Below, piece after piece: positions 1 to 64,000 of a stretch of DNA of 64,000 nucleotides; within the stretch, counting starts at the first letter, position 1; each line of letters begins with the position of its first letter. Both the position numbers and the translations under genes were made by a program. The notes beneath the pieces were generated by a model. That model made no database searches, had not been told where the DNA came from, and was given only the letters and a program-made list of their open reading frames with translations. Origin of the DNA: Pseudonocardia sp. EC080619-01 (GTDB lineage: Bacteria; Actinomycetota; Actinomycetes; Mycobacteriales; Pseudonocardiaceae); assembly GCF_001420995.1 (NCBI RefSeq), contig NZ_CP012184.1:5378501-5442500 (forward strand). The letters run 5' to 3'.

Positions 1-336
1 CCCGGGCAGGTGCGCGATGCCCCGCTCGGCACAGCCCGTCACGATCCGGGCGTCCAGGCCCGGGGCGACGCAGAACGGCACACCGAGCTGCTCGCACACG
101 TCGACCTGCTCGGGGCGGGTGACGGTGCCCGCCCCCACCGGCAGGCCCCGCTCACGCCCCTCCGCCAGCACCGCCTCCAGCACGGGGACGGCGTCCGCCG
201 ACCCGATCGGGACCTCGACCAGCTCGATGCCGAGGTCCCAGGCGGTGCGGGCCAGGCGCAGGGTCTCGGTGAGCGGCAGGTTCCGCAGGATCGCCATCAC
301 CCGGTGGCCGGCGAACAGCTCCTCGGCAGGGTTCAC
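1..336 (-). CDS. KDPG/KDPGal-family aldolase, 3' part beyond window edge
   Basis: Only the first 112 codons are inside the window. The product resembles class I 2-keto-3-deoxy-6-phosphogluconate/galactonate aldolases, which split the phosphorylated keto-deoxy sugar acid into pyruvate and glyceraldehyde 3-phosphate. The visible part has the family's early strands: MAILR near the N-terminus, the VEVPIG strand with the conserved Glu, and VGAGTV. The Schiff-base lysine lies in the missing part. The GTG start overlaps the stop of the upstream kinase by 4 bp (GTGA), so the two are translationally coupled. It is the last visible gene of the importer operon and would complete an Entner-Doudoroff-type branch with the kinase and the divergent dehydratase. 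Family confident, exact substrate inferred. Confidence 0.85.
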   Translation of the reverse strand, partial: MNPAEELFAGHRVMAILRNLPLTETLRLARTAWDLGIELVEVPIGSADAVPVLEAVLAEGRERGLPVGAGTVTRPEQVDVCEQLGVPFCVAPGLDARIVTGCAERGIAHLPG

Positions 337-1326
337 AGCAGCGCCTCCAGCTCGTGCAGCCCGGTGCCGCGGCGGGCCGCCCAGTCGTCGGTGGTGCCCT
401 CGGCGAGCCGGCGGATGCGGTCCGCCTCCGGCAGCGGGGGCAGGTCGCCGATGTGCCGCAACGCGAGCGCCGCCATGAGGTGGCCGAGCCGGGCCCGGCG
501 GGCGGCGTCGTACCCGGCCAGGAGCCCGGCGAGGTACCCGGCCGCGAACGCGTCCCCGGCCCCGACCGGCTCGATCACGTCGACCTGCAGGGCCGGGACG
601 AAGACCTCCGCGGTCCCGGTGAACACGGTCGCGCCCCGGTCGTCGTCCTTCACGACGACCTCGGGGACGCCCGGCAGCAGCGCGCGGACCGCTGCGGCGT
701 CGGGGGTGTCCCACAGCCGCTCCGCCTCGTCCCGGCCGACGATCACGACGTCGGACGCGCGGGCCAGCTCCAGCAGCCGGGGCGCGGCCGAGGCCGCGGA
801 CCAGAGCCCCGGACGGTGGTTGACGTCGAAGCTGACCAGCGGGCCTGCGCCCGTCCGCCCCCGCACGATCCGCTCGAGGAGCGCGTCGCAGGACGCGGAC
901 AGGGCCGGGGTGATGCCGCTGAGATGGCACAGCCTGCGGTCGGGCAGCCGCAGTGCGGGCAGGTCGTCGGTGGACAGCGCCGAGGCGGCCGACCCGCGCC
1001 GGTAGTAGTAGACCGGGCTGCCGGGTACGGCGACGTCCTTGACGTAGAGCCCGGTGGGCAGCGCCGGGTCCGCCGGCGCCCGGTCCACCTGCACGCCGCG
1101 CTCCCGGAGCAGGTCGAGCACCCGCGTCCCGAACGGGTCCGCACCGATCCGGCCGAACCACTCGACGTCGGCGCCGAGGTGGGCCATGCCGACGGCGACG
1201 TTGGCCTCGGCGCCGGCGACCCGCACGTCCAGGTCGGGGGCGCTCGTCAACGGCCGGCCGCTGGACGTGGCCAGCTGGATCATCGTCTCGCCCACGCACA
1301 GCGTGGACGGGACCGGTGCGGCGTGC

Positions 1327-1337
<11 letters not shown>
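333..1337 (-). CDS. PfkB-family 2-keto-3-deoxy-sugar-acid kinase
   Basis: A ribokinase/PfkB-family sugar kinase of about 334 residues, the usual size. It has the N-terminal LCVGETM strand, the AGAEANVAVGMAHLG substrate-binding segment and the C-terminal GAGDAFAAG signature with the catalytic Asp. The likely reaction is ATP-dependent phosphorylation of 2-keto-3-deoxygluconate or -galactonate, feeding the adjacent aldolase. The start is uncertain. The TTG at 1337 leaves enough residues before the first beta strand and overlaps the ABC ATPase gene by 11 bp; the frame is open further upstream but has no good start near the junction. Tight packing argues for one operon with the importer. Confidence 0.82.
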
Positions 1338-2481
<1,144 letters not shown>

Positions 2482-2485
2482 CGGC

Positions 2486-3322
2486 TTATCCCTTCACCGA
2501 CCCGGCCGTGAGGCCGGAGACGATCCTGCGCTGCATGAGCAGGAAGAACACGATCGCGGGCAGGGTGAACACCAGCGCCGCGCTGAACACGGTGTCGAGC
2601 GGGGTGAGGTACTCCCCGATGAAGGACGCGAGCCCGGTGGAGGCGGTCCAGCTGTCCCGCTCGGACATGAACGTCGTGGCGAACAGGTACTCGTTCCACC
2701 CGTCGAAGAACACGATCACCGCGGCGGCCGCCATCGACGGCGCGACCAGCGGGACGAGCATGATCTGCAGGATCCCCAGCGAACCCGCGCCGTCGACCCG
2801 GGCGGACTCCTCGATCTCGTAGGGCACGCCGTCCATCGCGGCCTTGAGCAGGAAGGTCGCCACCGGCATCGCGAACGCCGTGTTCGCCAGCACGAGCCCG
2901 AACAGCTCGTTGAGCAGCCCGAGCGCGGCGAACATCGAGTACAGCGGCACCACCAGCAGCGCCTCGGGCAGCATCTGGGTCGCGAAGAACCCGAAGCCCA
3001 GCAGCCCCTTGCCGGTGAACCGGTAGCGGGACAGGGCGTACGCGGTGAGCGTGGCCATCAGCAGGCTGAACAGCGTGGTGCCGAACGCGACGACGGCCGA
3101 GTTGCCCATCCACCGCAGGAACGGGGTGTCGGAGGTGAGGACCGAGAACACCTCGAGCGAGCGGGTGAAGTCCGGGAGGAGGGTCTGCCCGCCGCCGTAG
3201 AGCTGGTCGGTCGGGGTCATCGCGGTGTTGACGATCCAGTACAGCGGGAAGCCGGCGAGCACGGCCAGCGCCACGGCCAGCAGCGTCCGCACCCCGGCCC
3301 CGAGGTTGCGACGGCCGATCAC
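2486..3322 (-). CDS. ABC sugar importer permease, MalG type
   Basis: A 278-residue inner-membrane permease of a CUT1-class ABC importer. It starts with a hydrophobic helix (LLAVALAVLAGFPLYWIVNTAM) and ends in the C-terminal RRIVSGLTAGSVKG stretch seen in MalG-type subunits. The EAA loop that docks on the ATPase is visible around EIEESARVDGAGSLGILQIMLVPL. The GTG start at 3322 overlaps the stop of the other permease by 4 bp. A long open frame continues upstream but is out-of-gene translation. It works as a heterodimer with the product of 3319-4317 and delivers substrate caught by the lipoprotein. Confidence 0.94.
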   Translation of the reverse strand: MIGRRNLGAGVRTLLAVALAVLAGFPLYWIVNTAMTPTDQLYGGGQTLLPDFTRSLEVFSVLTSDTPFLRWMGNSAVVAFGTTLFSLLMATLTAYALSRYRFTGKGLLGFGFFATQMLPEALLVVPLYSMFAALGLLNELFGLVLANTAFAMPVATFLLKAAMDGVPYEIEESARVDGAGSLGILQIMLVPLVAPSMAAAAVIVFFDGWNEYLFATTFMSERDSWTASTGLASFIGEYLTPLDTVFSAALVFTLPAIVFFLLMQRRIVSGLTAGSVKG

Positions 3323-4317
3323 GAGCCCGCCTCCTGCCGCGCGTTGCGCCGCTCGATCGCGGAGTAGACGGCGGTGACGACGACCGACAGGCTCAGGCCG
3401 ACGACGCCGATCGCGGCGCCGAGGCCGAGCCGGCTGTTGTTGAACGCCTCCCGGTACAGCGAGACGACGACGGTGTTCGTGGCGTCCACCGGCCCGCCGC
3501 CGGTCAGCAGCCAGATGATCTCGAACCGCCGGAACGACCAGATCGTCATCAGCAGCCCGGCGATCTTCAGGGTGGGGGCCAGGAACGGCAGCACGACGAG
3601 GCGGAACGTGGCCAGCGCGTCGGCGCCGTCCACCCGGGTGGCCTCGTACAGCTCCTCCGGGACCGACTGCAGCGCGGCCAGCACCACGAGCATCACGAAG
3701 GGCGTGACCTTCCAGACCGTGGCGAGGAGGACCGAGACCATCCCGAAGTCCGGGTCGGTCAGCCAGCCGGCCTCGCCGATCCCGAGCGCCCGCAGGCCGG
3801 TGTTGGCGACACCGGCCGAGTCGTTGTAGATCCACCGGAAGACGAGCGCGACGGCGACCGTCGGGACGGCCCACGGCATCACGATCACGGCGCGGGCGAG
3901 CAGCCGGCCGGGGAACGCCCGGTTCAGCACGACCGCCGAGACGGTGCCGAGCACCAGCGCACCGGCCACGGTGGCGGCGGAGTAGACGAGGGTGGTGAGC
4001 ACCGAGCGGAGCAGCGCGCTGCCGGAGAACAGCTGCGCGTAGTTCTCCAGGCCGACGAACGAGCCGCCGTTCGGGCGCAGCAGCCGGGTGTCGGTGACGC
4101 TCAGGCCGATGCCCCACAGCAGCGGGATCCCGGCGAAGACCAGCAGGAAGACCGCGCCGAGGCCGGCGTAGGCGTACGGCGCGAGGACGCGGCGCGGCCG
4201 GCGCCGCGCCGGTGCGGCCGTCGCCGGTGGGGCCGGGCGGGACGCGGTGGCCGCGCCCGGCGGAGCTGCGGGACCGGGCATCGTTGCTCCAGACGTGTCG
4301 GGCTGGGTGGGGCTCAC
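3319..4317 (-). CDS. ABC sugar importer permease, MalF type
   Basis: A 332-residue permease with a proline/alanine-rich cytoplasmic N-terminus of about 50 residues, then a first membrane helix (YAGLGAVFLLVFAGIPLLWG) and further helices. The EAA-like coupling loop reads ELYEATRVDGADALATFRLVVLP. It pairs with the MalG-type subunit. The GTG at 4317 is chosen because it overlaps the stop of the binding-protein gene by 4 bp (GTGA), like the other junctions here; an internal ATG at about 4280 is possible. Gene order binding protein, permease, permease, ATPase, kinase, aldolase is a standard sugar-uptake and catabolism operon. Confidence 0.93.
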   Translation of the reverse strand: MSPTQPDTSGATMPGPAAPPGAATASRPAPPATAAPARRRPRRVLAPYAYAGLGAVFLLVFAGIPLLWGIGLSVTDTRLLRPNGGSFVGLENYAQLFSGSALLRSVLTTLVYSAATVAGALVLGTVSAVVLNRAFPGRLLARAVIVMPWAVPTVAVALVFRWIYNDSAGVANTGLRALGIGEAGWLTDPDFGMVSVLLATVWKVTPFVMLVVLAALQSVPEELYEATRVDGADALATFRLVVLPFLAPTLKIAGLLMTIWSFRRFEIIWLLTGGGPVDATNTVVVSLYREAFNNSRLGLGAAIGVVGLSLSVVVTAVYSAIERRNARQEAGS

Positions 4318-5582
4318 CGCAGCTGCTCGGCGTCCTGCTGGGCCTCGGCCAGGGCCTCGGCGGCGCTCACGTCGGAGGTGAGCACCTGCTGGACACGGGT
4401 CAGGACGATGTTGCGGATCTGCGGGGTCTCGGTCTCGAACCCGGGGACGACGAGGCTCTGCGAGTCCTCGAGCTGGGTGTAGAACGAGTCCACCCACCGG
4501 TTCGCGGCGACCTTCGCGGCGGGCGGCGCGACGGTCGTGCCGTTGCCGGCCGGGAACTGGGCGTCGGCGAGGCCGCGCTGCGGGCCCTCGGTGTACATCC
4601 AGTGCAGGAAGTCCTTGGCCAGCGCCTGGTTCGGTGAGTTCGCGTTGATCGCGATCACGTTGGACTGGGCGCCGGACGATCCGCTGGGGAAGGGGAGGAC
4701 CGCGGAGCCGACGTCGGCCGGGGTCAGCGCGGAGCTGTTGGCCAGCGCGCTGCTCACCACGGTCGCGTTGTCCAGCACGAACGCGACCTCACCGGCGCCG
4801 AACTTGCTCCGGAACGTGGAGGCGTCGTCGCCGACGGCGAAGGCCCCGGAGGAGTAGATCCGGGCGAACGCCTCCACGGCGGCGACGTTCTGCGGGCTGT
4901 CGATCGTGAGGCGGCCGTCGGTGGACCAGCCGCCGCCGTACCCGTAGACCCAGCTGGCGAAGTCGTCCCACCAGGCGTCCTCCTCGTTGAGCTGGTGCCG
5001 GGTGGCGAAGCCGATCTTCCCGGTGCGCTCGTGCACCCGGGTCGCCGCGGCGAGCAGCTCGTCGAACGTGCGCGGCGGCGCGGTGACACCGGCCTCGTCG
5101 AGGAGGCGCTGGTTCCAGAACAGCGCGTACGGGGCGACACCCCAGACGAGGCCGAGCCGGGACCCGTCGACGCGCAGCTCGGCGTTGTTCGGCCGGAGCG
5201 TGGCCTCCTGCCCGGGATCGAGGACGTCGTCGAGCGGGACCAGCACGTCGGCGTCGGCCATCGTGTGGAAGAACGGCGCCGGGCTGGCCAGGAGGTCCGG
5301 CCCGCCGCCGGAGCCGATCTGGGTGCTGATCGTCTTCTCGTAGTCGGCGCGCGTGATCGCGACCGGTTCGATCCGGGCGGCGGGATTGGCCTTGTTGTAG
5401 GCCTCGACGGCCTCGAGGATCTTCTCGCCGCGGCCGGGTTCGTTCCACTGCCAGTTGGCGAACGTCAGCGTCCCGCCCGCCTCCGGTGGGGCACCGGGCC
5501 CACCTGCGGGTGCGGAGCCGCACCCGGCGAGCAGGAACGACGCCACCGCCATCGCGACGAGGGCCACCCCGTGTCGACGCAC
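4314..5582 (-). CDS. ABC sugar-binding lipoprotein (family 1 solute-binding protein)
   Basis: A 422-residue extracellular solute-binding protein. It has a basic N-terminus, a hydrophobic segment and a lipobox ending LLAGC, so it should be anchored to the membrane by a lipidated Cys. The body is typical of family 1 sugar binders (TLTFANWQWNEP, then a GGPDLLASPAPFF-like segment). Two adjacent GTG codons, at 5585 and 5582, follow a strong Shine-Dalgarno AAGGAGG at 5596-5590; the second has better spacing (7 nt) and is used here. It is the promoter-proximal gene of the importer operon and lies just downstream of the 19-bp dyad at 5633-5651. The ligand is probably a sulfated or acidic sugar, by context only. 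Confidence 0.93.
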   Translation of the reverse strand: MRRHGVALVAMAVASFLLAGCGSAPAGGPGAPPEAGGTLTFANWQWNEPGRGEKILEAVEAYNKANPAARIEPVAITRADYEKTISTQIGSGGGPDLLASPAPFFHTMADADVLVPLDDVLDPGQEATLRPNNAELRVDGSRLGLVWGVAPYALFWNQRLLDEAGVTAPPRTFDELLAAATRVHERTGKIGFATRHQLNEEDAWWDDFASWVYGYGGGWSTDGRLTIDSPQNVAAVEAFARIYSSGAFAVGDDASTFRSKFGAGEVAFVLDNATVVSSALANSSALTPADVGSAVLPFPSGSSGAQSNVIAINANSPNQALAKDFLHWMYTEGPQRGLADAQFPAGNGTTVAPPAAKVAANRWVDSFYTQLEDSQSLVVPGFETETPQIRNIVLTRVQQVLTSDVSAAEALAEAQQDAEQLR

Positions 5583-5632
5583 CACTACCCCTCCTTGGGT
5601 TCCGTGCCGGGACACGCCGGTGTGCATCGAGT

Positions 5633-5651
5633 GATTGCAAATAATGCAATC
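5633..5651. promoter_or_regulatory. 19-bp dyad operator, probable IclR-family site
   Basis: A perfect inverted repeat, GATTGCA-N5-TGCAATC, lies between the divergent binding-protein and dehydratase genes in an otherwise GC-rich stretch. A further half-site, TGCAAT, follows at 5657-5662, 12 bp after the right arm. The same dyad with the same 5-bp spacer occurs at 8382-8400 upstream of the sulfatase and IclR genes. The repeat and its recurrence are seen directly. Binding by the product of 8472-9203 is inferred. Confidence 0.75.
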
Positions 5652-5736
5652 GTTTGTGCAATATCCGGAGTGCGACTTACCCTAACCAGGCCCGGCGGCG
5701 TGTCAACCCGCATCCACAGGCGACGAAGGAGTCCTG

Positions 5737-6882
5737 GTGAAGATCGCTCGTGTCGAGACGTTCCTGGTCCCGCCGCGCTGGCTGTTCCTGCGCATCGAGA
5801 CCGACGACGGCCTCGTCGGCTGGGGCGAGCCGGTCGTCGAGGGGAGCGCGGAGACCGTCCGTGCCGCGGTCGGCCAGCTGGCAGAGCTGCTGCACGGGGC
5901 CGACCCGTCACGCATCGAGGACCTGTAGCAGACGATGACCCGCGGCACCTTCTACCGGGGCGGTCCGGTGTTCGCCAGTGCCGTGGCGGGGGTCGACCAG
6001 GCGCTGTGGGACATCGCGGGCAAGCGGTTCGGGGTGCCGGTGCACACGCTGCTCGGCGGGCACGTCCGTGACCGGATCCGGATCTACGGCTGGATCGGCG
6101 GTGACGAGCCCACCGAGGTGGCCGACGCCGTCGCGGCCCGTGTGGAGTCCGGCCTGACGGCGGTGAAGATGAACGCGAGCGGCCGGATCGGGCCGCTCGC
6201 GACGCACCGGGAGCTGGACGGTGTGACCGAGCGGGTCGCCGCGGCCCGCGAGGTCCTCGGGCCGGACCGCGACGTCGCCGTCGACTTCCACGGCCGGGTC
6301 GGTGCGGCCGACGCGCGACGGCTGCTCGCCGCACTGGAGCCGCTGCGGCCGCTGTTCGTCGAGGAGCCGGTCGTCCCGGAGAACGGGCACCTGCTGCCGC
6401 GGATCGTCGAGTCCAGCTCGGTGCCGATCGCCACCGGCGAGCGGTTGTACTCCCGGCAGGACTTCCTCCCCGTGCTCGACGCGGGGGTCGCGGTACTGCA
6501 GCCGGACCTCTCGCACGCCGGCGGCATCTCGGAGGTGCGCCGGATCGCCGCGCTCGCCGAGGCCCACGGTGCGCACATCGCCCCGCACTGCCCGCTCGGG
6601 CCGATCGCGCTGGCCGCCAGCCTGCAGGTGGGCTTCGCCGCGCCGAACCACCTGATCCAGGAGCAGAGCATCGGCATCCACTACAACGACGACGGCGAGG
6701 TGCTCGACTACGTGACCGACCCGTCGGTCCTGGAGTTCGGCTCGGGCTGGATCGAGCGGCTCACCGGGCCCGGGCTCGGGGTGGAGATCGACGAGGCCGC
6801 CGTCCGGGACGCGGACCGGCGCGGGCACGCCTGGCGCAGCCCGACCTGGCGCTACCCGGACGGCTCGCTCGCCGAGTGGTGA
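5737..6882 (+). pseudogene. dgoD: D-galactonate-type dehydratase interrupted by an in-frame TAG
   Basis: The reading frame matches a full-length enolase-superfamily sugar-acid dehydratase (381 codons) except for a TAG at 5926-5928, codon 64. Relatives have Trp in the motif DLWQ at this point, so a single G-to-A change (TGG to TAG) explains it. Before the stop are the N-terminal capping strands [15 protein letters not shown]. After it are FYRGGPVFASAVAGVDQALWDI, the barrel acids in VAVDFHG and FVEEPV, and the His-bearing APHCPLGP loop. An ATG at 5935 in the same frame could allow re-initiation, but it would lack the capping domain. The GTG start at 5737 has AAGGAG at 5726-5731. The enzyme would convert galactonate to 2-keto-3-deoxygalactonate for the kinase and aldolase encoded divergently. 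Real mutation and sequencing error cannot be told apart here. Confidence 0.85.
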
Positions 6883-6886
6883 CCGC

Positions 6887-6924
6887 CCCCGGCGGGGCCC
6901 GGGTGCGGCCGGGACCCGCCGGGG
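6887..6924. terminator. GC-rich hairpin between convergent genes
   Basis: Perfect 10-bp arms, CCCCGGCGGG at 6887-6896 and CCCGCCGGGG at 6915-6924, enclose an 18-nt loop that can itself pair in part. It starts 5 bp after the dehydratase stop and ends 11 bp before the sulfatase stop. It can therefore serve both convergent genes. There is no T-tract, as is common in high-GC actinomycetes. Confidence 0.7.
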
Positions 6925-6935
6925 TGTCCACGTCG

Positions 6936-8366
6936 TCAGCGGAAGGCGGCCTTCCACGGGGCCGTGGTGAGCGCGCTCTGTGCGCGCCACCGCGAGATCA
7001 CCCCGAGCAGCTCGCGGCGGACCTCGTCGTACGCGGGGTCGTACCAGAGGTCGTGCTCCTCCTGCGGGTCGCGCTCGAGGTCGAAGAGCTGCCCGCGGTC
7101 GTCGTCGACGAGCTCGACCAGCTTGTACCGGTCGTCGCGGACCATCGTCATCAGTGCGGTCCCGGTGAGCACCTTGTCCCGGGCGTGCTCGGAGAACGCG
7201 TGCTCGCGGCCCGGCCACTCCTCGCCGTGCAGCGCCGGCAGCAGCGACCGGGCCTCCATCCACTCCGGAGGCTCGACGCCCGCCAGCTCCAGCACCGTCG
7301 GGCCGACGTCCATCAGCGAGGTCAGTCCGTCGATCCGCCGGTCGGCGGCGACCCGTCCCGGGCCCCAGACGATCAGCGGCACCCGGACGCTGGGCTCGTA
7401 CATCGTCCACTTCTGGATGTGCCCGTGGTCGTTCAGGCAGTCGCCGTGGTCCGAGGCGAACACGATGACCGTGTCGTCGAGCACCCCGCGCCGGCGCAGC
7501 GCCTCCACGATGCCCGCGACCTGGTCGTCGATCATGGACACGTTGGCCATGTAGTGCCGGCGCTGGCGGTCGATCTGCTCGTCGTCCGGGTCGGCCAGGT
7601 GGACGACCGAGTCGTGGTCGGTCTCCTCGTTGTGCCGGCGCAGCTCCTGCAGCGCGGCCGGCTGCGCGGCGAGGTCGTCCGCGGTGCGGACGGCGGGCGG
7701 CATGGGCACGCCGTCGTAGCGCTCCAGTGCCTCCGCGGTCGGGTCGTACGGCGGGTGCGGTCCCGGGAACCCCACCTGCAGGAAGAACGGTCCGTCGCCG
7801 GTCCAGCGGTCCAGCCACATCTCGGCGAGCCCGCCGACGAACGTGTCGGAGTGCAGGTCGTCGGGGGCCTCCCAGACGAAGGCGCCCATCCGCTCCCGGT
7901 AGTCGGGCCGCTCGCGGTAGACGCCGCGGCCCGGCTTGGTCACCCCGCGGGTCCAGAACGCCTTGTCCCACTGGTCGAGGTAGTGCGGGTTGGTGAGCGG
8001 GAAGCGGTCCTTGTTCTCGACGACGTGCCGCTCGTGGAACCCGGCGGACGTCTCGTAGGGGTAGGTGTGCATCTTGCCGACGTTCACGCACCGGTACCCG
8101 GCGTCCGCCAGCTGCTCGACCCAGCTGTGGTGCCAGGGGTCCTCGTTGCGCAGCACCCCGGTGGAGTGCGGGTACATGCCCATGAACAGGCTCGCCCGCG
8201 ACGGGGCGCACGACGGCGCCGTCACGTAGGTGCGTGTGAAGGCCGTGCCCTCGGCGACCAGCCGGTCCAGGGTGGGGGTCCGCGCGTGCTCGTGGCCGAG
8301 CGCGCCCACCGTGTCGAACCGCTGCTGGTCGGTGATGACGAAGACGATGTTGGGTGGGCCGGCCAC
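6936..8366 (-). CDS. Cytoplasmic Cys-type sulfatase
   Basis: A 476-residue sulfatase of the alkaline-phosphatase superfamily. The formylglycine signature reads SCAPSRASLF with Cys53 as the residue to be oxidised; N-terminal metal ligands are in ITDQQ, and later metal and substrate residues are in FASDHGD and PHPPYDP. It should hydrolyse a sulfate ester. There is no signal peptide: the N-terminus MAGPPNIVFVITD is already the first core strand, so the substrate must be imported first. The GTG start has GGAGGAG at 8377-8371. It is divergent from the IclR gene across a dyad identical in layout to the one controlling the sugar importer. No sulfatase-activating enzyme is visible in the window. Confidence 0.92.
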   Translation of the reverse strand: MAGPPNIVFVITDQQRFDTVGALGHEHARTPTLDRLVAEGTAFTRTYVTAPSCAPSRASLFMGMYPHSTGVLRNEDPWHHSWVEQLADAGYRCVNVGKMHTYPYETSAGFHERHVVENKDRFPLTNPHYLDQWDKAFWTRGVTKPGRGVYRERPDYRERMGAFVWEAPDDLHSDTFVGGLAEMWLDRWTGDGPFFLQVGFPGPHPPYDPTAEALERYDGVPMPPAVRTADDLAAQPAALQELRRHNEETDHDSVVHLADPDDEQIDRQRRHYMANVSMIDDQVAGIVEALRRRGVLDDTVIVFASDHGDCLNDHGHIQKWTMYEPSVRVPLIVWGPGRVAADRRIDGLTSLMDVGPTVLELAGVEPPEWMEARSLLPALHGEEWPGREHAFSEHARDKVLTGTALMTMVRDDRYKLVELVDDDRGQLFDLERDPQEEHDLWYDPAYDEVRRELLGVISRWRAQSALTTAPWKAAFR

Positions 8367-8381
8367 GACACTCCTCCGGGT

Positions 8382-8400
8382 GGTTGCAATAATTGCAATC
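8382..8400. promoter_or_regulatory. Second 19-bp dyad operator, plus a degenerate copy at 8403-8421
   Basis: GGTTGCA-N5-TGCAATC matches the dyad at 5633-5651 in all but one arm base and keeps the 5-bp spacer. A weaker copy, TGTTGAG-N5-TGCAGCC, follows directly at 8403-8421. It sits between the divergent sulfatase gene (start 8366) and the IclR gene (start 8472), close enough to the sulfatase start to overlap its promoter. It most likely links the sulfatase to the importer/dehydratase regulon and autoregulates the IclR gene. Confidence 0.75.
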
Positions 8401-8471
8401 GCTGTTGAGAATGATGCAGCCGGAGCCTAGCCGCTCCCGTCAAGCCGCTCCGCAGACCGAGAAGGGCCCCG

Positions 8472-9203
8472 ATGTCGTCGACCGTCCACCGGGCCACCCA
8501 GATCATCGAGCTGATCGCCGAAGGACCCCGCAGCACCGCACAGGTGGCCGAGCACTTCCAGGTCCACCCGTCGACGATCTTCCGCCAGCTCCAGACGCTC
8601 GAGCGCGCGAGCTTCCTGATCCGCTACTCGGACGGCACCTTCGCGATCGGGCCGCGCATCATCGCGATCGCCCAGCAGGCCCTGGAGAAGCTGGACCTGC
8701 GCCGGATCGCGCACGACGCCGTCCGGCGGCTGCACGAGCAGACCGGACACACCCTGCACCTGGCGCAGCTCATCGAGGGGCAGGTGCTCTACATCGACAA
8801 GGTCGAGGACGCCTCGGGCATCCGGATGTACTCGCGGATCGGGCTCCCGGTGCGGCTCAACTGCACGGGGGTCGGCAAGGTCGTGCTCGCCCAGCTCCCG
8901 GCAGCCCGGCGGGCGGAGCTGCTGGCCGACGCGGACTGGACGCGGCACACCCCCGCCACCCTGGGTCCCGACGAGCTCGACCGGGAGCTCGACCGGATCG
9001 CCGAGCGCGGCTGGGGGGTGGACGACGGCGAGCACGAGGAGTTCGTGAACTGCCTGGCCGCGCCGATCGCCGACTCCACCGGGACCGTCGTCGGCGCGCT
9101 GTCGATCACCTCGATCCGGATGGTCGCCGATCTCGGGGCGCTCCGTGAGCACCTCGACCGCCTGCTGGACACCACCCGGACGATCTCGGCCGCGCTGGGG
9201 TGA
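8472..9203 (+). CDS. IclR-family transcriptional regulator
   Basis: A 243-residue protein with an N-terminal winged helix-turn-helix (STAQVAEHFQVHPSTIFRQLQTLE, about residues 21-44) and a C-terminal IclR effector domain (YIDKVEDASGIRMYSRIG, LNCTGVGKVVLAQLP). IclR proteins bind small organic acids or sugar acids and usually repress nearby catabolic operons. The gene lies beside the dyad at 8382-8400, and the same dyad precedes the sugar importer, so a local autoregulated repressor is the natural reading. A hairpin follows the gene at 9247-9286. Effector unknown; a keto-deoxy sugar acid would be the usual guess. Confidence 0.93.
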   Translation: MSSTVHRATQIIELIAEGPRSTAQVAEHFQVHPSTIFRQLQTLERASFLIRYSDGTFAIGPRIIAIAQQALEKLDLRRIAHDAVRRLHEQTGHTLHLAQLIEGQVLYIDKVEDASGIRMYSRIGLPVRLNCTGVGKVVLAQLPAARRAELLADADWTRHTPATLGPDELDRELDRIAERGWGVDDGEHEEFVNCLAAPIADSTGTVVGALSITSIRMVADLGALREHLDRLLDTTRTISAALG

Positions 9204-9246
9204 GCGGGGCGCACCGGGCCTTTCGTGATCACCCGGTCCGGCCGGA

Positions 9247-9286
9247 CCCGGCCACCCGGCGCCGTGTCGGCGGGCGGGTGGCCGGG
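9247..9286. terminator. 12-bp-stem hairpin between convergent genes
   Basis: CCCGGCCACCCG at 9247-9258 pairs perfectly with 9275-9286 across a 16-nt loop. It lies between the stops of the IclR gene (9203) and the molybdenum oxidoreductase large subunit (9300). It is probably a bidirectional, T-tract-free terminator separating the sugar-acid island from the oxidoreductase operon. Confidence 0.72.
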
Positions 9287-9299
9287 GACCGGTGGACGG

Positions 9300-11480
9300 T
9301 CAACCGTCCTCCCCGAGGAGGTCCTCGAGCATGATCGGGATGTTCCGGACCCGGACGCCGGTCGCGTCGTGGACCGCGTTGGCCACCGCCGCGGCCATGC
9401 CGACCACCCCGATCTCGCCGAGCCCGCGGGCCCCGACGGGGTTGTGGAAGGTGTCGGGGTGCTGCACGAACTCGACGTCGATCTCCGGGATGTCGGCGTT
9501 CACCGGGATCAGGTAGCCCGCGAGGTCGCCGTTGGCGAGCCGGCCGTCGCCCTCGATCTCCAGTCCCTCGTGGAGCGCGGCCGACACGCCCCAGATCATG
9601 CCGCCGAGGATCTGGCTGCGGGCCGCCCGGTCGTTGACGATCCGGCCGGCGTCGAAGACGCCGAGCATCCGCGAGACGCGGATCTCGCGGGTCCACCGGT
9701 GCACCCGGACCTCGCAGAACTGGGCGCCGAACGAGCTGAACGAGTGCTTGGTCAGCTCCTCGCCCGGGGCGGACGAGCCGACGGCGGCGACCGACGCGTG
9801 GCCGGTCGCGCGCAGCACCTCGCCGAACGTCATGCTCGCGCCGTCGCGGGTGAGCACCCGGCCCTCGGCGTAGGTGACCTCGGCGCCCTCGAACGGCCCT
9901 CCCGGTCCGGCGGCCAGCCCGAGCAGCCGGTCGAGGACCTGCGGTGCGGCGACCATGATCGCCGAGCCGACGCTGGCCGTCCCCGTCGAGCCACCGGACA
10001 TCCCGCCCGCCGGCAGCTCCGAGTCGCCCAGCCGGGGTGTCACCCGGGAGGCGTCGACGTCGAGGTTCTCGGCGCCGACCAGGGACATCACGGTCAGCAG
10101 GCCGGTACCCGGGTCCGCGCCGCTGGTGGCGACCTCGGCGGTGTCGTCGTCGTGCAGAGTCACCCGGACCGACGCCGGGAACCGCAGCGCCGGGAACATC
10201 GCGGTCGCGGTGCCGACCCCGACCTGCCAGTCGCCGTCGGTCCGGTCCCGCCGCCGGCTCTCCGACCAGCCGAACCGGGCGGCACCCAGCGCGAAGCACT
10301 CGTCGAGGTACTTGCTCGACCACTGGAGGTCCTTGCCGGGAGGTGCGAGCGAGCTGTTCCGCAGACGGAGCTCGATCGGGTCCATGCCCAGCGCGACCGC
10401 CAGCTCGTCGATCGCGCTCTCCAGCGCGAAGGAGCCGGGCGCCTCGCCCGGTGCGCGCATGAACGTCGTCGGCGGGACGTTGAGCGGCACCATCTTCTGG
10501 CTGATGGCCAGGTTCGGCGTGGCGTACCACTCGCGCGAGGTGCCGTGCGAGGTCGGCTCGACGAACGAGCGGTCCATCGGGGTGCTGGACCACGAGTCGT
10601 GGCGCAGGGCGACCAGCGAGCCGTCCTTCCCGGCGCCGACCGTCAGCCGCTGCACCGTCGCCGGCCGGGTCGCGGTGGCGGTGAACACCTGCTCGCGGGT
10701 GAGCGCGGCCTTGACCGGCCTGCCCAGGTCGCGGGCGGCGGCCGCGGCGAGGAAGGCGGGCACCGACGTGTGTCCCTTCCCGCCGAAGGCACCTCCGACG
10801 TACGGGTTCACCGCGTGCACCGCCGCGTGGTCGAGGCCCAGCGCGTCGGCGACCGACGCCGCCTGCAGGTCCGAACCCTGGTTCCCGCTGTGGAGGGTCA
10901 GCCTGCCGTCCTCCCACACCGCGACGGCGGAGTGCGGCTCCATCGCGGCGTGGTTCTGCGTCGCGGTGGTGTAGGTGGCGTCGACTACGACCGGGCTCGC
11001 GGCGATCGCGTCCTCGATGGACCCGACGCCGGACGCGAGGACGGCGAGCGACGGCGGCGACCCGTCCATGGCGGGCGGTGCGTCCTCGGCGGTCGCGAGG
11101 CCGTCCTGCATCGAGGTCGACGCCGGCCGGGGCCGGTAGGTGACGTCGACGGTCGCCGCCGCGTCCCGTGCCTGCTCGAACGTCTCGGCGACCACGAACC
11201 CGACCGGCTGGCCGTAGTACGTGACCTCCGTGTCCTGCAGGGGGACCCAGGTCCGGCCCAGCATCGTCTCGGGCGTGCGCAGGGTCAGCGGCTCGAACGG
11301 CGTGTAGACGGCGACGACGCCGGGTGCTCCCCGGGCCGCGGTGACGTCCATGGCCGTGATCTCGCCGTGCGGGACCGTGCTGAGGACGACGTACCCGTAC
11401 ACGGTGCCGGGCGGCGTGTGGTCCGCCCCGTACCGCGCCCGGCCGGTGACCTTCAGCGGTGCCTCGAGCCTGGCGCTCAT
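9300..11480 (-). CDS. Molybdenum aldehyde/xanthine oxidoreductase, large (Mo-cofactor) subunit
   Basis: A 726-residue xanthine-oxidase-family large subunit, close in layout to E. coli PaoC/YagR. It begins directly with the a/b hammerhead domain (LKVTGRARYGADH), has the Mo-pterin motif GGAFGGKGH, and ends with GARGLGEIG, which carries the active-site Glu. It hydroxylates aldehydes or N-heterocycles using water and passes electrons to the FAD and Fe-S subunits encoded upstream. Its start overlaps the FAD subunit stop by 4 bp. No XdhC-type chaperone is seen nearby, so maturation would depend on genes elsewhere. Substrate unknown; the PaoABC-like layout favours an aldehyde. Confidence 0.93.
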   Translation of the reverse strand: MSARLEAPLKVTGRARYGADHTPPGTVYGYVVLSTVPHGEITAMDVTAARGAPGVVAVYTPFEPLTLRTPETMLGRTWVPLQDTEVTYYGQPVGFVVAETFEQARDAAATVDVTYRPRPASTSMQDGLATAEDAPPAMDGSPPSLAVLASGVGSIEDAIAASPVVVDATYTTATQNHAAMEPHSAVAVWEDGRLTLHSGNQGSDLQAASVADALGLDHAAVHAVNPYVGGAFGGKGHTSVPAFLAAAAARDLGRPVKAALTREQVFTATATRPATVQRLTVGAGKDGSLVALRHDSWSSTPMDRSFVEPTSHGTSREWYATPNLAISQKMVPLNVPPTTFMRAPGEAPGSFALESAIDELAVALGMDPIELRLRNSSLAPPGKDLQWSSKYLDECFALGAARFGWSESRRRDRTDGDWQVGVGTATAMFPALRFPASVRVTLHDDDTAEVATSGADPGTGLLTVMSLVGAENLDVDASRVTPRLGDSELPAGGMSGGSTGTASVGSAIMVAAPQVLDRLLGLAAGPGGPFEGAEVTYAEGRVLTRDGASMTFGEVLRATGHASVAAVGSSAPGEELTKHSFSSFGAQFCEVRVHRWTREIRVSRMLGVFDAGRIVNDRAARSQILGGMIWGVSAALHEGLEIEGDGRLANGDLAGYLIPVNADIPEIDVEFVQHPDTFHNPVGARGLGEIGVVGMAAAVANAVHDATGVRVRNIPIMLEDLLGEDG

Positions 11481-12439
11481 GCGGGGTCCTCCTGCATCGC
11501 CTCGAGCAGTGCGCGGACCACGGTCCGGCGCACCAGGGGGAGTTTGAACGCGTTCCCGGACAGCGGGCGGGCGCCGTCCGACGCCACCGCGGCCGCCTCC
11601 TCGAAGGACGCCTGCGTCGCGGGGGCGCCGCGCAGCGCGTCCTCCACCGCGGGCAGCCGCCAGGGGACGGTGGCGACGCCACCGACCGCGACCCGTACGT
11701 CGTCGACCCGGCCGTCGCGGACGTCGAGGGCGACCGCCGCGGAGCAGAGTGCGAACTCGTAGGACTGCCGGTCGCGCACCTTCACGTAGGTGGACCGGGT
11801 GAGGTGGTCGTGCCGGGGGACGAGCACCTCGCCGATCAGTTCGCCGGTGCGCAGGTCGTTCTCGACCGAAGGGGTGTCCCCGGGCGTGCGGTAGAAGTCG
11901 GTCAGCGCGACGGTGCGGTCACCGTCGGGCCCGGCCAGCCGGAGCCGGGCGTCGAGGGCGACGAGGGCGACCGCGAGGTCGCTCGCGTGGGTCGCCACGC
12001 ACGCGTCGCTGGTGCCCAGGACCGCGTGCATCCGGTTCGCCCCGCCGATCGCCGGGCAGCCGCTGCCGGGATCGCGGCGGTTGCAGGGCACGGCGACGTC
12101 GCGGAAGTACCCGCAGCGGGTGCGCTGCATCAGGTTGCCGCCGATCGAGGCCATGTTGCGGAGCTGCTGGGAGGCGCTCAGCAGCAGGGCCCGTGCGATC
12201 ACCGGGGGAGTCCCGGGGTGCGCCGCGACGTCGCTCATCCGCTCCAGTGCGCCGATCCGGAGACCGTCGGTGGTGTCGATGCCGCGCAGCGGCAGCGCGT
12301 TGATGTCCACGACCCGCTCCGGGGTGAGGACGTCCAGCTTCATCAGGTCGACGAGCGTCGTCCCGCCGGCGAGGAACGCGCCGGGGGAGTCGAGGGCGTC
12401 GTCGACGGTGCCGGGTGCGGTCAGCTCAAACGGTCGCAT
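11477..12439 (-). CDS. Molybdenum oxidoreductase FAD subunit with extra Fe-S cysteines
   Basis: A 320-residue FAD-binding subunit of the CO-dehydrogenase/xanthine-oxidase medium class, with the FAD motifs FLAGGTTLVD near residues 23-32 and ASIGGNLMQ near 97-105. It carries four cysteines, at 109, 119, 128 and 147. E. coli PaoB binds a [4Fe-4S] cluster through a comparable insert. This points to the PaoABC subgroup rather than classical xanthine dehydrogenase. Its ATG overlaps the end of the 2Fe-2S subunit gene by 14 bp, and its stop overlaps the large-subunit start by 4 bp, so the three subunits are coupled. Confidence 0.92.
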   Translation of the reverse strand: MRPFELTAPGTVDDALDSPGAFLAGGTTLVDLMKLDVLTPERVVDINALPLRGIDTTDGLRIGALERMSDVAAHPGTPPVIARALLLSASQQLRNMASIGGNLMQRTRCGYFRDVAVPCNRRDPGSGCPAIGGANRMHAVLGTSDACVATHASDLAVALVALDARLRLAGPDGDRTVALTDFYRTPGDTPSVENDLRTGELIGEVLVPRHDHLTRSTYVKVRDRQSYEFALCSAAVALDVRDGRVDDVRVAVGGVATVPWRLPAVEDALRGAPATQASFEEAAAVASDGARPLSGNAFKLPLVRRTVVRALLEAMQEDPA

Positions 12440-12878
12440 CGGCCCGCCTCGCCTGCTCGACCGCCGCGACGATGTTCGGGTAGGCCGCGCACCGGCAGAG
12501 GTTGCCGGACATGAACTCCCGGACGTCGGCGACGTCCTGCTCGACCGCGGCGACGGCCGACATGACCTGCCCCGAGGTGCAGAAGCCGCACTGGAGGGCG
12601 TCCTGGTCGGCGAAGGCCTGCTGCACCGGGTGCAGCTCGTCCCCGGCGGCGAGGCCCTCCACGGTGGTCACCGGTTCCCGGACCGTCGCGGCCAGGGTGA
12701 GGCAGGAGAGCACCGGCCTGCCGCCGACGTGCACGGTGCAGGCACCGCACTGGCCCCGGTCGCAGCCCTTCTTCGGGCCGGTCACGTCGAGCCGCTCGCG
12801 CAACGCGTCGAGCAGGGTCACGCCCGGCTCGACGTCCAGTCGTTCGCTCATACCATTGATGTCGAGGGAGATGTCCAC
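12426..12878 (-). CDS. Molybdenum oxidoreductase [2Fe-2S] subunit
   Basis: A 150-residue two-cluster ferredoxin subunit. The plant-type cluster ligands are Cys39, 44, 47 and 59 (GCDRGQCGAC...C). The second-cluster ligands are Cys97, 100, 128 and 130 (CGFC...CRC). The GTG at 12878 is preferred because it directly precedes the first strand. The frame is open to 12965, but the added residues look random and contain no twin-arginine signal. PaoA of E. coli is exported by Tat; this version appears cytoplasmic. First gene of the three-gene operon, next to a palindromic operator and a divergent TetR gene. Confidence 0.9.
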   Translation of the reverse strand: MDISLDINGMSERLDVEPGVTLLDALRERLDVTGPKKGCDRGQCGACTVHVGGRPVLSCLTLAATVREPVTTVEGLAAGDELHPVQQAFADQDALQCGFCTSGQVMSAVAAVEQDVADVREFMSGNLCRCAAYPNIVAAVEQARRADATV

Positions 12879-12968
12879 TGTCTCTCTTTCCCGCGGGCCC
12901 CGGCCGGTCGCGGCCGTCGCAGGGGCCCGGTGGTGGTCGGGTGGGTGAGTGGCGCCGTGTCCCACGCT

Positions 12969-12986
12969 AGCGGATAGTTATCCGCT
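12969..12986. promoter_or_regulatory. Perfect 18-bp palindrome, probable TetR operator
   Basis: AGCGGATA-GT-TATCCGCT has perfect 8-bp arms around a 2-bp centre. It is the only AT-rich patch between the divergent oxidoreductase operon (start 12878) and TetR gene (start 13071). The position suits a TetR-family repressor controlling both directions. The assignment to the adjacent regulator is inference. Confidence 0.75.
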
Positions 12987-13070
12987 CGGCAAAGCGTGCG
13001 TGTCCCCGCACGTCCGCGGTTCTGGACTACGGTGACCCGACCAGGACGAGGAACGACCGGGCGAGGAGCG

Positions 13071-13643
13071 ATGACGAGCGGATCGGTCAGTCACCGCCGT
13101 GCGGACACGCGTCGCAACCACGACCGGATCCTCGCCGTCGCCGCCGAGTCGATCACCTGCGGCGAGACCTCGTTCAACGCCATCGCGAAGAAGGCGGGCG
13201 TCGGTGTCGGCACCGTCTACCGGCACTTCCCCACGCGGGACGCGCTGGTCCTCGCGGTGTACCGGCGCGAGGTCCGGCACCTCGTCGAGGTGGTCCCCGG
13301 CCTGCTCGAGTCGCTCAGCCCGGAGCAGGCGTTCCGCACCTGGGCGACCGACCACCTGGCCCGCTACATGATGACCAAGCGTGGCCTTGCCGGTGCGCTG
13401 CAGGCCGCGGGCCCGTCCGGCGAGGGCGTGGCCGCCGACGCGTACGCCGCGATGGTGGAGGCGGCGTCGACGCTGGTCCGGGCGAACGTCCGGGCCGGGG
13501 CCGTGCGTGCCGACCTGGACCCCGAGACGGTGCTGCGCGGCCTCGGGGGCCTGCTCTACCTCGATCCGGACGGCGAGTGGCAGCGTCACGCCGCGGAGCT
13601 CACCGACCTGCTGTGGCGGGGGATGGCGGCCGGCGCGGGCTGA
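13071..13643 (+). CDS. TetR-family regulator
   Basis: A 190-residue regulator with an N-terminal TetR helix-turn-helix (FNAIAKKAGVGVGTVYRHFPTRDAL, about residues 36-60) and a helical ligand domain containing MTKRGLAGALQAAG, common in actinobacterial TetR proteins. The ATG at 13071 is chosen over an upstream in-frame start because GAGGAG lies just before it and the upstream extension looks like random translation. It is divergent from the molybdenum oxidoreductase operon across an 18-bp palindrome, so it probably represses that operon and itself. The effector is unknown; an aldehyde or heterocycle substrate is plausible. Confidence 0.9.
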   Translation: MTSGSVSHRRADTRRNHDRILAVAAESITCGETSFNAIAKKAGVGVGTVYRHFPTRDALVLAVYRREVRHLVEVVPGLLESLSPEQAFRTWATDHLARYMMTKRGLAGALQAAGPSGEGVAADAYAAMVEAASTLVRANVRAGAVRADLDPETVLRGLGGLLYLDPDGEWQRHAAELTDLLWRGMAAGAG

Positions 13644-13650
13644 GGCGCGC

Positions 13651-14097
13651 TCAGGTCGTCGCGGGCTCCCGGTCGAGCCGCCGCATCTCGGCGACGGCGC
13701 CGGCGAGGGTGCGGTGCTCGAGCGACTCCAGCACCGCCCGCTCCGTCTCGGCGGTCAGCTCGGCGAAGTACCGGGCCGCGTTCCCGGTGTCCAGGCAGAC
13801 GTGCTCGCTCTCCGGCCGGCATGCCCACAGCGGCTTCTCGCCCACGGCGCAGCGGTAGATCTCGGCGAGGGTGATCCGCTCCGCCGGCCGGCTCAGCCGG
13901 GTGCCGCCGGTGCGCCCCTTGGTCGACACGATCAGCCCGCCCGCGCCGAGCGGCACCAGCAGCTTGCGGACGAGGCTCGGGTTGGTGCCGAGCGCCTCCG
14001 CCAGCTGTGCGGAGCTCGTCGTGGGCTCGTCGCGCTCGGCGGCGATCGCGAGGTACAGCATCGCCTGCAGGGCACTGGAGAACCGGATGTCCAGCAC
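13651..14097 (-). CDS. Rrf2-family regulator
   Basis: A 148-residue Rrf2 protein starting VLDIRFSSALQAMLYLA, with a winged helix (AQLAEALGTNPSLVRKLLVPL) and the RTGGTRL wing typical of the family. Three cysteines lie at residues 83, 93 and 101, so an Fe-S cluster as in NsrR/IscR/RsrR or a thiol switch is possible, though the spacing differs from IscR. The GTG at 14097 is used because GGAGGGGAGG sits just upstream; an earlier GTG at 14127 would add ten residues. It is divergent from an old-yellow-enzyme gene. Control of that flavoenzyme in response to redox or electrophile stress is likely but inferred. Confidence 0.88.
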   Translation of the reverse strand: MLDIRFSSALQAMLYLAIAAERDEPTTSSAQLAEALGTNPSLVRKLLVPLGAGGLIVSTKGRTGGTRLSRPAERITLAEIYRCAVGEKPLWACRPESEHVCLDTGNAARYFAELTAETERAVLESLEHRTLAGAVAEMRRLDREPATT

Positions 14098-14156
14098 GGC
14101 GGGCCTCCCCTCCACGGTCGTGGCCACAGCGTACCGGCCGGACCGGCCACGTGAGA

Positions 14157-14175
14157 AACTGTAATGGTCACGGTT
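14157..14175. promoter_or_regulatory. Imperfect dyad in the Rrf2/flavoenzyme divergent promoter
   Basis: AACTGT-N7-ACGGTT, with one mismatch between the arms, lies in the relatively AT-rich region 14155-14220 between the divergent genes. This region must hold both promoters. It is a plausible Rrf2 operator, but the match is short and I have no second copy for comparison. Confidence 0.3.
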
Positions 14176-14285
14176 GCACTTCGGGCGCTCATATGTATCT
14201 TTGATCAGAACACTTCGATCCGTTCCCGTCCGGACCCGCCGACGTGCCCGTGGACGGCCCCGTCATCCAGGAGCAGTGAACCGAC

Positions 14286-15410
14286 ATGTCCACGCGCGCA
14301 GCACAGATCCTCGCCCGGCCGCTCACCCTCGGCTCCGCCGAGCTGCCGAACCGGATCGTCATGGCCCCGATGACCCGGGCCTTCTCGCCCGGCGGCGTCC
14401 CCGGTGACGACGTCGCGGCCTACTACCGGCGCCGCGCCGCGGCGGGCACCGGACTGATCATCACCGAGGGCACCTACGTGGACGACCCGTCCGCGGGCGA
14501 CGTGCCGACCGTGCCGTTCTTCCACGGCGAGGCGGCGCTGGCCGGCTGGGGCGAGGTCGTCTCGGGCGTGCACGAGGCCGGCGGCCGGATCATGCCGCAG
14601 CTCTGGCACGTCGGCATCACCCGCGCCCCCGGCAGCGAGCCGTTCCCGGAGGCCCCGACCGTCGGCCCGTCCGGCATCGGGCTGGACGGGACCGAGGGCG
14701 CCGGTGAGGCGCTGACGGCGGCAGGCCTCGAGCGGATCATCGGCGCGTTCGCCGAGGCCGCACGGCAGGCGGAGCGGGTCGGCTTCGACGGCGTCGAGCT
14801 GCACGGCGCCCACGGCTACCTGATCGACGAGTTCCTGTGGGAGCGCACCAACCGGCGCACCGACTCCTACGCCGGCGGCCCGGCCGAGCGGGCGCGGTTC
14901 GCCGCCGAGATCGTCGCGGCGGTCCGCGGGGCCGTCTCGCCGGACTTCCCGATCGTCTTCCGGTTCTCCCAGTGGAAGGCGGGTGACTACGCCGCGAAGC
15001 TCGCGCGGACCCCCGACGAGCTGGCCACCGTGCTCACGCCGCTCGCCGACGCCGGTGTGACCGCGTTCCACGCGTCGGGGCGGCGCTACTGGGAGCCGGA
15101 GTTCCCGGAGTCCGGTTCGGACCTGAACGTGGCCGGATGGGCCCGCAAGGTCACCGGCAGGCCGACCATCACGGTCGGTTCCGTCGGCCTGGACCAGGTC
15201 TTCGCGCCGGAGATGTTCGCCGGCGGCACCGCCCGGGCCGGGGTGGAGAGCGTCGAGCGCCTGCTGGACCGCCTGGAGGACGACGAGTTCGACCTCGTGG
15301 CGGTGGGGCGCGCCCTGCTGGCCGACCCGGAGTGGGCGCAGAAGGTGCTGGAGGGCCGGGAGTCCGAGCTCGTCCCGTTCACCAAGGACGCGCTGCAGAC
15401 CCTGCACTAG
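14286..15410 (+). CDS. Old yellow enzyme, NADH:flavin oxidoreductase
   Basis: A 374-residue TIM-barrel FMN enzyme of the OYE family. Motifs include PNRIVMAPMTR near residues 22-32, QLWHVG, ELHGAHGYLIDEFLWERTN with the substrate-binding residues, and the FMN phosphate loop around TVGSVG and VAVGRALLADP. Such enzymes reduce activated C=C bonds, nitro groups or nitrate esters with NAD(P)H. It has an AGGAG-type site upstream and is divergent from the Rrf2 regulator. The natural substrate cannot be read from the sequence; an electrophile-detoxification role fits the neighbour. Confidence 0.93.
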   Translation: MSTRAAQILARPLTLGSAELPNRIVMAPMTRAFSPGGVPGDDVAAYYRRRAAAGTGLIITEGTYVDDPSAGDVPTVPFFHGEAALAGWGEVVSGVHEAGGRIMPQLWHVGITRAPGSEPFPEAPTVGPSGIGLDGTEGAGEALTAAGLERIIGAFAEAARQAERVGFDGVELHGAHGYLIDEFLWERTNRRTDSYAGGPAERARFAAEIVAAVRGAVSPDFPIVFRFSQWKAGDYAAKLARTPDELATVLTPLADAGVTAFHASGRRYWEPEFPESGSDLNVAGWARKVTGRPTITVGSVGLDQVFAPEMFAGGTARAGVESVERLLDRLEDDEFDLVAVGRALLADPEWAQKVLEGRESELVPFTKDALQTLH

Positions 15411-15451
15411 TCGTGCTGCCCGGGCACCCGGGGGTCGGTACCGTCCACGTC

Positions 15452-16288
15452 GTGGACACAGTGGGCAGCGACGGTGATGCGCCGGTCCCGAACCTGGACG
15501 TGCCGAACCTGGCCCGGATGTACGACTACTACCTCGGTGGGTCCCACAACTTCGCCATCGACCGCGAGGCCGCGGACCGGGCCCTGCGGGCGGCGCCGCA
15601 CGCCCGCACGTTCGCCCTGGCCAACCGCGCGTTCCTGGGCCGGGTCGTCCGCGGCCTGGTCGCGGCCGGGATCGACCAGTTCCTCGATCTGGGATCGGGG
15701 GTGCCGACGGTCGGGAACGTCCACGAGATCGCCCAGGCGGCGAACCCGTGGGCGCGGGTGGCCTACGTGGACATCGAGCCGGTCGCGGTCACGGCCGCTC
15801 GCCGGCTGCTGGCCGGCAATCCCCGCGCGACGATGACCCACGCCGACGTCCGTGATCCGCAGCAGGTGCTCGCGGCGCCCGGGGTCGCGGACCTGCTGGA
15901 CTTCGGGCGTCCGGTCGCCGTGCTGGCCATCGCGATCCTGCACGCCCTGCCCGACGCCGACGATCCCGCCGGGATGGTCGCCGCGTACCGGGAGGCCTGC
16001 GCCCCGGGCAGCTACCTGGCCGTCTCCCATCTCGCGGCGACGAGCTTCTCCGCCGAGCAGCAGACCGTCGTCAACGAGGTGTTCGACACCACGCCCACAC
16101 CCGTCACCATGCGCACCCGGGAGCAGGTCACCGGCATGCTCGCCGGGTACACGGTGCTCGATCCGGGCGTGGTGCTGCTTCCCCGCTGGCGCCCCGAACC
16201 CGGCGGGTCCGGTGACCCGCGCGAGGACGGGGACGCCAACGGCTACGGCGCGCTGGCCCGGCTGCCGGGGCCGTCACCGGACCGCTGA
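15452..16288 (+). CDS. SAM-dependent methyltransferase, actinobacterial DUF574/Methyltransf_19 type
   Basis: A roughly 278-residue member of the actinobacteria-rich family whose hallmark is the N-terminal ARMYDYYLGGSHNFAIDREAA. It continues with a SAM-binding DLGSGVPTVGNVHEIAQ loop and AYVDIEPVAV. The C-terminal half has the family's TPTPVTMRTREQV segment. The product is presumably a cytosolic methyltransferase; targets of this large paralogous family are mostly unknown. The start is uncertain: GTG at 15452 and GTG at 15461 are both reasonable, and the open frame further upstream overlaps the flavoenzyme gene. It may read through from that gene, 41 bp away. Confidence 0.88.
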   Translation: MDTVGSDGDAPVPNLDVPNLARMYDYYLGGSHNFAIDREAADRALRAAPHARTFALANRAFLGRVVRGLVAAGIDQFLDLGSGVPTVGNVHEIAQAANPWARVAYVDIEPVAVTAARRLLAGNPRATMTHADVRDPQQVLAAPGVADLLDFGRPVAVLAIAILHALPDADDPAGMVAAYREACAPGSYLAVSHLAATSFSAEQQTVVNEVFDTTPTPVTMRTREQVTGMLAGYTVLDPGVVLLPRWRPEPGGSGDPREDGDANGYGALARLPGPSPDR

Positions 16289-16301
16289 CCGGCGGCGCCG
16301 C

Positions 16302-17009
16302 TCACGACAGCATCACCAGGGTCAGGGCGAGCGTCGTGCAGACGACGTGCGCGGCGACCCCCGGCCAGACGGACCCGGTGCGCCGCAGGAGCTCCGCGGC
16401 GACGAGTCCGACGACGGCCGCGGACACCACACCGATGGACGCGGTGGGCAGCAGCGCGAGGACGAGCACCGCGGCGGCGGCCGACACGACCGCGCTGCCC
16501 AGCACCCCGACGACCGCACCGTGCCGCAGCAGCGCCGAGGTCACGACCCCGCGCAGCAGCAGCTCCTGCGCCACGGGTGTGACGAGGCCGAGGACCAGCA
16601 GGCCCACGACCGTCGTGTCCGGCCGGGCCCCGCCGAGCGGGACCCCGGCGGCGCCGAGCACCGCGGTGACCGCCACGGTCAGCGCCAGCGCGGCGACCCC
16701 GGCGCCGGCGCCGGCGAGCACGGCCCGCGCGGAGGCCCGGCGGACACCGACGGCGCTCCAGGACCGGACGCGCGCCCGGGCCGAGGTGGTGAACCCGCCG
16801 AGGGCGGCGACGGCGGGCAGGGCGAGCAGCGCGATGCCGTACCAGGGCCCCAGCGCCGCGGCGTGGTCGCCGAGGATCGGTGGGATCCGGTACACCGCGA
16901 TCCCCATGAGGACCAGGCCGGCGACGATCTCGCCCCAGCCGGGCCGGACGGTGGTGGTTGCCGGTGGAGGCGCGGCCGTCGCACCGGTCTGTCGGGTCCG
17001 TGTGGACAT
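16302..17009 (-). CDS. CPBP/Abi-like membrane protein with altered protease motif
   Basis: A 235-residue membrane protein with about six to seven hydrophobic segments and the shape of a CPBP intramembrane metalloprotease. The usual first motif EExxxR reads QELLLR here (Gln148, Glu149, Arg153), so the first metal-activating Glu is replaced. A later His (His221 in PGVAAHVV) matches the second motif. Activity is therefore doubtful; family members can also act as scaffolds or immunity-type proteins. It converges on the methyltransferase gene and is divergent from the histidine-kinase gene. Confidence 0.72.
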   Translation of the reverse strand: MSTRTRQTGATAAPPPATTTVRPGWGEIVAGLVLMGIAVYRIPPILGDHAAALGPWYGIALLALPAVAALGGFTTSARARVRSWSAVGVRRASARAVLAGAGAGVAALALTVAVTAVLGAAGVPLGGARPDTTVVGLLVLGLVTPVAQELLLRGVVTSALLRHGAVVGVLGSAVVSAAAAVLVLALLPTASIGVVSAAVVGLVAAELLRRTGSVWPGVAAHVVCTTLALTLVMLS

Positions 17010-17138
17010 GGGACGGACGCTAGGAAGGCCGCCCGGCCGCCCGGATCGGCCGACGGGCGCCGATCCTCCGACCGAAGTCGGAGAGGACGGGCCACGAGGG
17101 GGAGGAGCGGCCCCGGCCGCGGCCCTAGGCTCGGCGCC

Positions 17139-18311
17139 ATGGGCTGGGTATCAGGCGAGGAGCGGGCGGCGTGGCGCTCCCGCGGGACCGACGCCACGCT
17201 GTTCGTGATCGCCGTCGTGGTCACGCTCCAGACCGCCGACCGGCGCCTCGGGATGCCCGGCCCGCTGCCGGAGTGGTTCGTCCACCTCGATCTCGTCGTC
17301 GGACTGCTCTGCTGCCTCGGGCTGTGGTGGCGGCGCCGGTACCCGGTCGCACTCGCGGCGACCCTCGTCGCGGTCTGCACGTTCTCCGAGTCGGCGAGCA
17401 CGGCGGCACTCGTCGCGCTGTTCACCGTGGCGGTCCACTGCTCGACGCGGGTCACGCTGACGCTCACTGTGGCGAGCCTGGCGGCGTTCGGGGTGTTCTT
17501 CGGGTTCCGGCCCGAGCCCGGGATCCCGGCCTGGGTCATGGTCGTGCTGCTGGTCACCGGGCACGCCGCCGTCGTCGCGTGGGGCATGCTCGTGCGCAGC
17601 CGCCGCGAGCTCGTCGCGTCCCTGCGGGAACGGGCCTCGGTCGCCGAGGTCGAGGCGCGCCTGCGCGCCGAACGCTCCCAGCACGAGGCCCGGGAGACGC
17701 TCGCCCGCGAGATGCACGACGTCCTCGGCCACCGGTTGTCGCTGCTCAGCGTCCACGCGGGTGCGCTGGCCTTCCACCGGACGGCGTCGGCGGAGGAGAC
17801 CGCACGGGCCGCTGAGGTGATCCGGGAGAACGCCCACCGCGCCCTGCAGGACCTCCGCGAGGTCATCGGTGTGCTCCGGGCACCGGTGGGAGAGCTCCCG
17901 CTGCCCGGCGTCGCCGACATCACCGAGCTGATCGACGAGACGGACCGGGCCGGGACCCCGGTCGAGCTGCGCGACGCCCACGCGGTGACGACCGGCGGGC
18001 GGGAGGTCCCCGAGACGGTGGGGCGGACCCTCTACCGGTTCGTGCAGGAGAGCCTGACGAACGCCCGCAAGCACGCTCCCGGCGCCCCCGTCGTCGTCCG
18101 GATCGAGGGCGAGCCCAGCGACCACCTGTCCGCGGAGGTCGAGAACCGGACACCGCCGGCGCCACCGGACGTCCCCGCCGCCCCGGCCGGGTCGGGGGAG
18201 GGTCTGCGCGGGCTGGCCGAGCGGGCGACGCTCGTCGGCGGAGGGCTGGACTACGGCCCGACGGCGTCGGGTGGGTGGCGGGTCGGGATGCGGCTACCGT
18301 GGCCGGCGTGA
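17139..18311 (+). CDS. Sensor histidine kinase, NarL/DesK-like
   Basis: A 390-residue membrane kinase with five or six hydrophobic segments in residues 20-150, a short coiled region, and the HisKA_3 box REMHDVLGHRLSLLSVHAGAL with the phospho-acceptor His193. The C-terminal HATPase domain has an N-box (ESLTNARKHA) and a G-box (GEGLRGLAERATLVGG). There is no large extracellular sensor, so it probably senses the membrane state or a small molecule in the bilayer. Its stop overlaps the GTG of the response-regulator gene by 4 bp. The ATG at 17139 is the first good start; a long frame extends upstream but is not coding-like. Confidence 0.92.
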   Translation: MGWVSGEERAAWRSRGTDATLFVIAVVVTLQTADRRLGMPGPLPEWFVHLDLVVGLLCCLGLWWRRRYPVALAATLVAVCTFSESASTAALVALFTVAVHCSTRVTLTLTVASLAAFGVFFGFRPEPGIPAWVMVVLLVTGHAAVVAWGMLVRSRRELVASLRERASVAEVEARLRAERSQHEARETLAREMHDVLGHRLSLLSVHAGALAFHRTASAEETARAAEVIRENAHRALQDLREVIGVLRAPVGELPLPGVADITELIDETDRAGTPVELRDAHAVTTGGREVPETVGRTLYRFVQESLTNARKHAPGAPVVVRIEGEPSDHLSAEVENRTPPAPPDVPAAPAGSGEGLRGLAERATLVGGGLDYGPTASGGWRVGMRLPWPA

Positions 18312-18988
18312 GCACCGAGCCCGCCCCGACCGTCGACGTGCTGGTCGTGGACGACGACCCGGTCGTCCGATTCGGACTGACGATGATGCTGCGTGGTGCC
18401 CCCGACATCCGGGTGGTCGCCGAGGCCGGTGACGGCGCCGAGGCGATCGAGCTCGCCGAGCGGCACGCACCGGACGTGGTGCTCATGGACATCCGGATGC
18501 CCGGCACCGACGGGCTGACCGCGACCGAGACGCTGCGCCGGCGTCCCCGGTCCCCGCAGGTCGTCGTGCTCACGACGTTCGACGCCGACGCGCACGTCCT
18601 GCGGGCGCTGCGGGCCGGAGCGGCCGGGTTCCTGCTCAAGGACACCCCGCCCGACGAGCTCGTCCTCGCCATCCGGCACGCGGCGGCGGGGCGCCCGGTG
18701 CTCTCGCCCGAGGTCACCCGGCGGCTCATCGACCGCGTGGCCGGCGGAGGGGAGGACTCGGCCCGCGACGTGGCGCGCCGCAGACTGGCGGTGCTCGCCG
18801 AGCGGGAACGCGCGGTCGCGATCGAGCTCGGCGCCGGACGGTCGAACGCCGAGATCGCCGCCCGACACCACGTCAGCATCGCCACGGTCAAGACCCACGT
18901 CTCGGCCATCCTGACCAAGCTCGACCTGAACAACCGGGTCCAGGTGGCGCTGCTCGTCCACGACGCGGGCCTCGACCGGACGGGCTGA
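18308..18988 (+). CDS. NarL/LuxR-family response regulator
   Basis: A 226-residue regulator. The receiver domain has acidic residues VVDDDP near 14-18, the phospho-acceptor Asp61 in VVLMDIRMPG, a Thr in VVVLTTF and Lys in FLLKD. The C-terminal LuxR-type DNA-binding domain reads LGAGRSNAEIAARHHVSIATVKTHVSAI. The GTG at 18308 overlaps the kinase stop (GTGA), so the pair is translationally coupled. The target may be the adjacent divergent CPBP-like gene, but no operator was recognised. Linkage to the dormancy-like island 20 kb away is not supported. Confidence 0.93.
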   Translation: MSTEPAPTVDVLVVDDDPVVRFGLTMMLRGAPDIRVVAEAGDGAEAIELAERHAPDVVLMDIRMPGTDGLTATETLRRRPRSPQVVVLTTFDADAHVLRALRAGAAGFLLKDTPPDELVLAIRHAAAGRPVLSPEVTRRLIDRVAGGGEDSARDVARRRLAVLAERERAVAIELGAGRSNAEIAARHHVSIATVKTHVSAILTKLDLNNRVQVALLVHDAGLDRTG

Positions 18989-18997
18989 ACCGCCCGG

Positions 18998-21173
18998 TCA
19001 GGTGCCGTGGTGCGCCGGTGCCTCCGACAACGCCGTCGTCAGCAGCGACACCATCGCCTCGAGCTGGATGTCACCCGACGAGTCACCGTCGTCCTCGATG
19101 CCGTCGAGGGCCTGGTCGGCCAGCCCGGCCTTGCCGTCGATCAGCTCGGCGATCCGCGCGTCGATCGTCTGCGCGGCGATGACCCGCCAGGCGGTGACCG
19201 GCGCGGTCTGGCCGATGCGGTGGCAGCGGTCGATGGCCTGGGTCTGCTCGGCGGCGGTCCAGGACAGCTCCGCGAGCACGATGTCCGACGCGACCTGCAG
19301 GTTGATCCCCACCCCGGCCGCGGTGAGCGAGCAGACCGCGACGGCGACGTCCGGGTCGTTCGTGAACGCGTCGATGTTGCGCTGGCGCGCGGCGGCCGTC
19401 TGGTCACCGCGGATCGAGGCGAACCGCATCCCCTGCCGGGCGAACAGCTCCTCGGCCGTGTCCATCACCTCGACGTGCTTGGCGAAGAAGACGACCTTGC
19501 CGGCGCTGCGGGCGAGCTGGGCCGCGTAGTCGGCCGCGAGCCCGCCCTTGGCCCGGCCGATGCGGCGCATCGTGCCGAACACGTTGTCACCGCTCGGGGA
19601 GGACAGCGCGTCCTTCTGCTCCCACCGCGCGACCTGGCGCACCAGGTCGTGGTCGATGCCGTCGACGACCGCGCCGGACCGCCGGTTCGCGAGGGCGTCG
19701 GAGTAGCGCTCGACCATGCGCCGGGCGAGATCGCGTTCGGCCGCGCGGATCGACCGGCCGGCGGGGCCGTCGAGCTCGACGGGCAGGTCGGCGATGCGCC
19801 GCGCCGGGATGTCGGCGGCGACGTCGATCTTGCGCCTGCGGACGATGCCGAGATCGACGACGCACTGCCGGGCCGCGGCGTAGAAGCGCGGGTCGGCCGG
19901 CGTCAGCCCGGTCGCGGTCAGGGCGTTCATCAGGTCGGGCAGCGGCTTCTTCCCGTCGATCCAGCCCAGGAACTGCCAGATGGCGAGGAAGTCCTCGATG
20001 TCGTTGATCAGCGGGGTGCCGGTGAGGGCCATCAGCAGCGGGCGCGGGGTGAAGGCCCGGATCCGCTCGGACAGCTCCAGGACGTGCTGCGAACGCTGGG
20101 AGGTCTTGTTCTTGATGAAGTGCGCCTCGTCGATGACCATCCCGCGGAACCCGAAGCCGCCGAGCCACCCGACGTGCCGGTCGAGCACGTCGTAGTTCAC
20201 GACGACGACGTCGGCGAACCCGTCGATCGAGTCGCCGTCGCCGTAGATCACGGTGGCGGGGTGCCGCGGCGTCCAGCGCTCCGCCTCACGCACCCAGTTC
20301 GTCTTCACGACGTTGGGCACGACGACGAGCAACGGGTAGGCGTCCGCGGCCTCCGCGGCCAGCAGCGCCTGGGCGGTCTTGCCGAGCCCCGGCTCGTCGG
20401 CGAGCAGGAAGGTCCGGTGCCCGTCCGCGGCCGCCGCGACCAGCCCGGCCTGGTGGGGCATGAGGTCCACGCGGCTCCGCGCGGGCCGGTCGTCCGGCTC
20501 GGGGAGGGACATGCAGGCCGAGGCACCCGTCCCGGCGCGCTCGAACGACCGCAGCAGCGGGTCGAGCAGCTCCCAGCCGGTGAGCGGGGTGGGGCGGGTC
20601 GTGCTGGGCCGGGCGGCCGACAGGTCGGGTGCGAGGAAGGGGTTGGCCATCTGCCGCGACACGACCGACTGCGGCACCACCCCGGGCCTGCTCGCCGTGA
20701 CCGTGGGCTCCGGGGGCGGGACGACCTCGGTGACCGTGCTGTCGGCCGGTTCGACGCCGGCCTCGCGCAGCACGTCCCGGGTGAGCGCCCGCGCCTCGTC
20801 GGAGACGACGGCGTCCTCGCTGAGCAGGGCCAGAAGCCCCGCGTCGCGGACGGGCGGTCGACGCCAGCGTCCGCGCCAGCTCGTCGAGCCGCTTGAGCTG
20901 CTCGGACCGGCGCGCCTCGGTGGTCTGCCCGTCGGCGAGGATCCGCGCGCGCCCGTCACGCAGCAGCAGGGTCACCGCCTGGAACTTCGTGCGGGTCGCG
21001 GGCGTCACCCGGCTGTTCCGCAGCGCGGCCTGGACCTCGCGGACGGACCGGGCGAGCACCGTCATGACGTCGCTGCGCTCACCGCCGTGGTCGCGCCCAC
21101 GCCTGCGGGACTTCGGGGACTTCGGTGTGTCCTGGCGAGCCCTGGTCTGGGGCCTGCCTCGTCGAGCCAACAA
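18998..21173 (-). pseudogene. SNF2-family DEAD/DEAH helicase broken by a 1-nt frameshift
   Basis: The main frame (18998 to about 20860) encodes a SWI2/SNF2 ATPase: motif I DEPGLGKTAQ, motif II VIDEAHFIKN, motif III ALTGTPLIN, and motif VI IDRCHRIGQT in the C-terminal lobe. The expected N-terminus is found in another frame from about 21173 to 20855 (LARRGRPQTRARQDTPKSPK, then TVLARSVREVQAALRNSRVT and QLKRLDELARTLAS). It should run straight into RDAGLLALLSEDAVVSDEAR of the main frame. Removing one C from the CCC run at 20854-20852 (minus-strand reading) restores one frame of about 725 residues. A TTG at 21173 preceded by AAGGAG is the likely start. The ATPase part could still be made from an internal start. 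Confidence 0.85.
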
Positions 21174-21433
21174 CTTCTCCTTCGCCGAGCCGGCAGGGCG
21201 GCCGAGCCGGCCCCACCGCGCAGGGTGCTGCGATCGGGTCACGAGCATCGGGGAATGCCGAGCGCGCCCCGAGACGTGTCCGGGACCTGCTGGGCGATCA
21301 CGTCCGTGGCTTTCGTGCCTGCCGGAGCGCGTCGTCGTGCCTCCGGCCGGATGCGCCAGGTGTCCCGTGACCCGATGATATCCCGGTCCGCCGCGGAGCG
21401 CGATCGGCACGGCCCTGCGGCGGGTCGCGGGGG

Positions 21434-23356
21434 TCAGCCGGCCGCGGCCCGGCGGCCCCCGAGGTGCTCGGCGAGGTGCCGTTCGATCGCCCGGTGCAGC
21501 ATGACCTGGTTCTCCGGGTTCTCGAAGCCGTGGCCCTCGTCGCCGGCCACGAGGTACTCGACCGGGACGCCGCGCTCGCGCAGCGGGGCCACGATGTTGT
21601 CGGACTCGGCCTGGACGACGCGCACGTCGTTCGCACCCTGCGCGACGAGCAGCGGGGTGCGGATCCGGTCGACCATGGTGATGGGGGAGCGGCGCCGCAT
21701 GTCCGCCAGCTGGTCGGGGTCGTCGGGGTCGCCGACGTAGCGGATCCAGTTGTTGGTCATGTTCGCGCGGACGAACGGGGGCAGCGTGGCCAGGAAGTTG
21801 GCCAGGTCGGAGATGCCGACGTAGTCGACGGCGGCGGCGAACCGGTCCGGGGTCACGGTGACGCCGACGAGTGCGGCGTAGCCGCCGTAGGAGCCGCCGG
21901 CGATCGCGATCCGGGCGGGGTCCGCGTACCCCTGCGCGACGGCCCAGTCGGCGGCGTCGATCAGGTCGTCGTGCATGGCGCCGGCGAACTCGCCGACCGC
22001 CGCGGTGAGGTGCCGGCGCCCGTATCCGGTGGAGCCGCGGAAGTTGACCTGGAGCACGGCGTAGCCGCGGTTGGCCAGGAGCTGGACGGTCCGGTTGTAG
22101 CCCCAGGTGTCGTGCATCCACGGTCCGCCGTGGACCAGGAGCACCAGCGGCAGGCCCTCCGGTGCGACGCCGACGGGCAGGGTGAGGAACGCGTGGAGCG
22201 GGAGGCCGTCGCGGGCCGGGAACCGGACCGCTGCCATCGGCGCCAGCCCGGCCGGGTCGAGAGCCGGGGCGCCGCCGTCGAGCCGCCGGGCGTCGCCGGT
22301 GGTGTGGTCGTAGAACCAGGTGGTCTGCGGCTCCCGGTCGTGCAGGAAGGTGACCAGCCAGCGCTGCTCGTCCAGGTCGGAGTGGACCCAGCCGAGCACG
22401 CCGTCGGACAGCGTCTCCAGCGCGGCCTGGATCTCGGCGAAGTGGGGGTCGACCGGCACGATCCGGGGCCGGTCCCCGGTGAACCGGGCGGCGACGACCT
22501 CGCCGGTGCGACGGCTGACGAACACCGTCGGCGGCAGGGCGTCCGACGCCGCGCTCAGGGTGTCGAGGCTGTGCCCCTCGACGGCGGCGAGCACGGTCTG
22601 CTCGCCGGTCGTGCGGTCGACCCGGAGCAGCCGGAGGTCGTCGGAGTCCTGGTAGTCGCCCACCAGGGCGGCGCTGCCGTCCGGCGTCGGGACCGCGAAG
22701 ACGCCCATCGGGTGCTCCGGCCCGCCGGCCCGGTGGACGACGTGCCTGCTGCCGGTCTCCGGGTCGGCGGCGGCGAGCTCGTAGGTGCCGTCGGCGTCCT
22801 GCGACACGAACCACGACGCCCGGCCGGTCCGGTCGACGAGGAAGGTCTCGGCCGGATCGGTCCGCTCCACCAGCGGGGTCCACTCGCCGGTCGCGACGTC
22901 GATCCGGAACACGTCGACGTAGAGCGGGCGCGGGTTCATCCACGCGATGACGGTGCCGGGCACCGTGGTCTCCGGGTCGGCGGCGAACACCCGCGACCCG
23001 GGATCCATCGGGGTCAGGTCGACGGCCGGCTCGTCGGGGGCGTCGAGGTCGACGCGGTGCAGGTGCCAGTCCTCGTTCCCGTCGGTGTCCTGGAGGTACA
23101 GCAGCCAGCGGGGGTCGTCGGTCCACAGGTGGGTGGTGATCCCGCGGCGGGTGTCGTGGGTGACGCAGACGGCGTCGTCGTGGGTCTCGTCGATGCCGCG
23201 GACCCAGACGTTGCGGCGTCCGTGCGCGGGCGCGAGGTAGGCGATCCGGGTGCCGTCGGGGGAGAGCGACGGGCTGCCGAACTCCGGGTCGGCGAAGAAG
23301 GTCTCGATGTCGATCAGTGCCGGCTGCTGCCCGGTCGGGCGTCCGGTCACGGTCAT
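21434..23356 (-). CDS. S9-family prolyl oligopeptidase / acylaminoacyl peptidase
   Basis: A 640-residue serine peptidase with an N-terminal beta-propeller-like half (repeated PDGTRIAYL / DPRWLLYLQD blades) and a C-terminal alpha/beta hydrolase. The catalytic triad is Ser489 in GGSYGG, Asp577 in GANDVRV and His609 in GDEGHGF; the oxyanion segment is HGGPW. There is no signal peptide, so it should act in the cytoplasm on short peptides or blocked N-termini. The upstream 170 bp is shared with the divergent GntR gene. About 260 bp separate its stop from the helicase start (21174-21433); I see no gene there. Confidence 0.92.
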   Translation of the reverse strand: MTVTGRPTGQQPALIDIETFFADPEFGSPSLSPDGTRIAYLAPAHGRRNVWVRGIDETHDDAVCVTHDTRRGITTHLWTDDPRWLLYLQDTDGNEDWHLHRVDLDAPDEPAVDLTPMDPGSRVFAADPETTVPGTVIAWMNPRPLYVDVFRIDVATGEWTPLVERTDPAETFLVDRTGRASWFVSQDADGTYELAAADPETGSRHVVHRAGGPEHPMGVFAVPTPDGSAALVGDYQDSDDLRLLRVDRTTGEQTVLAAVEGHSLDTLSAASDALPPTVFVSRRTGEVVAARFTGDRPRIVPVDPHFAEIQAALETLSDGVLGWVHSDLDEQRWLVTFLHDREPQTTWFYDHTTGDARRLDGGAPALDPAGLAPMAAVRFPARDGLPLHAFLTLPVGVAPEGLPLVLLVHGGPWMHDTWGYNRTVQLLANRGYAVLQVNFRGSTGYGRRHLTAAVGEFAGAMHDDLIDAADWAVAQGYADPARIAIAGGSYGGYAALVGVTVTPDRFAAAVDYVGISDLANFLATLPPFVRANMTNNWIRYVGDPDDPDQLADMRRRSPITMVDRIRTPLLVAQGANDVRVVQAESDNIVAPLRERGVPVEYLVAGDEGHGFENPENQVMLHRAIERHLAEHLGGRRAAAG

Positions 23357-23526
23357 GGTGTGCTCCCCGGGTGTCGGTGTCGGGGTCCATCGGACACCGT
23401 GCCGCTACGGCACACTCAAGTCCCGCTCCCCGTAGTCGCCCGATCTCGTCACACCACGGCGGGCCGGGCGATCCCGGGCTGCGTCGTGCGGCGCCGCGGC
23501 CACCTCTCGCCGGTAGGATCGTCGCC

Positions 23527-24240
23527 GTGGCACGAGCAGGGAAGGAGCAGCTCCGCGGGAACGTCGCGAGCGCGATCCGGGACCAGATCATGGCGCGGAC
23601 CGTGCACCCCGGTGACACGCTCCGGCTCGGGCAGCTGGCCGAGCAGCTCGGCGTCAGCGTGACCCCGGTGCGTGAGGCCCTGCTGCTGCTGTCCCAGGAC
23701 GGGTGGGTGCGCCACGAGCCGAACCGGGGGTTCCGGGTCGCGGCCATCCGGCGCAAGGACGTCGAGGACACCTACCTGATGTGGTCGACAGCGGAGGGCG
23801 AGATCGCGGCGCGCGCCGCCTCCCGCGCGACCGCGCGGGACGTGGACTACCTGCGTGAGATCGACCGGCGGATCCGCGGTGCGGACCCGGACGACGGGCA
23901 CCTCGCCACCGAGCTCAACTCCACGCTGCACCACTACGTGTCGGTGATCGCCGACGCCCCGAAGCTGGACTGGTTCGCGCGGGCGGCGAGCAGGTTGGTG
24001 CCGTTGCAGTTCCCCGAGAACTTCCACGTGGTGCCCGGCTGGTCCGAGGTCAACCGCACCCAGCACGCTCCGTTGATCGACGCCCTCGCCGCCGGCGACG
24101 TCGACGCCTCTCGGGAGCGGACGGCTGCGCACTTCGCCGGGACCGGTGAGCTGCTCATGCGGTGGCTGGACTCGCTGGAGTTCTGGGGCGAGCCGGACAT
24201 GCCGCAGGCGCCCCGGAGCCCGGGGCGCCTGGCGGGCTGA
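23527..24240 (+). CDS. GntR-family regulator, FCD subgroup
   Basis: A 237-residue regulator with a GntR winged helix (GQLAEQLGVSVTPVREALLLLSQDGWVRHEPNRGFRVA, about residues 38-74) and a helical FCD-type C-terminal domain (YLMWSTAEGEIAARAA, then HAPLIDALAAGDVDASRERTAAHF). FCD regulators usually bind carboxylic acids and control catabolic operons. The gene faces the tail of the long minus-strand catabolic operon and may regulate it, although that operon's promoter is near 33.9 kb. The GTG at 23527 has a GGTAGGA-like site upstream. A hairpin overlaps its last codons at 24207-24229. Confidence 0.92.
   Translation: MARAGKEQLRGNVASAIRDQIMARTVHPGDTLRLGQLAEQLGVSVTPVREALLLLSQDGWVRHEPNRGFRVAAIRRKDVEDTYLMWSTAEGEIAARAASRATARDVDYLREIDRRIRGADPDDGHLATELNSTLHHYVSVIADAPKLDWFARAASRLVPLQFPENFHVVPGWSEVNRTQHAPLIDALAAGDVDASRERTAAHFAGTGELLMRWLDSLEFWGEPDMPQAPRSPGRLAG
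24207..24229. terminator. Hairpin overlapping the GntR 3' end
   Basis: GGCGCCCCGG at 24207-24216 pairs perfectly with 24220-24229 across a 3-nt loop. It lies inside the last eleven codons of the GntR gene and 27 bp before the stop of the convergent reductase gene. It is a likely bidirectional terminator embedded in coding sequence. Confidence 0.6.
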
Positions 24241-24255
24241 GCCGGCCCGGGCTCG

Positions 24256-25212
24256 TCAGAGGTCCAGCACGAGCCGGGCCGAGCGGGAGCGGGAGCAGCA
24301 CGGCATGATCACCTCGCCGGAGGCCTGTTCCTCCGCCGTGAGGTAGGAGTCGCGGTGGTCCGGTTCCCCCTCGAGGACGTAGGTCTCGCAGGTCCCGCAG
24401 GTCCCCTCCCGGCACGAGGTCGGCAGGTCCACCCCCGCGTCCTCGATCGCCTCGGCGAGGGTCTGGCCGGCCCCCACGGTGAGGGTGATGCCGGACGCGT
24501 CGAGCTCGACCTCGAACGCCGTGTTCCCGCCGTCGAGCGCCCCGTCCCTGGGCCGGAACCGTTCGAGGTGCAACGAACCGGCCGGCCAGGCGGCGCACCG
24601 CTGCTCGACGGCGTCGAGCAGGGCGCCCGGCCCGCAGCAGTAGATCGCGGTGCCGGCCGTGGGGGAGCCCAGCACGGTGTCCAGGTCGAGGACACCGTGG
24701 GACTCCTGTGGCCACAGGACGACCCGGTCCCCGTGGTGTGCGAGCTCCTCCCGGAACGCCATGGTGGGCTCGGCCCGCCCGCCGTAGAACAGGCGCCACG
24801 GCTTTCCCGCCACCTCGCACGCCCTGACCATCGGCAGGATCGGGGTGATGCCGATCCCGCCCGCGACGAACAGGTACCGGTCGGCGTCGACCAGGGAGAA
24901 GTTGTTCCGCGGTCCCCGGCAGACCACTTCGTCGCCGACCGCCAGCCGCTCGTGGACGTGGGCCGAGCCGCCCCGGCTCTCCGGCTCCCGGAGAACCCCG
25001 AGCCGCCAGCGGGTCAGGTCGGCCGGGTCCCCGCAGAGCGAGTACTGCCGTTCGAGGCCCGGGCCGAGGACGAGATCGACGTGCGCACCCGCCTCCCAGG
25101 CGGGCAGCTTGTCCCCGGCAGCGGGCGCGAGGTGCAGCGAGACGATGCCGTCGGCCTCCGGCTTAATCGCGGTGACGGCCGCGGTGACCTCGGTCGGCTG
25201 CTCGGCCGTCAC
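24256..25212 (-). CDS. VanB/PDR-type ferredoxin reductase
   Basis: A 318-residue reductase combining an FMN-binding domain (RQYSLCGDPADL), an NAD-binding domain (FVAGGIGITPILPMVRA) and a C-terminal plant-type [2Fe-2S] domain (SCREGTCGTCETYV and a last Cys near CCSRSR). This is the single-chain phthalate dioxygenase reductase layout; such proteins feed electrons from NAD(P)H to Rieske oxygenases or demethylases. No terminal oxygenase is encoded in this window. It is the last gene of the minus-strand catabolic operon, and its ATG overlaps the upstream lactonase gene by 4 bp. Confidence 0.93.
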   Translation of the reverse strand: MTAEQPTEVTAAVTAIKPEADGIVSLHLAPAAGDKLPAWEAGAHVDLVLGPGLERQYSLCGDPADLTRWRLGVLREPESRGGSAHVHERLAVGDEVVCRGPRNNFSLVDADRYLFVAGGIGITPILPMVRACEVAGKPWRLFYGGRAEPTMAFREELAHHGDRVVLWPQESHGVLDLDTVLGSPTAGTAIYCCGPGALLDAVEQRCAAWPAGSLHLERFRPRDGALDGGNTAFEVELDASGITLTVGAGQTLAEAIEDAGVDLPTSCREGTCGTCETYVLEGEPDHRDSYLTAEEQASGEVIMPCCSRSRSARLVLDL

Positions 25213-26246
25213 GAGACCCCCGCGCCGAGCGCCGTCGCGGCGACCGCCTGCGCGGCCGCGGTGTCGCCGGTGAGCACCTGGACGGGATTGACGACCATCA
25301 TCTGCGTGATCTGGTCCTCGGTGACCCCACGCCTGCGCAGCTCCGGCAGCACGTGGTCGGAGATGCGGTGGTGGTGCCAGTTCGGCGTGTGCTCCGCGCG
25401 CCAGGACGGCGGTGTGTTGATCGAGAAGAATCCGGCGTCGTGCGAGATCGTGATCTTCTCCGCGTACCCCTGTCCCAGCAGCGTCACGAGCGTGTCGATG
25501 CGGCTCGCGTCGTCGAGCACGAACTCCATGCCGAAGCGGTCCATGCCGATGAAGGAACCGTTGTCCATGAGCTCCTTGAGGTAGTCCAGGTCCGTGGAGT
25601 CGCCGCTGTGGCCGATGACCGTGCGTTCGAGGTCAACACCGTTGGCGGCGAACCACTTCTGCTGGTCGCGGCCGTTGGCGTGGGCGACATTGGTGTGCGT
25701 GGAGATCGGGACCCCGGTCTCGGCCTGGGCGCGGGCGGCGGCCCGGTAGACCCGGTCGAGGTCCGGCGTGATCCCGTGCTCGTCGGTGACGATCTTGATG
25801 ATCCCGGCACGGACGCCGTCGGTGCGCGGAATGCCGGTCGTGATGTCCTGGGTGAACATCGTCTCCAGCACGTCCGGCCCGCCGAGGGTCCTCCCGACGA
25901 GCCCGTCCGGCGCGTGGGTGTGGAAGTAGGTCGGCAGGTCCTTGGCCGTGTAGTAGCCGGTGGCCACGACGATGTTGAGCGGCACCCCCTCGGCGAGCCG
26001 CTGGACGGTCGGGATGTCGCGGCCCAGACCCAGCACGGTGAGGTCGACGAAGGTGTCGATGCCCTTGTCCTCGTGCAGCGAGGTCAGGCTCGTCCGGGCG
26101 CGCTCGACGATCGCGGCCTCGTCGTACTCCGGGTGCTCGATGTTCTGCTCGAGCTCGGGATTGCGGGCCATGATGTGCTCGTGCATCAGGGTGGTGCCGA
26201 TCCGCGTGGCGTCGATCGGGCCCCGCAGGGTGTTCACGGTGCTCAT
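25209..26246 (-). CDS. Phosphotriesterase-family lactonase/hydrolase
   Basis: A 345-residue TIM-barrel metal hydrolase of the phosphotriesterase (PTE) family. All six binuclear-metal ligands are present: His22 and His24 in HEH, carboxylated Lys151 in GIIKIVTD, His184 in STHT, His213 in IGHSGD and Asp270 in SHDAG. Many bacterial members are lactonases and only secondarily act on organophosphates. In this operon it could open a lactone formed during breakdown of an aromatic or cyclic acid. Its start overlaps the HpcH aldolase stop (ATGA), and its stop overlaps the reductase start. Confidence 0.92.
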   Translation of the reverse strand: MSTVNTLRGPIDATRIGTTLMHEHIMARNPELEQNIEHPEYDEAAIVERARTSLTSLHEDKGIDTFVDLTVLGLGRDIPTVQRLAEGVPLNIVVATGYYTAKDLPTYFHTHAPDGLVGRTLGGPDVLETMFTQDITTGIPRTDGVRAGIIKIVTDEHGITPDLDRVYRAAARAQAETGVPISTHTNVAHANGRDQQKWFAANGVDLERTVIGHSGDSTDLDYLKELMDNGSFIGMDRFGMEFVLDDASRIDTLVTLLGQGYAEKITISHDAGFFSINTPPSWRAEHTPNWHHHRISDHVLPELRRRGVTEDQITQMMVVNPVQVLTGDTAAAQAVAATALGAGVS

Positions 26247-27028
26247 GAGTCTCCTTCGATCAGTGCGTCGCGGGCGGCGCGCGCGGCACCCAGACCCGCC
26301 TTGAGGAAGCCGACGTCGGAGCCGGCGGTGACCATGCGGAAGCCGCGGCCGGACTCGGTGACCGGGTCGCCGGTGATCCCGGCGGCGATCCCGGCCGCGG
26401 CGCAGGCCGAGACGATCCCGGCGACGGCGGCCCGGTGCGGCTCCTCACGCGGCCCGGTGACCGGGTCGAGGCCGAGGCTCACGGCGAGGTCGCCGGGCCC
26501 GATGTACACCCCGTGCACGCCGGGGACCGCAGTGATGTCCTTCGCGTTCGCCACGCCCACCGCGGTCTCGATCATGACCAGGCACAGGACCTGTCCGTTG
26601 ACGGTCACGGGGTCCGGGCCCAGGCCGTAGGCCGAGCGGGTCGGGCCCCAGCTGCGCACCCCCGTCGGCGGGTAGTGCACGGCCGCCGCGGCCCGGCGGG
26701 CCTCCTCCGCCGACTCGATGCCGGGCACGATCACGCCCTCGGCGCCGGCGTCGAGCGCCCGCCCGACGAGCACGGGGTCGTTCGCGGCGACCCGGACCAG
26801 CGCGGTGGTGCCCGTCCGGGCGGTGGCGCGCAGCATGTCGACGGGCGTGGCCAGCCCGCCGACGCTGTGCTGCTGGTCGAGGTAGAGGTAGTCGAACCCG
26901 GCCACGGCCAGGGTCTCCGCGACGTGCGGGTCGCCGGTGTGGCAGGCCAGCCCGACGGCGGTGCCGCCCGCCTCCAGGATCCCGCGGAGGCGGTTGGGGT
27001 GGGTCTCGGTGGTGACGGCGTAGCTCAT
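26243..27028 (-). CDS. HpcH/HpaI-family class II aldolase
   Basis: A 261-residue member of the HpcH/HpaI aldolase family, Mg-dependent pyruvate aldolases that split 4-hydroxy-2-keto acids. Visible motifs are LDQQHS early, IVPGIESAEEA, MIETAVGVANAKDI with the metal-binding Glu, and GPGDLAVSLG with the metal-binding Asp. The ATG at 27028 overlaps the amidohydrolase stop by 4 bp; a much longer frame extends upstream but is out-of-frame translation of the amidohydrolase gene. The pathway role, cleaving a hydroxy-keto acid to pyruvate plus aldehyde, is inferred from family and operon. Confidence 0.9.
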   Translation of the reverse strand: MSYAVTTETHPNRLRGILEAGGTAVGLACHTGDPHVAETLAVAGFDYLYLDQQHSVGGLATPVDMLRATARTGTTALVRVAANDPVLVGRALDAGAEGVIVPGIESAEEARRAAAAVHYPPTGVRSWGPTRSAYGLGPDPVTVNGQVLCLVMIETAVGVANAKDITAVPGVHGVYIGPGDLAVSLGLDPVTGPREEPHRAAVAGIVSACAAAGIAAGITGDPVTESGRGFRMVTAGSDVGFLKAGLGAARAARDALIEGDS

Positions 27029-28128
27029 CCGAGCGCCCTGTCCAGCCGGTACCAGTGCCTCGCCGAGGCGTGCATCACCTGGGGCCGCATGGACTCCGGC
27101 ATGAGGTCCAGCACCCGGGAGAGATCGTCGGTGTGCAGGTGCGGGTAGTCCGTGGCGAACAGCAGGAGGTCCTCGGACCCCAGCCACTCGATGATCTTCC
27201 GGGCGTGCTCGTCCGGGCCGAGGTCGGCCGGGGCGATGGAGAACCGGAAGTGGTCCCGGATGATCTCGGTGGGCAGCCGGTCGACCCACGGTATCTCCCG
27301 GCGCAGGCCCTTCCACTTCTTGTTGATGCTCCAGCTCCAGGTGGGCACCCACCCGAAACCGCTCTCCAGCATGGTGACCCGCATGCCGGGGAACTTCTGG
27401 AAGATCCCCTCGTAGATCATGCTGGTCATCTGCGCGCCGTAGACCTGGATCTCCGCCGCGTACTCCTCGGCGTACCAGGAGGCGTACCCGGTCGGGGACG
27501 GTGCGTCCTCGGAGGTGCCGCCCCAGCTCAGCCCCATGACCAGGTCGTGCCGGGTCATCGCCTCGTAGACCGGCCAGAACACCCGCTGTCCGTAGAGCCG
27601 TTCCGAGCGCACCGGCATGGTGACCTGCACGATCCGCGGGTGCCCACCGACGCGCTCGATCTCGGCGGCGGCCGCGGCGGGATCGCGGGCGGGGACCACC
27701 ATGGAACCGACCAGCCGTGGGTCGCGGTCGAGCCACTCGGCGATCAGCCAGTCGTTGACGGCGCGGGCCAGCGCCGCTGCCCAGTCGGGGTGCCGGAGCG
27801 AGTCGACGCCGTAGGCGGTGTTGACGAGCGCGACCTCGGTCCGCCAGGGGTCGAGGATGTGGTCCTGCAGGTCCGCCAGCCGGGACGCGGGCGGGCGGTC
27901 CTCGGGCCGCCACTCGTCCCGTGCCGTGGTCGGGGCGTTCGGCGGGTAGGCGAGAGCCTGCCCGTTGGGGCCCCGCCACCCGCGTTCCCGCGCGCCCTGC
28001 ACCCACACCGGGTCGGTGTAGGGGAAGAGCGCCTCGAGCGAGGGCGGGGTGGCGTGCACGTCGCAGTCGATCACCGGGCCGGACCACACGGCGTCGCGCG
28101 TGGTGCCCTGCAGCAGGGGGGTGGTCAT
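27025..28128 (-). CDS. Amidohydrolase-2 family (ACMSD/LigW-like) hydrolase or decarboxylase
   Basis: A 367-residue TIM-barrel metalloprotein with the N-terminal DxH motif in VIDCDVHA (Asp23, His25) and the C-terminal metal Asp in FATDYPH. This group includes metal-dependent decarboxylases and C-C hydrolases of aromatic breakdown. A second, related but distinct amidohydrolase lies four genes upstream in the same operon. The ATG at 28128 is only 9 bp from the IS110 insertion point; the present upstream sequence offers a weak AGGGA site, whereas the rejoined pre-insertion sequence would have had AGGAGG. Confidence 0.88.
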   Translation of the reverse strand: MTTPLLQGTTRDAVWSGPVIDCDVHATPPSLEALFPYTDPVWVQGARERGWRGPNGQALAYPPNAPTTARDEWRPEDRPPASRLADLQDHILDPWRTEVALVNTAYGVDSLRHPDWAAALARAVNDWLIAEWLDRDPRLVGSMVVPARDPAAAAAEIERVGGHPRIVQVTMPVRSERLYGQRVFWPVYEAMTRHDLVMGLSWGGTSEDAPSPTGYASWYAEEYAAEIQVYGAQMTSMIYEGIFQKFPGMRVTMLESGFGWVPTWSWSINKKWKGLRREIPWVDRLPTEIIRDHFRFSIAPADLGPDEHARKIIEWLGSEDLLLFATDYPHLHTDDLSRVLDLMPESMRPQVMHASARHWYRLDRALG

Positions 28129-28144
28129 GAGGTGTCCCTAAGGT

Positions 28145-28345
28145 CGTAGGTGTTCGGGGTTGGTGCCCCGGATGCCCGGGACGACGGGGTGTGGCTGATG
28201 AGGTGTTGTCGCTTCGGTGGCTCGGAAGGAATGGCCGCCCCGTCGTGCTGGACAGGCCTGGCCACTGATTCGGATCTGTGCGGACCGTCGCTGATTAGGG
28301 ACCTGATGGCGGGTTGTCCACGGGCGTGACCTGCAACGACAGGAG
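28145..28345 (+). ncRNA. Probable IS110 bridge RNA
   Basis: The non-coding DNA between the left end and the transposase gene folds into the parts expected of a bridge RNA. A small hairpin lies at 28155-28170. A 9-bp stem (28181-28189 with 28238-28246) closes a 48-nt loop. A second stem (28249-28254 with 28315-28320) closes a 60-nt loop. The first loop contains ATGAGGTGT (28198-28206), identical to the left target flank at 28127-28135. The second contains ATTCGGAT (28268-28275), identical to the right end at 29584-29591, and TTAGGG (28295-28300), complementary to the left core and end at 28136-28141. IS110 bridge RNAs guide recombination by such target and donor loops. Exact RNA ends are unknown. 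Confidence 0.8.
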
Positions 28346-28352
28346 CCTGCGC

Positions 28353-29576
28353 GTGGCGCAACGGCCAGTGATCTGGATCGGGATCGACGTCGGGAAGAGG
28401 ACGCACCATGCGTGCGCGATCGATACCGACGGCAAGGTGGTGTTCTCCCGCAAGGTCAGCAACGACCAGGCCGCGATCGAGGCGTTGCTGGCCCGCGCTG
28501 CGGAAGCGGCCCAGGACGTGCGGTGGGCCATCGACCTGACCTGCAGCTATGCGGCGCTGCTGCAGGTGGTCCTCACCGCGGCCGACCAGCAGGTGGTCTA
28601 TGTCCCCGGTCGGGTCGTCGACCGGATGAGCGGCGTGTTCCGGGGCGAGGCCAAGACCGACGCCCGTGACGCGAAGGTCATCGCCGAGACCGCCCGCATG
28701 CGCGGCGCCGACCTCACCACGGTCACCGCCACTGATGAGACCACTGCCGAACTGGCCCGGCTCGTGGCCCATCGCGAGGACCTGATGGCCGACTGGGTGC
28801 GCGGGGTCAACCGGCTGCGTGACCTGCTCGGGTCGATCTTTCCCGGTCTCGAGGCGGCATTCGACTATTCCACCCGCAGCGCTCTGGTGCTGGTCACCGG
28901 GTTCCAGACACCCCAGGCCCTCCGGGACGCCGGCGAGGCAGGGGTGATCGAGTACCTGCGTGCCCATCGGGCGTGGGCACCGGGTATTGCTGCGATGGCC
29001 GCCACCGCGGTCGAGGTCGCCCACGCCCAGACCGTGGCACTGCCCAGCGAGACGCGGACCGCGATCCTTGTTGCCGGCCTGGCCCGACGACTGCTGGAAC
29101 TCGACCGGGAGATCAAGGACACCGACAAGCTGATCACCACCGTGTTCCGCTCCCACCCGGACGCGGCGATCATCGAGTCGCTGCCCGGTCTCGGACCCAT
29201 CCTGGGCGCGGAGTTCCTCACCGCCACCCACGGCGGTGTCGGCCCTGAACTGGGCGGATTCACCTCTCCAGGGCGGCTGGCCTCCTACGCCGGACTCGTC
29301 CCGGTGCCCCAGGACTCCGGCCGGATCAGCGGGAACCTGCGTCGCCCACGACGCTACAACCGCCGCCTGCGGCGAGTGTTCTACATGGCCGCACTGTCCA
29401 GCCTCAAGGTCAATGGCCCGTCCCGGGCCTTCTACCAGCGCAAACGCAGCGAAAGAATGCTTCATACCCAGGCTCTGCTCGCCTTGGCCAGACGCCTGGT
29501 CGACGTCCTGTGGGCCCTGCTGCGTGACCGGAGGATGTTCACCATCACCGCACCACAACCCGCTATCGCGGCTTGA
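28353..29576 (+). CDS. IS110-family transposase (bridge-RNA-guided recombinase)
   Basis: A 407-residue recombinase, the usual IS110 length. The N-terminal RuvC-like DEDD domain starts at IGIDVGKRTHHAC with the first Asp and has later acids in AIDLTCSY and KTDARDAKVIAE. The C-terminal Transposase_20 domain contains LPGLGPILGAEFL and SYAGLVPVPQDSG, whose Ser sits where the catalytic serine of IS621-type enzymes is expected. The GTG at 28353 follows AGGAG at 28341-28345 with 7-nt spacing; an upstream TTG would add 13 residues that overlap the bridge-RNA region. The gene looks intact, so the element may be active. Confidence 0.95.
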   Translation: MAQRPVIWIGIDVGKRTHHACAIDTDGKVVFSRKVSNDQAAIEALLARAAEAAQDVRWAIDLTCSYAALLQVVLTAADQQVVYVPGRVVDRMSGVFRGEAKTDARDAKVIAETARMRGADLTTVTATDETTAELARLVAHREDLMADWVRGVNRLRDLLGSIFPGLEAAFDYSTRSALVLVTGFQTPQALRDAGEAGVIEYLRAHRAWAPGIAAMAATAVEVAHAQTVALPSETRTAILVAGLARRLLELDREIKDTDKLITTVFRSHPDAAIIESLPGLGPILGAEFLTATHGGVGPELGGFTSPGRLASYAGLVPVPQDSGRISGNLRRPRRYNRRLRRVFYMAALSSLKVNGPSRAFYQRKRSERMLHTQALLALARRLVDVLWALLRDRRMFTITAPQPAIAA

Positions 29577-29578
29577 CA
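29573..29578 (+). promoter_or_regulatory. Outward -35 box at IS110 right end (circle-junction promoter half)
   Basis: A perfect TTGACA overlaps the transposase stop codon, 14 bp from the right end. The left end carries TAAGGT at 28139-28144. If the ends are joined through one CC core, the boxes lie exactly 17 bp apart, giving a strong promoter that reads into the bridge RNA and transposase. Junction promoters of this kind are known for circular IS110 intermediates. In the integrated state, the -35 box could also act with a chance -10 in the flank. Confidence 0.7.
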
Positions 29579-29592
29579 CGGTCATTCGGATT

Positions 29593-30083
29593 CCTCCTCG
29601 TGCGGGGCGCAGTGACAGCACGACGTAGTCGGACTCGACCGCCACGTCGACGGTCTCGACGGTGTACGGGCCGGGGATCCGGCCCATCTCGCCACGGTCG
29701 AGGGCGGCCCGGACCTCGTCCGCGCCCTCGAGGGCGACGCCGAACGCGCGTGCCCGCAGCGCCGGGTTCCAGGAGGATCGGCCGGTCTCGACGTCGAACT
29801 CCCAGTTGTGGAAGGGGCAGGTCACGAACGTCCGGCCCTCGTCGAGGCGGACGTCGCCGGGGGCGCTGGACTCGATCTGGTTGACGACCCCGCCCTCGCA
29901 CAGCGGCGCCCCCAGGTGGGGGCAGCGGTTGAGCATCGCGTAGTAGCGGCCGCCGATGTTGAACACCCCGATCTCGCGGCCACCGGCCTCGACGATCCGG
30001 CGCTCTCCCGGTGGGATCTCGTCGACCCGGCCGACGACGAACCGGGTCGTGCGGCCCGGGCGCCGCGTGGGTGAGGTCGTCAC
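29593..30083 (-). CDS. Rieske [2Fe-2S] ferredoxin-like protein, 3' end displaced by IS110
   Basis: A Rieske-fold protein with both cluster motifs: Cys54-Pro-His56 in CPHLGAPLCEG and Cys89-Pro-Phe-His92 in CPFHNWEF, then the C-terminal strands up to about residue 160 (ESDYVVLSLRP). The domain is complete, but the native stop is not present. The frame stays open antisense through the whole IS and ends at 28125, which would add about 490 unrelated residues. The protein would shuttle electrons between the VanB-type reductase and an oxygenase. The GTG start overlaps the stop of the FMN dehydrogenase by 4 bp. Whether a functional short form is still made is unknown. Confidence 0.85.
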
Positions 30084-31303
30084 GGGACCTCCACCTCCTT
30101 CGTGGGACGGCCGGGAACCGTGTACGGGTCCAGCCAGGTCGGGTCGAGGTCGGCGACGTCGCGGCAGCCCATCAGCCGCATGGTCCGGACCATCTCGCTG
30201 CGCAGGATCTCCAGCACCTGCTCGACGCCTGCGGTGCCTGCGGCGGCCAGACCCCAGGCGGGCAGCCGGCCGGCGAGCACCGCGCGGGCCCCCAGCGACA
30301 GCGCCTTGAGCACGTCGCTGCCGCGGCGGATCCCGCTGTCCAGCAGCACCTCCGTCCGGTCACCGACGGCGTCGACGATCCGCGGCAGGGCGGTGAGGGT
30401 GGCGGGCGATCCGTCGAGCTGGCGCCCTCCGTGGTTGGAGACGATCACCGCGTCCGCACCCGCCGCGACGGCACGGCGGGCGTCGTCGGGGGTGATGACC
30501 CCCTTGACCACGAGCGGCCCGTTCCAGTGCGCGCGCAGCCAGTCGACGTCGGTCCAGGTGGGGGAGTGCGAGCCCGCGCCGCCCTTGGTCATCTCGGTGA
30601 GCACCATCGGCTTGCCGTCGACCGTCACCTCGGCGGTGTTCGGGATCTCGAACGGCAGCCCGTCGGCGAGGTACCGGGCCAGCCACGCCGGCTTCGGCAG
30701 CAGCTGGGGCGCGAGCTTGACCGCGTTGCGGGCGTTGACCCGCATCGAGTAGCTGAATCCGTTCTTGTAGTCGCGCGGGCGGAAACCCGCCACAGCGGTG
30801 TCGACGGTCGCGACGAGTGCGGTGTAGCCCGCCGCCTGCGCGCGGCCGACCAGGTTCTCCATCGTGGCCTGCGACGAGAAGCGGTAGAGCTGGAACCACT
30901 GCGGACCTGCGACGGCGGCGATCTCCTCCAGCGTGTATCCGGCGGCGGAGCTGGCGACGTGGATCGTGCCCGCCCGCGCGGCACCCGTCGCCAGCCCGAT
31001 GTCGCCGTCCGGGTGCACCAGGCGCATTCCCCCGCACGGGGCGGTCAGCACGGGTAGGTCGACCGGGGTGCCGAGCACTGTCGTGGAGAGGCCGGGCTCG
31101 TCGACCCAGGTGGCCATCCGCGGGGCGAACGCCACGTCCTGGAAGGCCCGGGCGTTGCGCCGCAACGTCACCTCGCCCTCGGAGCCGCCGTCGACGTACT
31201 CCCGGATGCCGCGGGGCAGGGCCCGCGCCGCAGCGCGCCGGGCGTCGGTGTGGTCGAGGAGCCGGGCGGCCCGCCGGCGACGGGATGTCTCGACGATCGC
31301 CAT
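30080..31303 (-). CDS. FMN-dependent alpha-hydroxy-acid dehydrogenase
   Basis: A 407-residue enzyme of the lactate/mandelate dehydrogenase and glycolate oxidase family. Motifs are FAPRMATWVDEPGL (FMN side), QWFQLYRF, the Lys in LVVKGVITPDDA, and the active-site SNHGGRQLDG with His and Arg, followed by VLLDSGIRRGSDV. It oxidises an S-2-hydroxy acid to the 2-keto acid. The ATG at 31303 lies 1 bp after the stop of the upstream amidohydrolase; a start at 31327 would overlap it. In the operon it could make a keto acid for the HpcH-type aldolase step. Substrate unknown. Confidence 0.93.
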   Translation of the reverse strand: MAIVETSRRRRAARLLDHTDARRAAARALPRGIREYVDGGSEGEVTLRRNARAFQDVAFAPRMATWVDEPGLSTTVLGTPVDLPVLTAPCGGMRLVHPDGDIGLATGAARAGTIHVASSAAGYTLEEIAAVAGPQWFQLYRFSSQATMENLVGRAQAAGYTALVATVDTAVAGFRPRDYKNGFSYSMRVNARNAVKLAPQLLPKPAWLARYLADGLPFEIPNTAEVTVDGKPMVLTEMTKGGAGSHSPTWTDVDWLRAHWNGPLVVKGVITPDDARRAVAAGADAVIVSNHGGRQLDGSPATLTALPRIVDAVGDRTEVLLDSGIRRGSDVLKALSLGARAVLAGRLPAWGLAAAGTAGVEQVLEILRSEMVRTMRLMGCRDVADLDPTWLDPYTVPGRPTKEVEVP

Positions 31304-31304
31304 G

Positions 31305-32462
31305 TCAGGCACCCACCGCGGGGACACCGTGCCCCGGCCGCAGCGGGATCCCGTACAGGGCGCTCGCGTTCGCGCCCAGGATCCTGCGCCGTCGCTCCAG
31401 CGGGAACGACTGCGGCACGGACTCGTAGGGCGAGTCGAAGTCCCAGTGCGGATAGTCGGAGGAGAACATCAGCCGGTCCGCGAAGCCGGACTCCTCGAAC
31501 ATCGCGTAGACGTCGGGCGTCCACGCCGGGTCCTCCGGTTCCTCGACGGGCTGGGTGGAGAACCAGAAGTGCTCGCGCAGGTAGTCCGACGGCCTGCGGG
31601 TCAGGTGCGGGAGCTCGTCGCGCAGCTTGTCGAAGGTCGCGTCGAGGCGCCAGGAGAACGGTACGACCCAGTCCCAGCCCAGCTCGAGCAGTGCGACCTT
31701 CAGCCTCGGGAAGCGTTCGAAGACACCCTCGAAGACCAGGCTGGACACCATCGAGATCGGCAGCACCGCGAACGCGGCGTGCATCTCGGCGTAGAAGTTC
31801 TGGCGGCCGGATCCGGTCGGCTGGCGTCCCATCCCCGGGACGTGGAAGCCCAGCGGGATGTCGTAGTGCTCGCACGCCTCGAAGATCGGCCAGTAGCGCT
31901 GCTTGCCGAGCGGGTCCTGCCCGGCGGGGGACATCAGGACCTGGACGTAGGAGTCGCCGTGCGGGCCCTCCTTGCAGCGCACGATCTCGTCGGCGGCACC
32001 GGCGAGGTCGCGCGGCAGGGTGATGCTGGCCTTGAACCGGTCGTCGGCGCCGGCCCAGGTGTGGGCCAGCGCGTCGTTGTAGGCGCGATAGATCGCGACG
32101 GCGCACTCGTGGGGCATGTTCGCCCCGCCGTGGGTGATGATGTAGGTCTGCGGGCAGGTCAGCACGACGGCGGACATGTCGTACCGGTCGACGACCTGCT
32201 CCACGGCCAGGTGCGGGTCGACGCCGACCCGCCCGTGCCCGTCCACCGCGTCGAGGCGGTGGGTGAACTCGCGCTGCGAGGGGGACACCCCACCGCCGAA
32301 ACTGCCCGTGCCGTAGCGGGCGATGTAGTCGCGCCAGCGCTGCGGCAGGTGCTCGGCGACCTGTGGGTCGGTCGGCAGCGGCATCGGGTGGAAGTCGGTG
32401 TCGATGATGCCGAGCTTCTCCTCGACGGGCGCGTCGGCGGGACGGGCGTCGGTGAGGGTCAT
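31305..32462 (-). CDS. Second amidohydrolase-2 family protein
   Basis: A 385-residue metal-dependent hydrolase or decarboxylase. The DxH motif is IIDTDFHP (Asp21, Asp23, His25), a mid-protein His is in LGFHVPG and the late metal Asp in FSSDYPHWDFD. It is only distantly similar to the amidohydrolase at 27025-28128 and has an unusual insert rich in Gly after GTGSFGGGV. Enzymes of this class include decarboxylases of hydroxybenzoates and related acids. It is the second gene of the operon after the transporter, 52 bp downstream of it, and is followed within 1 bp by the dehydrogenase gene. Confidence 0.88.
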   Translation of the reverse strand: MTLTDARPADAPVEEKLGIIDTDFHPMPLPTDPQVAEHLPQRWRDYIARYGTGSFGGGVSPSQREFTHRLDAVDGHGRVGVDPHLAVEQVVDRYDMSAVVLTCPQTYIITHGGANMPHECAVAIYRAYNDALAHTWAGADDRFKASITLPRDLAGAADEIVRCKEGPHGDSYVQVLMSPAGQDPLGKQRYWPIFEACEHYDIPLGFHVPGMGRQPTGSGRQNFYAEMHAAFAVLPISMVSSLVFEGVFERFPRLKVALLELGWDWVVPFSWRLDATFDKLRDELPHLTRRPSDYLREHFWFSTQPVEEPEDPAWTPDVYAMFEESGFADRLMFSSDYPHWDFDSPYESVPQSFPLERRRRILGANASALYGIPLRPGHGVPAVGA

Positions 32463-32514
32463 GATGGGTTTCCTCTGCGGAGTTGCGGCGTGCCGGACGG
32501 GCGGGTCGGCGCGG

Positions 32515-33858
32515 TCACCGGAGCGTGCTGCGGCTGGTCTCGGCGGCGAAGAACACGGCGATCACCGTCAGCAGGCAGGTCGCGCCGATGAACAGGGAGA
32601 TGCCGGTGGTGCCGCCGCCCGAGGCGGCGAGCAGCGAGGCACAGATCAGCGGGGTGAAGCCGCCGCCGATGGTGCCCGCGATCTGGTAGCCGAGTGAGGC
32701 CCCGGTGTACCGCTGGGTGGTCGGGAACAGCTCGCCGAGCCAGGCGCCGAGCGGGCTGTAGACGATGGCGTGGGCGAACGCGGCGAGGGAGATCCCGAGG
32801 TACATCGCGCCGGTGCCGCCGCCGTCCATGAGGGCGAACATGACCGGGATGCTGAGCGCCTGCAGGACCGCGCCGACACCGACGACGACGCGCCGGCCCC
32901 ACAGGTCGGACAGGTAGGCGAACACCGGCTGGAACACGAAGCCGATCGCCGCCGCCACGAGGACGGCGTTGAGGATGTCCGCGCGCGGGAAGCCCTCCGT
33001 GATGCCGTAGCTGACGATCCAGGTGCCGTAGAGCGCGCTCGCCGCGAACGCACCGAGGACGAGCGCGACGGACAGGAGCAGGTTCTTCGGGTGGCGGAGC
33101 ACCTCGACGAGCGGCACCTGCGGCTTCTCGGCGGTGGCCAGGTCCGCCTGCTCACGGGCCTGGGTGAACACCGGGCTCTCCTCGACCCCGAGCCTGATCC
33201 ACAGACCGATCAGGACGAGCACGGCCGAGAGCAGGAACGGGATGCGCCAGCCCCACTCGAGGAACGCGTCGCCGGTCAGCGCGGCCGCCGCCGCGAAGGC
33301 CCCGTTGGCCAGCAGGATCCCGCCGTAGAGCCCCATCTGTGCGACCGAGCTGGACAGGCCGCGGCGCTTCGGTGCGTGCTCCATGGACATGAGCACGGCC
33401 CCGCCCCACTCGCCGCCGGCCGACACGCCCTGGACCAGGCGCATCAGCACCAGGATCAGCGGCGCCCAGATGCCGATCGTCGCGTAGGTGGGCAGCAGCC
33501 CCACGACGGTCGTCGCCACGCCCATCAGCACGATGGACAGCACGAGCATCCCCTTGCGGCCGACCCGGTCGCCGAAGTGGCCCCAGACGATCCCGCCGAG
33601 GGGCCGGGCGATGAAGCCTGCGGCCAGGGTGGCGAACGCGGCGAGGGTGCCGGCCGTGGAGCTGAACTCGGGGAAGTACAGCTGCCCGAACACGGCGGCC
33701 GAGGCGATGCCGAAGAGGTAGAAGTCGTACCACTCGATGACCGAACCGACGAAGCTCGACAGGAGCACCCGGTTCCGCATCCGGCGGTTCGGCTGTGGTG
33801 AGGGATCACCGCCCGGCACGCCGTCGGCGCTCCGGGCAGCGATCTGCGAGTCGGTCAC
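32515..33858 (-). CDS. MFS transporter, metabolite:H+ symporter (MHS) type
   Basis: A 447-residue transporter with twelve hydrophobic segments. The MHS hallmark SSFVGSVIEWYDFYLFG lies at the first helix, and the MFS loop motif GHFGDRVGRKGML lies between helices 2 and 3. This subfamily imports organic acids such as shikimate, dicarboxylates, benzoates or betaines with protons. The GTG at 33858 is chosen because GGAGGT lies 6 bp upstream; a much longer frame reaches back through the promoter region. It is the first gene of the catabolic operon and implies that the substrate is a small carboxylic acid taken up from outside. Confidence 0.93.
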   Translation of the reverse strand: MTDSQIAARSADGVPGGDPSPQPNRRMRNRVLLSSFVGSVIEWYDFYLFGIASAAVFGQLYFPEFSSTAGTLAAFATLAAGFIARPLGGIVWGHFGDRVGRKGMLVLSIVLMGVATTVVGLLPTYATIGIWAPLILVLMRLVQGVSAGGEWGGAVLMSMEHAPKRRGLSSSVAQMGLYGGILLANGAFAAAAALTGDAFLEWGWRIPFLLSAVLVLIGLWIRLGVEESPVFTQAREQADLATAEKPQVPLVEVLRHPKNLLLSVALVLGAFAASALYGTWIVSYGITEGFPRADILNAVLVAAAIGFVFQPVFAYLSDLWGRRVVVGVGAVLQALSIPVMFALMDGGGTGAMYLGISLAAFAHAIVYSPLGAWLGELFPTTQRYTGASLGYQIAGTIGGGFTPLICASLLAASGGGTTGISLFIGATCLLTVIAVFFAAETSRSTLR

Positions 33859-33881
33859 CCTTGACCTCCGTGGTGGAAGAT

Positions 33882-33925
33882 GATCATCGCCGATGATCGT
33901 ATATTCTGATGGTAAAGAATATACG
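33882..33925. promoter_or_regulatory. Two adjoining dyads at the catabolic-operon promoter
   Basis: Two inverted repeats share position 33898. The first is GATCATCG-C-CGATGATC at 33882-33898. The second is CGTATATTCT-N8-AGAATATACG at 33898-33925, with perfect 10-bp arms. The stretch is strikingly AT-rich for this genome and lies 24-67 bp before the transporter start. It must hold the promoter and at least one operator. The FCD-type GntR at 23527 or the TetR at 34614 are the local candidates. Confidence 0.7.
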
Positions 33926-34194
33926 TTTGCATCCCGACGGCTGTCCAGACGCGGATCGCGCAGGGGCCGGGGACGCGTGTGTGCGTCATCGTCGGAGCCG
34001 TGACGGACGGCCCGGGTCCTGCCGGTCCTGGCCGGTCGGATGGGCCGCTGCGGACGGCGGAAGTGCTCGACGACGGCGACGGGGCTGGTCCCGCCACCGG
34101 CGTCCCGGGTGCGGCGGGGCGCCGCCCGGATCACGTCATGTTCGCGAGCGGGGTGCCGGTCCGGTCCGGCCGCCCCGTGCGGATCGCCTGCTGA
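33926..34194. other. Non-coding gap upstream of the catabolic operon
   Basis: Together with the operator region this makes about 340 bp without a convincing gene. Short open frames exist on both strands, but they have no ribosome-binding site or recognisable domain. It separates the transporter promoter from the 3' end of the NTF2-like gene. I see no clear terminator in it. Confidence 0.5.
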
Positions 34195-34581
34195 CTACCC
34201 GTCGTCGTCCGGGCGTGCGGCGGTGACCTGCGACAGCACGCACTCCCACCGGCCGGCACGCCGGACGAAGACGTCGGTGGTCCACTCGTCGGCGTGGTGC
34301 TCCCGGCCCTCGACGTGCGCGGTGTTGAGGACCCGGGCCGTCACGTACCCGAGGTCTCCGTGCACCCGGACGCGTTCGCTGCGCGGAACCGGCTTCATGA
34401 GGCTGTGGCGCAGCCGGCCGGTGGCGACGAGGGACAGGAAGTTCTCGCGGGTACCCACGCCGTCGTGGTCGACGAGCACCCAGTCCGGCGCCATGAACGC
34501 CGCGATGGCGTCCGCGTCGTTCCGGGCGATCGCGCGGTGCCAGGCGTGGGTGAGGTCGAGCAGCGTCGTGGTGTCGTCCAC
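34195..34581 (-). CDS. SnoaL/NTF2-fold small protein (DUF4440-like)
   Basis: A 128-residue single-domain protein of the nuclear-transport-factor-2 fold (AWHRAIARNDADAIAAFMAPDWVLVDHDG at the start, TTDVFVRRAGRWECVLSQVT at the end). The start fits the usual cone-shaped fold, and the length is typical of stand-alone members. Members range from isomerases and dehydratases to ligand-binding proteins, so no reaction is assigned. It lies 32 bp downstream of the TetR gene on the same strand and may be co-transcribed with it. Confidence 0.82.
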   Translation of the reverse strand: MDDTTTLLDLTHAWHRAIARNDADAIAAFMAPDWVLVDHDGVGTRENFLSLVATGRLRHSLMKPVPRSERVRVHGDLGYVTARVLNTAHVEGREHHADEWTTDVFVRRAGRWECVLSQVTAARPDDDG

Positions 34582-34613
34582 GCGGGGGATGCTCCCACCG
34601 GCGGCGCGCCCCG

Positions 34614-35237
34614 TCAGGCCGCGTCGGCCCGAGGTGCGCGGAGGGTGAGCGGCATGAGGTCGTGCACCTCGGCCCGGAGCACGTCGAGCGCCTCCTGCTC
34701 GTGCCCGGCGAGGTAGCCCAGCACGGCCTGCTGGAACACGCCGTCGAACATCCCGTACGCGGTGTGCGGGGTGAGCGCGGTGCCGGAGCCGGCCAGCTCG
34801 GCGTAGCGGGTGACGACCCGCCAGACCATGTCCTCGAGCGTCCGGTCGATCTGCTGGACGGCCTCCCGCAGGCCCTCCTCGAACATGCTCTGAGAGCGCA
34901 GGTCGTACCAGAGGCGGTGCATGGGTGCCTCATCGACGATCGTCTGGCGCAGCGTGTCGGCGAAGGCGGCGACCAGGCCGTCGGCGGTGGTCGAGCCGGC
35001 GACCGCGCCGTCGTAGCGGGTCACGCAGACGGCTTTGTACTGCCGGACGCAGTACACGATCAGGTCCAGCTTGTCGCCGAAGTAGTAGTGCACGACGCCG
35101 TGGCTGAAGGGGGAGTTGTTCGCGATCTCCCGCAGCGACGACCGGGCGAAACCCAGCTCGCCGAGCGTGCGCAGCGCCGAGTCCGCGAGCGCCCTGCGGC
35201 GTGCGTCGTGCTTGTCGATCGGATTGGCCCGCGCCAT
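34614..35237 (-). CDS. TetR-family regulator
   Basis: A 207-residue regulator with an N-terminal helix-turn-helix (SSLREIANNSPFSHGVVHYYFGDKLDL, about residues 33-59) and a long helical domain. Segments such as VRQYKAVCVTRYDGAV and SQSMFEEGLREAVQQIDRTLE resemble TetR_C domains of fatty-acid-type regulators. The ATG at 35237 follows GAGGGGCGG; an upstream start would add random residues. It is divergent from the SDR / acyl-CoA synthetase / LLM operon across three evenly spaced dyads and is the obvious regulator of that operon. A CoA-thioester effector would fit the regulated synthetase. Confidence 0.9.
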   Translation of the reverse strand: MARANPIDKHDARRRALADSALRTLGELGFARSSLREIANNSPFSHGVVHYYFGDKLDLIVYCVRQYKAVCVTRYDGAVAGSTTADGLVAAFADTLRQTIVDEAPMHRLWYDLRSQSMFEEGLREAVQQIDRTLEDMVWRVVTRYAELAGSGTALTPHTAYGMFDGVFQQAVLGYLAGHEQEALDVLRAEVHDLMPLTLRAPRADAA

Positions 35238-35289
35238 GCCACCGCCCCTCGTCCCCGGTCGTCCGGATCGCCACCCTAACCGATCCTCG

Positions 35290-35346
35290 TGACGGATGGT
35301 CACCAAAATCTGGACGACTGGTCAGCGATATCTTGACAGTCGGTCA
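35290..35346. promoter_or_regulatory. Three TGAC-N5-GTCA dyads at 22-bp period
   Basis: Copies lie at 35290-35302 (perfect), 35312-35324 (GGAC in the left arm, one mismatch) and 35334-35346 (perfect). Their centres are exactly 22 bp apart, about two helical turns, so bound dimers would line up on one face. The array sits between the divergent TetR gene (start 35237) and SDR gene (start 35396). A TTGACA overlaps the last copy at 35333-35338 and may be a -35 box, which would make binding there repressive. Confidence 0.75.
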
Positions 35347-35395
35347 GAGTTTCCACGAGGGTGTGGCTCCCATCACCGCCGATGAAGGAGTGCCA

Positions 35396-36190
35396 GTGAC
35401 TCAGATCGACCTGACCGGACGCACCGTGCTCGTGACCGGGGGCGCGCAGGGCCTCGGTGAGGGGATGGCCCGCGCACTGGCCGACTCCGGGGCCTCGGTC
35501 GTCGTCGCCGACATCCAGGACGATCTCGCGACCAAGCTCGCCGAGTCGCTCGGCGAGCGGCACGGTTCCGTGCACCTGGACGTCACCGACGACGGGTCGT
35601 GGTCCGCCGCGGTCGCCTCCACCGTGGACCGGTTCGGCGGGCTGGACGTGGTCGTCAACAACGCCGGTCTCGAGGTCACCCAGCTCCTGGTCGACACCGA
35701 CCCGGGCGACGTGCGGGCCATGCTCGAGGTCAACATGCTCGGCACGATGCTGGGGATCAAGCACGCGTTCCGCGCCATGCGCCCGGGCGGTGCGGCCGGG
35801 CAGGGCGGCTCGGTGGTCAACATCGCCTCGGTCGCCGCGACCATCGCCTTCCCCGCGATCGGCGGGTACTCGGCCACCAAGTCGGGGATCGACCGGCTCA
35901 CCCGGGTCGCGGCCATGGAGTCGGGCAAGCTCGGCTACGGGGTCCGGGTCAACTGCGTCTTCCCGGGGCTCGTGCCGACGGCCATGGGCCAGAAGCTCGC
36001 CGTCGAGACCGCGGGGCTCGGGCTGTTCGAGAGCCCGGAGGCTGCCGTGGGCGCCGTCGTCGAGCTCACGCCGTCGGGCCGGCTCGGCGAGGTCACCGAC
36101 ATCGCCGACGCCGTCGCGTTCCTGGCGTCGGACGCGTCCCGCTTCGTCAACGGCGCCGGCCTGCCCGTCGACGGCGGCATGGGCATGTGA
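35396..36190 (+). CDS. Short-chain dehydrogenase/reductase
   Basis: A 264-residue classical SDR. The cofactor loop TGGAQGLG is at residues 14-21, NNAG at 88-91, and the catalytic set Ser145, Tyr158 and Lys162 in GYSATK. Asp39 in VVADI suggests NAD+ preference. The GTG at 35396 follows AAGGAG with 5-nt spacing. It probably oxidises a hydroxyl on the same substrate that the downstream ligase activates. The stop overlaps the ATG of the acyl-CoA synthetase (TGATG), so the two are coupled. Confidence 0.93.
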   Translation: MTQIDLTGRTVLVTGGAQGLGEGMARALADSGASVVVADIQDDLATKLAESLGERHGSVHLDVTDDGSWSAAVASTVDRFGGLDVVVNNAGLEVTQLLVDTDPGDVRAMLEVNMLGTMLGIKHAFRAMRPGGAAGQGGSVVNIASVAATIAFPAIGGYSATKSGIDRLTRVAAMESGKLGYGVRVNCVFPGLVPTAMGQKLAVETAGLGLFESPEAAVGAVVELTPSGRLGEVTDIADAVAFLASDASRFVNGAGLPVDGGMGM

Positions 36191-37740
36191 TGCGCCTCGT
36201 CGACCATCTCGACAAGGGGGCGTCCCTGGATCCGGGTGCGCCCTGCCTGGTCTGCGACGGCGAGGTCGCGACCTACGGCGACGTGCGGGAGCTGGGCGAC
36301 CGGGTCGCCGCGGCACTCGTCGGGCACGGTGTCGAGCCGGGGGACACGGTCGCGATCCTCTCGGCGAACGACCCGACGTCGTTCACCTGCGTGTTCGGGA
36401 TCAGCCGCGCCGGTGCCGTGTGGTGCCCGATCAACCCGCGCAACGAGGCGGGCGAGAACCGCGAGCTCCTCGAGCTCTTCGAGTGCTCGGTCCTGATCTT
36501 CCAGTCGTCGTTCGCGCCGCTCGTGGACGCGATCCGCGGTGACCTGCCGCGGCTGCGGACCCTCGTCTGCCTCGACGCCGATCCGGAGTGGGCCACCGGC
36601 TGGGCGGAGTTCCTGGCCGCGGGGGCCGACGCCGGGCCGGTCGACCGGCAGTGCCCGGACGACGTCGCGATGGTCGTCGGCACGGGCGGCACCACCGGCC
36701 GTCCCAAGGGGGTGGTGCTCACCGGGACGACCATCGAGACGATGACGGCGATCACGCTCATGAGCTACCCGTGGCCGCCGGACGGCGGGCGGCCCACCTA
36801 CCTGGCGCTGGCACCGCTCACCCACGCCGCGGGCGTGCTGTGCTTCCCGGTGCTGTGCCGCGGCGGCTCGATCGTCGTCATGCGCGCCCCCGACGTGGGC
36901 GGTTTCCTCGACCACGTCGAACGGCACCGGGTGACGCACACGTTCCTGCCGCCGACGCTGATCTACATGGTCCTCGACCACCCGTCGCTCGACGGGCGGG
37001 ACCTGTCGTCGTTGCAGTGCTTCTGGTACGGCGCCGCGCCGATGTCGGTGACCCGGCTGGAGGAGGCCCTCTCCCGGATCGGCCCGGTGATGGCGCAGCT
37101 CTTCGGCCAGACCGAGGCCCCGATGATGATCTCCACGATGGCGCCGGAGGACCACTTCGCGCCGGACGGGACGGTCGCCCGTGAGCGGCTGTCCTCGGCG
37201 GGACGGCCGTCCCCGCTGGTCACCGTCGGGATCATGACCGACGACGGCCGGCTGCTCGCCCGGGGCGAACGGGGCGAGATCGTCGTCCGCGGTTCGCTCG
37301 TCATGCGTGGCTACCTCCGGAACGAGAAGGCCACCGCGGAGGTCTCGGCGCACGGCTGGCACCACACCGGCGACATCGGCTACCTAGACGACGACGGCTT
37401 CCTGTTCATCGTCGACCGGGCGAAGGACATGGTCATCACCGGCGGGTTCAACGTCTACTCCTCCGAGGTGGAGCAGGTGCTGATGGCCCATCCCGCCGTC
37501 GCCGACTGCGCCGTCATCGGCCTTCCCGACGACAAGTGGGGCGAGCGGCTCACCGCCGTCCTCCAGGTCCGGCCCGGCAGCACGCTGGACCCGGCGGAGC
37601 TGACGTCGTTCGTGAAGACCCGCATCGGCAGCGTGAAGACGCCGAAACAGATCGAGGTCTGGGAGGACCTGCCCCGGTCGAAGATCGGGAAGGTGCTCAA
37701 GGCCGACATCAGGAAGACGTTCCTGGACGTCGCGACCTGA
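36190..37740 (+). CDS. Acyl-CoA synthetase (AMP-forming)
   Basis: A 516-residue ANL-superfamily ligase. Motif A3 reads GTGGTTGRPKGVV, A5 is GQTEAP, A7 is HTGDIGYLDDDG, A8 is DRAKDMVITGGFNVYSSEVE, and the catalytic A10 lysine is in RSKIGKVLKADI. It activates a carboxylic acid to its CoA thioester via an acyl-adenylate. The chain class (short, branched or aromatic) cannot be read safely. It is translationally coupled to the SDR and followed after 50 bp by an LLM oxidoreductase. Regulation by the adjacent TetR is likely. Confidence 0.92.
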   Translation: MRLVDHLDKGASLDPGAPCLVCDGEVATYGDVRELGDRVAAALVGHGVEPGDTVAILSANDPTSFTCVFGISRAGAVWCPINPRNEAGENRELLELFECSVLIFQSSFAPLVDAIRGDLPRLRTLVCLDADPEWATGWAEFLAAGADAGPVDRQCPDDVAMVVGTGGTTGRPKGVVLTGTTIETMTAITLMSYPWPPDGGRPTYLALAPLTHAAGVLCFPVLCRGGSIVVMRAPDVGGFLDHVERHRVTHTFLPPTLIYMVLDHPSLDGRDLSSLQCFWYGAAPMSVTRLEEALSRIGPVMAQLFGQTEAPMMISTMAPEDHFAPDGTVARERLSSAGRPSPLVTVGIMTDDGRLLARGERGEIVVRGSLVMRGYLRNEKATAEVSAHGWHHTGDIGYLDDDGFLFIVDRAKDMVITGGFNVYSSEVEQVLMAHPAVADCAVIGLPDDKWGERLTAVLQVRPGSTLDPAELTSFVKTRIGSVKTPKQIEVWEDLPRSKIGKVLKADIRKTFLDVAT

Positions 37741-37790
37741 TCCCGCTCCACCCCGGAACATCACCCCCGAACGGCGAGGAGGCCGTCTGC

Positions 37791-38789
37791 ATGAAGCTCG
37801 CTCTCTATCTCCCCAACTTCCGCGACAAGGTGACGGTCACGGAGCTGGAGGACCTGACCGCCCTCGCCGAGGACCTGGACTTCGACTCCGTCTGGACGCT
37901 CGACCGCATCGTCGTGCCGGAGGCGTCGGACCGCGGGGAGCTGCAGTACTCGTTCGGCATGATCCCCGAGATGCCCAAGGGGCTCCCGGTGTCCTCGCGC
38001 GGCGAGTGGCTGCAGGGCATGCCGCTCATCCCGTGGCTCGCGGCGAAGACGTCGACGGTGCGGATCGGGATGAGCATCATCGACACCCCGTTCCGGTCCC
38101 CGGGTGTCCTGGCGGCCGAGATGGCCACCATCGACCACCTGTCGGGCGGACGGCTGAACGTCGGCGTCGGTGCCGGGTGGATGCCCGAGGAGTTCGCGGC
38201 CTCCAGCGCGTCGCACATCTTCCCGAAGCGCAACAAGCACGTGCGCGAGACGATCGAGATCATGCAGGGCGTCTGGGGCGACGACGTCTTCGAGTACCAC
38301 GGCGAGTTCGCCGACTTCGACCGTTGCGGGTTCGGGGCGAAGCCGCTGCAGAAGCCCGGCCCGCCGATCTTCTTCAGCGGCCTGAAGGACCCGCGGCGCG
38401 CGGCCACGCGGATCAGCAGGTACGGCCTCGCGGGCTGGATCGGGATCCAGGACTCCCCGGAGGACATCACCCGCTGGCGGACCGAGATCGCTCGCGAGCT
38501 CGGTGAGATCGGCAGCGAGCGCACGGTCGACGACCTCGAGATCAGCAGCATGCTGTGGACCGTCATCACCGACACCGACGTCGACCAGTCTCCCGGCGGT
38601 AAGCTCACCAACCTCCTCGTCGGGTCCGCACGGCAGATCACGGACCGGCTCAAGGCCTACAAGGAGGCCGGGATGACGATGCCGATGTTCTGGCCGCCGT
38701 TCGCGGACGTGCCGGTCGCGAAGACGCTCGACGACCTCAAGCGGATCAAGGAGGAGATCATGCCCGAGGTCGAGGCCACGAGCACCTGA
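37791..38789 (+). CDS. LLM-class flavin/F420-dependent oxidoreductase
   Basis: A 332-residue luciferase-like TIM barrel. Family features are SVWTLDRIVVPEAS at the start, AAEMATIDHLSGGRLNVGVGAGWMPEEF, FPKRNKHVRETIEIMQGVW, and late cofactor-contacting loops. The GAGW segment is common in F420-dependent actinobacterial members. It would oxidise or reduce an intermediate of the SDR/CoA-ligase pathway. The ATG has GGCGAGGAGG upstream. A hairpin follows its stop, closing the operon. Confidence 0.9.
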   Translation: MKLALYLPNFRDKVTVTELEDLTALAEDLDFDSVWTLDRIVVPEASDRGELQYSFGMIPEMPKGLPVSSRGEWLQGMPLIPWLAAKTSTVRIGMSIIDTPFRSPGVLAAEMATIDHLSGGRLNVGVGAGWMPEEFAASSASHIFPKRNKHVRETIEIMQGVWGDDVFEYHGEFADFDRCGFGAKPLQKPGPPIFFSGLKDPRRAATRISRYGLAGWIGIQDSPEDITRWRTEIARELGEIGSERTVDDLEISSMLWTVITDTDVDQSPGGKLTNLLVGSARQITDRLKAYKEAGMTMPMFWPPFADVPVAKTLDDLKRIKEEIMPEVEATST

Positions 38790-38791
38790 CG

Positions 38792-38816
38792 GCGGCAGGG
38801 CCGACCGGCCCGCCGC
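38792..38816 (+). terminator. Hairpin terminator after the LLM gene
   Basis: GCGGCaGGGCCG at 38792-38803 pairs with CGGCCCGCCGC at 38806-38816, with one bulged A and a 2-nt loop. It begins 3 bp after the stop codon and closes the TetR-controlled operon ahead of the dormancy-like island. No T-tract is present. Confidence 0.62.
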
Positions 38817-38841
38817 GCCCGTGACCTCCGGCCCCCGGAAC

Positions 38842-38855
38842 GGGACGGTCGTCAC
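38842..38855. promoter_or_regulatory. DosR-box-like site
   Basis: GGGAC-GGTC-GTCAC differs at one arm position from the core GGGAC-N4-GTCCC of the mycobacterial DosR consensus. It lies 36 bp upstream of the DUF4389 gene. Three similar sites stand before other genes of dormancy-type families nearby (40513, 43012 and 43075). Confidence 0.5.
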
Positions 38856-38891
38856 TGGCCCCGGTTCCGCGGACGGGCGAACCGTCTGTGC

Positions 38892-39890
38892 ATGACGAAC
38901 TCGACGGATCCGGCCACCTCGGACCCGGGGTCACCGGTGCGCCTGCAGGCCCGGCTCGATCCCGTCCTGTCGCGGTGGCTCTGGCTGGTGAAATGGCTGC
39001 TGCTGGTCCCGCACATCGTGGTGCTCGCGGTGCTCGGGGCGGCGGTGTGGGTGCTGACGATCGCGGCGTTCCTCGCGATCCTGGTGACCGGCCGCTACCC
39101 GCGCGTGCTGTTCGGGTTCAACCTCGGCGTGATCCGGTGGTGGTGGCGGGTGGCCTGGTACGGCTACGGCGGCCTCGGCACGGACCGCTACCCGCGGTTC
39201 GCCCTCGACGACTCCCCGGACGACCCGGCCCGGCTCGACGTCGCCTACCCCGGCTCCCTGTCCCGCGGGCTGGTGCTGGTCAAGTGGTGGCTGCTCGCGC
39301 TGCCGCACTACGCGGTGCTGGCGTTCCTGGTGGGCGCAGGCGGGACCGGCCTGGCCCGGGCAGGGGGTGGGCTCCTGTCCCTGCTCGTGCTGTTCGTCGC
39401 GGTGCTGCTGCTGTTCACCGGGGGCTACCCGGCAGGACTGTTCGGCCTGGTCACCGGCATCGACCGGTGGGTGCTGCGGGTGGTCGCCTACGCCGGTCTG
39501 ATGACCGACGCCTACCCCCCGATGCGGATGGACCAGGGCGGGACGGATCCCGCGGGCCCGCTGCCCGGCCCGGGCACCTCGGCCCGCGCCGCCGCACCCG
39601 CGGCGACCGAGGCGGCCGCGGGCTCGACGGCCCTGCGCACCCGGCCCGGGACGACGACCGTCACGCCGGCGGCCGTGGTCCAGCCTCCCCCGACGGGCCG
39701 GTCGGTCCTGCTCGGGATCGGGGCGTGGCTGGTGCTGCTGGGCGCCGGGCTCGGCATCGGCGGCGGCACCGGGGCCACCGGCCTCGCCGCCGTGGTGGCG
39801 GCGGTCGTCGCCGGGTCCGTGGTGCTGCTCGTGGGCGTGGCACTGATCGTCGTCGGCGCGCGCCCGCTGCCCGACGGCGACCAGCGGTGA
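38892..39890 (+). CDS. DUF4389 membrane protein
   Basis: A 332-residue membrane protein with two copies of the DUF4389 module, each with a hydrophobic helix pair followed by a TGRYPRVLFGFNLGVIRWWWR-like segment (first copy about residues 28-80, second about 125-205). A proline/alanine-rich linker leads to two C-terminal helices (LLGIGAWLVLLGAGLGIGGG and VVLLVGVALIVVGA). Function unknown. In actinomycetes these proteins often lie near stress genes. Here it is the first gene of a dormancy-like island and is preceded by a DosR-box-like site. Confidence 0.85.
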   Translation: MTNSTDPATSDPGSPVRLQARLDPVLSRWLWLVKWLLLVPHIVVLAVLGAAVWVLTIAAFLAILVTGRYPRVLFGFNLGVIRWWWRVAWYGYGGLGTDRYPRFALDDSPDDPARLDVAYPGSLSRGLVLVKWWLLALPHYAVLAFLVGAGGTGLARAGGGLLSLLVLFVAVLLLFTGGYPAGLFGLVTGIDRWVLRVVAYAGLMTDAYPPMRMDQGGTDPAGPLPGPGTSARAAAPAATEAAAGSTALRTRPGTTTVTPAAVVQPPPTGRSVLLGIGAWLVLLGAGLGIGGGTGATGLAAVVAAVVAGSVVLLVGVALIVVGARPLPDGDQR

Positions 39891-39917
39891 GCCCCGGCGG
39901 CGTGGCCCGGCCCGCCG

Positions 39918-40427
39918 TCAGGGCGTGCCGGTCGTCGTCGGGGCGGGGACGAGGGTGCGCGCCCACGCCCGGGCCCGGTCAGGCTCGCCGGGACGCAGCG
40001 GGCCGTTGCCGGTGACCACGAACGACTCCGGCGGTGCCGCCGGCCGGTACCCGCGGTGGCGGAGCGCGCGGTGCGCCGACCGTGCGGCGGACCCGGGGAT
40101 CCACGGCGAGACCCGCGTGTCGGCGCAGGCGAACCGTGCGTCGCCCGGGGAGGCGGGCGGCAACCGGTCGATCCACTCGCGGATGCCGTCGGCGCCGGAC
40201 CCGCCCGCGCCCTGCCGCACGGCGTCGGCGCGGGTGGAGGGCCGGCTCATCCCGAGCGCGTGCGTGGGGCCGAGCACGACCAGCAGGTCGCCCGGGCGCA
40301 GCGGGGTGCCGGGGGAGGGCGGGTCGACGACGACGTCGCAGCCCCGCCCGCGCAGGCCGTCGGCCACCGCGTCGGCGACGGTCCGGGTGTTGCCGAACAG
40401 GGACTCGACCACGATCTGCGCGTGCAC
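39918..40427 (-). CDS. Flavodoxin-like protein
   Basis: A 169-residue protein with a flavodoxin N-terminus: QIVVESLFGNTRTVADAVADGL gives the first strand and the FMN-phosphate loop SLFGNTRT, followed by DLLVVLGPTHALGMSRPST. The C-terminal half is Arg/Pro-rich and less typical. It would carry electrons through FMN, possibly to the nearby nitroreductase-fold protein. The GTG at 40427 follows GGAGGAG with 6-nt spacing. It is divergent from the universal stress protein gene, sharing the region with the site at 40513-40526. Confidence 0.8.
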   Translation of the reverse strand: MHAQIVVESLFGNTRTVADAVADGLRGRGCDVVVDPPSPGTPLRPGDLLVVLGPTHALGMSRPSTRADAVRQGAGGSGADGIREWIDRLPPASPGDARFACADTRVSPWIPGSAARSAHRALRHRGYRPAAPPESFVVTGNGPLRPGEPDRARAWARTLVPAPTTTGTP

Positions 40428-42157
40428 GGGATGCTCCTCCCGGAGGCGGGACGGGCCCCGACGGTGGCCCCCGCCCGTCGCCGTTCCCAGTCGCGAAGGC
40501 CCTGTCGCCCGCGGGGCGATGGTCCCCACCGGGGCGGGTGGGAGTGCCGGTCACAGGACACGGCCGGAGAGCGCAGCCTGCGGACACCCCCTGCACCGAC
40601 CCACCGAGGAGACACCATGGACGCCACCGGACGGACCGGCCCGCGCCCCGACGAGATCGTCGTCGGCGTCGACGGGTCACCGACCTCCCGCACCGCCCTG
40701 ACCTGGGCGCTCGCCGAGGCTGCACGGAGCAGGAGGTGGGTGCGCGCGGTGCGGGTCTGGGACCCGACGGCGCTGTTCGCCCCGCCCGCCCCGGTCGTCG
40801 AGATGCGGTCGACCGTCCGCCACGAGGAGCAGCTCGCGCTGGAGGCCGACCTCGCGGCGGTGCTCCCGCGTGCCGGGATCCGGGTGGAGGGCGAGCTGCG
40901 GGAGGAACCCGTCGTCGACGGGCTCGTGGCCGCGTCCGCCGGAGCGGCGATGCTGGTACTCGGCAGCCACGGGCACGGGCCGGTCAGCCGGATGCTGCTC
41001 GGCTCGGTGAGCGCCGCGTGCTCCCGGCGGGCGCGGTGCCCGGTCGTGATCGTCCCCGCCCGGGCGGAGACCCCGGCCGACGCCGACGTCACCGCTGCGG
41101 GCCCGGCCGCCGAGGTGTGAGGCCGGGCCCGGTCACACGGGGGCAGTGGCTCCGAGTCCTCGGTGAGGACGTCCTCGACCGGCCGCCGGGGCGTGGGCGG
41201 GCTCGCGGTGGCCACACCCAGCCGGATCGCCGCCTGGATCCGGCGGGGCCGCCCCAGCAGGCGGTGCACGTCGGTGCGGACCGGCTCGACGTCGATCAGC
41301 TCGGACAGGAACGCCGCGGACAGGCCGTGCGCGGCCGCGGCGAGCAGCACGGACTGCAGGCCCTCACCGGCGCGGACCTCCTCGGCGGGCCCGTCGGCGT
41401 GGGTGCTGACGAACCCGAGCAGCGGCGACGACGGTGACAGGCCCTGCCCGTCGGCCGGCCGCGCGCCACCGGGCAGCCACACCGCCGACGGGGACACCGC
41501 CGGACCGCCGAGATCGGCTGCCACCCCGTCGTGCCGGTCGTCGGCCCACGACGTCCAGCGGGCCACCTCCGCCCGGAACGCGGGATCGTCCATCCGGGTC
41601 CGGTAGGCCCGCCGGGCCATCGCCCCGAGCCGGTCGGCGACCTCGGGGTCGGCGACGAGATCGAGCCAGACCCCCGCGTCGATCGCGGCCCGCCGCAGTG
41701 CGAGCCGGGCCTCGGCCGTGACCCCGCCCGGGCCGAAGTCGGTGCGCTGGGTCCGCCGGACGCCGATCGCGTCGAGCATCGCCTGCTCGGGCACGGTGGC
41801 CGGGCGTCCGCTCCCGCGGCGCACGGTGGCCATCAGCCACGGATCGGTCCGGTCCGGGTGGAGGGTCACGAACGGCCGGTGCCCGAGCCCGATCAACGCG
41901 AGCCGCAGCGTGCGCACCGCCGCCCCGCACGCGAGCCGCTGCTCGCGGCCGTCGGGATCGGCGACCCGCAACCACCGCTCGGGGTCGCGGAGCACGTCGA
42001 TCGTCCCGGAGCGCAGCCGGAACCGCCACGGCTGCGTGTTGTGCACCGACGGCGCGCGGGTCGCCGCGCCCAGCACGGCGAGGATCTCCGCCCGGTCCAG
42101 CCGCAGACCGGTCACGTGGGTGCCCAGCGGCACGTCGTCCACCTCCCGGCCGGTCAC
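40247..42157 (-). CDS. Acg-type nitroreductase-fold protein with no stop at the expected end
   Basis: The first about 335 residues (42157 to about 41150) are an Acg/Rv2032-like FMN protein: RAPSVHNTQPWRF binds flavin at the N-terminus, RRTQRTDFGPGG follows in the middle, and RLGVATASPPTPRRPVEDVL is the usual C-terminal end. No stop follows. The formal frame runs to 40247, antisense through the whole universal stress protein gene and into the flavodoxin 5' end. A stop lies one frame away at 41135-41133, so a small indel may have removed the native end. Acg proteins are dormancy-induced and thought to sequester flavin rather than reduce nitro groups. The GTG start is 1 bp after the upstream gene's stop. 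Confidence 0.75.
   Translation of the reverse strand: MTGREVDDVPLGTHVTGLRLDRAEILAVLGAATRAPSVHNTQPWRFRLRSGTIDVLRDPERWLRVADPDGREQRLACGAAVRTLRLALIGLGHRPFVTLHPDRTDPWLMATVRRGSGRPATVPEQAMLDAIGVRRTQRTDFGPGGVTAEARLALRRAAIDAGVWLDLVADPEVADRLGAMARRAYRTRMDDPAFRAEVARWTSWADDRHDGVAADLGGPAVSPSAVWLPGGARPADGQGLSPSSPLLGFVSTHADGPAEEVRAGEGLQSVLLAAAAHGLSAAFLSELIDVEPVRTDVHRLLGRPRRIQAAIRLGVATASPPTPRRPVEDVLTEDSEPLPPCDRARPHTSAAGPAAVTSASAGVSARAGTITTGHRARREHAALTEPSSIRLTGPCPWLPSTSIAAPADAATSPSTTGSSRSSPSTRIPARGSTAARSASSASCSSWRTVDRISTTGAGGANSAVGSQTRTARTHLLLRAASASAQVRAVREVGDPSTPTTISSGRGPVRPVASMVSPRWVGAGGVRRLRSPAVSCDRHSHPPRWGPSPRGRQGLRDWERRRAGATVGARPASGRSIPCTRRSWSSPCSATPGPSPTRWPTACAGGAATSSSTRPPPAPRCARATCWSCSAPRTRSG
40513..40526. 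promoter_or_regulatory. DosR-box-like site
   Basis: Read on the minus strand the site is GGGAC-CATC-GCCCC, one arm mismatch from GGGAC-N4-GTCCC. It lies in the divergent region between the flavodoxin-like gene and the universal stress protein gene, about 90 bp from each start. Confidence 0.5.
40617..41120 (+). CDS. Universal stress protein (UspA family)
   Basis: A 167-residue single-domain Usp. It begins IVVGVDGSPTSRTALTWAL and carries the nucleotide-binding motif G-2x-G-9x-G-S at residues 116-130 (GSHGH...LLGS), so ATP binding is expected. The last 25 residues are an unstructured tail. Tandem and single Usp proteins are core members of the mycobacterial DosR regulon. The ATG has CGAGGAG upstream. 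Its coding strand is fully overlapped on the opposite strand by the open 3' extension of the nitroreductase-fold gene. Confidence 0.92.
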   Translation: MDATGRTGPRPDEIVVGVDGSPTSRTALTWALAEAARSRRWVRAVRVWDPTALFAPPAPVVEMRSTVRHEEQLALEADLAAVLPRAGIRVEGELREEPVVDGLVAASAGAAMLVLGSHGHGPVSRMLLGSVSAACSRRARCPVVIVPARAETPADADVTAAGPAAEV

Positions 42158-42158
42158 C

Positions 42159-42917
42159 TCAGTGGTCGACCGCGGCCGGGCGGTCCGCGCCCGCCCAGGC
42201 GATCGCGGCCTCGACGTCGGCGTGCCGGAAGTGCCGGACGCCGGGGTGCAGCACGGTCCCGGCGACGGCCGGGGCGAGGGTGGGCAGGATCCCGTCGAGG
42301 GCGAGCGCGACCCGCCGCACCCGGCGGTGTTCCTGCATCACGAACTCGGCGTGCCGGACCAGGCCGCTCAGGTTCTCCCACCCCGGGAACGACGACGCGA
42401 CGAGCACCAGACCGGCCAGTTCGCCGTGCGCGGCGTACCAGGAGTCGATCTCCTGCCGGAGCCGGTCGAAGTCGGCGGCCCGCAACGCCCGGTCCACCCG
42501 GACGACGGCGACGCCGTCGTCGGGCCGCAGCTCCACCGAGAACCCGGCGGCCGGGAGCCCCTCGAGCCAGGCGACGGCGCGGTCCTGCTGCGACTCCGGG
42601 AACACGGCCAGCGAGTACGGTGTCAGCACGGCCGCGACCCGGCAGGCGACACGGACCGCCTCCCGGTCGCTGACGACGGCGCACCCGTCGAACAGCGGGA
42701 GTGCACGCAGGCCCAGGGTGACGTCCTCCCACATCGCGTCGGGCGTGATGCCGTCGAACGCGTCGTCGAGGACCACCAGCACGCGCAGCCGGCGGCCCGC
42801 GGCCGCTGCGGAGTCCAGCAGCGGGACGACCGCGGCCTCGTAGTCGGCCCGGGAGATGGTGCCCGACGCACGGACGCCGTCGACGCCCTCCGGCAGACCG
42901 TCGATCCTGGTGATCAT
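42159..42917 (-). CDS. Tandem SpoIIAA-like (STAS-fold) protein
   Basis: A 252-residue protein made of two SpoIIAA-like domains. The first (about 1-118) runs from ITRIDGLPEGVDGVRASGTISRADYE to PYSLAVFPESQQDRAVAWL. The second (about 130-250) has VAVVRVDRALRAADFDRLRQEID, LVLVASSFPGWENL and VRHFRHADVEAAIAWA. Single-domain members are widespread small cytosolic proteins of unknown role, perhaps lipid- or partner-binding. The ATG at 42917 follows GGGAGGGG. It shares the divergent promoter region with the Rv1733c-like gene and two DosR-box-like sites, and is coupled to the nitroreductase-fold gene. Confidence 0.85.
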   Translation of the reverse strand: MITRIDGLPEGVDGVRASGTISRADYEAAVVPLLDSAAAAGRRLRVLVVLDDAFDGITPDAMWEDVTLGLRALPLFDGCAVVSDREAVRVACRVAAVLTPYSLAVFPESQQDRAVAWLEGLPAAGFSVELRPDDGVAVVRVDRALRAADFDRLRQEIDSWYAAHGELAGLVLVASSFPGWENLSGLVRHAEFVMQEHRRVRRVALALDGILPTLAPAVAGTVLHPGVRHFRHADVEAAIAWAGADRPAAVDH

Positions 42918-43011
42918 CGGATGGTCCCCTCCCACGTTGCGTGCCCTGACGGCGCCCGACGATCCCACCCGGTGCGCGCTCCGCGACAGGCGCGAACGAC
43001 CCGTCGTGCCC

Positions 43012-43088
43012 GGGACCCAGGTCACCCGTCCTCGCTGGTCCGGTCGTCCCCGTGCCGTCCGGCCCGGTGCGGACGGGACCCCCGGCCC
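43012..43088. promoter_or_regulatory. Pair of DosR-box-like sites in a divergent promoter
   Basis: GGGAC-CCAG-GTCAC at 43012-43025 and GGGAC-CCCC-GGCCC at 43075-43088 each differ at one arm position from GGGAC-N4-GTCCC. Their centres are 63 bp apart, six helical turns. They lie between the SpoIIAA-like gene (start 42917) and the Rv1733c-like gene (start 43165). Pairs of boxes are usual at strong DosR promoters. Confidence 0.55.
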
Positions 43089-43164
43089 CTTGCATCCGTG
43101 CGTCCGGCCCTGTCCGGCCGCGGCGCCGGTGCCCACGATCGGCGGGGTCGATCGGAGGCCGGTC

Positions 43165-43737
43165 ATGGGCCACAACACCGGCGGTACCGACGCGCCGTCC
43201 CGGCTCCGGCGGCGCACCGAGCGCATCGAGGACGGTCTGTCGGTGTTCCTCGGCGTCCTGGCCGCCCTCGCCGCGGTGCTGTGCCTGACGCTCGCGTCCA
43301 CGGTCCACACCGACGCCGTCGGGCGGGCGCGGGCCGAGGCCGCCGACCGCAGCCCGACGGCCGCGGTGCTGGTCACCGGCACCGTCACCGTCGGGCGCGA
43401 GGCCCCGGCCCTCCACCACCCGGCGACCGTGCGCTGGACCGGCCACGACGGTGAGATCCACACCGGACACACCGTCGTCCCGGTGACCGGCCCCGCCGGG
43501 TCCGCGGTCGAGGTGTGGACCACCGCCGACGACCGGCTGGTGCCGCCGCCGCCCGCCGCGGCCGACATCTGGGTCGCCACCCTCGCCGTCGGCACGATCG
43601 CGGCGGTCCTCGCCGGAGGCGCGTTGTGGCTGCTCGCCGCACTCCTGTTCCGGTGGACGGCGCGGTGCTACGCCCGCGCCTGGGCCCAGGACTGGGCCCG
43701 CGTGGAACCGCACTGGACCGGCCGCTCCCGCACCTGA
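43165..43737 (+). CDS. Rv1733c-like membrane protein
   Basis: A 190-residue protein with two membrane helices, at about residues 28-46 (VFLGVLAALAAVLCLTLAS) and 135-160 (IWVATLAVGTIAAVLAGGALWLLAALLF). Between them is an extracytoplasmic domain of about 85 residues, and the C-terminus RWTARCYARAWAQDWARVEP is characteristic. This is the layout of M. tuberculosis Rv1733c, a DosR-regulon latency antigen of unknown function. The ATG at 43165 is preceded by GGAGG. A long inverted repeat follows the gene. Confidence 0.85.
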   Translation: MGHNTGGTDAPSRLRRRTERIEDGLSVFLGVLAALAAVLCLTLASTVHTDAVGRARAEAADRSPTAAVLVTGTVTVGREAPALHHPATVRWTGHDGEIHTGHTVVPVTGPAGSAVEVWTTADDRLVPPPPAAADIWVATLAVGTIAAVLAGGALWLLAALLFRWTARCYARAWAQDWARVEPHWTGRSRT

Positions 43738-43755
43738 CCCTGACCCTGATCCGAC

Positions 43756-43819
43756 GTGATCACGGATCGGGAAGCCACGCGGACATCCGTGACCGCCTCG
43801 CCTCCCGATCCGTGATCAC
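43756..43819. repeat. 17-bp perfect inverted repeat after the Rv1733c-like gene
   Basis: GTGATCACGGATCGGGA at 43756-43772 is repeated in inverse at 43803-43819, with a 30-nt loop. Each arm carries the 8-bp palindrome GTGATCAC at its outer end. It is probably a strong terminator for the Rv1733c-like gene. Because the arms also contain dyads and the next gene (43935) is on the same strand, a protein-binding role is possible. Confidence 0.7.
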
Positions 43820-43934
43820 CGGGCCTGACGGGATTTCACCAGTCCGGTCGATGGGCGCCGGAGCGGGGCGCTGGACCATGGCCGGGGCCCGCTCCGGCCT
43901 GCCGAGCGCCGGACGGCGGGTCCGTGGAGGAACC

Positions 43935-45329
43935 ATGACCCGGACAGCCGACGCCCACGAGGCACTCCGCACCGCGCTGGACGGTCGCGTCGTCACTGCC
44001 GAGGACGGGGACTACGACGACGTCCGGCGGGTCTGGAACGCCGACATCGACCGCAGGCCCGCGGTGATCGCGCAGTGCGTGTCGACGGGGGACGTCGTCG
44101 CCGCCGTCGGGTACGCGCAGGCGGTGAGGCTGGAGATCTCGATCCGCTCCGGGGCGCACAACGTCGCGGGCCGGTGCACCGGCGACGACGGCCTCATGAT
44201 CGACCTCAGCCGGATGCGCGGTGTCGTGGTCGACCCGGAGGCCCGGCGCGCCCGGGTGCGGGCGGGCGCCCTGCTCGCCGACGTCGACGCCGCCACCCAG
44301 GCGTACGGGCTCGCGGTCCCGCTCGGGGCGATCAGCCACACGGGCGTCGCCGGCCTGACGCTGGGCGGCGGGATGGGCTGGCTGAGCCGGCAGGCGGGCC
44401 TGACGATCGACAACCTCGAGTCCGCCGAGGTCGTCGTCGCCGACGGGCGGGTGCTGCGGGCCTCCGCCGACGAGAACCCGGACCTGTTCTGGGCCGTCCG
44501 GGGCGGGGGCGGCAACGTCGGTGTCGTCACGGAGTTCGAGTTCCGCCTCCACGAGGCCGGTCCGATGGTCGAGTTCGGGTTCTTCTTCTGGGAGGTCGAG
44601 CGGGGCGCCGAGGCGCTGCGGCTGATGCGCGACGTCGTCGGGGCGTTGCCGCGCTCGCTCAACGCGTTCATCGCGTTCACGAACGCGCCGCCCGCGCCGT
44701 TCGTCCCCGAGGAGCAGCACCACCGGCCCGGCTACGTCCTCCTGCTGAGCGGGTTCGGCGACCCCGCCGCGCACGCGCAGGTCGTGGACCGGGTCCGGGC
44801 CGGGCTCCCACCGCTGTTCGACTTCGTGACGCCCATGCACTACACCGAACTGCAGCAGCTGCTCGACGAGGGCGCCGCCTGGGGGTTCCACTGCTACGAG
44901 AAGAGCATCGAGATCGGAGACTTCACCGAGCCGGTCATCGAGGTCCTGACCGAACTCCTCCCGCAGAAGGTCTCGCCGCTCACGGCCATGATCGTCTACC
45001 GGCTCGACGAGGCCTACCTGGAGACCGGCGAGCAGGACACCGCCTACGGCGGTCGGCGGATACCGCAGTACGAGGTGTTCCTGTCCCCCGTCTGCGCCGA
45101 TCCGCAGGAGCTCGTGAGGGATCGGAGGTGGGCGCGTGCGATCTGGGACGACCTCCGACCGCTGGGTCTCGGGATCGGCGGGTACGTGAACTCCATGTCC
45201 GACGAGGTGGACGACGAGCGCGTCCTGGCCGCCTACGGGCGGGAGAAGCTCGACCGGCTCGCCCGGATCAAGGCCGAGTACGACCCGGGCAACGTCTTCC
45301 ACCGCAACGTCAACATCAAGCCGGTCTGA
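43935..45329 (+). CDS. FAD-linked oxidase, berberine-bridge-enzyme (BBE) type
   Basis: A 464-residue flavoprotein with an N-terminal PP-loop FAD domain (AVRLEISIRSGAHNVAGR, with His75 where BBE-like enzymes form a covalent FAD link), LTLGGGMGWLSRQAGLTIDNL, and the C-terminal BBE motif LARIKAEYDPGNVFHRNVNI. The second covalent Cys of bicovalent members is not evident. Such oxidases act on sugars, alcohols or polyketide and alkaloid intermediates, reducing O2. The ATG at 43935 follows GGAGG. The next, convergent gene is a SnoaL-like protein; no biosynthetic cluster surrounds the pair. Confidence 0.92.
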   Translation: MTRTADAHEALRTALDGRVVTAEDGDYDDVRRVWNADIDRRPAVIAQCVSTGDVVAAVGYAQAVRLEISIRSGAHNVAGRCTGDDGLMIDLSRMRGVVVDPEARRARVRAGALLADVDAATQAYGLAVPLGAISHTGVAGLTLGGGMGWLSRQAGLTIDNLESAEVVVADGRVLRASADENPDLFWAVRGGGGNVGVVTEFEFRLHEAGPMVEFGFFFWEVERGAEALRLMRDVVGALPRSLNAFIAFTNAPPAPFVPEEQHHRPGYVLLLSGFGDPAAHAQVVDRVRAGLPPLFDFVTPMHYTELQQLLDEGAAWGFHCYEKSIEIGDFTEPVIEVLTELLPQKVSPLTAMIVYRLDEAYLETGEQDTAYGGRRIPQYEVFLSPVCADPQELVRDRRWARAIWDDLRPLGLGIGGYVNSMSDEVDDERVLAAYGREKLDRLARIKAEYDPGNVFHRNVNIKPV

Positions 45330-45335
45330 GCGTCG

Positions 45336-45878
45336 TCACGACGGGGCGGCGTCCCGGCGCGCGCGGCGGGACGCCAGGACCGTCCGCAGCACGTACCACG
45401 GTGACGGCGGGTTCCAGCCGAGCTGCGCGGCCTGGCCCAGGTCGTCCCGGTTGGCCCAGTGCTCGACGACCATGCCGTCGGCGAAGCGGAGCCAGTGGGT
45501 CTGGGTGGCGGCGAACCGCCGCCCGGTCGGTGGGAAGGCGTGCAGGGGCCGGGCGTCGTCGTCGAACACGACGAAGGTGCCGGTCTGCCGGCCGGACATG
45601 GTGGTGTGCAGGACGACGAGATCCCCGTCCGCCACGACGTCGTGGATCTCCCAGGCCAGCTCGCCGTAGGCCGCGCGCAGCCACTGCGCGGTCGCGTGGA
45701 AGGCGGCCGGGCCGCGCCCCCGCGCCGCCGCCGGCTCGCGGTCGGCCTCGCGGTTGAGCGCCTCCGGGTGCACGACGGCCTCGAAGTCGGCGGGCGTGCC
45801 GTCGGCCATGATCCGGATGGCGCGCGCGGCCAGTTCCTTCCGGTCGAGGGCGGTGCCTGCGGGGTCGGTGTCGGTCAC
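45336..45878 (-). CDS. SnoaL-like (polyketide-cyclase fold) protein
   Basis: A 180-residue NTF2-fold protein of the SnoaL/ester-cyclase type: IRIMADGTPADFEAVVHPEALNREA at the start, WEIHDVVADGDLVVLHTTMSGRQTG in the middle, and THWLRFADGMVVEHWANRDDLG near the end. Members may catalyse aldol or ring-closing steps or simply bind small molecules. The GTG start at 45878 has only a weak ribosome site. It converges on the BBE-type oxidase gene with a 6-bp gap. Substrate unknown. Confidence 0.85.
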   Translation of the reverse strand: MTDTDPAGTALDRKELAARAIRIMADGTPADFEAVVHPEALNREADREPAAARGRGPAAFHATAQWLRAAYGELAWEIHDVVADGDLVVLHTTMSGRQTGTFVVFDDDARPLHAFPPTGRRFAATQTHWLRFADGMVVEHWANRDDLGQAAQLGWNPPSPWYVLRTVLASRRARRDAAPS

Positions 45879-46005
45879 GGGTGCCTCCGCGTGTCCGGGA
45901 CGGGTGTCCGAGCGTCGGGCCGGGACCGCTCCCCGGCCAACCCCAGAATTGGCGACCCTGCGGGACAGGTCCCGGCACGGGGCCGTCCGCGCCGGCCCGT
46001 CCAGG

Positions 46006-46335
46006 TCACCGGTCCGTCGGCGTCATCCCCTCCACACCGACCATGTGGGCCGTGCTCGTCTCGTCGCGGATCGTCCTGATGCCCTCGTACGCGTCGCCGT
46101 AGTAGAACGACTCCCACGCCGTCTTCGAGGGGAACTCCAGCAGCACCAGCCGAGCCGGGGCCCACTCGCCCTCGTAGCGGGTCTGGGCGCCGCCCCGGAC
46201 GAGGTAGCGACCGCCGGCCTCCTCCAGCGCGGGCCGCACCCGCTCCATGTACGTGGCGTAGCGGGACACGTCGTGGATGTCGACGTCGACGATGACGTAG
46301 TACGGGCCGTCGCCGCCGGGCGGTTCGGTGGACAT
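46006..46335 (-). CDS. DUF1330 protein
   Basis: A 109-residue protein of the DUF1330 (dimeric alpha/beta barrel) family: YYVIVDVDIHDVSRYATYMERVRPALEEAGGRYLVRGG at the start, then LVLLEFPSKTAWESFYYGDAYEGIRTIRDETS. The length is typical and the ATG clear. The fold resembles small monooxygenases and stress-responsive barrels, but no reaction is established. It is divergent from the TetR gene at 46513 and may be its target. Confidence 0.88.
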   Translation of the reverse strand: MSTEPPGGDGPYYVIVDVDIHDVSRYATYMERVRPALEEAGGRYLVRGGAQTRYEGEWAPARLVLLEFPSKTAWESFYYGDAYEGIRTIRDETSTAHMVGVEGMTPTDR

Positions 46336-46512
46336 GGGCGCCTCCGGGCCTGCCGACGGCGGGAGGCCCGGCACCGGCCGGGCGGCCCCACCAGGGTCGC
46401 CGGAACTCGGTGCCCGGCCCCGGTCCGTTACGGCTCCGGCACGCGTCGCGGCGGCCCGACCGGTGAACGACTGATAACATCCGCCCGTGACCCGCTCAGG
46501 TGTGAGGTAGCC

Positions 46513-47139
46513 GTGGTGCAGCGCACCCGCGATCCCGCGCGCAAGCAGAAGATCCTTCGTGCTGCCGCCGAGCTGCTCGCCCACAACGGTTTCCACGCCG
46601 TCTCCATGGCGGACATCGGCGAGCGCGCGGGCATCACCGGCTCCGCGATCTACCGCCACTTCGACAGCAAGTCCGCGATACTGGTGGCGCTCTTCGAGCG
46701 GATCATCGACGACCTGCTCGAGGACGGCCGCCGCAGTGTGGAGGGCGCGACCGACCTGGAGCACGCGCTCGAGGACCTCATCGCGGGCCAGGTCGACTTC
46801 GTGGTGGGCAAGCGGGTCCTGGCGCAGGTGTACCACAACGAGATCCAGAACCTCCCGGCCGACGACCAGGTCCGGCTGCGCCGCAAGCAGCGCCTCTACA
46901 TCGAGGAGTGGGTGCATCTGCTCGGCGAGCTCGCCCCGGGCCGCGACGAGAACGTGGTCCGCACGCTCGCGCACACCGCGATCGGCGCGATCCAGTCCGT
47001 GCTGTTCCACCAGGTCCTGCTGCCCGAGGCCGCCCTCCGCGGCCTCCTGCGCGACGCGGCCCACGCGATCCTGCGGCTGGAGTCGCCGGACGGGTCGGGC
47101 ACCGGCACCCGGCCGGCGACGGCGTCCGCCGGCCGCTGA
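46513..47139 (+). CDS. TetR-family regulator
   Basis: A 208-residue regulator with a TetR helix-turn-helix (FHAVSMADIGERAGITGSAIYRHFDSKSAIL, about residues 27-57) and a ligand domain (VDFVVGKRVLAQVYHNEIQNLPADDQVRLRRKQRLYIEEWV) that resembles actinobacterial fatty-acid/acyl-CoA TetR proteins. Two GTG codons, 46513 and 46516, follow GAGG; either could start. It stands just upstream of an acyl-CoA ligase gene on the same strand and divergent from DUF1330. Control of the ligase and perhaps of the Atu-like locus is inferred. Confidence 0.88.
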   Translation: MVQRTRDPARKQKILRAAAELLAHNGFHAVSMADIGERAGITGSAIYRHFDSKSAILVALFERIIDDLLEDGRRSVEGATDLEHALEDLIAGQVDFVVGKRVLAQVYHNEIQNLPADDQVRLRRKQRLYIEEWVHLLGELAPGRDENVVRTLAHTAIGAIQSVLFHQVLLPEAALRGLLRDAAHAILRLESPDGSGTGTRPATASAGR

Positions 47140-47346
47140 GGGGTTCGCGACCGGGGCCGGCACGCCGCTCGGGCGGACACGCGCGTCCGTCTTAGTGAAT
47201 GGCTATTGACAACCGCGGCGCGCCTGTGACTTGATGCACACGGTCCCGAGGGTGTGGCCGGCCGATCCGTCCACGACCCGGGCCCGGGGCGGGGCACCGT
47301 GCGCCGCCGGCCACACATGCGGTCAGGTCGGAAGGAACGAGCCGAG

Positions 47347-48846
47347 TTGAACATCGCCACCCTGCTGCGCCGCTCCGCGGCGGACCGGCCGGACGCCGTC
47401 GCACTGCGCCTGGACGACGTCGAGATCGACTACGCGGGGTTCGCCGAGCAGGGCGCCCGCTTCGCGGCGCACCTGCGGGCGTCCGGCGTACGGCCCGGCG
47501 ACCGCGTCGGCTTCTTCCTGCCGAACTGCCTGGAGTACCTGGTCGGGTTGCTCGGCACCTGGCAGGCCGGGGCGGTCGGCGTCCCGCTGAACCACATGTT
47601 CCCGGACGACCCGCTGCGGTACGCGATCGAGGACTCCGGGGTGACGGTCCTCGTCCTGACCGCCGACGACCGGGACCGCGTCGGCGCCCTGCTCGACGGC
47701 GGCGGCCCCGAGCTCCTCACCACCGGCCCGGACGGCGGGTTCGCCGCCGCCGTCGCCGCGCACGAGCCGATGGGCACCGTCGTACCGCGGCTGGACCGCG
47801 ACGACGCCTGCCTGATGTACACCTCCGGCTCCACCGGGAAACCCAAGGGCGTGCGGCAGACCCACCGCAACATCGCCGCCGAGGTCGACGGTGCGATCGA
47901 CTTCTACGAGCTGACCGCGGACGACCACGTCCTCAACTGCATGCCGCTCTTCCACGTCGGGGGCCTGCAGCTGGCGAGCCTGCCGATCCTCGTCCGCGGC
48001 GGTCAGATCACCTTCATGCCGCGGTGGGACGTCGTCCGCTGGATCGAGCTGGCGCAGCGGCTGCGGCCCACCTACGGCGGCCTCATCTCCACGATGATGA
48101 TCGACGTCGGCAACCGGACGGTGAAGGCCCCGGTCGTGCTCGACTCGTTCCGGATCTGCATGTTCGGTGGCTCGCGGACGCCGTCGGCGGCGATCGCACG
48201 CCTGGAGGCGGGCACCGGCATCGTCGGCGTCGAGATCTACGGGCAGACCGAGCAGAACGGGCTCGTCGTCTCCTACCGGGCCGGTGACACCCGCCGGCCG
48301 GACTCGATGGGCCGCCCGCTGGAGCAGATCGTCGACACCCGTCTCGTGCCCGTCGACGGCGGTCCCGACCTGCGCCCCGGCGACGACGGCGTCGGCGAGC
48401 TGTGGGTGCGCGGCGACGCCGTCACCCCCGGGTACTGGAACATCGACGCACCCGAGAAGTGGTCGGACGGCTGGTTCCGGACCGGTGACCTCGTGTCGAC
48501 CGACGCCGACGGCTACCTCTACTACGTCGACCGGATCGACGACATGATCGTCTCCGGCGGGGAGAACGTCTTCCCGCAGATGGTCGAGGAACACCTCGCC
48601 GCGCACCCCGACCTCGCCGAGGTCGCGGTGATCGGTACGGCGCACGATCGGTGGGTCGAGCAGGTGACCGCGGTCGTCGTACCGAACCGGGACGGGGTGA
48701 CCGCCGAGGCCGTCGCGGACTGGTGCGCGACGAACCCGAACCTGCGGGGGATGCACAAGCCCCGCCGCATCGAGGTCGTGGAGGCGCTGCCGCGGACCGG
48801 CAGCGGCAAGCTGAACCGCCCGGACCTGCGCAGGATGTTCCCCTGA
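47347..48846 (+). CDS. Acyl-CoA synthetase (AMP-forming)
   Basis: A roughly 499-residue ANL ligase: A3 YTSGSTGKPKGVRQ, A5 YGQTEQN, A7 RTGDLVSTDADG, A8 DRIDDMIVSGGENVFPQMVEE, and the A10 Lys in RTGSGKLNRPDL. It activates a carboxylic acid as CoA thioester. The start is uncertain: TTG at 47347 is closest to the domain and follows GGAAGGA, while ATG at 47317 would add ten residues. A TTGACA at 47206-47211 in the 200-bp upstream gap may be a -35 box. It is followed by an unusual repeat cluster. Confidence 0.9.
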   Translation: MNIATLLRRSAADRPDAVALRLDDVEIDYAGFAEQGARFAAHLRASGVRPGDRVGFFLPNCLEYLVGLLGTWQAGAVGVPLNHMFPDDPLRYAIEDSGVTVLVLTADDRDRVGALLDGGGPELLTTGPDGGFAAAVAAHEPMGTVVPRLDRDDACLMYTSGSTGKPKGVRQTHRNIAAEVDGAIDFYELTADDHVLNCMPLFHVGGLQLASLPILVRGGQITFMPRWDVVRWIELAQRLRPTYGGLISTMMIDVGNRTVKAPVVLDSFRICMFGGSRTPSAAIARLEAGTGIVGVEIYGQTEQNGLVVSYRAGDTRRPDSMGRPLEQIVDTRLVPVDGGPDLRPGDDGVGELWVRGDAVTPGYWNIDAPEKWSDGWFRTGDLVSTDADGYLYYVDRIDDMIVSGGENVFPQMVEEHLAAHPDLAEVAVIGTAHDRWVEQVTAVVVPNRDGVTAEAVADWCATNPNLRGMHKPRRIEVVEALPRTGSGKLNRPDLRRMFP

Positions 48847-48861
48847 GCGGTCCCGACACCG

Positions 48862-49156
48862 CAGCCACACACCTCGCGACGCGGCCCCACCCCGTGAGAC
48901 AGCCGCACACCTTCTGAGGTGCCAGCCGCCTTGTGGTGCAGCCGCACGCCTTCGAACCTGTGCGGATCGCCATCAACCTGTGCGGCCACGGCGTGGCGGG
49001 CGCGGCGGTGCCGGGCGCGGCGCGGCGGGCGGCGCGGGGCGCTGGGGTGCAGCCGCACGCCTCGTGGCGCAGCCGCGCACCGTATGGCGCAGCCGCGCCC
49101 CTTGTGAGGTAGCCGCACGAGTCTGGACCTGTGCGGGGTGCCCTCAACCTGTGCGG
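48862..49156. repeat. Cluster of short interspersed repeats between convergent genes
   Basis: The 400-bp gap after the ligase gene holds eight variants of CAGCCGCAC (at about 48862, 48900, 48923, 48939, 49050, 49070, 49090 and 49110). Most are followed by CC and a TTGTGRGG-like stretch. There are two pairs of ACCTGTGCGG (48956 and 48976; 49127 and 49147), each pair 20 bp apart. The two blocks (48862-48985 and 49050-49156) share the order of elements. CCGCAC can pair with GTGCGG to make hairpins, for example 49113-49118 with 49131-49136. Spacing is irregular, so this is not a CRISPR array. The rest of the gap, to 49249, is low-complexity GCGCGG-rich sequence. Confidence 0.75.
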
Positions 49157-49249
49157 GAGCGGTCCGGCGCGGGTGCGCGGCGCGGGTCGTGAGAGCCCTG
49201 CGGGCGGCCGGCGCGGCGCGGTGCGGTGCGGCGCGGGTGCGGGCGCGGG

Positions 49250-50278
49250 TCAGGGGATCAGGGCTCGGGACACCGCGGCCAGGTCCTCGGGCAGGCCCTG
49301 CACCGCGATGGAGTCGACGACCGTGTCCTCCCAGCGGCCGAGGTCGTCGCGGATCTTCGCGGCCGGGCCGACGAGGGCGACCTGCTCGACAAGCGCGGTC
49401 GGGATCGCCGCGGCGGCGGCCGCCTTCTCCCCGCGCAGGTAGAGGTCCTGCACGCGGGCGGCGAGCTCGGCGTGGCCCATGCGGGCGAAGACGTCGTGGT
49501 GGAAGTTCGCGCCCCGCGCGCCCATCCCGCCCATGTAGAGGGCCAGGTCGGGGCGGACCCGGTCGGCGGCGCGGTCGACGTCGTCGTCGACGACCACCGG
49601 CAGGGTCGCGACGACCTCGAACCGGTCGGGCCGGCCGCCGCGGCGGGCGAACCCGGCGTCGAGCGCCTCGCGGTAGAAGCCGTCGAACGCGGGGGAGAAG
49701 AACATCGCGTGCCAGCCGTCGGCGATCTCGGCGGCGAGCGCGATGTTGCGGGGCCCCTCCGCCCCGAGCTGGATCGGCAGGCCGGGGCGCCGCACGTGCA
49801 ACGACGACCGCAGCGGCTTGCCGAGCCCGGTGCCGCCGTCGAGGGGCAGCTCGTGGAACTCGCCGCGGTAGGTGAGCGGTCGCTCGCGTGCGAGCACCTG
49901 CCGGACGACGTCGACGTACTCGCGGGTGCGCGCGAGCGGGCGCGGGTAGGCGACCCCGTGCCAGCCCTCGGACACCTGCGGGCCGGAGGCGCCGAGCCCG
50001 AGCACCACCCGCCCGCCGGACAGGTGGTCGAGCGTGGCGGCCGTCGTCGCCGTGGCGGCGGGGGTGCGGGCGGGGATCTGGGCGACGGCGGTGCCGAGCC
50101 GGATCCGGCCGGTCAGCGCGGCGCAGAACGCGAGCGGGGTGAAGACGTCCGAGCCGTACGCCTCGGCGAACCAGATGCCGTCGAACCCGAGGTCCTCGAT
50201 CTCGCGCACCCGGTCGGCGAAACCGTCCGGGATCCCGGTGGAGAAGTGTCCGGCGTTCACGCCGACGGGCAGGCTCAT
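49250..50278 (-). CDS. LLM-class flavin/F420-dependent oxidoreductase
   Basis: A 342-residue luciferase-like monooxygenase-family protein: IEDLGFDGIWFAEAYGSDVFTPLAF, ATLDHLSGGRVVLGLGASGPQVSEGWHGV and QLGAEGPRNIALAAEIADGW. The last two match F420-dependent actinobacterial enzymes. It presumably oxidises or reduces a pathway intermediate on a deazaflavin. The ATG at 50278 is 17 bp after the stop of the acyl-CoA dehydrogenase gene, so they form one operon. It is the last gene of the minus-strand arm of the Atu-like locus and ends in the repeat region. Confidence 0.9.
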   Translation of the reverse strand: MSLPVGVNAGHFSTGIPDGFADRVREIEDLGFDGIWFAEAYGSDVFTPLAFCAALTGRIRLGTAVAQIPARTPAATATTAATLDHLSGGRVVLGLGASGPQVSEGWHGVAYPRPLARTREYVDVVRQVLARERPLTYRGEFHELPLDGGTGLGKPLRSSLHVRRPGLPIQLGAEGPRNIALAAEIADGWHAMFFSPAFDGFYREALDAGFARRGGRPDRFEVVATLPVVVDDDVDRAADRVRPDLALYMGGMGARGANFHHDVFARMGHAELAARVQDLYLRGEKAAAAAAIPTALVEQVALVGPAAKIRDDLGRWEDTVVDSIAVQGLPEDLAAVSRALIP

Positions 50279-50295
50279 GGGTGGTGGTCTCCTGG

Positions 50296-51459
50296 TCAGT
50301 AGGACTTGGGCAGCCCGAGGACGTTCTGGGCGATGAAGGCGAGCGCGAGCTCCTGGCTGACCGGCGCGATGCGCATGAGCCGGGCCTCGCGGAAATAGCG
50401 GTTCACGTGGTACTCGTCGGCGTACCCCATCCCGCCGAAGGTCTGGAGCGCCTGGTCGGCGGCCCGGTACCCGGCGTCGGCCGCGAGGAACTTCGCGGTG
50501 TTGGCCTCGCGGGCGCAGCGGTCGCCCCGGTCGTAGAGCCAGGCCGCCTGCCGGCAGACGAGCTCGGCCGCGTCGAGGCGGGCGTTCGCCTCGGCGAGCG
50601 GGAACGCGATGCCCTGGTTCTGCCCGATCGGCCTGCCGAAGACCTCCCGCTCGCCGGCGTAGCGGACGGCGGCGTCGACCGAGGCCCGCCCGATGCCGAG
50701 CGCCTCGTGGGCGAGCAGGATGCGCTCCGGGTTGAGCCCGTCGAGCAGGACCCGGAAGCCCTCGTTCTCGGCGCCGACCAGCCGGCCGGCGGGGACGCGG
50801 ACGTCGTCGAGGGTGACCTCGTAGGACGCGACGGCGTTGCGCCCCATCTTGGGGATCGCCCGGGTCGCGATGCCGGGGTCGTCCATGTCGACCAGGAAGA
50901 TCGAGAGGCCCTCCATCGGCGCGGCGGGGTCGCGCTCGGCGGTCCGTGTGGCGAGCAGGATCCGGTCGCTCTCGGCCGCCTTGGAGATCCACACCTTGCG
51001 GCCGCTGATCCGGTAGCCGTCGCCGTCGCGGACGGCGACGGTGCGGATCCGCGAGGTGTCGGTGCCGGCATCGGGCTCGGTGACGCCGAAGCAGACCTGC
51101 AGCTCCCCGGTCGCGACCCGGGGGAGGACCTCCCGGCGGAGCTCCTCGCTGCCGTGCCGGGTGACGACGTTGATGCCGAACACGCTCAGGTGCAGCGGGG
51201 TGCACCCGTTCATCGCCGCCCCGGACGCGGCGATCGTCTCCAGCAGCAGCCCGGCGGCGGCGACACCGAGGCCACCACCGCCGTACTCGGTGGGGATCCC
51301 GATGCCGAGCCAGCCGGCCTCGGCGAAGGCCCGGTAGAACTCGGTGGGGAACAGGTGCTCCCGGTCGTGCCGGGTCCAGTAGTCGCCGTCGAACCGGCCG
51401 GCGAGGTCGGCGACGGCGGCCCGGATGTCGCGGTGGTCGTCGGGGAGGGAGAAGTCCAT
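50296..51459 (-). CDS. Acyl-CoA dehydrogenase
   Basis: A 387-residue acyl-CoA dehydrogenase of usual length. It has FGVTEPDAGTDTSRIRT and KVWISKAAESD for FAD and substrate binding, the central NPERILLAHEALGIGRA, and FGGMGYADEYHVNRYFREARLMRI with a Glu where the catalytic base of short-chain members lies. It introduces an alpha,beta double bond into an acyl-CoA and passes electrons to ETF. In an Atu/Liu-type pathway it would act on citronellyl- or branched-chain acyl-CoA. The LLM gene follows it after 17 bp. Confidence 0.93.
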   Translation of the reverse strand: MDFSLPDDHRDIRAAVADLAGRFDGDYWTRHDREHLFPTEFYRAFAEAGWLGIGIPTEYGGGGLGVAAAGLLLETIAASGAAMNGCTPLHLSVFGINVVTRHGSEELRREVLPRVATGELQVCFGVTEPDAGTDTSRIRTVAVRDGDGYRISGRKVWISKAAESDRILLATRTAERDPAAPMEGLSIFLVDMDDPGIATRAIPKMGRNAVASYEVTLDDVRVPAGRLVGAENEGFRVLLDGLNPERILLAHEALGIGRASVDAAVRYAGEREVFGRPIGQNQGIAFPLAEANARLDAAELVCRQAAWLYDRGDRCAREANTAKFLAADAGYRAADQALQTFGGMGYADEYHVNRYFREARLMRIAPVSQELALAFIAQNVLGLPKSY

Positions 51460-51503
51460 GTCCGCCGATGATGTCGATCGGGGGCCCGCCGGTGAAGAGG
51501 GGA

Positions 51504-52268
51504 TCACCCGCTCCGCTCGGCGAACCTGGTCAGCCCGGCCCGCAGCTCGTCCGAGCCGACGTAGCCCGCGAAGGCGTCGAACTCCAGCTCCAGGGCCTCG
51601 TCGGTCGGCAGGTCGCGGGCGGCGCGGGCCACCCGCTTGATCTCGGCGACCCCGCGGTCGTTCCGCGTGAGGACGCGGCGGGCGAGGCGCAGCGCCGCGG
51701 GCAGGAGGTCGTCGGCGGGGACGACCTCCTCGACCAGGCCCCACCCTACGAACCGCTCGGCCGGCTCGAGGTCGCCGGTGAGCAGCAGCCGCGTCGCGAC
51801 GTTGGCCGGGACCTTGCGCTGCAGCCGCACCGCGCCACCGCCGCCGGGGGTCATCCCGAACCGCAGGTGCCCGTCGCCGAGCAGCGTCCCCTCGGCCGCG
51901 ACGACCATGTCGGCGGCCAGGACCAGCTCGAAGCCACCGGCCACCGCGTAGCCGTGGACGGCCGCGACGACCGGCCGGGGCGAGGCCTCGACGCGGGCGA
52001 ACAACTCCCCGGCGCGCCGCACGAAGGCCAGGATCGCGTCCTGCGCGCCGTCGAGGCGCGCACGCAGCCGGCGCAGGTCGGCGCCCGCACAGAACGCCCG
52101 CCCGCTGCCGGCGACGACGACCGCGCGCACGTCGGCGCGGGAATCGATGGTGTCCAGGGTGGACTCCAGGTCGTCGAGCAGCTCGTCGGACAGGGCGTTC
52201 AGGTGCTCCGGCCGTGCCAGCCGGACGACCGCGATCCCGTCGTCGACGTCGAGGGTGACCAGCGGCAT
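51504..52268 (-). CDS. Crotonase-family protein, acid residues atypical for a hydratase
   Basis: A 254-residue crotonase fold. The first oxyanion-hole segment FCAGADLRRL and the second, GYAVAGGFELVLAADM, are clear. At the position of the classical hydratase Glu144 the sequence reads GDGHLRFGM, and in place of the second Glu (164) it has PGGGGAVRL. Both catalytic acids thus appear changed, so it may be an isomerase, a hydrolase or a specialised hydratase. It lies 11 bp downstream of the CoA-ligase gene in the same operon. Confidence 0.88.
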   Translation of the reverse strand: MPLVTLDVDDGIAVVRLARPEHLNALSDELLDDLESTLDTIDSRADVRAVVVAGSGRAFCAGADLRRLRARLDGAQDAILAFVRRAGELFARVEASPRPVVAAVHGYAVAGGFELVLAADMVVAAEGTLLGDGHLRFGMTPGGGGAVRLQRKVPANVATRLLLTGDLEPAERFVGWGLVEEVVPADDLLPAALRLARRVLTRNDRGVAEIKRVARAARDLPTDEALELEFDAFAGYVGSDELRAGLTRFAERSG

Positions 52269-52279
52269 CGTCGTCCCCC

Positions 52280-53950
52280 TCAGCCCTGGCCGAACAGCGT
52301 CGTGTGCTCGTGGCGCAGCTTGTACTTGAGGATCTTCCCGCCGACGGTCTCGGGCAGGGCGTCGGCGAACACGACCGCCTTGGGCGTCTCGTAGCCGCCG
52401 AGCCGGGCCCGGCAGTGCTCGATGATCGACTCCTGGTCGGCCGCGGCGCCGGCCCGGAGCACGACGACGGCGGTCACGGCCTCGCCCCAGTGCGCGTGCG
52501 GGAGTCCGATCACCGCCGCCTTCTCGACGGCCGGGTGGGAGTGCAGCACCGACTCGACGCGCAGGCTGGACACGTTCTCGCCACCCGACTTCACGATGTC
52601 CTTGAAGCGGTCCACCATGATCCGGAGGCCGTCGTCGTCGACCGCGGCGCTGTCGCCGGAGTGGAACCAGCCGCCGCGGAACGCCTCGCGGGTGGCGTCC
52701 TCGTTCAGGTAGTAGCCGGCCGTGACGATCGGGCTGCGGTAGACGGCCTCGCCCGGCGTGTGCGGGGCGTCCCGCAGCGAGGCGCCGGTCTCGTCGACGA
52801 CGTCGGAGGCGAGCAGCGGGCTGGGCACCCCGACGTAGTTGACGGCCGGTGCCGAGCGGTCGTAGACCTCGGGCCACTTCGCCGGCCAGAACCGGTGGCA
52901 GGCGATCGCCTCGGTCTGGCCGAAGATCCCCAGCACGGTCAGTCCCGGCGCCTCGCGCAGCAGCGTGGCGTAGACGTCGGGGGCGAGCGCGCCCCACCCG
53001 TAGACGAGCACGGTCAGGCTGGACAGGTCGGCCCCGGTGCGGTCGGCCTCCGCGGCCAGCGCGGCGACGAACTGCGGGGACCCGGCCCAGACCGCCGTCG
53101 GCCGTTCCTCGGCGATCGCGGCCACGACCTGGTCGGGCACCGGCCGGCGGCCGAGCACCAGCGAGCCGCCGGACAGGAACGCGGAGAGCGTGAAGATCTG
53201 GTCGCCGACGTGGTAGATCATCGGCAGGTAGGTGAGGACCTTCAGCTCGGTCTCCACCCGGAGCCCACGGGTCAGCGAGACGGCGAAGTTCAGGCCGGCC
53301 AGGTGGCTGGCGGCGTGCGAGGTCATCACGCCCTTCGGCATCGCCGTGGTCCCCGACGTGTAGAGCAGCTGCCAGATGTCGTCGCCGTGGATCTCGACCT
53401 CGGGCTCGGTGGTGGGGTGGCCGTCGAGGAAGCCGCCGAAGGAGGGGGACCCCGCCACCGGGCCGCCGCCGATGGTGACCGTCGCCCCGACCCGCAGGCC
53501 GGTCCCGGTGAACGCCTCCTCCGCGCGCGGCCACAGCTCGGCGTCGACGATCGCGAGGCCGGGCTCCGCCTGGGCGATCAGGTGTTCCAGCACGTCGGTG
53601 GCGAGGGAGGGGTTGATCGGCATCGCGACCATGCCCGCCTTCGCGATGCCGATCTTCGCGAGGTAGGCCTCCACCGAGTTCTCGCAGAACAGGACGACCC
53701 GGGCGCCCGGTTCGAGGCCCTGGCCGGCGAGCGCGTGCGCCACCTGGCAGGCGATCTCGTCGGCCTGCCGGTAGGTCACCGATGCGAATCTCTCTTCACC
53801 GTAGGCGCCGGGCCGTCCGGTGACGGCCGTCGCGTCCGGGTAGCTCCAGGTGAGCCGTTCGAAGACGTCCCCCACGGCCGTGCGTTCCCAGCGGTTCACC
53901 GCCCGCCTGCCCCGCAGCGTCGTGACGTCGATCTTCCCGAGCAGGTCCAC
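52280..53950 (-). CDS. Acyl-CoA synthetase (AMP-forming)
   Basis: A 556-residue ANL ligase: A3 YTSGTTAMPKGVMTSH, A5 FGQTEAIACHRF, A7 SGDSAAVDDDG, A8 DRFKDIVKSGGENVSSLRVE, and an A10 Lys near GGKILKYKL. The GTG at 53950 is firmly set by AAGGAGG 5 bp upstream; an earlier GTG adds seven residues that contain this site. It would feed a carboxylic acid, for example citronellate-like or branched, into the locus, a role played by AtuH in Pseudomonas. It heads the minus-strand arm, divergent from the carboxylase operon across 273 bp that holds an AT-rich promoter patch at about 54010-54050. Confidence 0.92.
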   Translation of the reverse strand: MDLLGKIDVTTLRGRRAVNRWERTAVGDVFERLTWSYPDATAVTGRPGAYGEERFASVTYRQADEIACQVAHALAGQGLEPGARVVLFCENSVEAYLAKIGIAKAGMVAMPINPSLATDVLEHLIAQAEPGLAIVDAELWPRAEEAFTGTGLRVGATVTIGGGPVAGSPSFGGFLDGHPTTEPEVEIHGDDIWQLLYTSGTTAMPKGVMTSHAASHLAGLNFAVSLTRGLRVETELKVLTYLPMIYHVGDQIFTLSAFLSGGSLVLGRRPVPDQVVAAIAEERPTAVWAGSPQFVAALAAEADRTGADLSSLTVLVYGWGALAPDVYATLLREAPGLTVLGIFGQTEAIACHRFWPAKWPEVYDRSAPAVNYVGVPSPLLASDVVDETGASLRDAPHTPGEAVYRSPIVTAGYYLNEDATREAFRGGWFHSGDSAAVDDDGLRIMVDRFKDIVKSGGENVSSLRVESVLHSHPAVEKAAVIGLPHAHWGEAVTAVVVLRAGAAADQESIIEHCRARLGGYETPKAVVFADALPETVGGKILKYKLRHEHTTLFGQG

Positions 53951-54223
53951 ACCAGCCTCCTTGCCGTTCACCGGACGGCGGTCAGCATCGCGGGCTCGGG
54001 TGACGAAGACAACCCTTGAGTCACACTCGATTCACATAAGCCCGAGATATGGCGGTGTGATCCCCGTCATGAGAAGGTGTCGAGGTGGGCGTCGAAACCG
54101 GGCATGAGCTGCCGACTTGCCGGGTCGAGCGGCCCGGCGCCGGGGCTTGCCAACGTCGACGAAAGTGAACGACGATGTACTCCGCGCCGGGGCGACCGGC
54201 CGAGGACGGCTGAAGGAGTCGAG

Positions 54224-55378
54224 GTGGACTTTCGGGAGAGCCCCGAGCACAGGGACCTCCGGGACACGGTGCGGGCGATCGCGGCGGAGTTCGGCCCGGA
54301 GTACTACGTCCCGCGGGCCGAGGCGGGCGAGCCCACCTCGGAACTCTGGGCCAAGCTGGGGAGCAGCGGTTTCCTCGGGATCAACCTCCCCGAGGAGTAC
54401 GGCGGCGGGGGCGCCGGGCTCGTCGAGCTCGCGATGGTGTGCGAGGAGACCGCCGCGGCGGGCTGCCCGCAGCTGCTCCTGCTGGTGTCGGCGGCGATCT
54501 CCGGCGAGATGATCGCCGACTTCGGGACGCCCGAGCAGAAGGCGCACTACCTGCCCCGGATGGCCTCCGGCGAGGCGAAGGTGGTCTTCGCGATCACCGA
54601 GCCCGACGCCGGCTCCAACACCCACCGGCTCTCCACCGTCGCCCGGCGCGACGGTGCCGACTGGGTCGTCAACGGGACCAAGCACTACATCTCCGGTGTC
54701 GACGAGGCCGAGGCGATCCTGCTGGTCGCCCGCTCCGGGGTCGACGAGAACACCGGCAAGGGGAAGCTCTCACTGTTCCTGGTGCCGACCGACGCACCGG
54801 GCCTGGTGCGGACCCCGCTGCCGGTGTCGGCGAAGCTGCCCGAGAAGCAGTTCGTCCTGCACTTCGACGACCTCCGCCTCCCCGCGGAGGCGCTCCTCGG
54901 CGAGGAGCACAAGGGCTTCCAGCAGGTGTTCCACGGGCTCAACCCGGAGCGGATCACCGGCGCCGCGGTGTGCGTCGGCGTCGCCCGGCACGTGCTGGGC
55001 CGGGCCGCGGAGTACGCGACCACCCGCACGGTCTGGGACGTCCCGATCGGCAGCCACCAGGGCGTGGCGCACCCGCTGGCCAAGGCGAGGATCGAGACCG
55101 ACCTGGCGGCGCTGATGACGTCGAAGGCCGCCTGGCTGCACGACGGGGGACTGCCGGCCGGGGAGGCGTCGAACGTCGCGAAGTACGCCGCTGCCGAGGC
55201 CGCCGGCGCCGCCGTCGAGGCCGCCATCCAGACCCACGGCGGCAACGGGCTGGCGACCGAGTACGGCCTGCTGCCGTACTGGGGGATCTCGCGGTTGCTG
55301 CGGATCGCCCCGGTCAGCCGGGAGATGGTGCTCAACTTCGTCGCCCAGCACAGCCTCGGGCTCACCCGCTCGTACTGA
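54224..55378 (+). CDS. Acyl-CoA dehydrogenase (AtuD/LiuA-like by context)
   Basis: A 384-residue acyl-CoA dehydrogenase: FLGINLPEEYGGGGAGLVEL, FAITEPDAGSNTHRLSTVA, KHYISGVDEA, FHGLNPERITGAAVCVGVARH, and HGGNGLATEYGLLPYWGISRLLRI near the C-terminus. It is distinct from the enzyme at 50296-51459. The GTG at 54224 follows AAGGAG with 5-nt spacing. It is the first gene of the plus-strand operon, 31 bp before the carboxyltransferase gene, so it probably makes the alpha,beta-unsaturated acyl-CoA that the carboxylase then carboxylates. Confidence 0.92.
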   Translation: MDFRESPEHRDLRDTVRAIAAEFGPEYYVPRAEAGEPTSELWAKLGSSGFLGINLPEEYGGGGAGLVELAMVCEETAAAGCPQLLLLVSAAISGEMIADFGTPEQKAHYLPRMASGEAKVVFAITEPDAGSNTHRLSTVARRDGADWVVNGTKHYISGVDEAEAILLVARSGVDENTGKGKLSLFLVPTDAPGLVRTPLPVSAKLPEKQFVLHFDDLRLPAEALLGEEHKGFQQVFHGLNPERITGAAVCVGVARHVLGRAAEYATTRTVWDVPIGSHQGVAHPLAKARIETDLAALMTSKAAWLHDGGLPAGEASNVAKYAAAEAAGAAVEAAIQTHGGNGLATEYGLLPYWGISRLLRIAPVSREMVLNFVAQHSLGLTRSY

Positions 55379-55409
55379 TCTCCTCCGATCCGAAGGGGCC
55401 CGCAGAACC

Positions 55410-57011
55410 ATGCCCACCGTCCTGCGTTCCGCGCTGAACACCGCGGACGAGACCTACCTCAGCAACCGCAGCCAGTCTGAGAAGGTGCTCGCCGAGCTCG
55501 ACGAGCAGCTGCAGACCGCCGTCGCCGGTGGTGGGGAGCGCTACCAGAAGCGCCACCACGACCGCGGACGGCTGCTCGCGCGGGAGCGGATCGAGCTGCT
55601 CCTCGACCGCGACGCATCGTTCCTGGAGCTGTCGTCACTGGCCGCCTGGGGGACCCGGTTCACCGTCGGCGCGTCGATCGTGACCGGCATCGGCGTCGTC
55701 TCCGGGGTCGAGTGCGTGCTCATCGCGCACGACCCGACCGTCCGCGGCGGGGCGATGAACCCGTGGTCGCTGAAGAAGACGCTGCGCGCACTCGAGATCG
55801 CCCGCGTCAACCGGCTCCCGGTGATCAACCTCGTGGAGTCCGGGGGCGCCGACCTCCCGACCCAGTCGGACCTGTTCGTGCCCGCCGGCAAGATCTTCCA
55901 CGACCTCACCGAGCTCTCCTCGATGGCGATCCCGACGATCGCGCTGGTGTTCGGCAACTCCACCGCGGGCGGCGCCTACGTGCCCGGTATGTGCGACTAC
56001 GCCGTGATGGTCGACCAGCAGGCCAAGGTCTTCCTCGGCGGCCCGCCGCTGGTGAAGATGGCCACCGGCGAGGACGCCGACGACGAGGAGCTCGGCGGCG
56101 CGTCGATGCACGCCCGGGTGTCGGGGCTGTGCGACCACTTCGCCGTCGACGAGCACGACGCCATCCGGATCGGCCGCGAGATCGTCTCCGAGCTCGGCTG
56201 GCACAAGCTCGGCCCCGGCCCGACGCGGCCCGCCGACGAGCCGGTCCACGACCCCGACGAGCTGCTGGGCATCGCGCCGTCGGACATCAAGGTCCCGTTC
56301 GACCCGCGCGAGGTGATCGCCCGCGTCGTCGACGGCTCCCGCTTCGGCGAGTACAAGCCGCTGTGGGGGACGAGCCTGGTCACCGGCTGGGCGTCGATCC
56401 ACGGCTACCCGGTCGGCATCCTCGCCAACGCCCGCGGGGTGCTGTTCAGCGAGGAGGCGAAGAAGGCCGCGGAGTTCATCCAGCTGGCCAACCAGACCGA
56501 CACGCCGCTGATCTTCCTGCAGAACACCACCGGCTACATGGTCGGGAAGTCCTACGAGCAGGGCGGGATCATCAAGGACGGCTCCAAGATGATCAACGCG
56601 GTGGCCAACAGCAAGGTCCCGCACATCACGGTCAACCTGGCGGCCTCGTTCGGCGCCGGCAACTACGGCATGTCGGGACGCGCCTACGACCCGCGGATGA
56701 TGTTCGCCTGGGCCGGTTCCCGGCTCGCCGTGATGGGGGCCGCCCAGCTCGCCGGCGTCATGTCGATCGTGGGGAAGCAGTCCGCGGAGTCGTCGGGGCG
56801 CGAGTTCGACGCCGAGGCCGACGAGCGGAACCGCGCGGCGATCGAGGAGCAGATCGAGTCCGAGTCGCACTCGTTCGCCGTCACCTCGAAGCTCTACGAC
56901 GACGGCCTGATCGACCCCCGTGACACCCGCACCGTGCTCGGTATCGCCCTGTCGGCCGCGCACTCGAACACCGTCGAGGGCCGCCGCGGCTTCGGCGTCT
57001 TCCGGATGTGA
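55410..57011 (+). CDS. Acyl-CoA carboxylase beta subunit (MCC/geranyl-CoA carboxylase type)
   Basis: A 533-residue carboxyltransferase. The N-half has YQKRHHDRGRLLARERIELLLDRDASFLEL, the CoA-binding ESGGADLPTQSDLF and NSTAGGAYVPGMCDYAVMV. The C-half has GYMVGKSYEQGGIIKDGSKMINAVANS and SFGAGNYGMSGRAYDPRMMFAW, the biotin-side oxyanion region in the form seen in 3-methylcrotonyl- and geranyl-CoA carboxylases rather than acetyl- or propionyl-CoA carboxylases. It transfers CO2 from biotin to an unsaturated acyl-CoA. It pairs with the biotin subunit encoded 8 bp downstream. Choice between leucine and terpene substrate rests on neighbours. Confidence 0.92.
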   Translation: MPTVLRSALNTADETYLSNRSQSEKVLAELDEQLQTAVAGGGERYQKRHHDRGRLLARERIELLLDRDASFLELSSLAAWGTRFTVGASIVTGIGVVSGVECVLIAHDPTVRGGAMNPWSLKKTLRALEIARVNRLPVINLVESGGADLPTQSDLFVPAGKIFHDLTELSSMAIPTIALVFGNSTAGGAYVPGMCDYAVMVDQQAKVFLGGPPLVKMATGEDADDEELGGASMHARVSGLCDHFAVDEHDAIRIGREIVSELGWHKLGPGPTRPADEPVHDPDELLGIAPSDIKVPFDPREVIARVVDGSRFGEYKPLWGTSLVTGWASIHGYPVGILANARGVLFSEEAKKAAEFIQLANQTDTPLIFLQNTTGYMVGKSYEQGGIIKDGSKMINAVANSKVPHITVNLAASFGAGNYGMSGRAYDPRMMFAWAGSRLAVMGAAQLAGVMSIVGKQSAESSGREFDAEADERNRAAIEEQIESESHSFAVTSKLYDDGLIDPRDTRTVLGIALSAAHSNTVEGRRGFGVFRM

Positions 57012-57019
57012 GGCAGGAG

Positions 57020-59023
57020 ATGACCATCCACAAGCTGCTGGTGGCGAACCGCGGTGAGATCGCCGAGCGGATCATCCGGTCGGCCCGTGCGCTCGACATC
57101 GCCACCGTCGCCGTCCACTCCGACCCGGACGCCGACGCACTGTTCGTCGAGGCCGCCGACGAGGCGGTGCTGCTCCCCGGCGCCGCACCCGCGGACACCT
57201 ACCTGCGCGTCGAGAAGATCATCGAGGCGGCGCGGGCGACCGGGGCCGACGCGATCCACCCCGGCTACGGCTTCCTCTCCGAGAACGCCGGGTTCGCCCG
57301 CGCCTGCGCCGACGAGGGCATCACCTTCGTCGGCCCGCCGGTCGAGGCGATCGAGGCGATGGGTTCCAAGATCGCGGCGAAGGAGCTGATGGAGAAGGCG
57401 GGCCTGCCGGTGCTGCCCGGCGCGACCGTCGACGACGCCGAGGAGGTCGACGCCGCCACGATCGCCGCGATGGCCGACGGCATCGGCTACCCGCTGCTGG
57501 TCAAGGCCGCGTACGGCGGCGGCGGCCGGGGCATGCGCATCGTGCGCGCCGCCGACGAGGTCGTCGACGCCGTCACCGGTGCCCGGCGCGAGGCGACGTC
57601 CGCGTTCGGCAACGGCACCGTGTTCCTCGAGCGGTACGTCGAGGACCCCCGCCACGTCGAGGTGCAGATCTTCGGCGACACCCACGGCACCGTCGTCCAC
57701 CTCTTCGAGCGGGAGTGCTCGATCCAGCGGCGCTACCAGAAGATCATCGAGGAGGCCCCGTCCCCGGCCGTCGACGACGCGCTGCGGGCGCAGCTCGGCG
57801 ACGCGGCCGTGGCCGCCGGTGCCGCGATCGGCTACACCGGTGCCGGCACCGTCGAGTTCGTCATGGCCCCCGACGGCGAGTTCTTCTTCCTGGAGGTCAA
57901 CACCCGGCTGCAGGTCGAGCACCCGGTCACCGAGGAGGTCACCGGGCTGGACCTGGTCGCGCTGCAGCTGCGCGTCGCCGAGGGCGACCCCCTCCCGGCC
58001 GAGGTCCGCGGGGCGACGATCACCGGGCACGCGATCGAGGCCCGCCTCTACGCCGAGGACCCGGCGGCCGACTACCTGCCCGGCTCCGGCACCCTGCACC
58101 GGTTCCGGATCCCGGAGCTGCCGGGCGTCCGTGTCGACACCGGGGTGCGGGACGGCTCGCTGGTCGGGACGCACTACGACCCGATGCTGGCCAAGGTGAT
58201 CGCGCACGGCCGCACGCGTGCGGAGGCGGCACGGAAGCTCGCGCGCGCGCTCTCCGAGGCGCAGCTCCACGGCCTGGTCACCAACCGCGACCTGCTCGTG
58301 GCGGTCCTGCGCGAGGACGAGTTCCTCGCCGGGCGCACCGACACCGGCTACCTCACCCGGCACGATCCGTCGGCCCTGGTCGGCACCGTGCCGCAGCACA
58401 CGGTGGCGGTGCACGCGCTGGCGGCGGCGCTGGCCGCGCAGTCGGCCCGCCGCGCCGACGCCCCCGTGCAGCGCCCGGTCCCGACCGGGTGGCGCAACGT
58501 CGGCGGGGCGTCCCAGCACGCCTGGTACCGGATCGGCGAGACCGACGTCGACGTGCGCTACCGGATCACCCGGGACGGCCTCACGGCGTCGGTCGACGGC
58601 ACCCCGCTGGACTCACCGGTGCTGATCGAGGCCCGGCCCGACCGGGTCGACCTGCGGGTGGCGGGCGTCCGCCGCACCGTCTCCGTGCACGTCGCCGGGG
58701 ACGAGGTGTTCTGCGACAGCGTGCTCGGCGGCACGACCCTGACCGAGCGGCCGCGGCTGCCCGAGCCCGGTACCGAGGCCGCCCCGGGGTCGCTGCTCGC
58801 GCCCATGCCCGGCACCGTCGTCCGGGTCGCGGCCGAGGCCGGGCAGGAGGTCGGGGCCGGCGCGGTGATCGTCGTGTTCGAGGCCATGAAGATGGAGCAC
58901 TCCGTGCGGGCACCGCTGGCCGGTGTGGTCGCGGAGGTCGCCGTCGAGGTCGGGCAGACCGTCGACACCGGAGCGGTCCTGGCCGTGATCGACGAGATCG
59001 CGGACGAGAAGGAGGATGCCTGA
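57020..59023 (+). CDS. Acyl-CoA carboxylase alpha subunit (biotin carboxylase + BCCP)
   Basis: A 667-residue subunit with a biotin carboxylase half (KLLVANRGEIAERIIRSARAL, ATP-binding KAAYGGGGRGMRIV, FLEVNTRLQVEHPVTEEVTGLDLV, RLYAEDP), a linker domain, and a C-terminal biotinyl domain with the acceptor Lys624 in EAMKMEH. It charges biotin with bicarbonate and ATP. The ATG at 57020 is preferred over GTG 57008 because GAGG lies 6 bp upstream of it. Its stop overlaps the enoyl-CoA hydratase start (TGATG). With the beta subunit it forms the methylcrotonyl/geranyl-type carboxylase. Confidence 0.94.
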   Translation: MTIHKLLVANRGEIAERIIRSARALDIATVAVHSDPDADALFVEAADEAVLLPGAAPADTYLRVEKIIEAARATGADAIHPGYGFLSENAGFARACADEGITFVGPPVEAIEAMGSKIAAKELMEKAGLPVLPGATVDDAEEVDAATIAAMADGIGYPLLVKAAYGGGGRGMRIVRAADEVVDAVTGARREATSAFGNGTVFLERYVEDPRHVEVQIFGDTHGTVVHLFERECSIQRRYQKIIEEAPSPAVDDALRAQLGDAAVAAGAAIGYTGAGTVEFVMAPDGEFFFLEVNTRLQVEHPVTEEVTGLDLVALQLRVAEGDPLPAEVRGATITGHAIEARLYAEDPAADYLPGSGTLHRFRIPELPGVRVDTGVRDGSLVGTHYDPMLAKVIAHGRTRAEAARKLARALSEAQLHGLVTNRDLLVAVLREDEFLAGRTDTGYLTRHDPSALVGTVPQHTVAVHALAAALAAQSARRADAPVQRPVPTGWRNVGGASQHAWYRIGETDVDVRYRITRDGLTASVDGTPLDSPVLIEARPDRVDLRVAGVRRTVSVHVAGDEVFCDSVLGGTTLTERPRLPEPGTEAAPGSLLAPMPGTVVRVAAEAGQEVGAGAVIVVFEAMKMEHSVRAPLAGVVAEVAVEVGQTVDTGAVLAVIDEIADEKEDA

Positions 59024-59784
59024 TGTCCGAGGTGACCTACGAGGTCGTGAACGGCGTCGCCTGGCTGACCATCGACCGTCCCGAGGCACGGAACGCGCTG
59101 AGCAGGGCCGTGCGCGAGGGGCTGTTCGACGGGGTGCACCGGTTCAACGCCGACGACGGGGCCCGGGTGCTCGTGCTCACCGGCGCGGGGGAGAAGGCGT
59201 TCTGCGCCGGCGGCGACCTCAAGGAGATGAACGACACGGCGCTGACGGTGCCGCCGCCGGACTTCCTGCCCCAGCTGGGCCGCAACATCGACGTTGCCAA
59301 GCCGACGATCGCCGCGGTCAACGGCATCGCCTTCGGCGGCGGGTTCCTGCTCGCCCAGCAGTGCGACCTCGTCGTCGCCGCCGAGCACGCCCGGTTCGCC
59401 GTCTCCGAGGTGCGGATCGGCCGCGGGTCGCCGTGGGCGGCGCCGCTGTCGTGGCTGGTCCCGCCCCGGATCGCGATGGAGATCCTGCTGACCGGCGACC
59501 CGATCGACGCGGCGCGCGCCCAGGCGTACGGCCTGGTCAACGACGTCGTGCCCGCCGAGCGCCTGCGGGAGCGCACCCAGGAGCTCGCGGAACGGATCGC
59601 CGCCAACGCCCCGCTGTCGGTGCTCGCCGCGAAGCGGACGGCGTACCTGTCCGCGACCCACTCCCGCGCCGAGGCCTACGACCGTGCCGAGGAGATCTGG
59701 GAGCCGGTGTACCGCTCCCGTGACGCCCAGGAGGGCCCGCTCGCCTTCCGGGAGAAGCGCACGCCGGTCTGGCAGGGGGTCTGA
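59023..59784 (+). CDS. Enoyl-CoA hydratase family protein (AtuE-like by context)
   Basis: A 253-residue crotonase-fold protein. The oxyanion motifs are FCAGGDLKEM and GIAFGGGFLLAQQCDLVVA, and the Glu144 equivalent is kept in FAVSEVRIG. The second Glu is absent; the segment reads GSPWAAPLSWLVPP instead of the usual PGAGGTQRL-like loop. It would hydrate the glutaconyl-type product of the carboxylase, as AtuE or LiuC do. It is translationally coupled to the biotin subunit and followed within 2 bp by the next gene. Confidence 0.9.
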   Translation: MSEVTYEVVNGVAWLTIDRPEARNALSRAVREGLFDGVHRFNADDGARVLVLTGAGEKAFCAGGDLKEMNDTALTVPPPDFLPQLGRNIDVAKPTIAAVNGIAFGGGFLLAQQCDLVVAAEHARFAVSEVRIGRGSPWAAPLSWLVPPRIAMEILLTGDPIDAARAQAYGLVNDVVPAERLRERTQELAERIAANAPLSVLAAKRTAYLSATHSRAEAYDRAEEIWEPVYRSRDAQEGPLAFREKRTPVWQGV

Positions 59785-59786
59785 CG

Positions 59787-60608
59787 ATGACGGTGACCCT
59801 GGACGGCGTCCTCGACGACCTCGTCGCCGAGACGCGCGTGCTGGCCGATCTGGTCGCCGCACTCGACGACGACGGCATCGCCACGCCCACCCCCGCCGCC
59901 GGCTGGGACGTCCGCGACCAGCTGACCCACCTGGCGTACTTCGACGAGACCGCGACGCAGGCCGCGGCCGACCCGGAGGGGTTCCGCCGCGACGCCGACG
60001 TCCTCGTCGCGGGCGGGACGGACTTCCCGGACCGGATCGCCGCCGAGCACGCCCACCTGGGGGCCGACGAGGTCCGGGCCTGGCTGGACCGTGCCCGCTC
60101 CGCGTTCGTCGGGACCTTCCGTGGCCTGGAGCCGAGGACCAGGCTGCCCTGGTACGGCCCGGAGATGAGCGCGCTGTCCTCGGCGACGGCCCGGCTCATG
60201 GAGACCTGGGCGCACGGCCAGGACGTCGCCGACGCGCTCGGTGCGGTCCGCGAACCCAGCGACCGGCTCCGGCACGTCGCCCACCTCGGCGTCCGGACGT
60301 TCGGGTTCGTGTACACGCTCCACGAACGCCCGGTGCCCGCGACGCCCGTGCGGGTCGAGCTCGACGCCCCGTCCGGTGCGCGATGGGAGTGGGGCCCGGC
60401 CGACGCCGCCGACCGGGTCACCGGCACCGCCCTGGACTTCTGCCTCACCGTCACCCAGCGCCGCCACGTCTCCGACACCGCGCTGGCCGTCGACGGCCCC
60501 GTCGCCACCGAGTGGATCTCGATCGCGCAGACCTTCGCCGGTGCTCCCGGCCCCGGCCGTGCGCCCGGCGCCGTGCCCGTCCCGCACACCCCAGGAGGAC
60601 GCCCGTGA
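59787..60608 (+). CDS. DinB/mycothiol-dependent maleylpyruvate-isomerase-like protein (TIGR03084 type)
   Basis: A 273-residue protein with an N-terminal DinB-like four-helix domain (VLDDLVAETRVLADLVAAL, then GWDVRDQLTHLAYFDETAT with the metal His, and LMETWAHGQDVADALG with two more His) and a C-terminal sterol-carrier-like domain (VRVELDAPSGARWEWGP ... VTGTALDFCLTVTQRRH). This layout matches the actinobacterial TIGR03084 family, often next to acyl-CoA catabolism genes. Mycothiol dependence is known for related maleylpyruvate isomerases but not shown here. It lies between the hydratase and AtuA genes with 2-bp and 4-bp junctions, so a pathway role is likely. Confidence 0.85.
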   Translation: MTVTLDGVLDDLVAETRVLADLVAALDDDGIATPTPAAGWDVRDQLTHLAYFDETATQAAADPEGFRRDADVLVAGGTDFPDRIAAEHAHLGADEVRAWLDRARSAFVGTFRGLEPRTRLPWYGPEMSALSSATARLMETWAHGQDVADALGAVREPSDRLRHVAHLGVRTFGFVYTLHERPVPATPVRVELDAPSGARWEWGPADAADRVTGTALDFCLTVTQRRHVSDTALAVDGPVATEWISIAQTFAGAPGPGRAPGAVPVPHTPGGRP

Positions 60609-62386
60609 CCGCCGAACCCCGCCGCGCCGTCCGGATCGGCAACTGCTCCGGGTTCTACGGCGACCGGATCTCCGCCGCACGCGAGATGGTCGAGGGTGGC
60701 CCGGTCGACGTCGTGACCGGCGACTACCTCGCCGAGCTCACCATGCTGATCCTCTGGAAGGCCCGGCAGAAGGACCCGTCCACCGGCTACGCGAAGACCT
60801 TCCTCACCCAGGTCGAGCAGATCCTCGGCACCTGCCTGGACCGGGGGATCCGGATCGTCTCCAACGCCGGCGGGCTCAACCCCGCGGGCCTGGCCGCCGA
60901 GCTCGGTGCGCTGGCGGAGCGGCTCGGGCTCGCCCCGCGGATCGCCCACGTCGACGGCGACGACCTCGTCGGCAGGCTCGACGAGCTGCAGGCCGCCGGT
61001 CACCCGCTGGCCCACCTCGACACCGGTGCGAAGCTCGCCGACGCGGGGGTCGACCCGGTGACCGCCAACGCCTACCTGGGCGCCTGGGGGATCACCGAGG
61101 CGCTGCGGGCGGACGCCGACATCGTCGTGACCGGGCGGGTCACCGACGCCTCGGTCGTCGTCGGGCCGGCGGCCTGGTGGCACGGCTGGGAGCGGACCGA
61201 TCTCGACGCGATCGCCGGTGCCATGGCGGCCGGGCACGTCATCGAGTGCGGGCCGCAGGCGACCGGCGGCAACTATGCGTTCTTCTCCGAGGTCACCGAC
61301 CGCCGCTATCCCGGGTTCCCGATCGCCGAGGTCGAGGCGGACGGCTCCTCGGTGATCACCAAGCACGAGGGGACCGGCGGCCTGGTCTCGGTCGGCACCG
61401 TCACCGCGCAGCTGCTCTACGAGATCGGCCGGCCCGCCTACCTCGGCCCGGACGCCGTGGCGCACTTCGACACGTCGCAGCTGAGCCAGGAGGGTGAGCA
61501 CCGGGTCCGGATCTCCGGCACCCGCGGCAGCGCCCCCACCGACGAGCTCAAGGTCGCGCTCAACCACGAGGGCGGCTACCGCAACACCATGACCCTGGTG
61601 CTGACCGGCACCCGGATCGAGGAGAAGGCGGAGTGGGCGACCGAGCAGCTCGCCGAGCTGCTCGGCGGGCGGGACCGGTTCGCCGAGTTCGACACGCAGC
61701 TGCTGCGCTTCGACCACCCCGACGCACCGGCCAACGCCGAGGCCACCGCGCACCTGCGGATCACGGTGAAGGACCCCGACCGGCGGAAGGTCGGGCGGGC
61801 GTTCTCCAACACCACCATGGAGCTCGCGCTCGGCGGCTACCCGGGCTTCCACACGACCACCCCGCCCTCGGCGGAGAGCGCGTTCGGCGTGTACTGGCCC
61901 ACGCTCGTGCCCGCGTCCGAGGTCGGGCACCGGGTCACCATGCCGGACGGTGCCGTGCGCACCGTCGGACACGCCCCGGTGACGGGTCCGGTCCCGGACC
62001 CCGCCCCGGAGGCCGCGCCGCCGGCCCCGGTCGGCGGGCCGACCCGGCGGCTTCCGCTCGGTGAGATCGCCGGGGCGCGGTCGGGGGACAAGGGCGGCAA
62101 CGCCAACATCGGCGTCTGGGTCCGCACCGACGCCGAGTACGCCTGGCTGCGCGGGCTGCTGACGACCGCGACGGTCCGGGAGCTGCTGCCCGAGGCCGCG
62201 GACCTGGAGATCCACCGCTACGAGCTGCCGAACCTGCGGGCGGTCAACATCGTCGTCGTCGGGATCCTCGGGGCGGGCGTCGCGTCGGCCACCCGGCCGG
62301 ATCCGCAGGCCAAGGGACTGGGGGAGTACCTGCGCAGCCGCCTCGTCGACGTCCCGGTGGTGTTGCTGGAGGGTGGGGAGGTCTAG
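60605..62386 (+). CDS. atuA: AtuA-family acyclic terpene utilization protein
   Basis: A 593-residue AtuA (DUF1446) protein with VRIGNCSGFYGDRISAAREMVEGGPVDVVTGDYLAELTM at the start, IVVTGRVTDASVVVGPAAWW and IECGPQATGGNYAFF in the large domain, then a C-terminal AtuA-like domain (IAGARSGDKGGNANIGVWVR, YELPNLRAVNIVV). In Pseudomonas atuA is essential for citronellol/geraniol growth, but its reaction is unknown. The GTG start overlaps the upstream stop by 4 bp. Its TAG stop overlaps the stop of the convergent GPP34 gene (CTAG). It is the last gene of the plus-strand operon. Confidence 0.92.
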   Translation: MTAEPRRAVRIGNCSGFYGDRISAAREMVEGGPVDVVTGDYLAELTMLILWKARQKDPSTGYAKTFLTQVEQILGTCLDRGIRIVSNAGGLNPAGLAAELGALAERLGLAPRIAHVDGDDLVGRLDELQAAGHPLAHLDTGAKLADAGVDPVTANAYLGAWGITEALRADADIVVTGRVTDASVVVGPAAWWHGWERTDLDAIAGAMAAGHVIECGPQATGGNYAFFSEVTDRRYPGFPIAEVEADGSSVITKHEGTGGLVSVGTVTAQLLYEIGRPAYLGPDAVAHFDTSQLSQEGEHRVRISGTRGSAPTDELKVALNHEGGYRNTMTLVLTGTRIEEKAEWATEQLAELLGGRDRFAEFDTQLLRFDHPDAPANAEATAHLRITVKDPDRRKVGRAFSNTTMELALGGYPGFHTTTPPSAESAFGVYWPTLVPASEVGHRVTMPDGAVRTVGHAPVTGPVPDPAPEAAPPAPVGGPTRRLPLGEIAGARSGDKGGNANIGVWVRTDAEYAWLRGLLTTATVRELLPEAADLEIHRYELPNLRAVNIVVVGILGAGVASATRPDPQAKGLGEYLRSRLVDVPVVLLEGGEV

Positions 62387-63069
62387 GACGACACCGTGGT
62401 GACGACGACGGCCGCGCTGGCGGCGGACAGCGCCGCCGCGGCCGCGATCACCGCGCTGCTCACCGCGGCGGCACCCCAGTTGCCCTGCTCCAGCTCCTTG
62501 GCTCGGGTCGCGACCCGGCCCGACCACTTCGGGACCGGGTCCAGGCTCGGCAGCGTCCCGCTGGCCGAGATCAGCGCGATGATCGCGGCGAGCCGGGCGT
62601 CGGGCTCCTCGCCGCGTTCGAGGACGGCCTGCATCCGCTCCCGCAGTGCGTACTCGTAGCCGGTGTCCGCCGCGGGGAGCCTGGTCGTCGGGACCAGGCC
62701 CAGGAAACGCCTGCGCTCGCGGCGCAGGAACCCGCGCTCGACGAGGCGCTCCGTCAGCGGCTTCCAGAGCGTGGATCCGATCGTGACCAGCTGGGACTGG
62801 ACGTGCCGCGGCCGCGCGGCGACCGTGTCGTAGGCGTCCTGCAGCAGCGGGTCGGGGAGCGGGCCGTCGCCGGTGGCGACGATCGTCGTGCCCTTGTACC
62901 AGGCACCCCCGTCCTCCGGGCGGATCCGGCCGAGCAGGGCGAGCTCGACCAGTACCGCTCCGCCCAGCGTCTGGTGCAGCGTCCCGGCCCCGGCCGGGAC
63001 GCCGTACGTGTCGTCCATCAGCAGGAGGAGCACGTCCTCGACGATCAGGTTCTCGCTCTGCACGGTCAT
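62383..63069 (-). CDS. GPP34 (Golgi phosphoprotein 3) family protein
   Basis: A 228-residue GPP34-domain protein: NLIVEDVLLLLMDDTYGVPAG at the start, LGGAVLVELALLGRI, then a pair of helices and an Ala-rich hydrophobic C-terminal segment (SSAVIAAAAALSAASAAVVVTTV) that could insert in the membrane. Yeast and human GPP34/GOLPH3 bind phosphoinositide membranes; bacterial members, common in actinomycetes, have no known role. The ATG at 63069 is chosen since the frame upstream looks random. It converges on atuA with overlapping stop codons. Confidence 0.88.
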   Translation of the reverse strand: MTVQSENLIVEDVLLLLMDDTYGVPAGAGTLHQTLGGAVLVELALLGRIRPEDGGAWYKGTTIVATGDGPLPDPLLQDAYDTVAARPRHVQSQLVTIGSTLWKPLTERLVERGFLRRERRRFLGLVPTTRLPAADTGYEYALRERMQAVLERGEEPDARLAAIIALISASGTLPSLDPVPKWSGRVATRAKELEQGNWGAAAVSSAVIAAAAALSAASAAVVVTTVSS

Positions 63070-63174
63070 CGTCCCCTCGTCCCGGCGGTGCACCGGACCG
63101 GCCGGGCAGCTCGACACCCGTAGTCGACACCATGCCGCCACGGCACGGTCAACACCTGTCAGCCCTCCGTGGGC

Positions 63175-63561
63175 TCACGGGTCGAGGTGGGTGTCCCCGA
63201 GGGTGGTCACCGACAGGTGGGTCATGCCGTCGGCGCCGGCCAGGTGACGGTGCCGCTCGCCCGCGGCGACGGTGACGACGTCACCCGGCGAGAGCGCGAG
63301 CGCGCGGCCGTCGGCGTACTCGACCGCACCCCGGCCGGCGGACAGGACGAGGGTCTGGTCGGAGTCGTGGTGGTGCCAGGCCGTCCCGGCGCCGGCGGCG
63401 AACCGGGTCGCCATCACGGTGAGCCCGCCGGGGGCGTCCGCCCGGCGCGCGATCCTGGTCCACACCGGACCGTCGAACAGGGGCAGGTCGTCGCAGCGGA
63501 CCTCGGCCGGGACCTCCCCGCCGGGGAAGCGGAGACCGGCGAGCGGCGGGCTGTCGGGCAT
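63175..63561 (-). CDS. Cupin-domain protein
   Basis: A 128-residue single cupin. The metal motif is ATRFAAGAGTAWHHHDSDQTLVLSAGRG, with three consecutive His then Glu/Gln-type positions, and the second motif is LSPGDVVTVAAGERHRHLAG. Small cupins of this kind bind a divalent metal and may be isomerases, oxygenases or sensors. It lies upstream of the GPP34 gene on the same strand, 105 bp away, and downstream of the BCCT transporter gene. Confidence 0.87.
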   Translation of the reverse strand: MPDSPPLAGLRFPGGEVPAEVRCDDLPLFDGPVWTRIARRADAPGGLTVMATRFAAGAGTAWHHHDSDQTLVLSAGRGAVEYADGRALALSPGDVVTVAAGERHRHLAGADGMTHLSVTTLGDTHLDP

Positions 63562-63610
63562 GGCGGCTCCTCGGGGTCGGGTACCCGGCGGCCGGGCCGG
63601 GATGCGTGGG

Positions 63611-64000
63611 TCAGCGGACGGCCGTCGTGGCCTCGTCGGGGACCTGCCGGACGGCCGCGTCCTCCCCGCCGGTCGTCTCCCGGTCGCCGGGGGCGGGTCC
63701 CGGCCCGGCGGGCGGGAGGACCGGGTCGGTCGAGAGGTCGCGCCAGAACGCGACGGCGACCCCGACGACGACCACGAGGAAGGGCGCGGAGCTGACGATG
63801 ACCATCTGCTGGAGCGACTCCAGGCCGCCCGCGACGAGCAGCGCCATCGCGGCGGCCCCGGTGACCAGGCCCCACAGCGCGAGGATCCAGGCCGGCGGGT
63901 GCTCGGTGCCGCGGCTGGTCAGCATGCCGAGGACGTAGGTGTTGGCGTCCGCGCCGGACACGAAGAACAGCACGACGAGCACGATCGTCACCACCGAGGT
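63611..64000 (-). CDS. BCCT-family transporter, 5' part beyond window edge
   Basis: The last 129 codons of a transporter are visible. The sequence VSGADANTYVLGMLTSRGTEHPPAWI followed by LWGLVTGAAAMALLVAGGLESLQQMVIVSSAPFLVVVVGVAVAFW matches the last two helices of betaine/carnitine/choline (BCCT) transporters. A 40-residue acidic, Pro-rich cytoplasmic tail ends the protein. It would import a quaternary amine for osmoprotection or catabolism. The start lies outside the window. Confidence 0.85.
   Translation of the reverse strand, partial: TSVVTIVLVVLFFVSGADANTYVLGMLTSRGTEHPPAWILALWGLVTGAAAMALLVAGGLESLQQMVIVSSAPFLVVVVGVAVAFWRDLSTDPVLPPAGPGPAPGDRETTGGEDAAVRQVPDEATTAVR

What the first reader, a model, noticed from the sequence alone, without database searches (positions are those of the whole stretch)
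28127..28300. IS110 element whose bridge RNA guides can be read against its own insertion site and ends
The left flank of the IS, ATGAGGTGT at 28127-28135, reappears at 28198-28206 inside a predicted 48-nt loop closed by a 9-bp stem. A second loop carries ATTCGGAT (28268-28275), identical to the right end at 29584-29591. It also carries TTAGGG (28295-28300), complementary to the core and left end at 28136-28141. GGAAGG at 28224-28229 pairs imperfectly with the right flank after the CC core. This is the left-target / right-target / left-donor / right-donor layout established for IS110 bridge RNAs (IS621 type). The matches are seen; the RNA itself and its function are inferred. The element looks intact and has a CC core, so it could be a new programmable recombinase from a high-GC host.
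Basis: partly seen in the sequence, partly recalled or inferred. Interest (0 to 1): 0.85.

Follow-up and report, generated by a model that had tools for sequence, protein, structure and literature searches.

The report
Jumping gene guided to gene starts
This is a bacterial jumping gene of the IS110 kind whose own guide RNA appears to carry copies of the ribosome-binding-site and start-codon signals, so that it lands just in front of genes; it offers a likely explanation of a targeting habit reported long ago for its relative IS900.

Summary
The matches are confirmed base for base. 28136-29594 is a 1459-bp IS110-group element with CC cores and a bridge RNA in its left end. The host genome (a Pseudonocardia) carries 15 full copies (14 identical, one with one substitution) plus a split copy. 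Across 43 distinct target loops the left guide fits its own flank at 7.84/9 (others' flanks 4.84) and the right guide at 5.93/7 (others 4.05); 0 of 20000 permutations reach either. Stems show compensatory changes; joined ends would form TTGACA-N17-TAAGGT.

New is what the guides say. In 15 of 15 full copies a start codon lies 6-11 nt left of the core (long ORF in 13), with the Shine-Dalgarno (SD) side beyond the core. The right guide CGGAAGG is an SD sequence; the left guide ATGAGGTGT is the complement of spacer plus start codon. The sites match both guides better than other SD-start sites of the genome, though five copies match the left guide poorly. The pattern recurs in relatives, including elements with IS900-like left ends; searches found no held paper linking IS900 to a bridge RNA. 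A new member of a known kind; RNA, activity and effects are inferred.

The parts
28136..29594 (+). IS110-group insertion sequence, 1459 bp counting the CC core at both ends
   Evidence: 15 full copies in the genome share exactly this stretch and diverge outside it; uninterrupted orthologous loci in 3 relatives align on both sides of it
28126..28135 (-). left target: start codon (CAT 28126-28128 = ATG on - strand) plus 7-nt spacer of the gene 27025-28128 (amidohydrolase-like by eye)
28136..28137 (.). left core CC
   Evidence: present at both ends in the 15 full copies
28139..28144 (+). TAAGGT, -10-like box that would join the right-end -35 box in an excised circle (spacer 17)
   Evidence: TAnnnT at 17-18 nt from TTGACN in 35 of 43 relatives
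28179..28248 (+). bridge RNA, target-binding half: stem 28179-28196 / 28233-28248, loop 28197-28232
   Evidence: alignment A3 of 33 left ends, helix 2: 10 of 16 pairs with changes on both sides, 98.9% of cells paired
28198..28206 (+). left target guide ATGAGGTGT
   Evidence: equals the commonest base of the 15 left flanks at each of positions -9 to -1; varies with flank in relatives
28223..28229 (+). right target guide CGGAAGG, itself a Shine-Dalgarno-like sequence
   Evidence: complement of CC plus the commonest bases TTCCG of the 15 right flanks; varies with flank in relatives
28249..28320 (+). bridge RNA, donor-binding half: stem 28249-28265 / 28305-28320, loop 28266-28304
   Evidence: helix 4 of A3: 6 of 13 pairs with changes on both sides
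28268..28275 (+). left donor guide ATTCGGAT (same as right end 29584-29591)
28295..28300 (+). right donor guide TTAGGG (complement of core + left end CCCTAA)
28314..29576 (+). recombinase ORF, 420 aa as listed from TTG; GTG at 28353 behind CAGGAG is the likelier start
   Evidence: Pfam DEDD_Tnp_IS110 E 1.4e-49 and Transposase_20 E 1.8e-18; profile matches IS621 and ISCro4 chains; the annotated CDS of copies on plasmid NZ_CP012182.1 begins at the place of 28353 (by coordinates)
29573..29578 (+). TTGACA, -35-like box at the right end
29583..29592 (+). right end / left donor CATTCGGATT
29593..29594 (.). right core CC
29593..29600 (-). SD side of the interrupted gene start, left behind on the right side (CGAGGAGG on - strand)

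Best explanation
A bridge-RNA-guided IS110 element aimed at translation initiation regions. The element leaves as a circle; joining its right and left ends makes a promoter (TTGACA-N17-TAAGGT) that transcribes the left-end bridge RNA. The donor loop pairs with the circle junction. The target loop pairs with a gene start: its left guide with one strand at the spacer and start codon, its right guide, an SD-like sequence, with the other strand at the gene's SD. The recombinase exchanges strands at a CC core that is a GG of the SD, so the element lands between SD and start codon, in opposite orientation to the gene. Shown by sequence: copies, ends, core, uninterrupted orthologous sites, guide-flank covariation, stem covariation, position at start codons. 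Inferred: RNA expression, the circle, RNA-protein binding, strand exchange, weakened expression of the target gene.
For: 15 full copies plus one split copy with distinct flanks. Commonest left-flank bases equal the left guide at 9 of 9 positions, commonest right-flank bases fit the right guide at 5 of 5 plus core. A start codon (14 ATG, 1 GTG; longest ORF among starts 3-16 nt from the core) lies 6-11 nt left of the core in 15 of 15, 7 nt in 9; ORF of at least 98 codons in 13 of 15; a comparable test is passed by 574 of 2560 random flank positions. Sites match the left guide without its AT (4.6/7 against 1.97/7) and the right guide (3.47/5 against 1.82/5) better than 1279 SD-like/start sites from 460 kb of the same genome, 0 of 20000 draws each. 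Guide-flank covariation in 43 distinct loops, donor covariation. Stem covariation: 17 of 38 pairs with both-sided changes, 97.7% of cells paired, at most 53.2% when slid. Three uninterrupted orthologous loci. In a related plasmid the annotated start of an SMP-30-family gene lies 7 nt from the core of the same insertion as L019 (by coordinates). 27 of 43 distinct loops combine an nAT left guide with an SD-like right guide.
Against: Five of 15 copies (L017, L020-L023) match the left guide at only 1-4 of 9 positions in the fixed register; some fit when shifted by 1-2 nt (by eye), so pairing is loose or tolerates bulges. Shuffling the letters of the 7-nt left guide still reaches the observed match on the 15 sites in 47 of 5000 shuffles. 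L015 and L018 have short ORFs (50 and 18 codons), and the pre-insertion SD energy of L013 and L018 (-5.8, -5.0 kcal/mol) is close to random sequence (-4.5). The left guide is followed by TG, not CC, so it does not pair fully with the core. Not every relative targets gene starts: a long ORF from a start codon near the core was found in 35 of 60, and a group about 35-38% identical inserts beside runs of C. The control set contains false starts. No transcript or circle was seen; no junction with fewer than 3 mismatches in the assembly.
Confidence: 0.93

Rival explanations
1. Sites are chosen by the recombinase protein or by selection (gene-start sites survive), and the guide matches only reflect shared SD/ATG composition.
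For: Most targets share SD and start codon; five copies match the left guide poorly and letter shuffles of the guide reach the match in 47 of 5000; part of the right-guide match is plain SD likeness.
Against: Permuting guides among elements that largely share the gene-start pattern destroys the match (0 of 20000). Own sites beat other SD-start sites of the genome. Loops at targets that do not look like gene starts also match their flanks, for example L071 and L072 at 9 of 9.
Confidence: 0.04
2. As proposed for IS900: insertion hands the host SD to an antisense ORF of the element (hed-like), and this is what the site choice is for.
For: The right end carries ATG (29583-29585, - strand) 7 nt from the core GG; the SD now in front of it averages -9.3 kcal/mol in the 15 copies. 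In the window copy the antisense frame is open through the element and ends TGA overlapping the displaced ATG.
Against: Open antisense frames are common here: 32 of 64 host ORFs of 350-500 codons have one, and 17 of 43 relatives keep it open to within 200 bp of the left end. The ATG lies in or beside the left-donor sequence that the donor loop must match.
Confidence: 0.1
3. Chance matches in a high-GC sequence, no functional RNA.
For: Fold z-score of the single sequence only -1.78; no Rfam family.
Confidence: 0.005

Closest known systems
IS621 / IS110-group bridge RNA systems (PMC11208160, PMC11208158)
   Same: Recombinase family, bridge RNA in the left end, two loops with two guides each that include the core, -35/-10 boxes split between the ends (passages; section 12)
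   Different: Target is SD + start codon instead of REP elements; core CC instead of CT; right guide fits 5 bases beyond the core where IS621's RTG is given as four bases; second acidic residue of the DEDD set aligns with Asp in this clade (alignment to ISCro4, read by eye)
IS900 of Mycobacterium avium subsp. paratuberculosis
   Same: Published target motif CATGNNNNNNTCTCCTT and antisense hed ORF; title of Doran 1997 names translation initiation signals (PMC8141618, passages and reference list). Its left-end motif ACCTTTCTTGAAGGGTGTTCGGGG is matched with 1-2 mismatches in 5 of 248 genomes of the genus of G091, by elements whose loops carry CAT and GAAGGAG or GAGGAGG
   Different: IS900's own sequence was not examined; the related element in G091 has a recombinase 49% identical to the window's. 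No held paper holds both terms IS900 and bridge RNA
ISMav6 of Mycobacterium avium
   Same: Recombinase 62% identical over query residues 7-386; loop of the same build; annotated gene start 9 nt from the core (by coordinates)
   Different: Left guide fits the flank less well (by eye)
seekRNA of ISEc11/ISEc21 (PMC11187229)
   Same: Same principle, an RNA from the non-coding region chooses the site; circle with a junction promoter (passages)
   Different: Other targets; the words IS900 and Shine occur 0 times

Membership tests
IS110 group (bridge RNA recombinases) | DEDD + Transposase_20 recombinase with catalytic Ser | tested here: met
   Pfam both domains above cut-off; D25, D74, D116, D119, S335 invariant in the 9 sequences aligned, window included; Asp74 aligns with a Glu of ISCro4
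IS110 group (bridge RNA recombinases) | Structured RNA with target and donor loops in the left end | tested here: met
   covariation on 33 left ends; RNA itself not observed
IS110 group (bridge RNA recombinases) | Loops covary with target and donor | tested here: met
IS110 group (bridge RNA recombinases) | Same short core at both ends, no further target duplication | tested here: met
IS110 group (bridge RNA recombinases) | Circular intermediate with junction promoter | tested here: inconclusive
   promoter-like boxes align across the joined ends; no joined ends in the assembly
IS110 group (bridge RNA recombinases) | RNA-guided recombination | not testable with these tools
   needs an assay
IS1111 group | Bridge RNA in the right end | tested here: not met
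   18 bp follow the stop codon, core included; the RNA lies in the left end
IS900-type targeting | Insertion between SD and start codon in one orientation | tested here: met
   start codon 6-11 nt from the core in 15 of 15 full copies, long ORF in 13 of 15
IS900-type targeting | Conserved antisense hed ORF | tested here: not met
   17 of 43 relatives open

The most novel reading that the evidence does not exclude
A clade-wide class of bridge RNAs in Actinomycetota whose target loops are written in the language of translation initiation: a right guide that is an SD sequence and a left guide that is the complement of spacer and start codon, re-tuned in each lineage. This would make the gene start a general, always available landing site and would be the RNA mechanism behind IS900's targeting of translation signals.
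Probability: 0.75. Interest if true: 0.7.

Novelty: new member of a known kind. Interest (0 to 1): 0.6.

Why it matters
It joins two separate facts: IS900's reported targeting of translation initiation signals (1997 title, cited in PMC8141618) and RNA-guided IS110 recombination (2024). Dozens of natural guide-target pairs in actinobacterial genomes make the pairing rules, core choice (CC, also CT and TC by eye) and mismatch tolerance testable by reading genomes. A recombinase naturally tuned to gene starts in high-GC hosts is a candidate tool for placing DNA at start codons, and insertions that split SD from ATG predict weakened genes in strains that carry such elements.

Tried and rejected
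Rfam search of the window and of the element: no family. Promoter scan of the integrated copy: nothing; the promoter-like pair appears only across the joined ends. Antisense hed-like gene as a conserved product: rejected, open by composition. Alignment A1 contained three antisense translations and was not used; A2 replaced it. The looser parser (103 of 114 loci; 60 and 58 loops tested) misplaced some right guides and L070's loop, and one search's class counts inherit that error; one search repeats both tests on the strict parse and is the one relied on. That parse read 68 of 114 loci. The 46 dropped: 8 for the left end (6 of them copies whose left end is interrupted by another insert: L055, L058-L060, L062, L063), 11 for the right end, 27 for the loop pattern. 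One search also left out L122, L140 and L147 (masked or missing left flank) and collapsed identical loops, giving 43. The 114 are L009-L023, L055-L073 and L095-L174; other fetched loci (L024-L054, L074-L094), among them the 35-38% group, were not in that test. One search kept the best 80 of 553 candidates. Uninterrupted sites for two more copies: for L010 the relatives' alignments end about 75 nt before the core; for L012 they end 4-25 nt before it, and only L213 also aligns again on the right, so neither shows the site itself. The plasmid sites L013, L015, L018 and L019 are occupied in related plasmids too (L015 and L018 by coordinates beside transposase hits). Not tried: structure prediction, scans of viral contigs.

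Full report
What was checked. Every match named in the finding is present at its coordinates. The protein is an IS110-family recombinase (DEDD_Tnp_IS110 E 1.4e-49, Transposase_20 E 1.8e-18), and a profile of it finds the ISCro4 and IS621 chains among solved structures.

Copies and ends. The host genome (7.2 Mb, 3 contigs) holds 15 full copies and one copy split into two pieces. The 15 copies are each 1459 bp from CC core to CC core; 14 are identical and one has a single substitution. The flanks differ. At the window's own site, uninterrupted loci in three relatives (L196, L197, L198) align at about 86% over about 900 bp across both flanks; in L196 and L198 CCTCC, the complement of GGAGG, is aligned at the point where the element sits (alignment gaps there make the exact base ambiguous). 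The organism is a Pseudonocardia, judging by near-identical transposases and flanks in plasmids of Pseudonocardia sp. EC080610-09 and EC080625-04, isolated from Apterostigma dentigerum.

The guides fit the sites. Aligned on the core, the commonest base of the 15 left flanks at positions -9 to -1 spells ATGAGGTGT, the left target guide at 28198-28206; the commonest of the right flanks at +1 to +5 spells TTCCG, which with the CC core is the complement of CGGAAGG at 28223-28229. Copy by copy, L009 to L023, the left guide matches 9, 8, 8, 7, 7, 6, 8, 7, 4, 7, 7, 3, 2, 1, 2 of 9 and the right guide 2, 3, 3, 5, 2, 2, 2, 5, 4, 4, 4, 3, 3, 5, 5 of 5. The five poor left matches stand as they are: some improve if the flank is shifted by one or two bases, which an RNA bulge could allow, but that is inference. 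The split copy's left flank reads CATGAGGTGT before CC, 9 of 9.

What the sites are. A script took, among ATG, GTG and TTG starts 3-16 nt left of the core reading away from the element, the one with the longest ORF. In 15 of 15 full copies it found one (14 ATG, 1 GTG) at 6 to 11 nt, 7 nt in nine. The ORF is at least 98 codons in 13 of 15, 50 in L015 and 18 in L018. In a related plasmid the annotated start of an SMP-30 family gene lies 7 nt from the core of the insertion shared with L019. Calculated pairing of the upstream region with the 16S tail (tail recalled) averages -10.0 kcal/mol before insertion and -6.0 after, against -4.5 for random 18-mers of the genome; 27% of random 18-mers are as strong as the mean after insertion; L013 and L018 were weak already before (-5.8 and -5.0). 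So insertion usually separates most of the SD from its start codon. A test against 1279 SD-like GG/start pairs from 460 kb of the same genome shows that the sites match the guides beyond being gene starts (left guide without the AT 4.6/7 against 1.97/7; right 3.47/5 against 1.82/5; 0 of 20000 draws each; with spacing 7 only, the left guide again 0 and the right guide 13 of 20000). That control set contains false starts. Another control is less striking: shuffling the letters of the 7-nt left guide reaches the observed match on the 15 sites in 47 of 5000 shuffles. Searching the genome for the guide-derived CATGAGGTGTCCTTCCG with up to 3 mismatches gave 21 hits, each with 3 mismatches, two of them copies of the element itself, against 9 for the reversed pattern.

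Relatives. A search of 100 relatives found matches in 70 genomes; a scan of named genomes kept 80 of 553 loci, from Pseudonocardia, Amycolatopsis, Streptomyces, Nocardia, Kitasatospora, Gordonia, Cryobacterium and others. Of 114 loci handled, the strict parser read 68; these give 43 distinct target loops with both flanks. With the best of a few registers, scored alike for own and foreign flanks, the own-flank match is 7.84/9 for the left guide (others 4.84) and 5.93/7 for the right guide (others 4.05); 0 of 20000 permutations reach either; the own flank is best or tied best for 33 and 25 of 43. A looser parser with 60 and 58 loops agrees in direction (7.67/9 against 4.66; 5.22/8 against 3.95). 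On the donor side the left donor guide matches its own right end at 3.65/5 against 3.02/5 permuted (n = 49, 0 of 20000), and the third base of the left end is complementary to the right donor guide in 52 of 53.

RNA structure. In an alignment of 33 left ends, 38 consensus pairs are formed in 97.7% of cells, 17 pairs have changes on both sides, and sliding the partners drops pairing to at most 53.2%. The 16-pair stem around the target loop and the 13-pair stem around the donor loop carry 10 and 6 of those 17. The structure was derived from the same alignment, which favours it; the shuffles (0 of 500 on each measure) do not correct for relatedness. A single-sequence fold alone would not have convinced (z = -1.78).

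Junction promoter. Joining right and left ends gives TTGACA-N17-TAAGGT in the window element; 35 of 43 relatives show TAnnnT 17 (33) or 18 (2) nt from TTGACN, and 33 of 43 have exact TTGACA. The same arrangement is described for IS621 (passage in PMC11208158). No joined ends with fewer than 3 mismatches exist in the assembly; the six hits with 3 are right ends with their flanks.

Breadth of gene-start targeting. 27 of 43 distinct loops combine a left guide beginning nAT with an SD-like right guide. In 35 of 60 distinct relatives a long ORF starts at the expected distance, against 574 of 2560 (22%) random positions of the same flanks. Others aim elsewhere: a group about 35-38% identical inserts beside C runs, and L071 and L072 fit GGGGTCAG-type flanks. 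So gene-start targeting is widespread in this clade, not universal.

IS900. A genome study gives IS900's target as CATGNNNNNNTCTCCTT and describes an antisense ORF, hed, without its own start signals (PMC8141618, passages); the title of Doran 1997 in its reference list says that IS900 targets translation initiation signals. Of 248 genomes of the genus of G091, 5 carry left ends within two mismatches of the quoted IS900 left-end motif. Their ten loops read CATGTGGT, CATGTTTTT, CATTGGTC, CATCGTTC or CATTTGTC on the left and GAAGGAG or GAGGAGG on the right; right flanks begin CTCCT or CCTCC, and left flanks include GCCATGTTCTTC and GTCATCGGATC, though L225 has no CAT at that place and L230 has CAC. 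IS900 itself was not read here. No held paper contains both IS900 and bridge RNA or, from 2024 on, both bridge RNA and Shine-Dalgarno, and the listings showed no such link; the library lacks most subscription papers and all preprints.

Hed-like ORF. The window copy has an antisense frame open through the element to a TGA overlapping the displaced ATG. Such frames are open in 32 of 64 host ORFs of 350-500 codons, and 17 of 43 relatives keep it open to within 200 bp of the left end, so it is not evidence of a gene.

Verdict. The element looks like an ordinary member of the IS110 group in mechanism; what is fresh is that its guides, and those of many relatives, are complementary to translation initiation regions, which offers a mechanism for IS900-type targeting. 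Expression, binding and recombination are inferred.

Papers seen: PMC11208160 outline with abstract, section 12 and passages; PMC11208158, PMC11187229 and PMC8141618 passages (abstract starts in listings); others only as search listings. The IS900 consensus CATGN(4-6)-CNCCTT in the notebook is recalled.

Noticed in passing
L024 (G000:C1:4855116-4861076): A 16th copy of the element is split by an inserted element whose two ORFs look like an IS21-type transposase and ATPase helper (by eye); the two pieces overlap by 5 bp of query, suggesting a 5-bp duplication.
   Followed up: partly
L055, L058-L060, L062, L063 (G046): Six of nine copies of the 91%-identical element have foreign sequence (ends near AGAGGTC..TTCAGAAC in most) right behind the first bases of the left end, at about the same position although the right flanks differ.
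   Followed up: no
L075-L084, L089-L091: A related group (about 35-38% identical recombinase) inserts beside runs of C and has a run of G in its left end, a different guide programme.
   Followed up: no
L071, L072: Two relatives fit flanks GGGGTCAGATTTC / GGGGTCAGTTTTC, which resemble ends of other insertion sequences (recalled); left guides match 9 of 9.
   Followed up: no
28126-28135 and 29593-29700: With the element taken out, the upstream frame (Rieske-like by eye) would run into the downstream start codon without a stop, whereas in the orthologous loci of G031 and G025 it ends TGA overlapping the start codon (read by eye).
   Followed up: partly
28314-29576: The second acidic position of the DEDD set is Asp (Asp74), invariant in the nine sequences aligned and facing Glu of ISCro4.
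   Followed up: no
29583-29592 versus 28126-28135: The right end CATTCGGATT-CC and the target CATGAGGTGT-CC share CAT at the same distance from the core, while both guides have G where the DNA has C; a protein contact might explain it.
   Followed up: no
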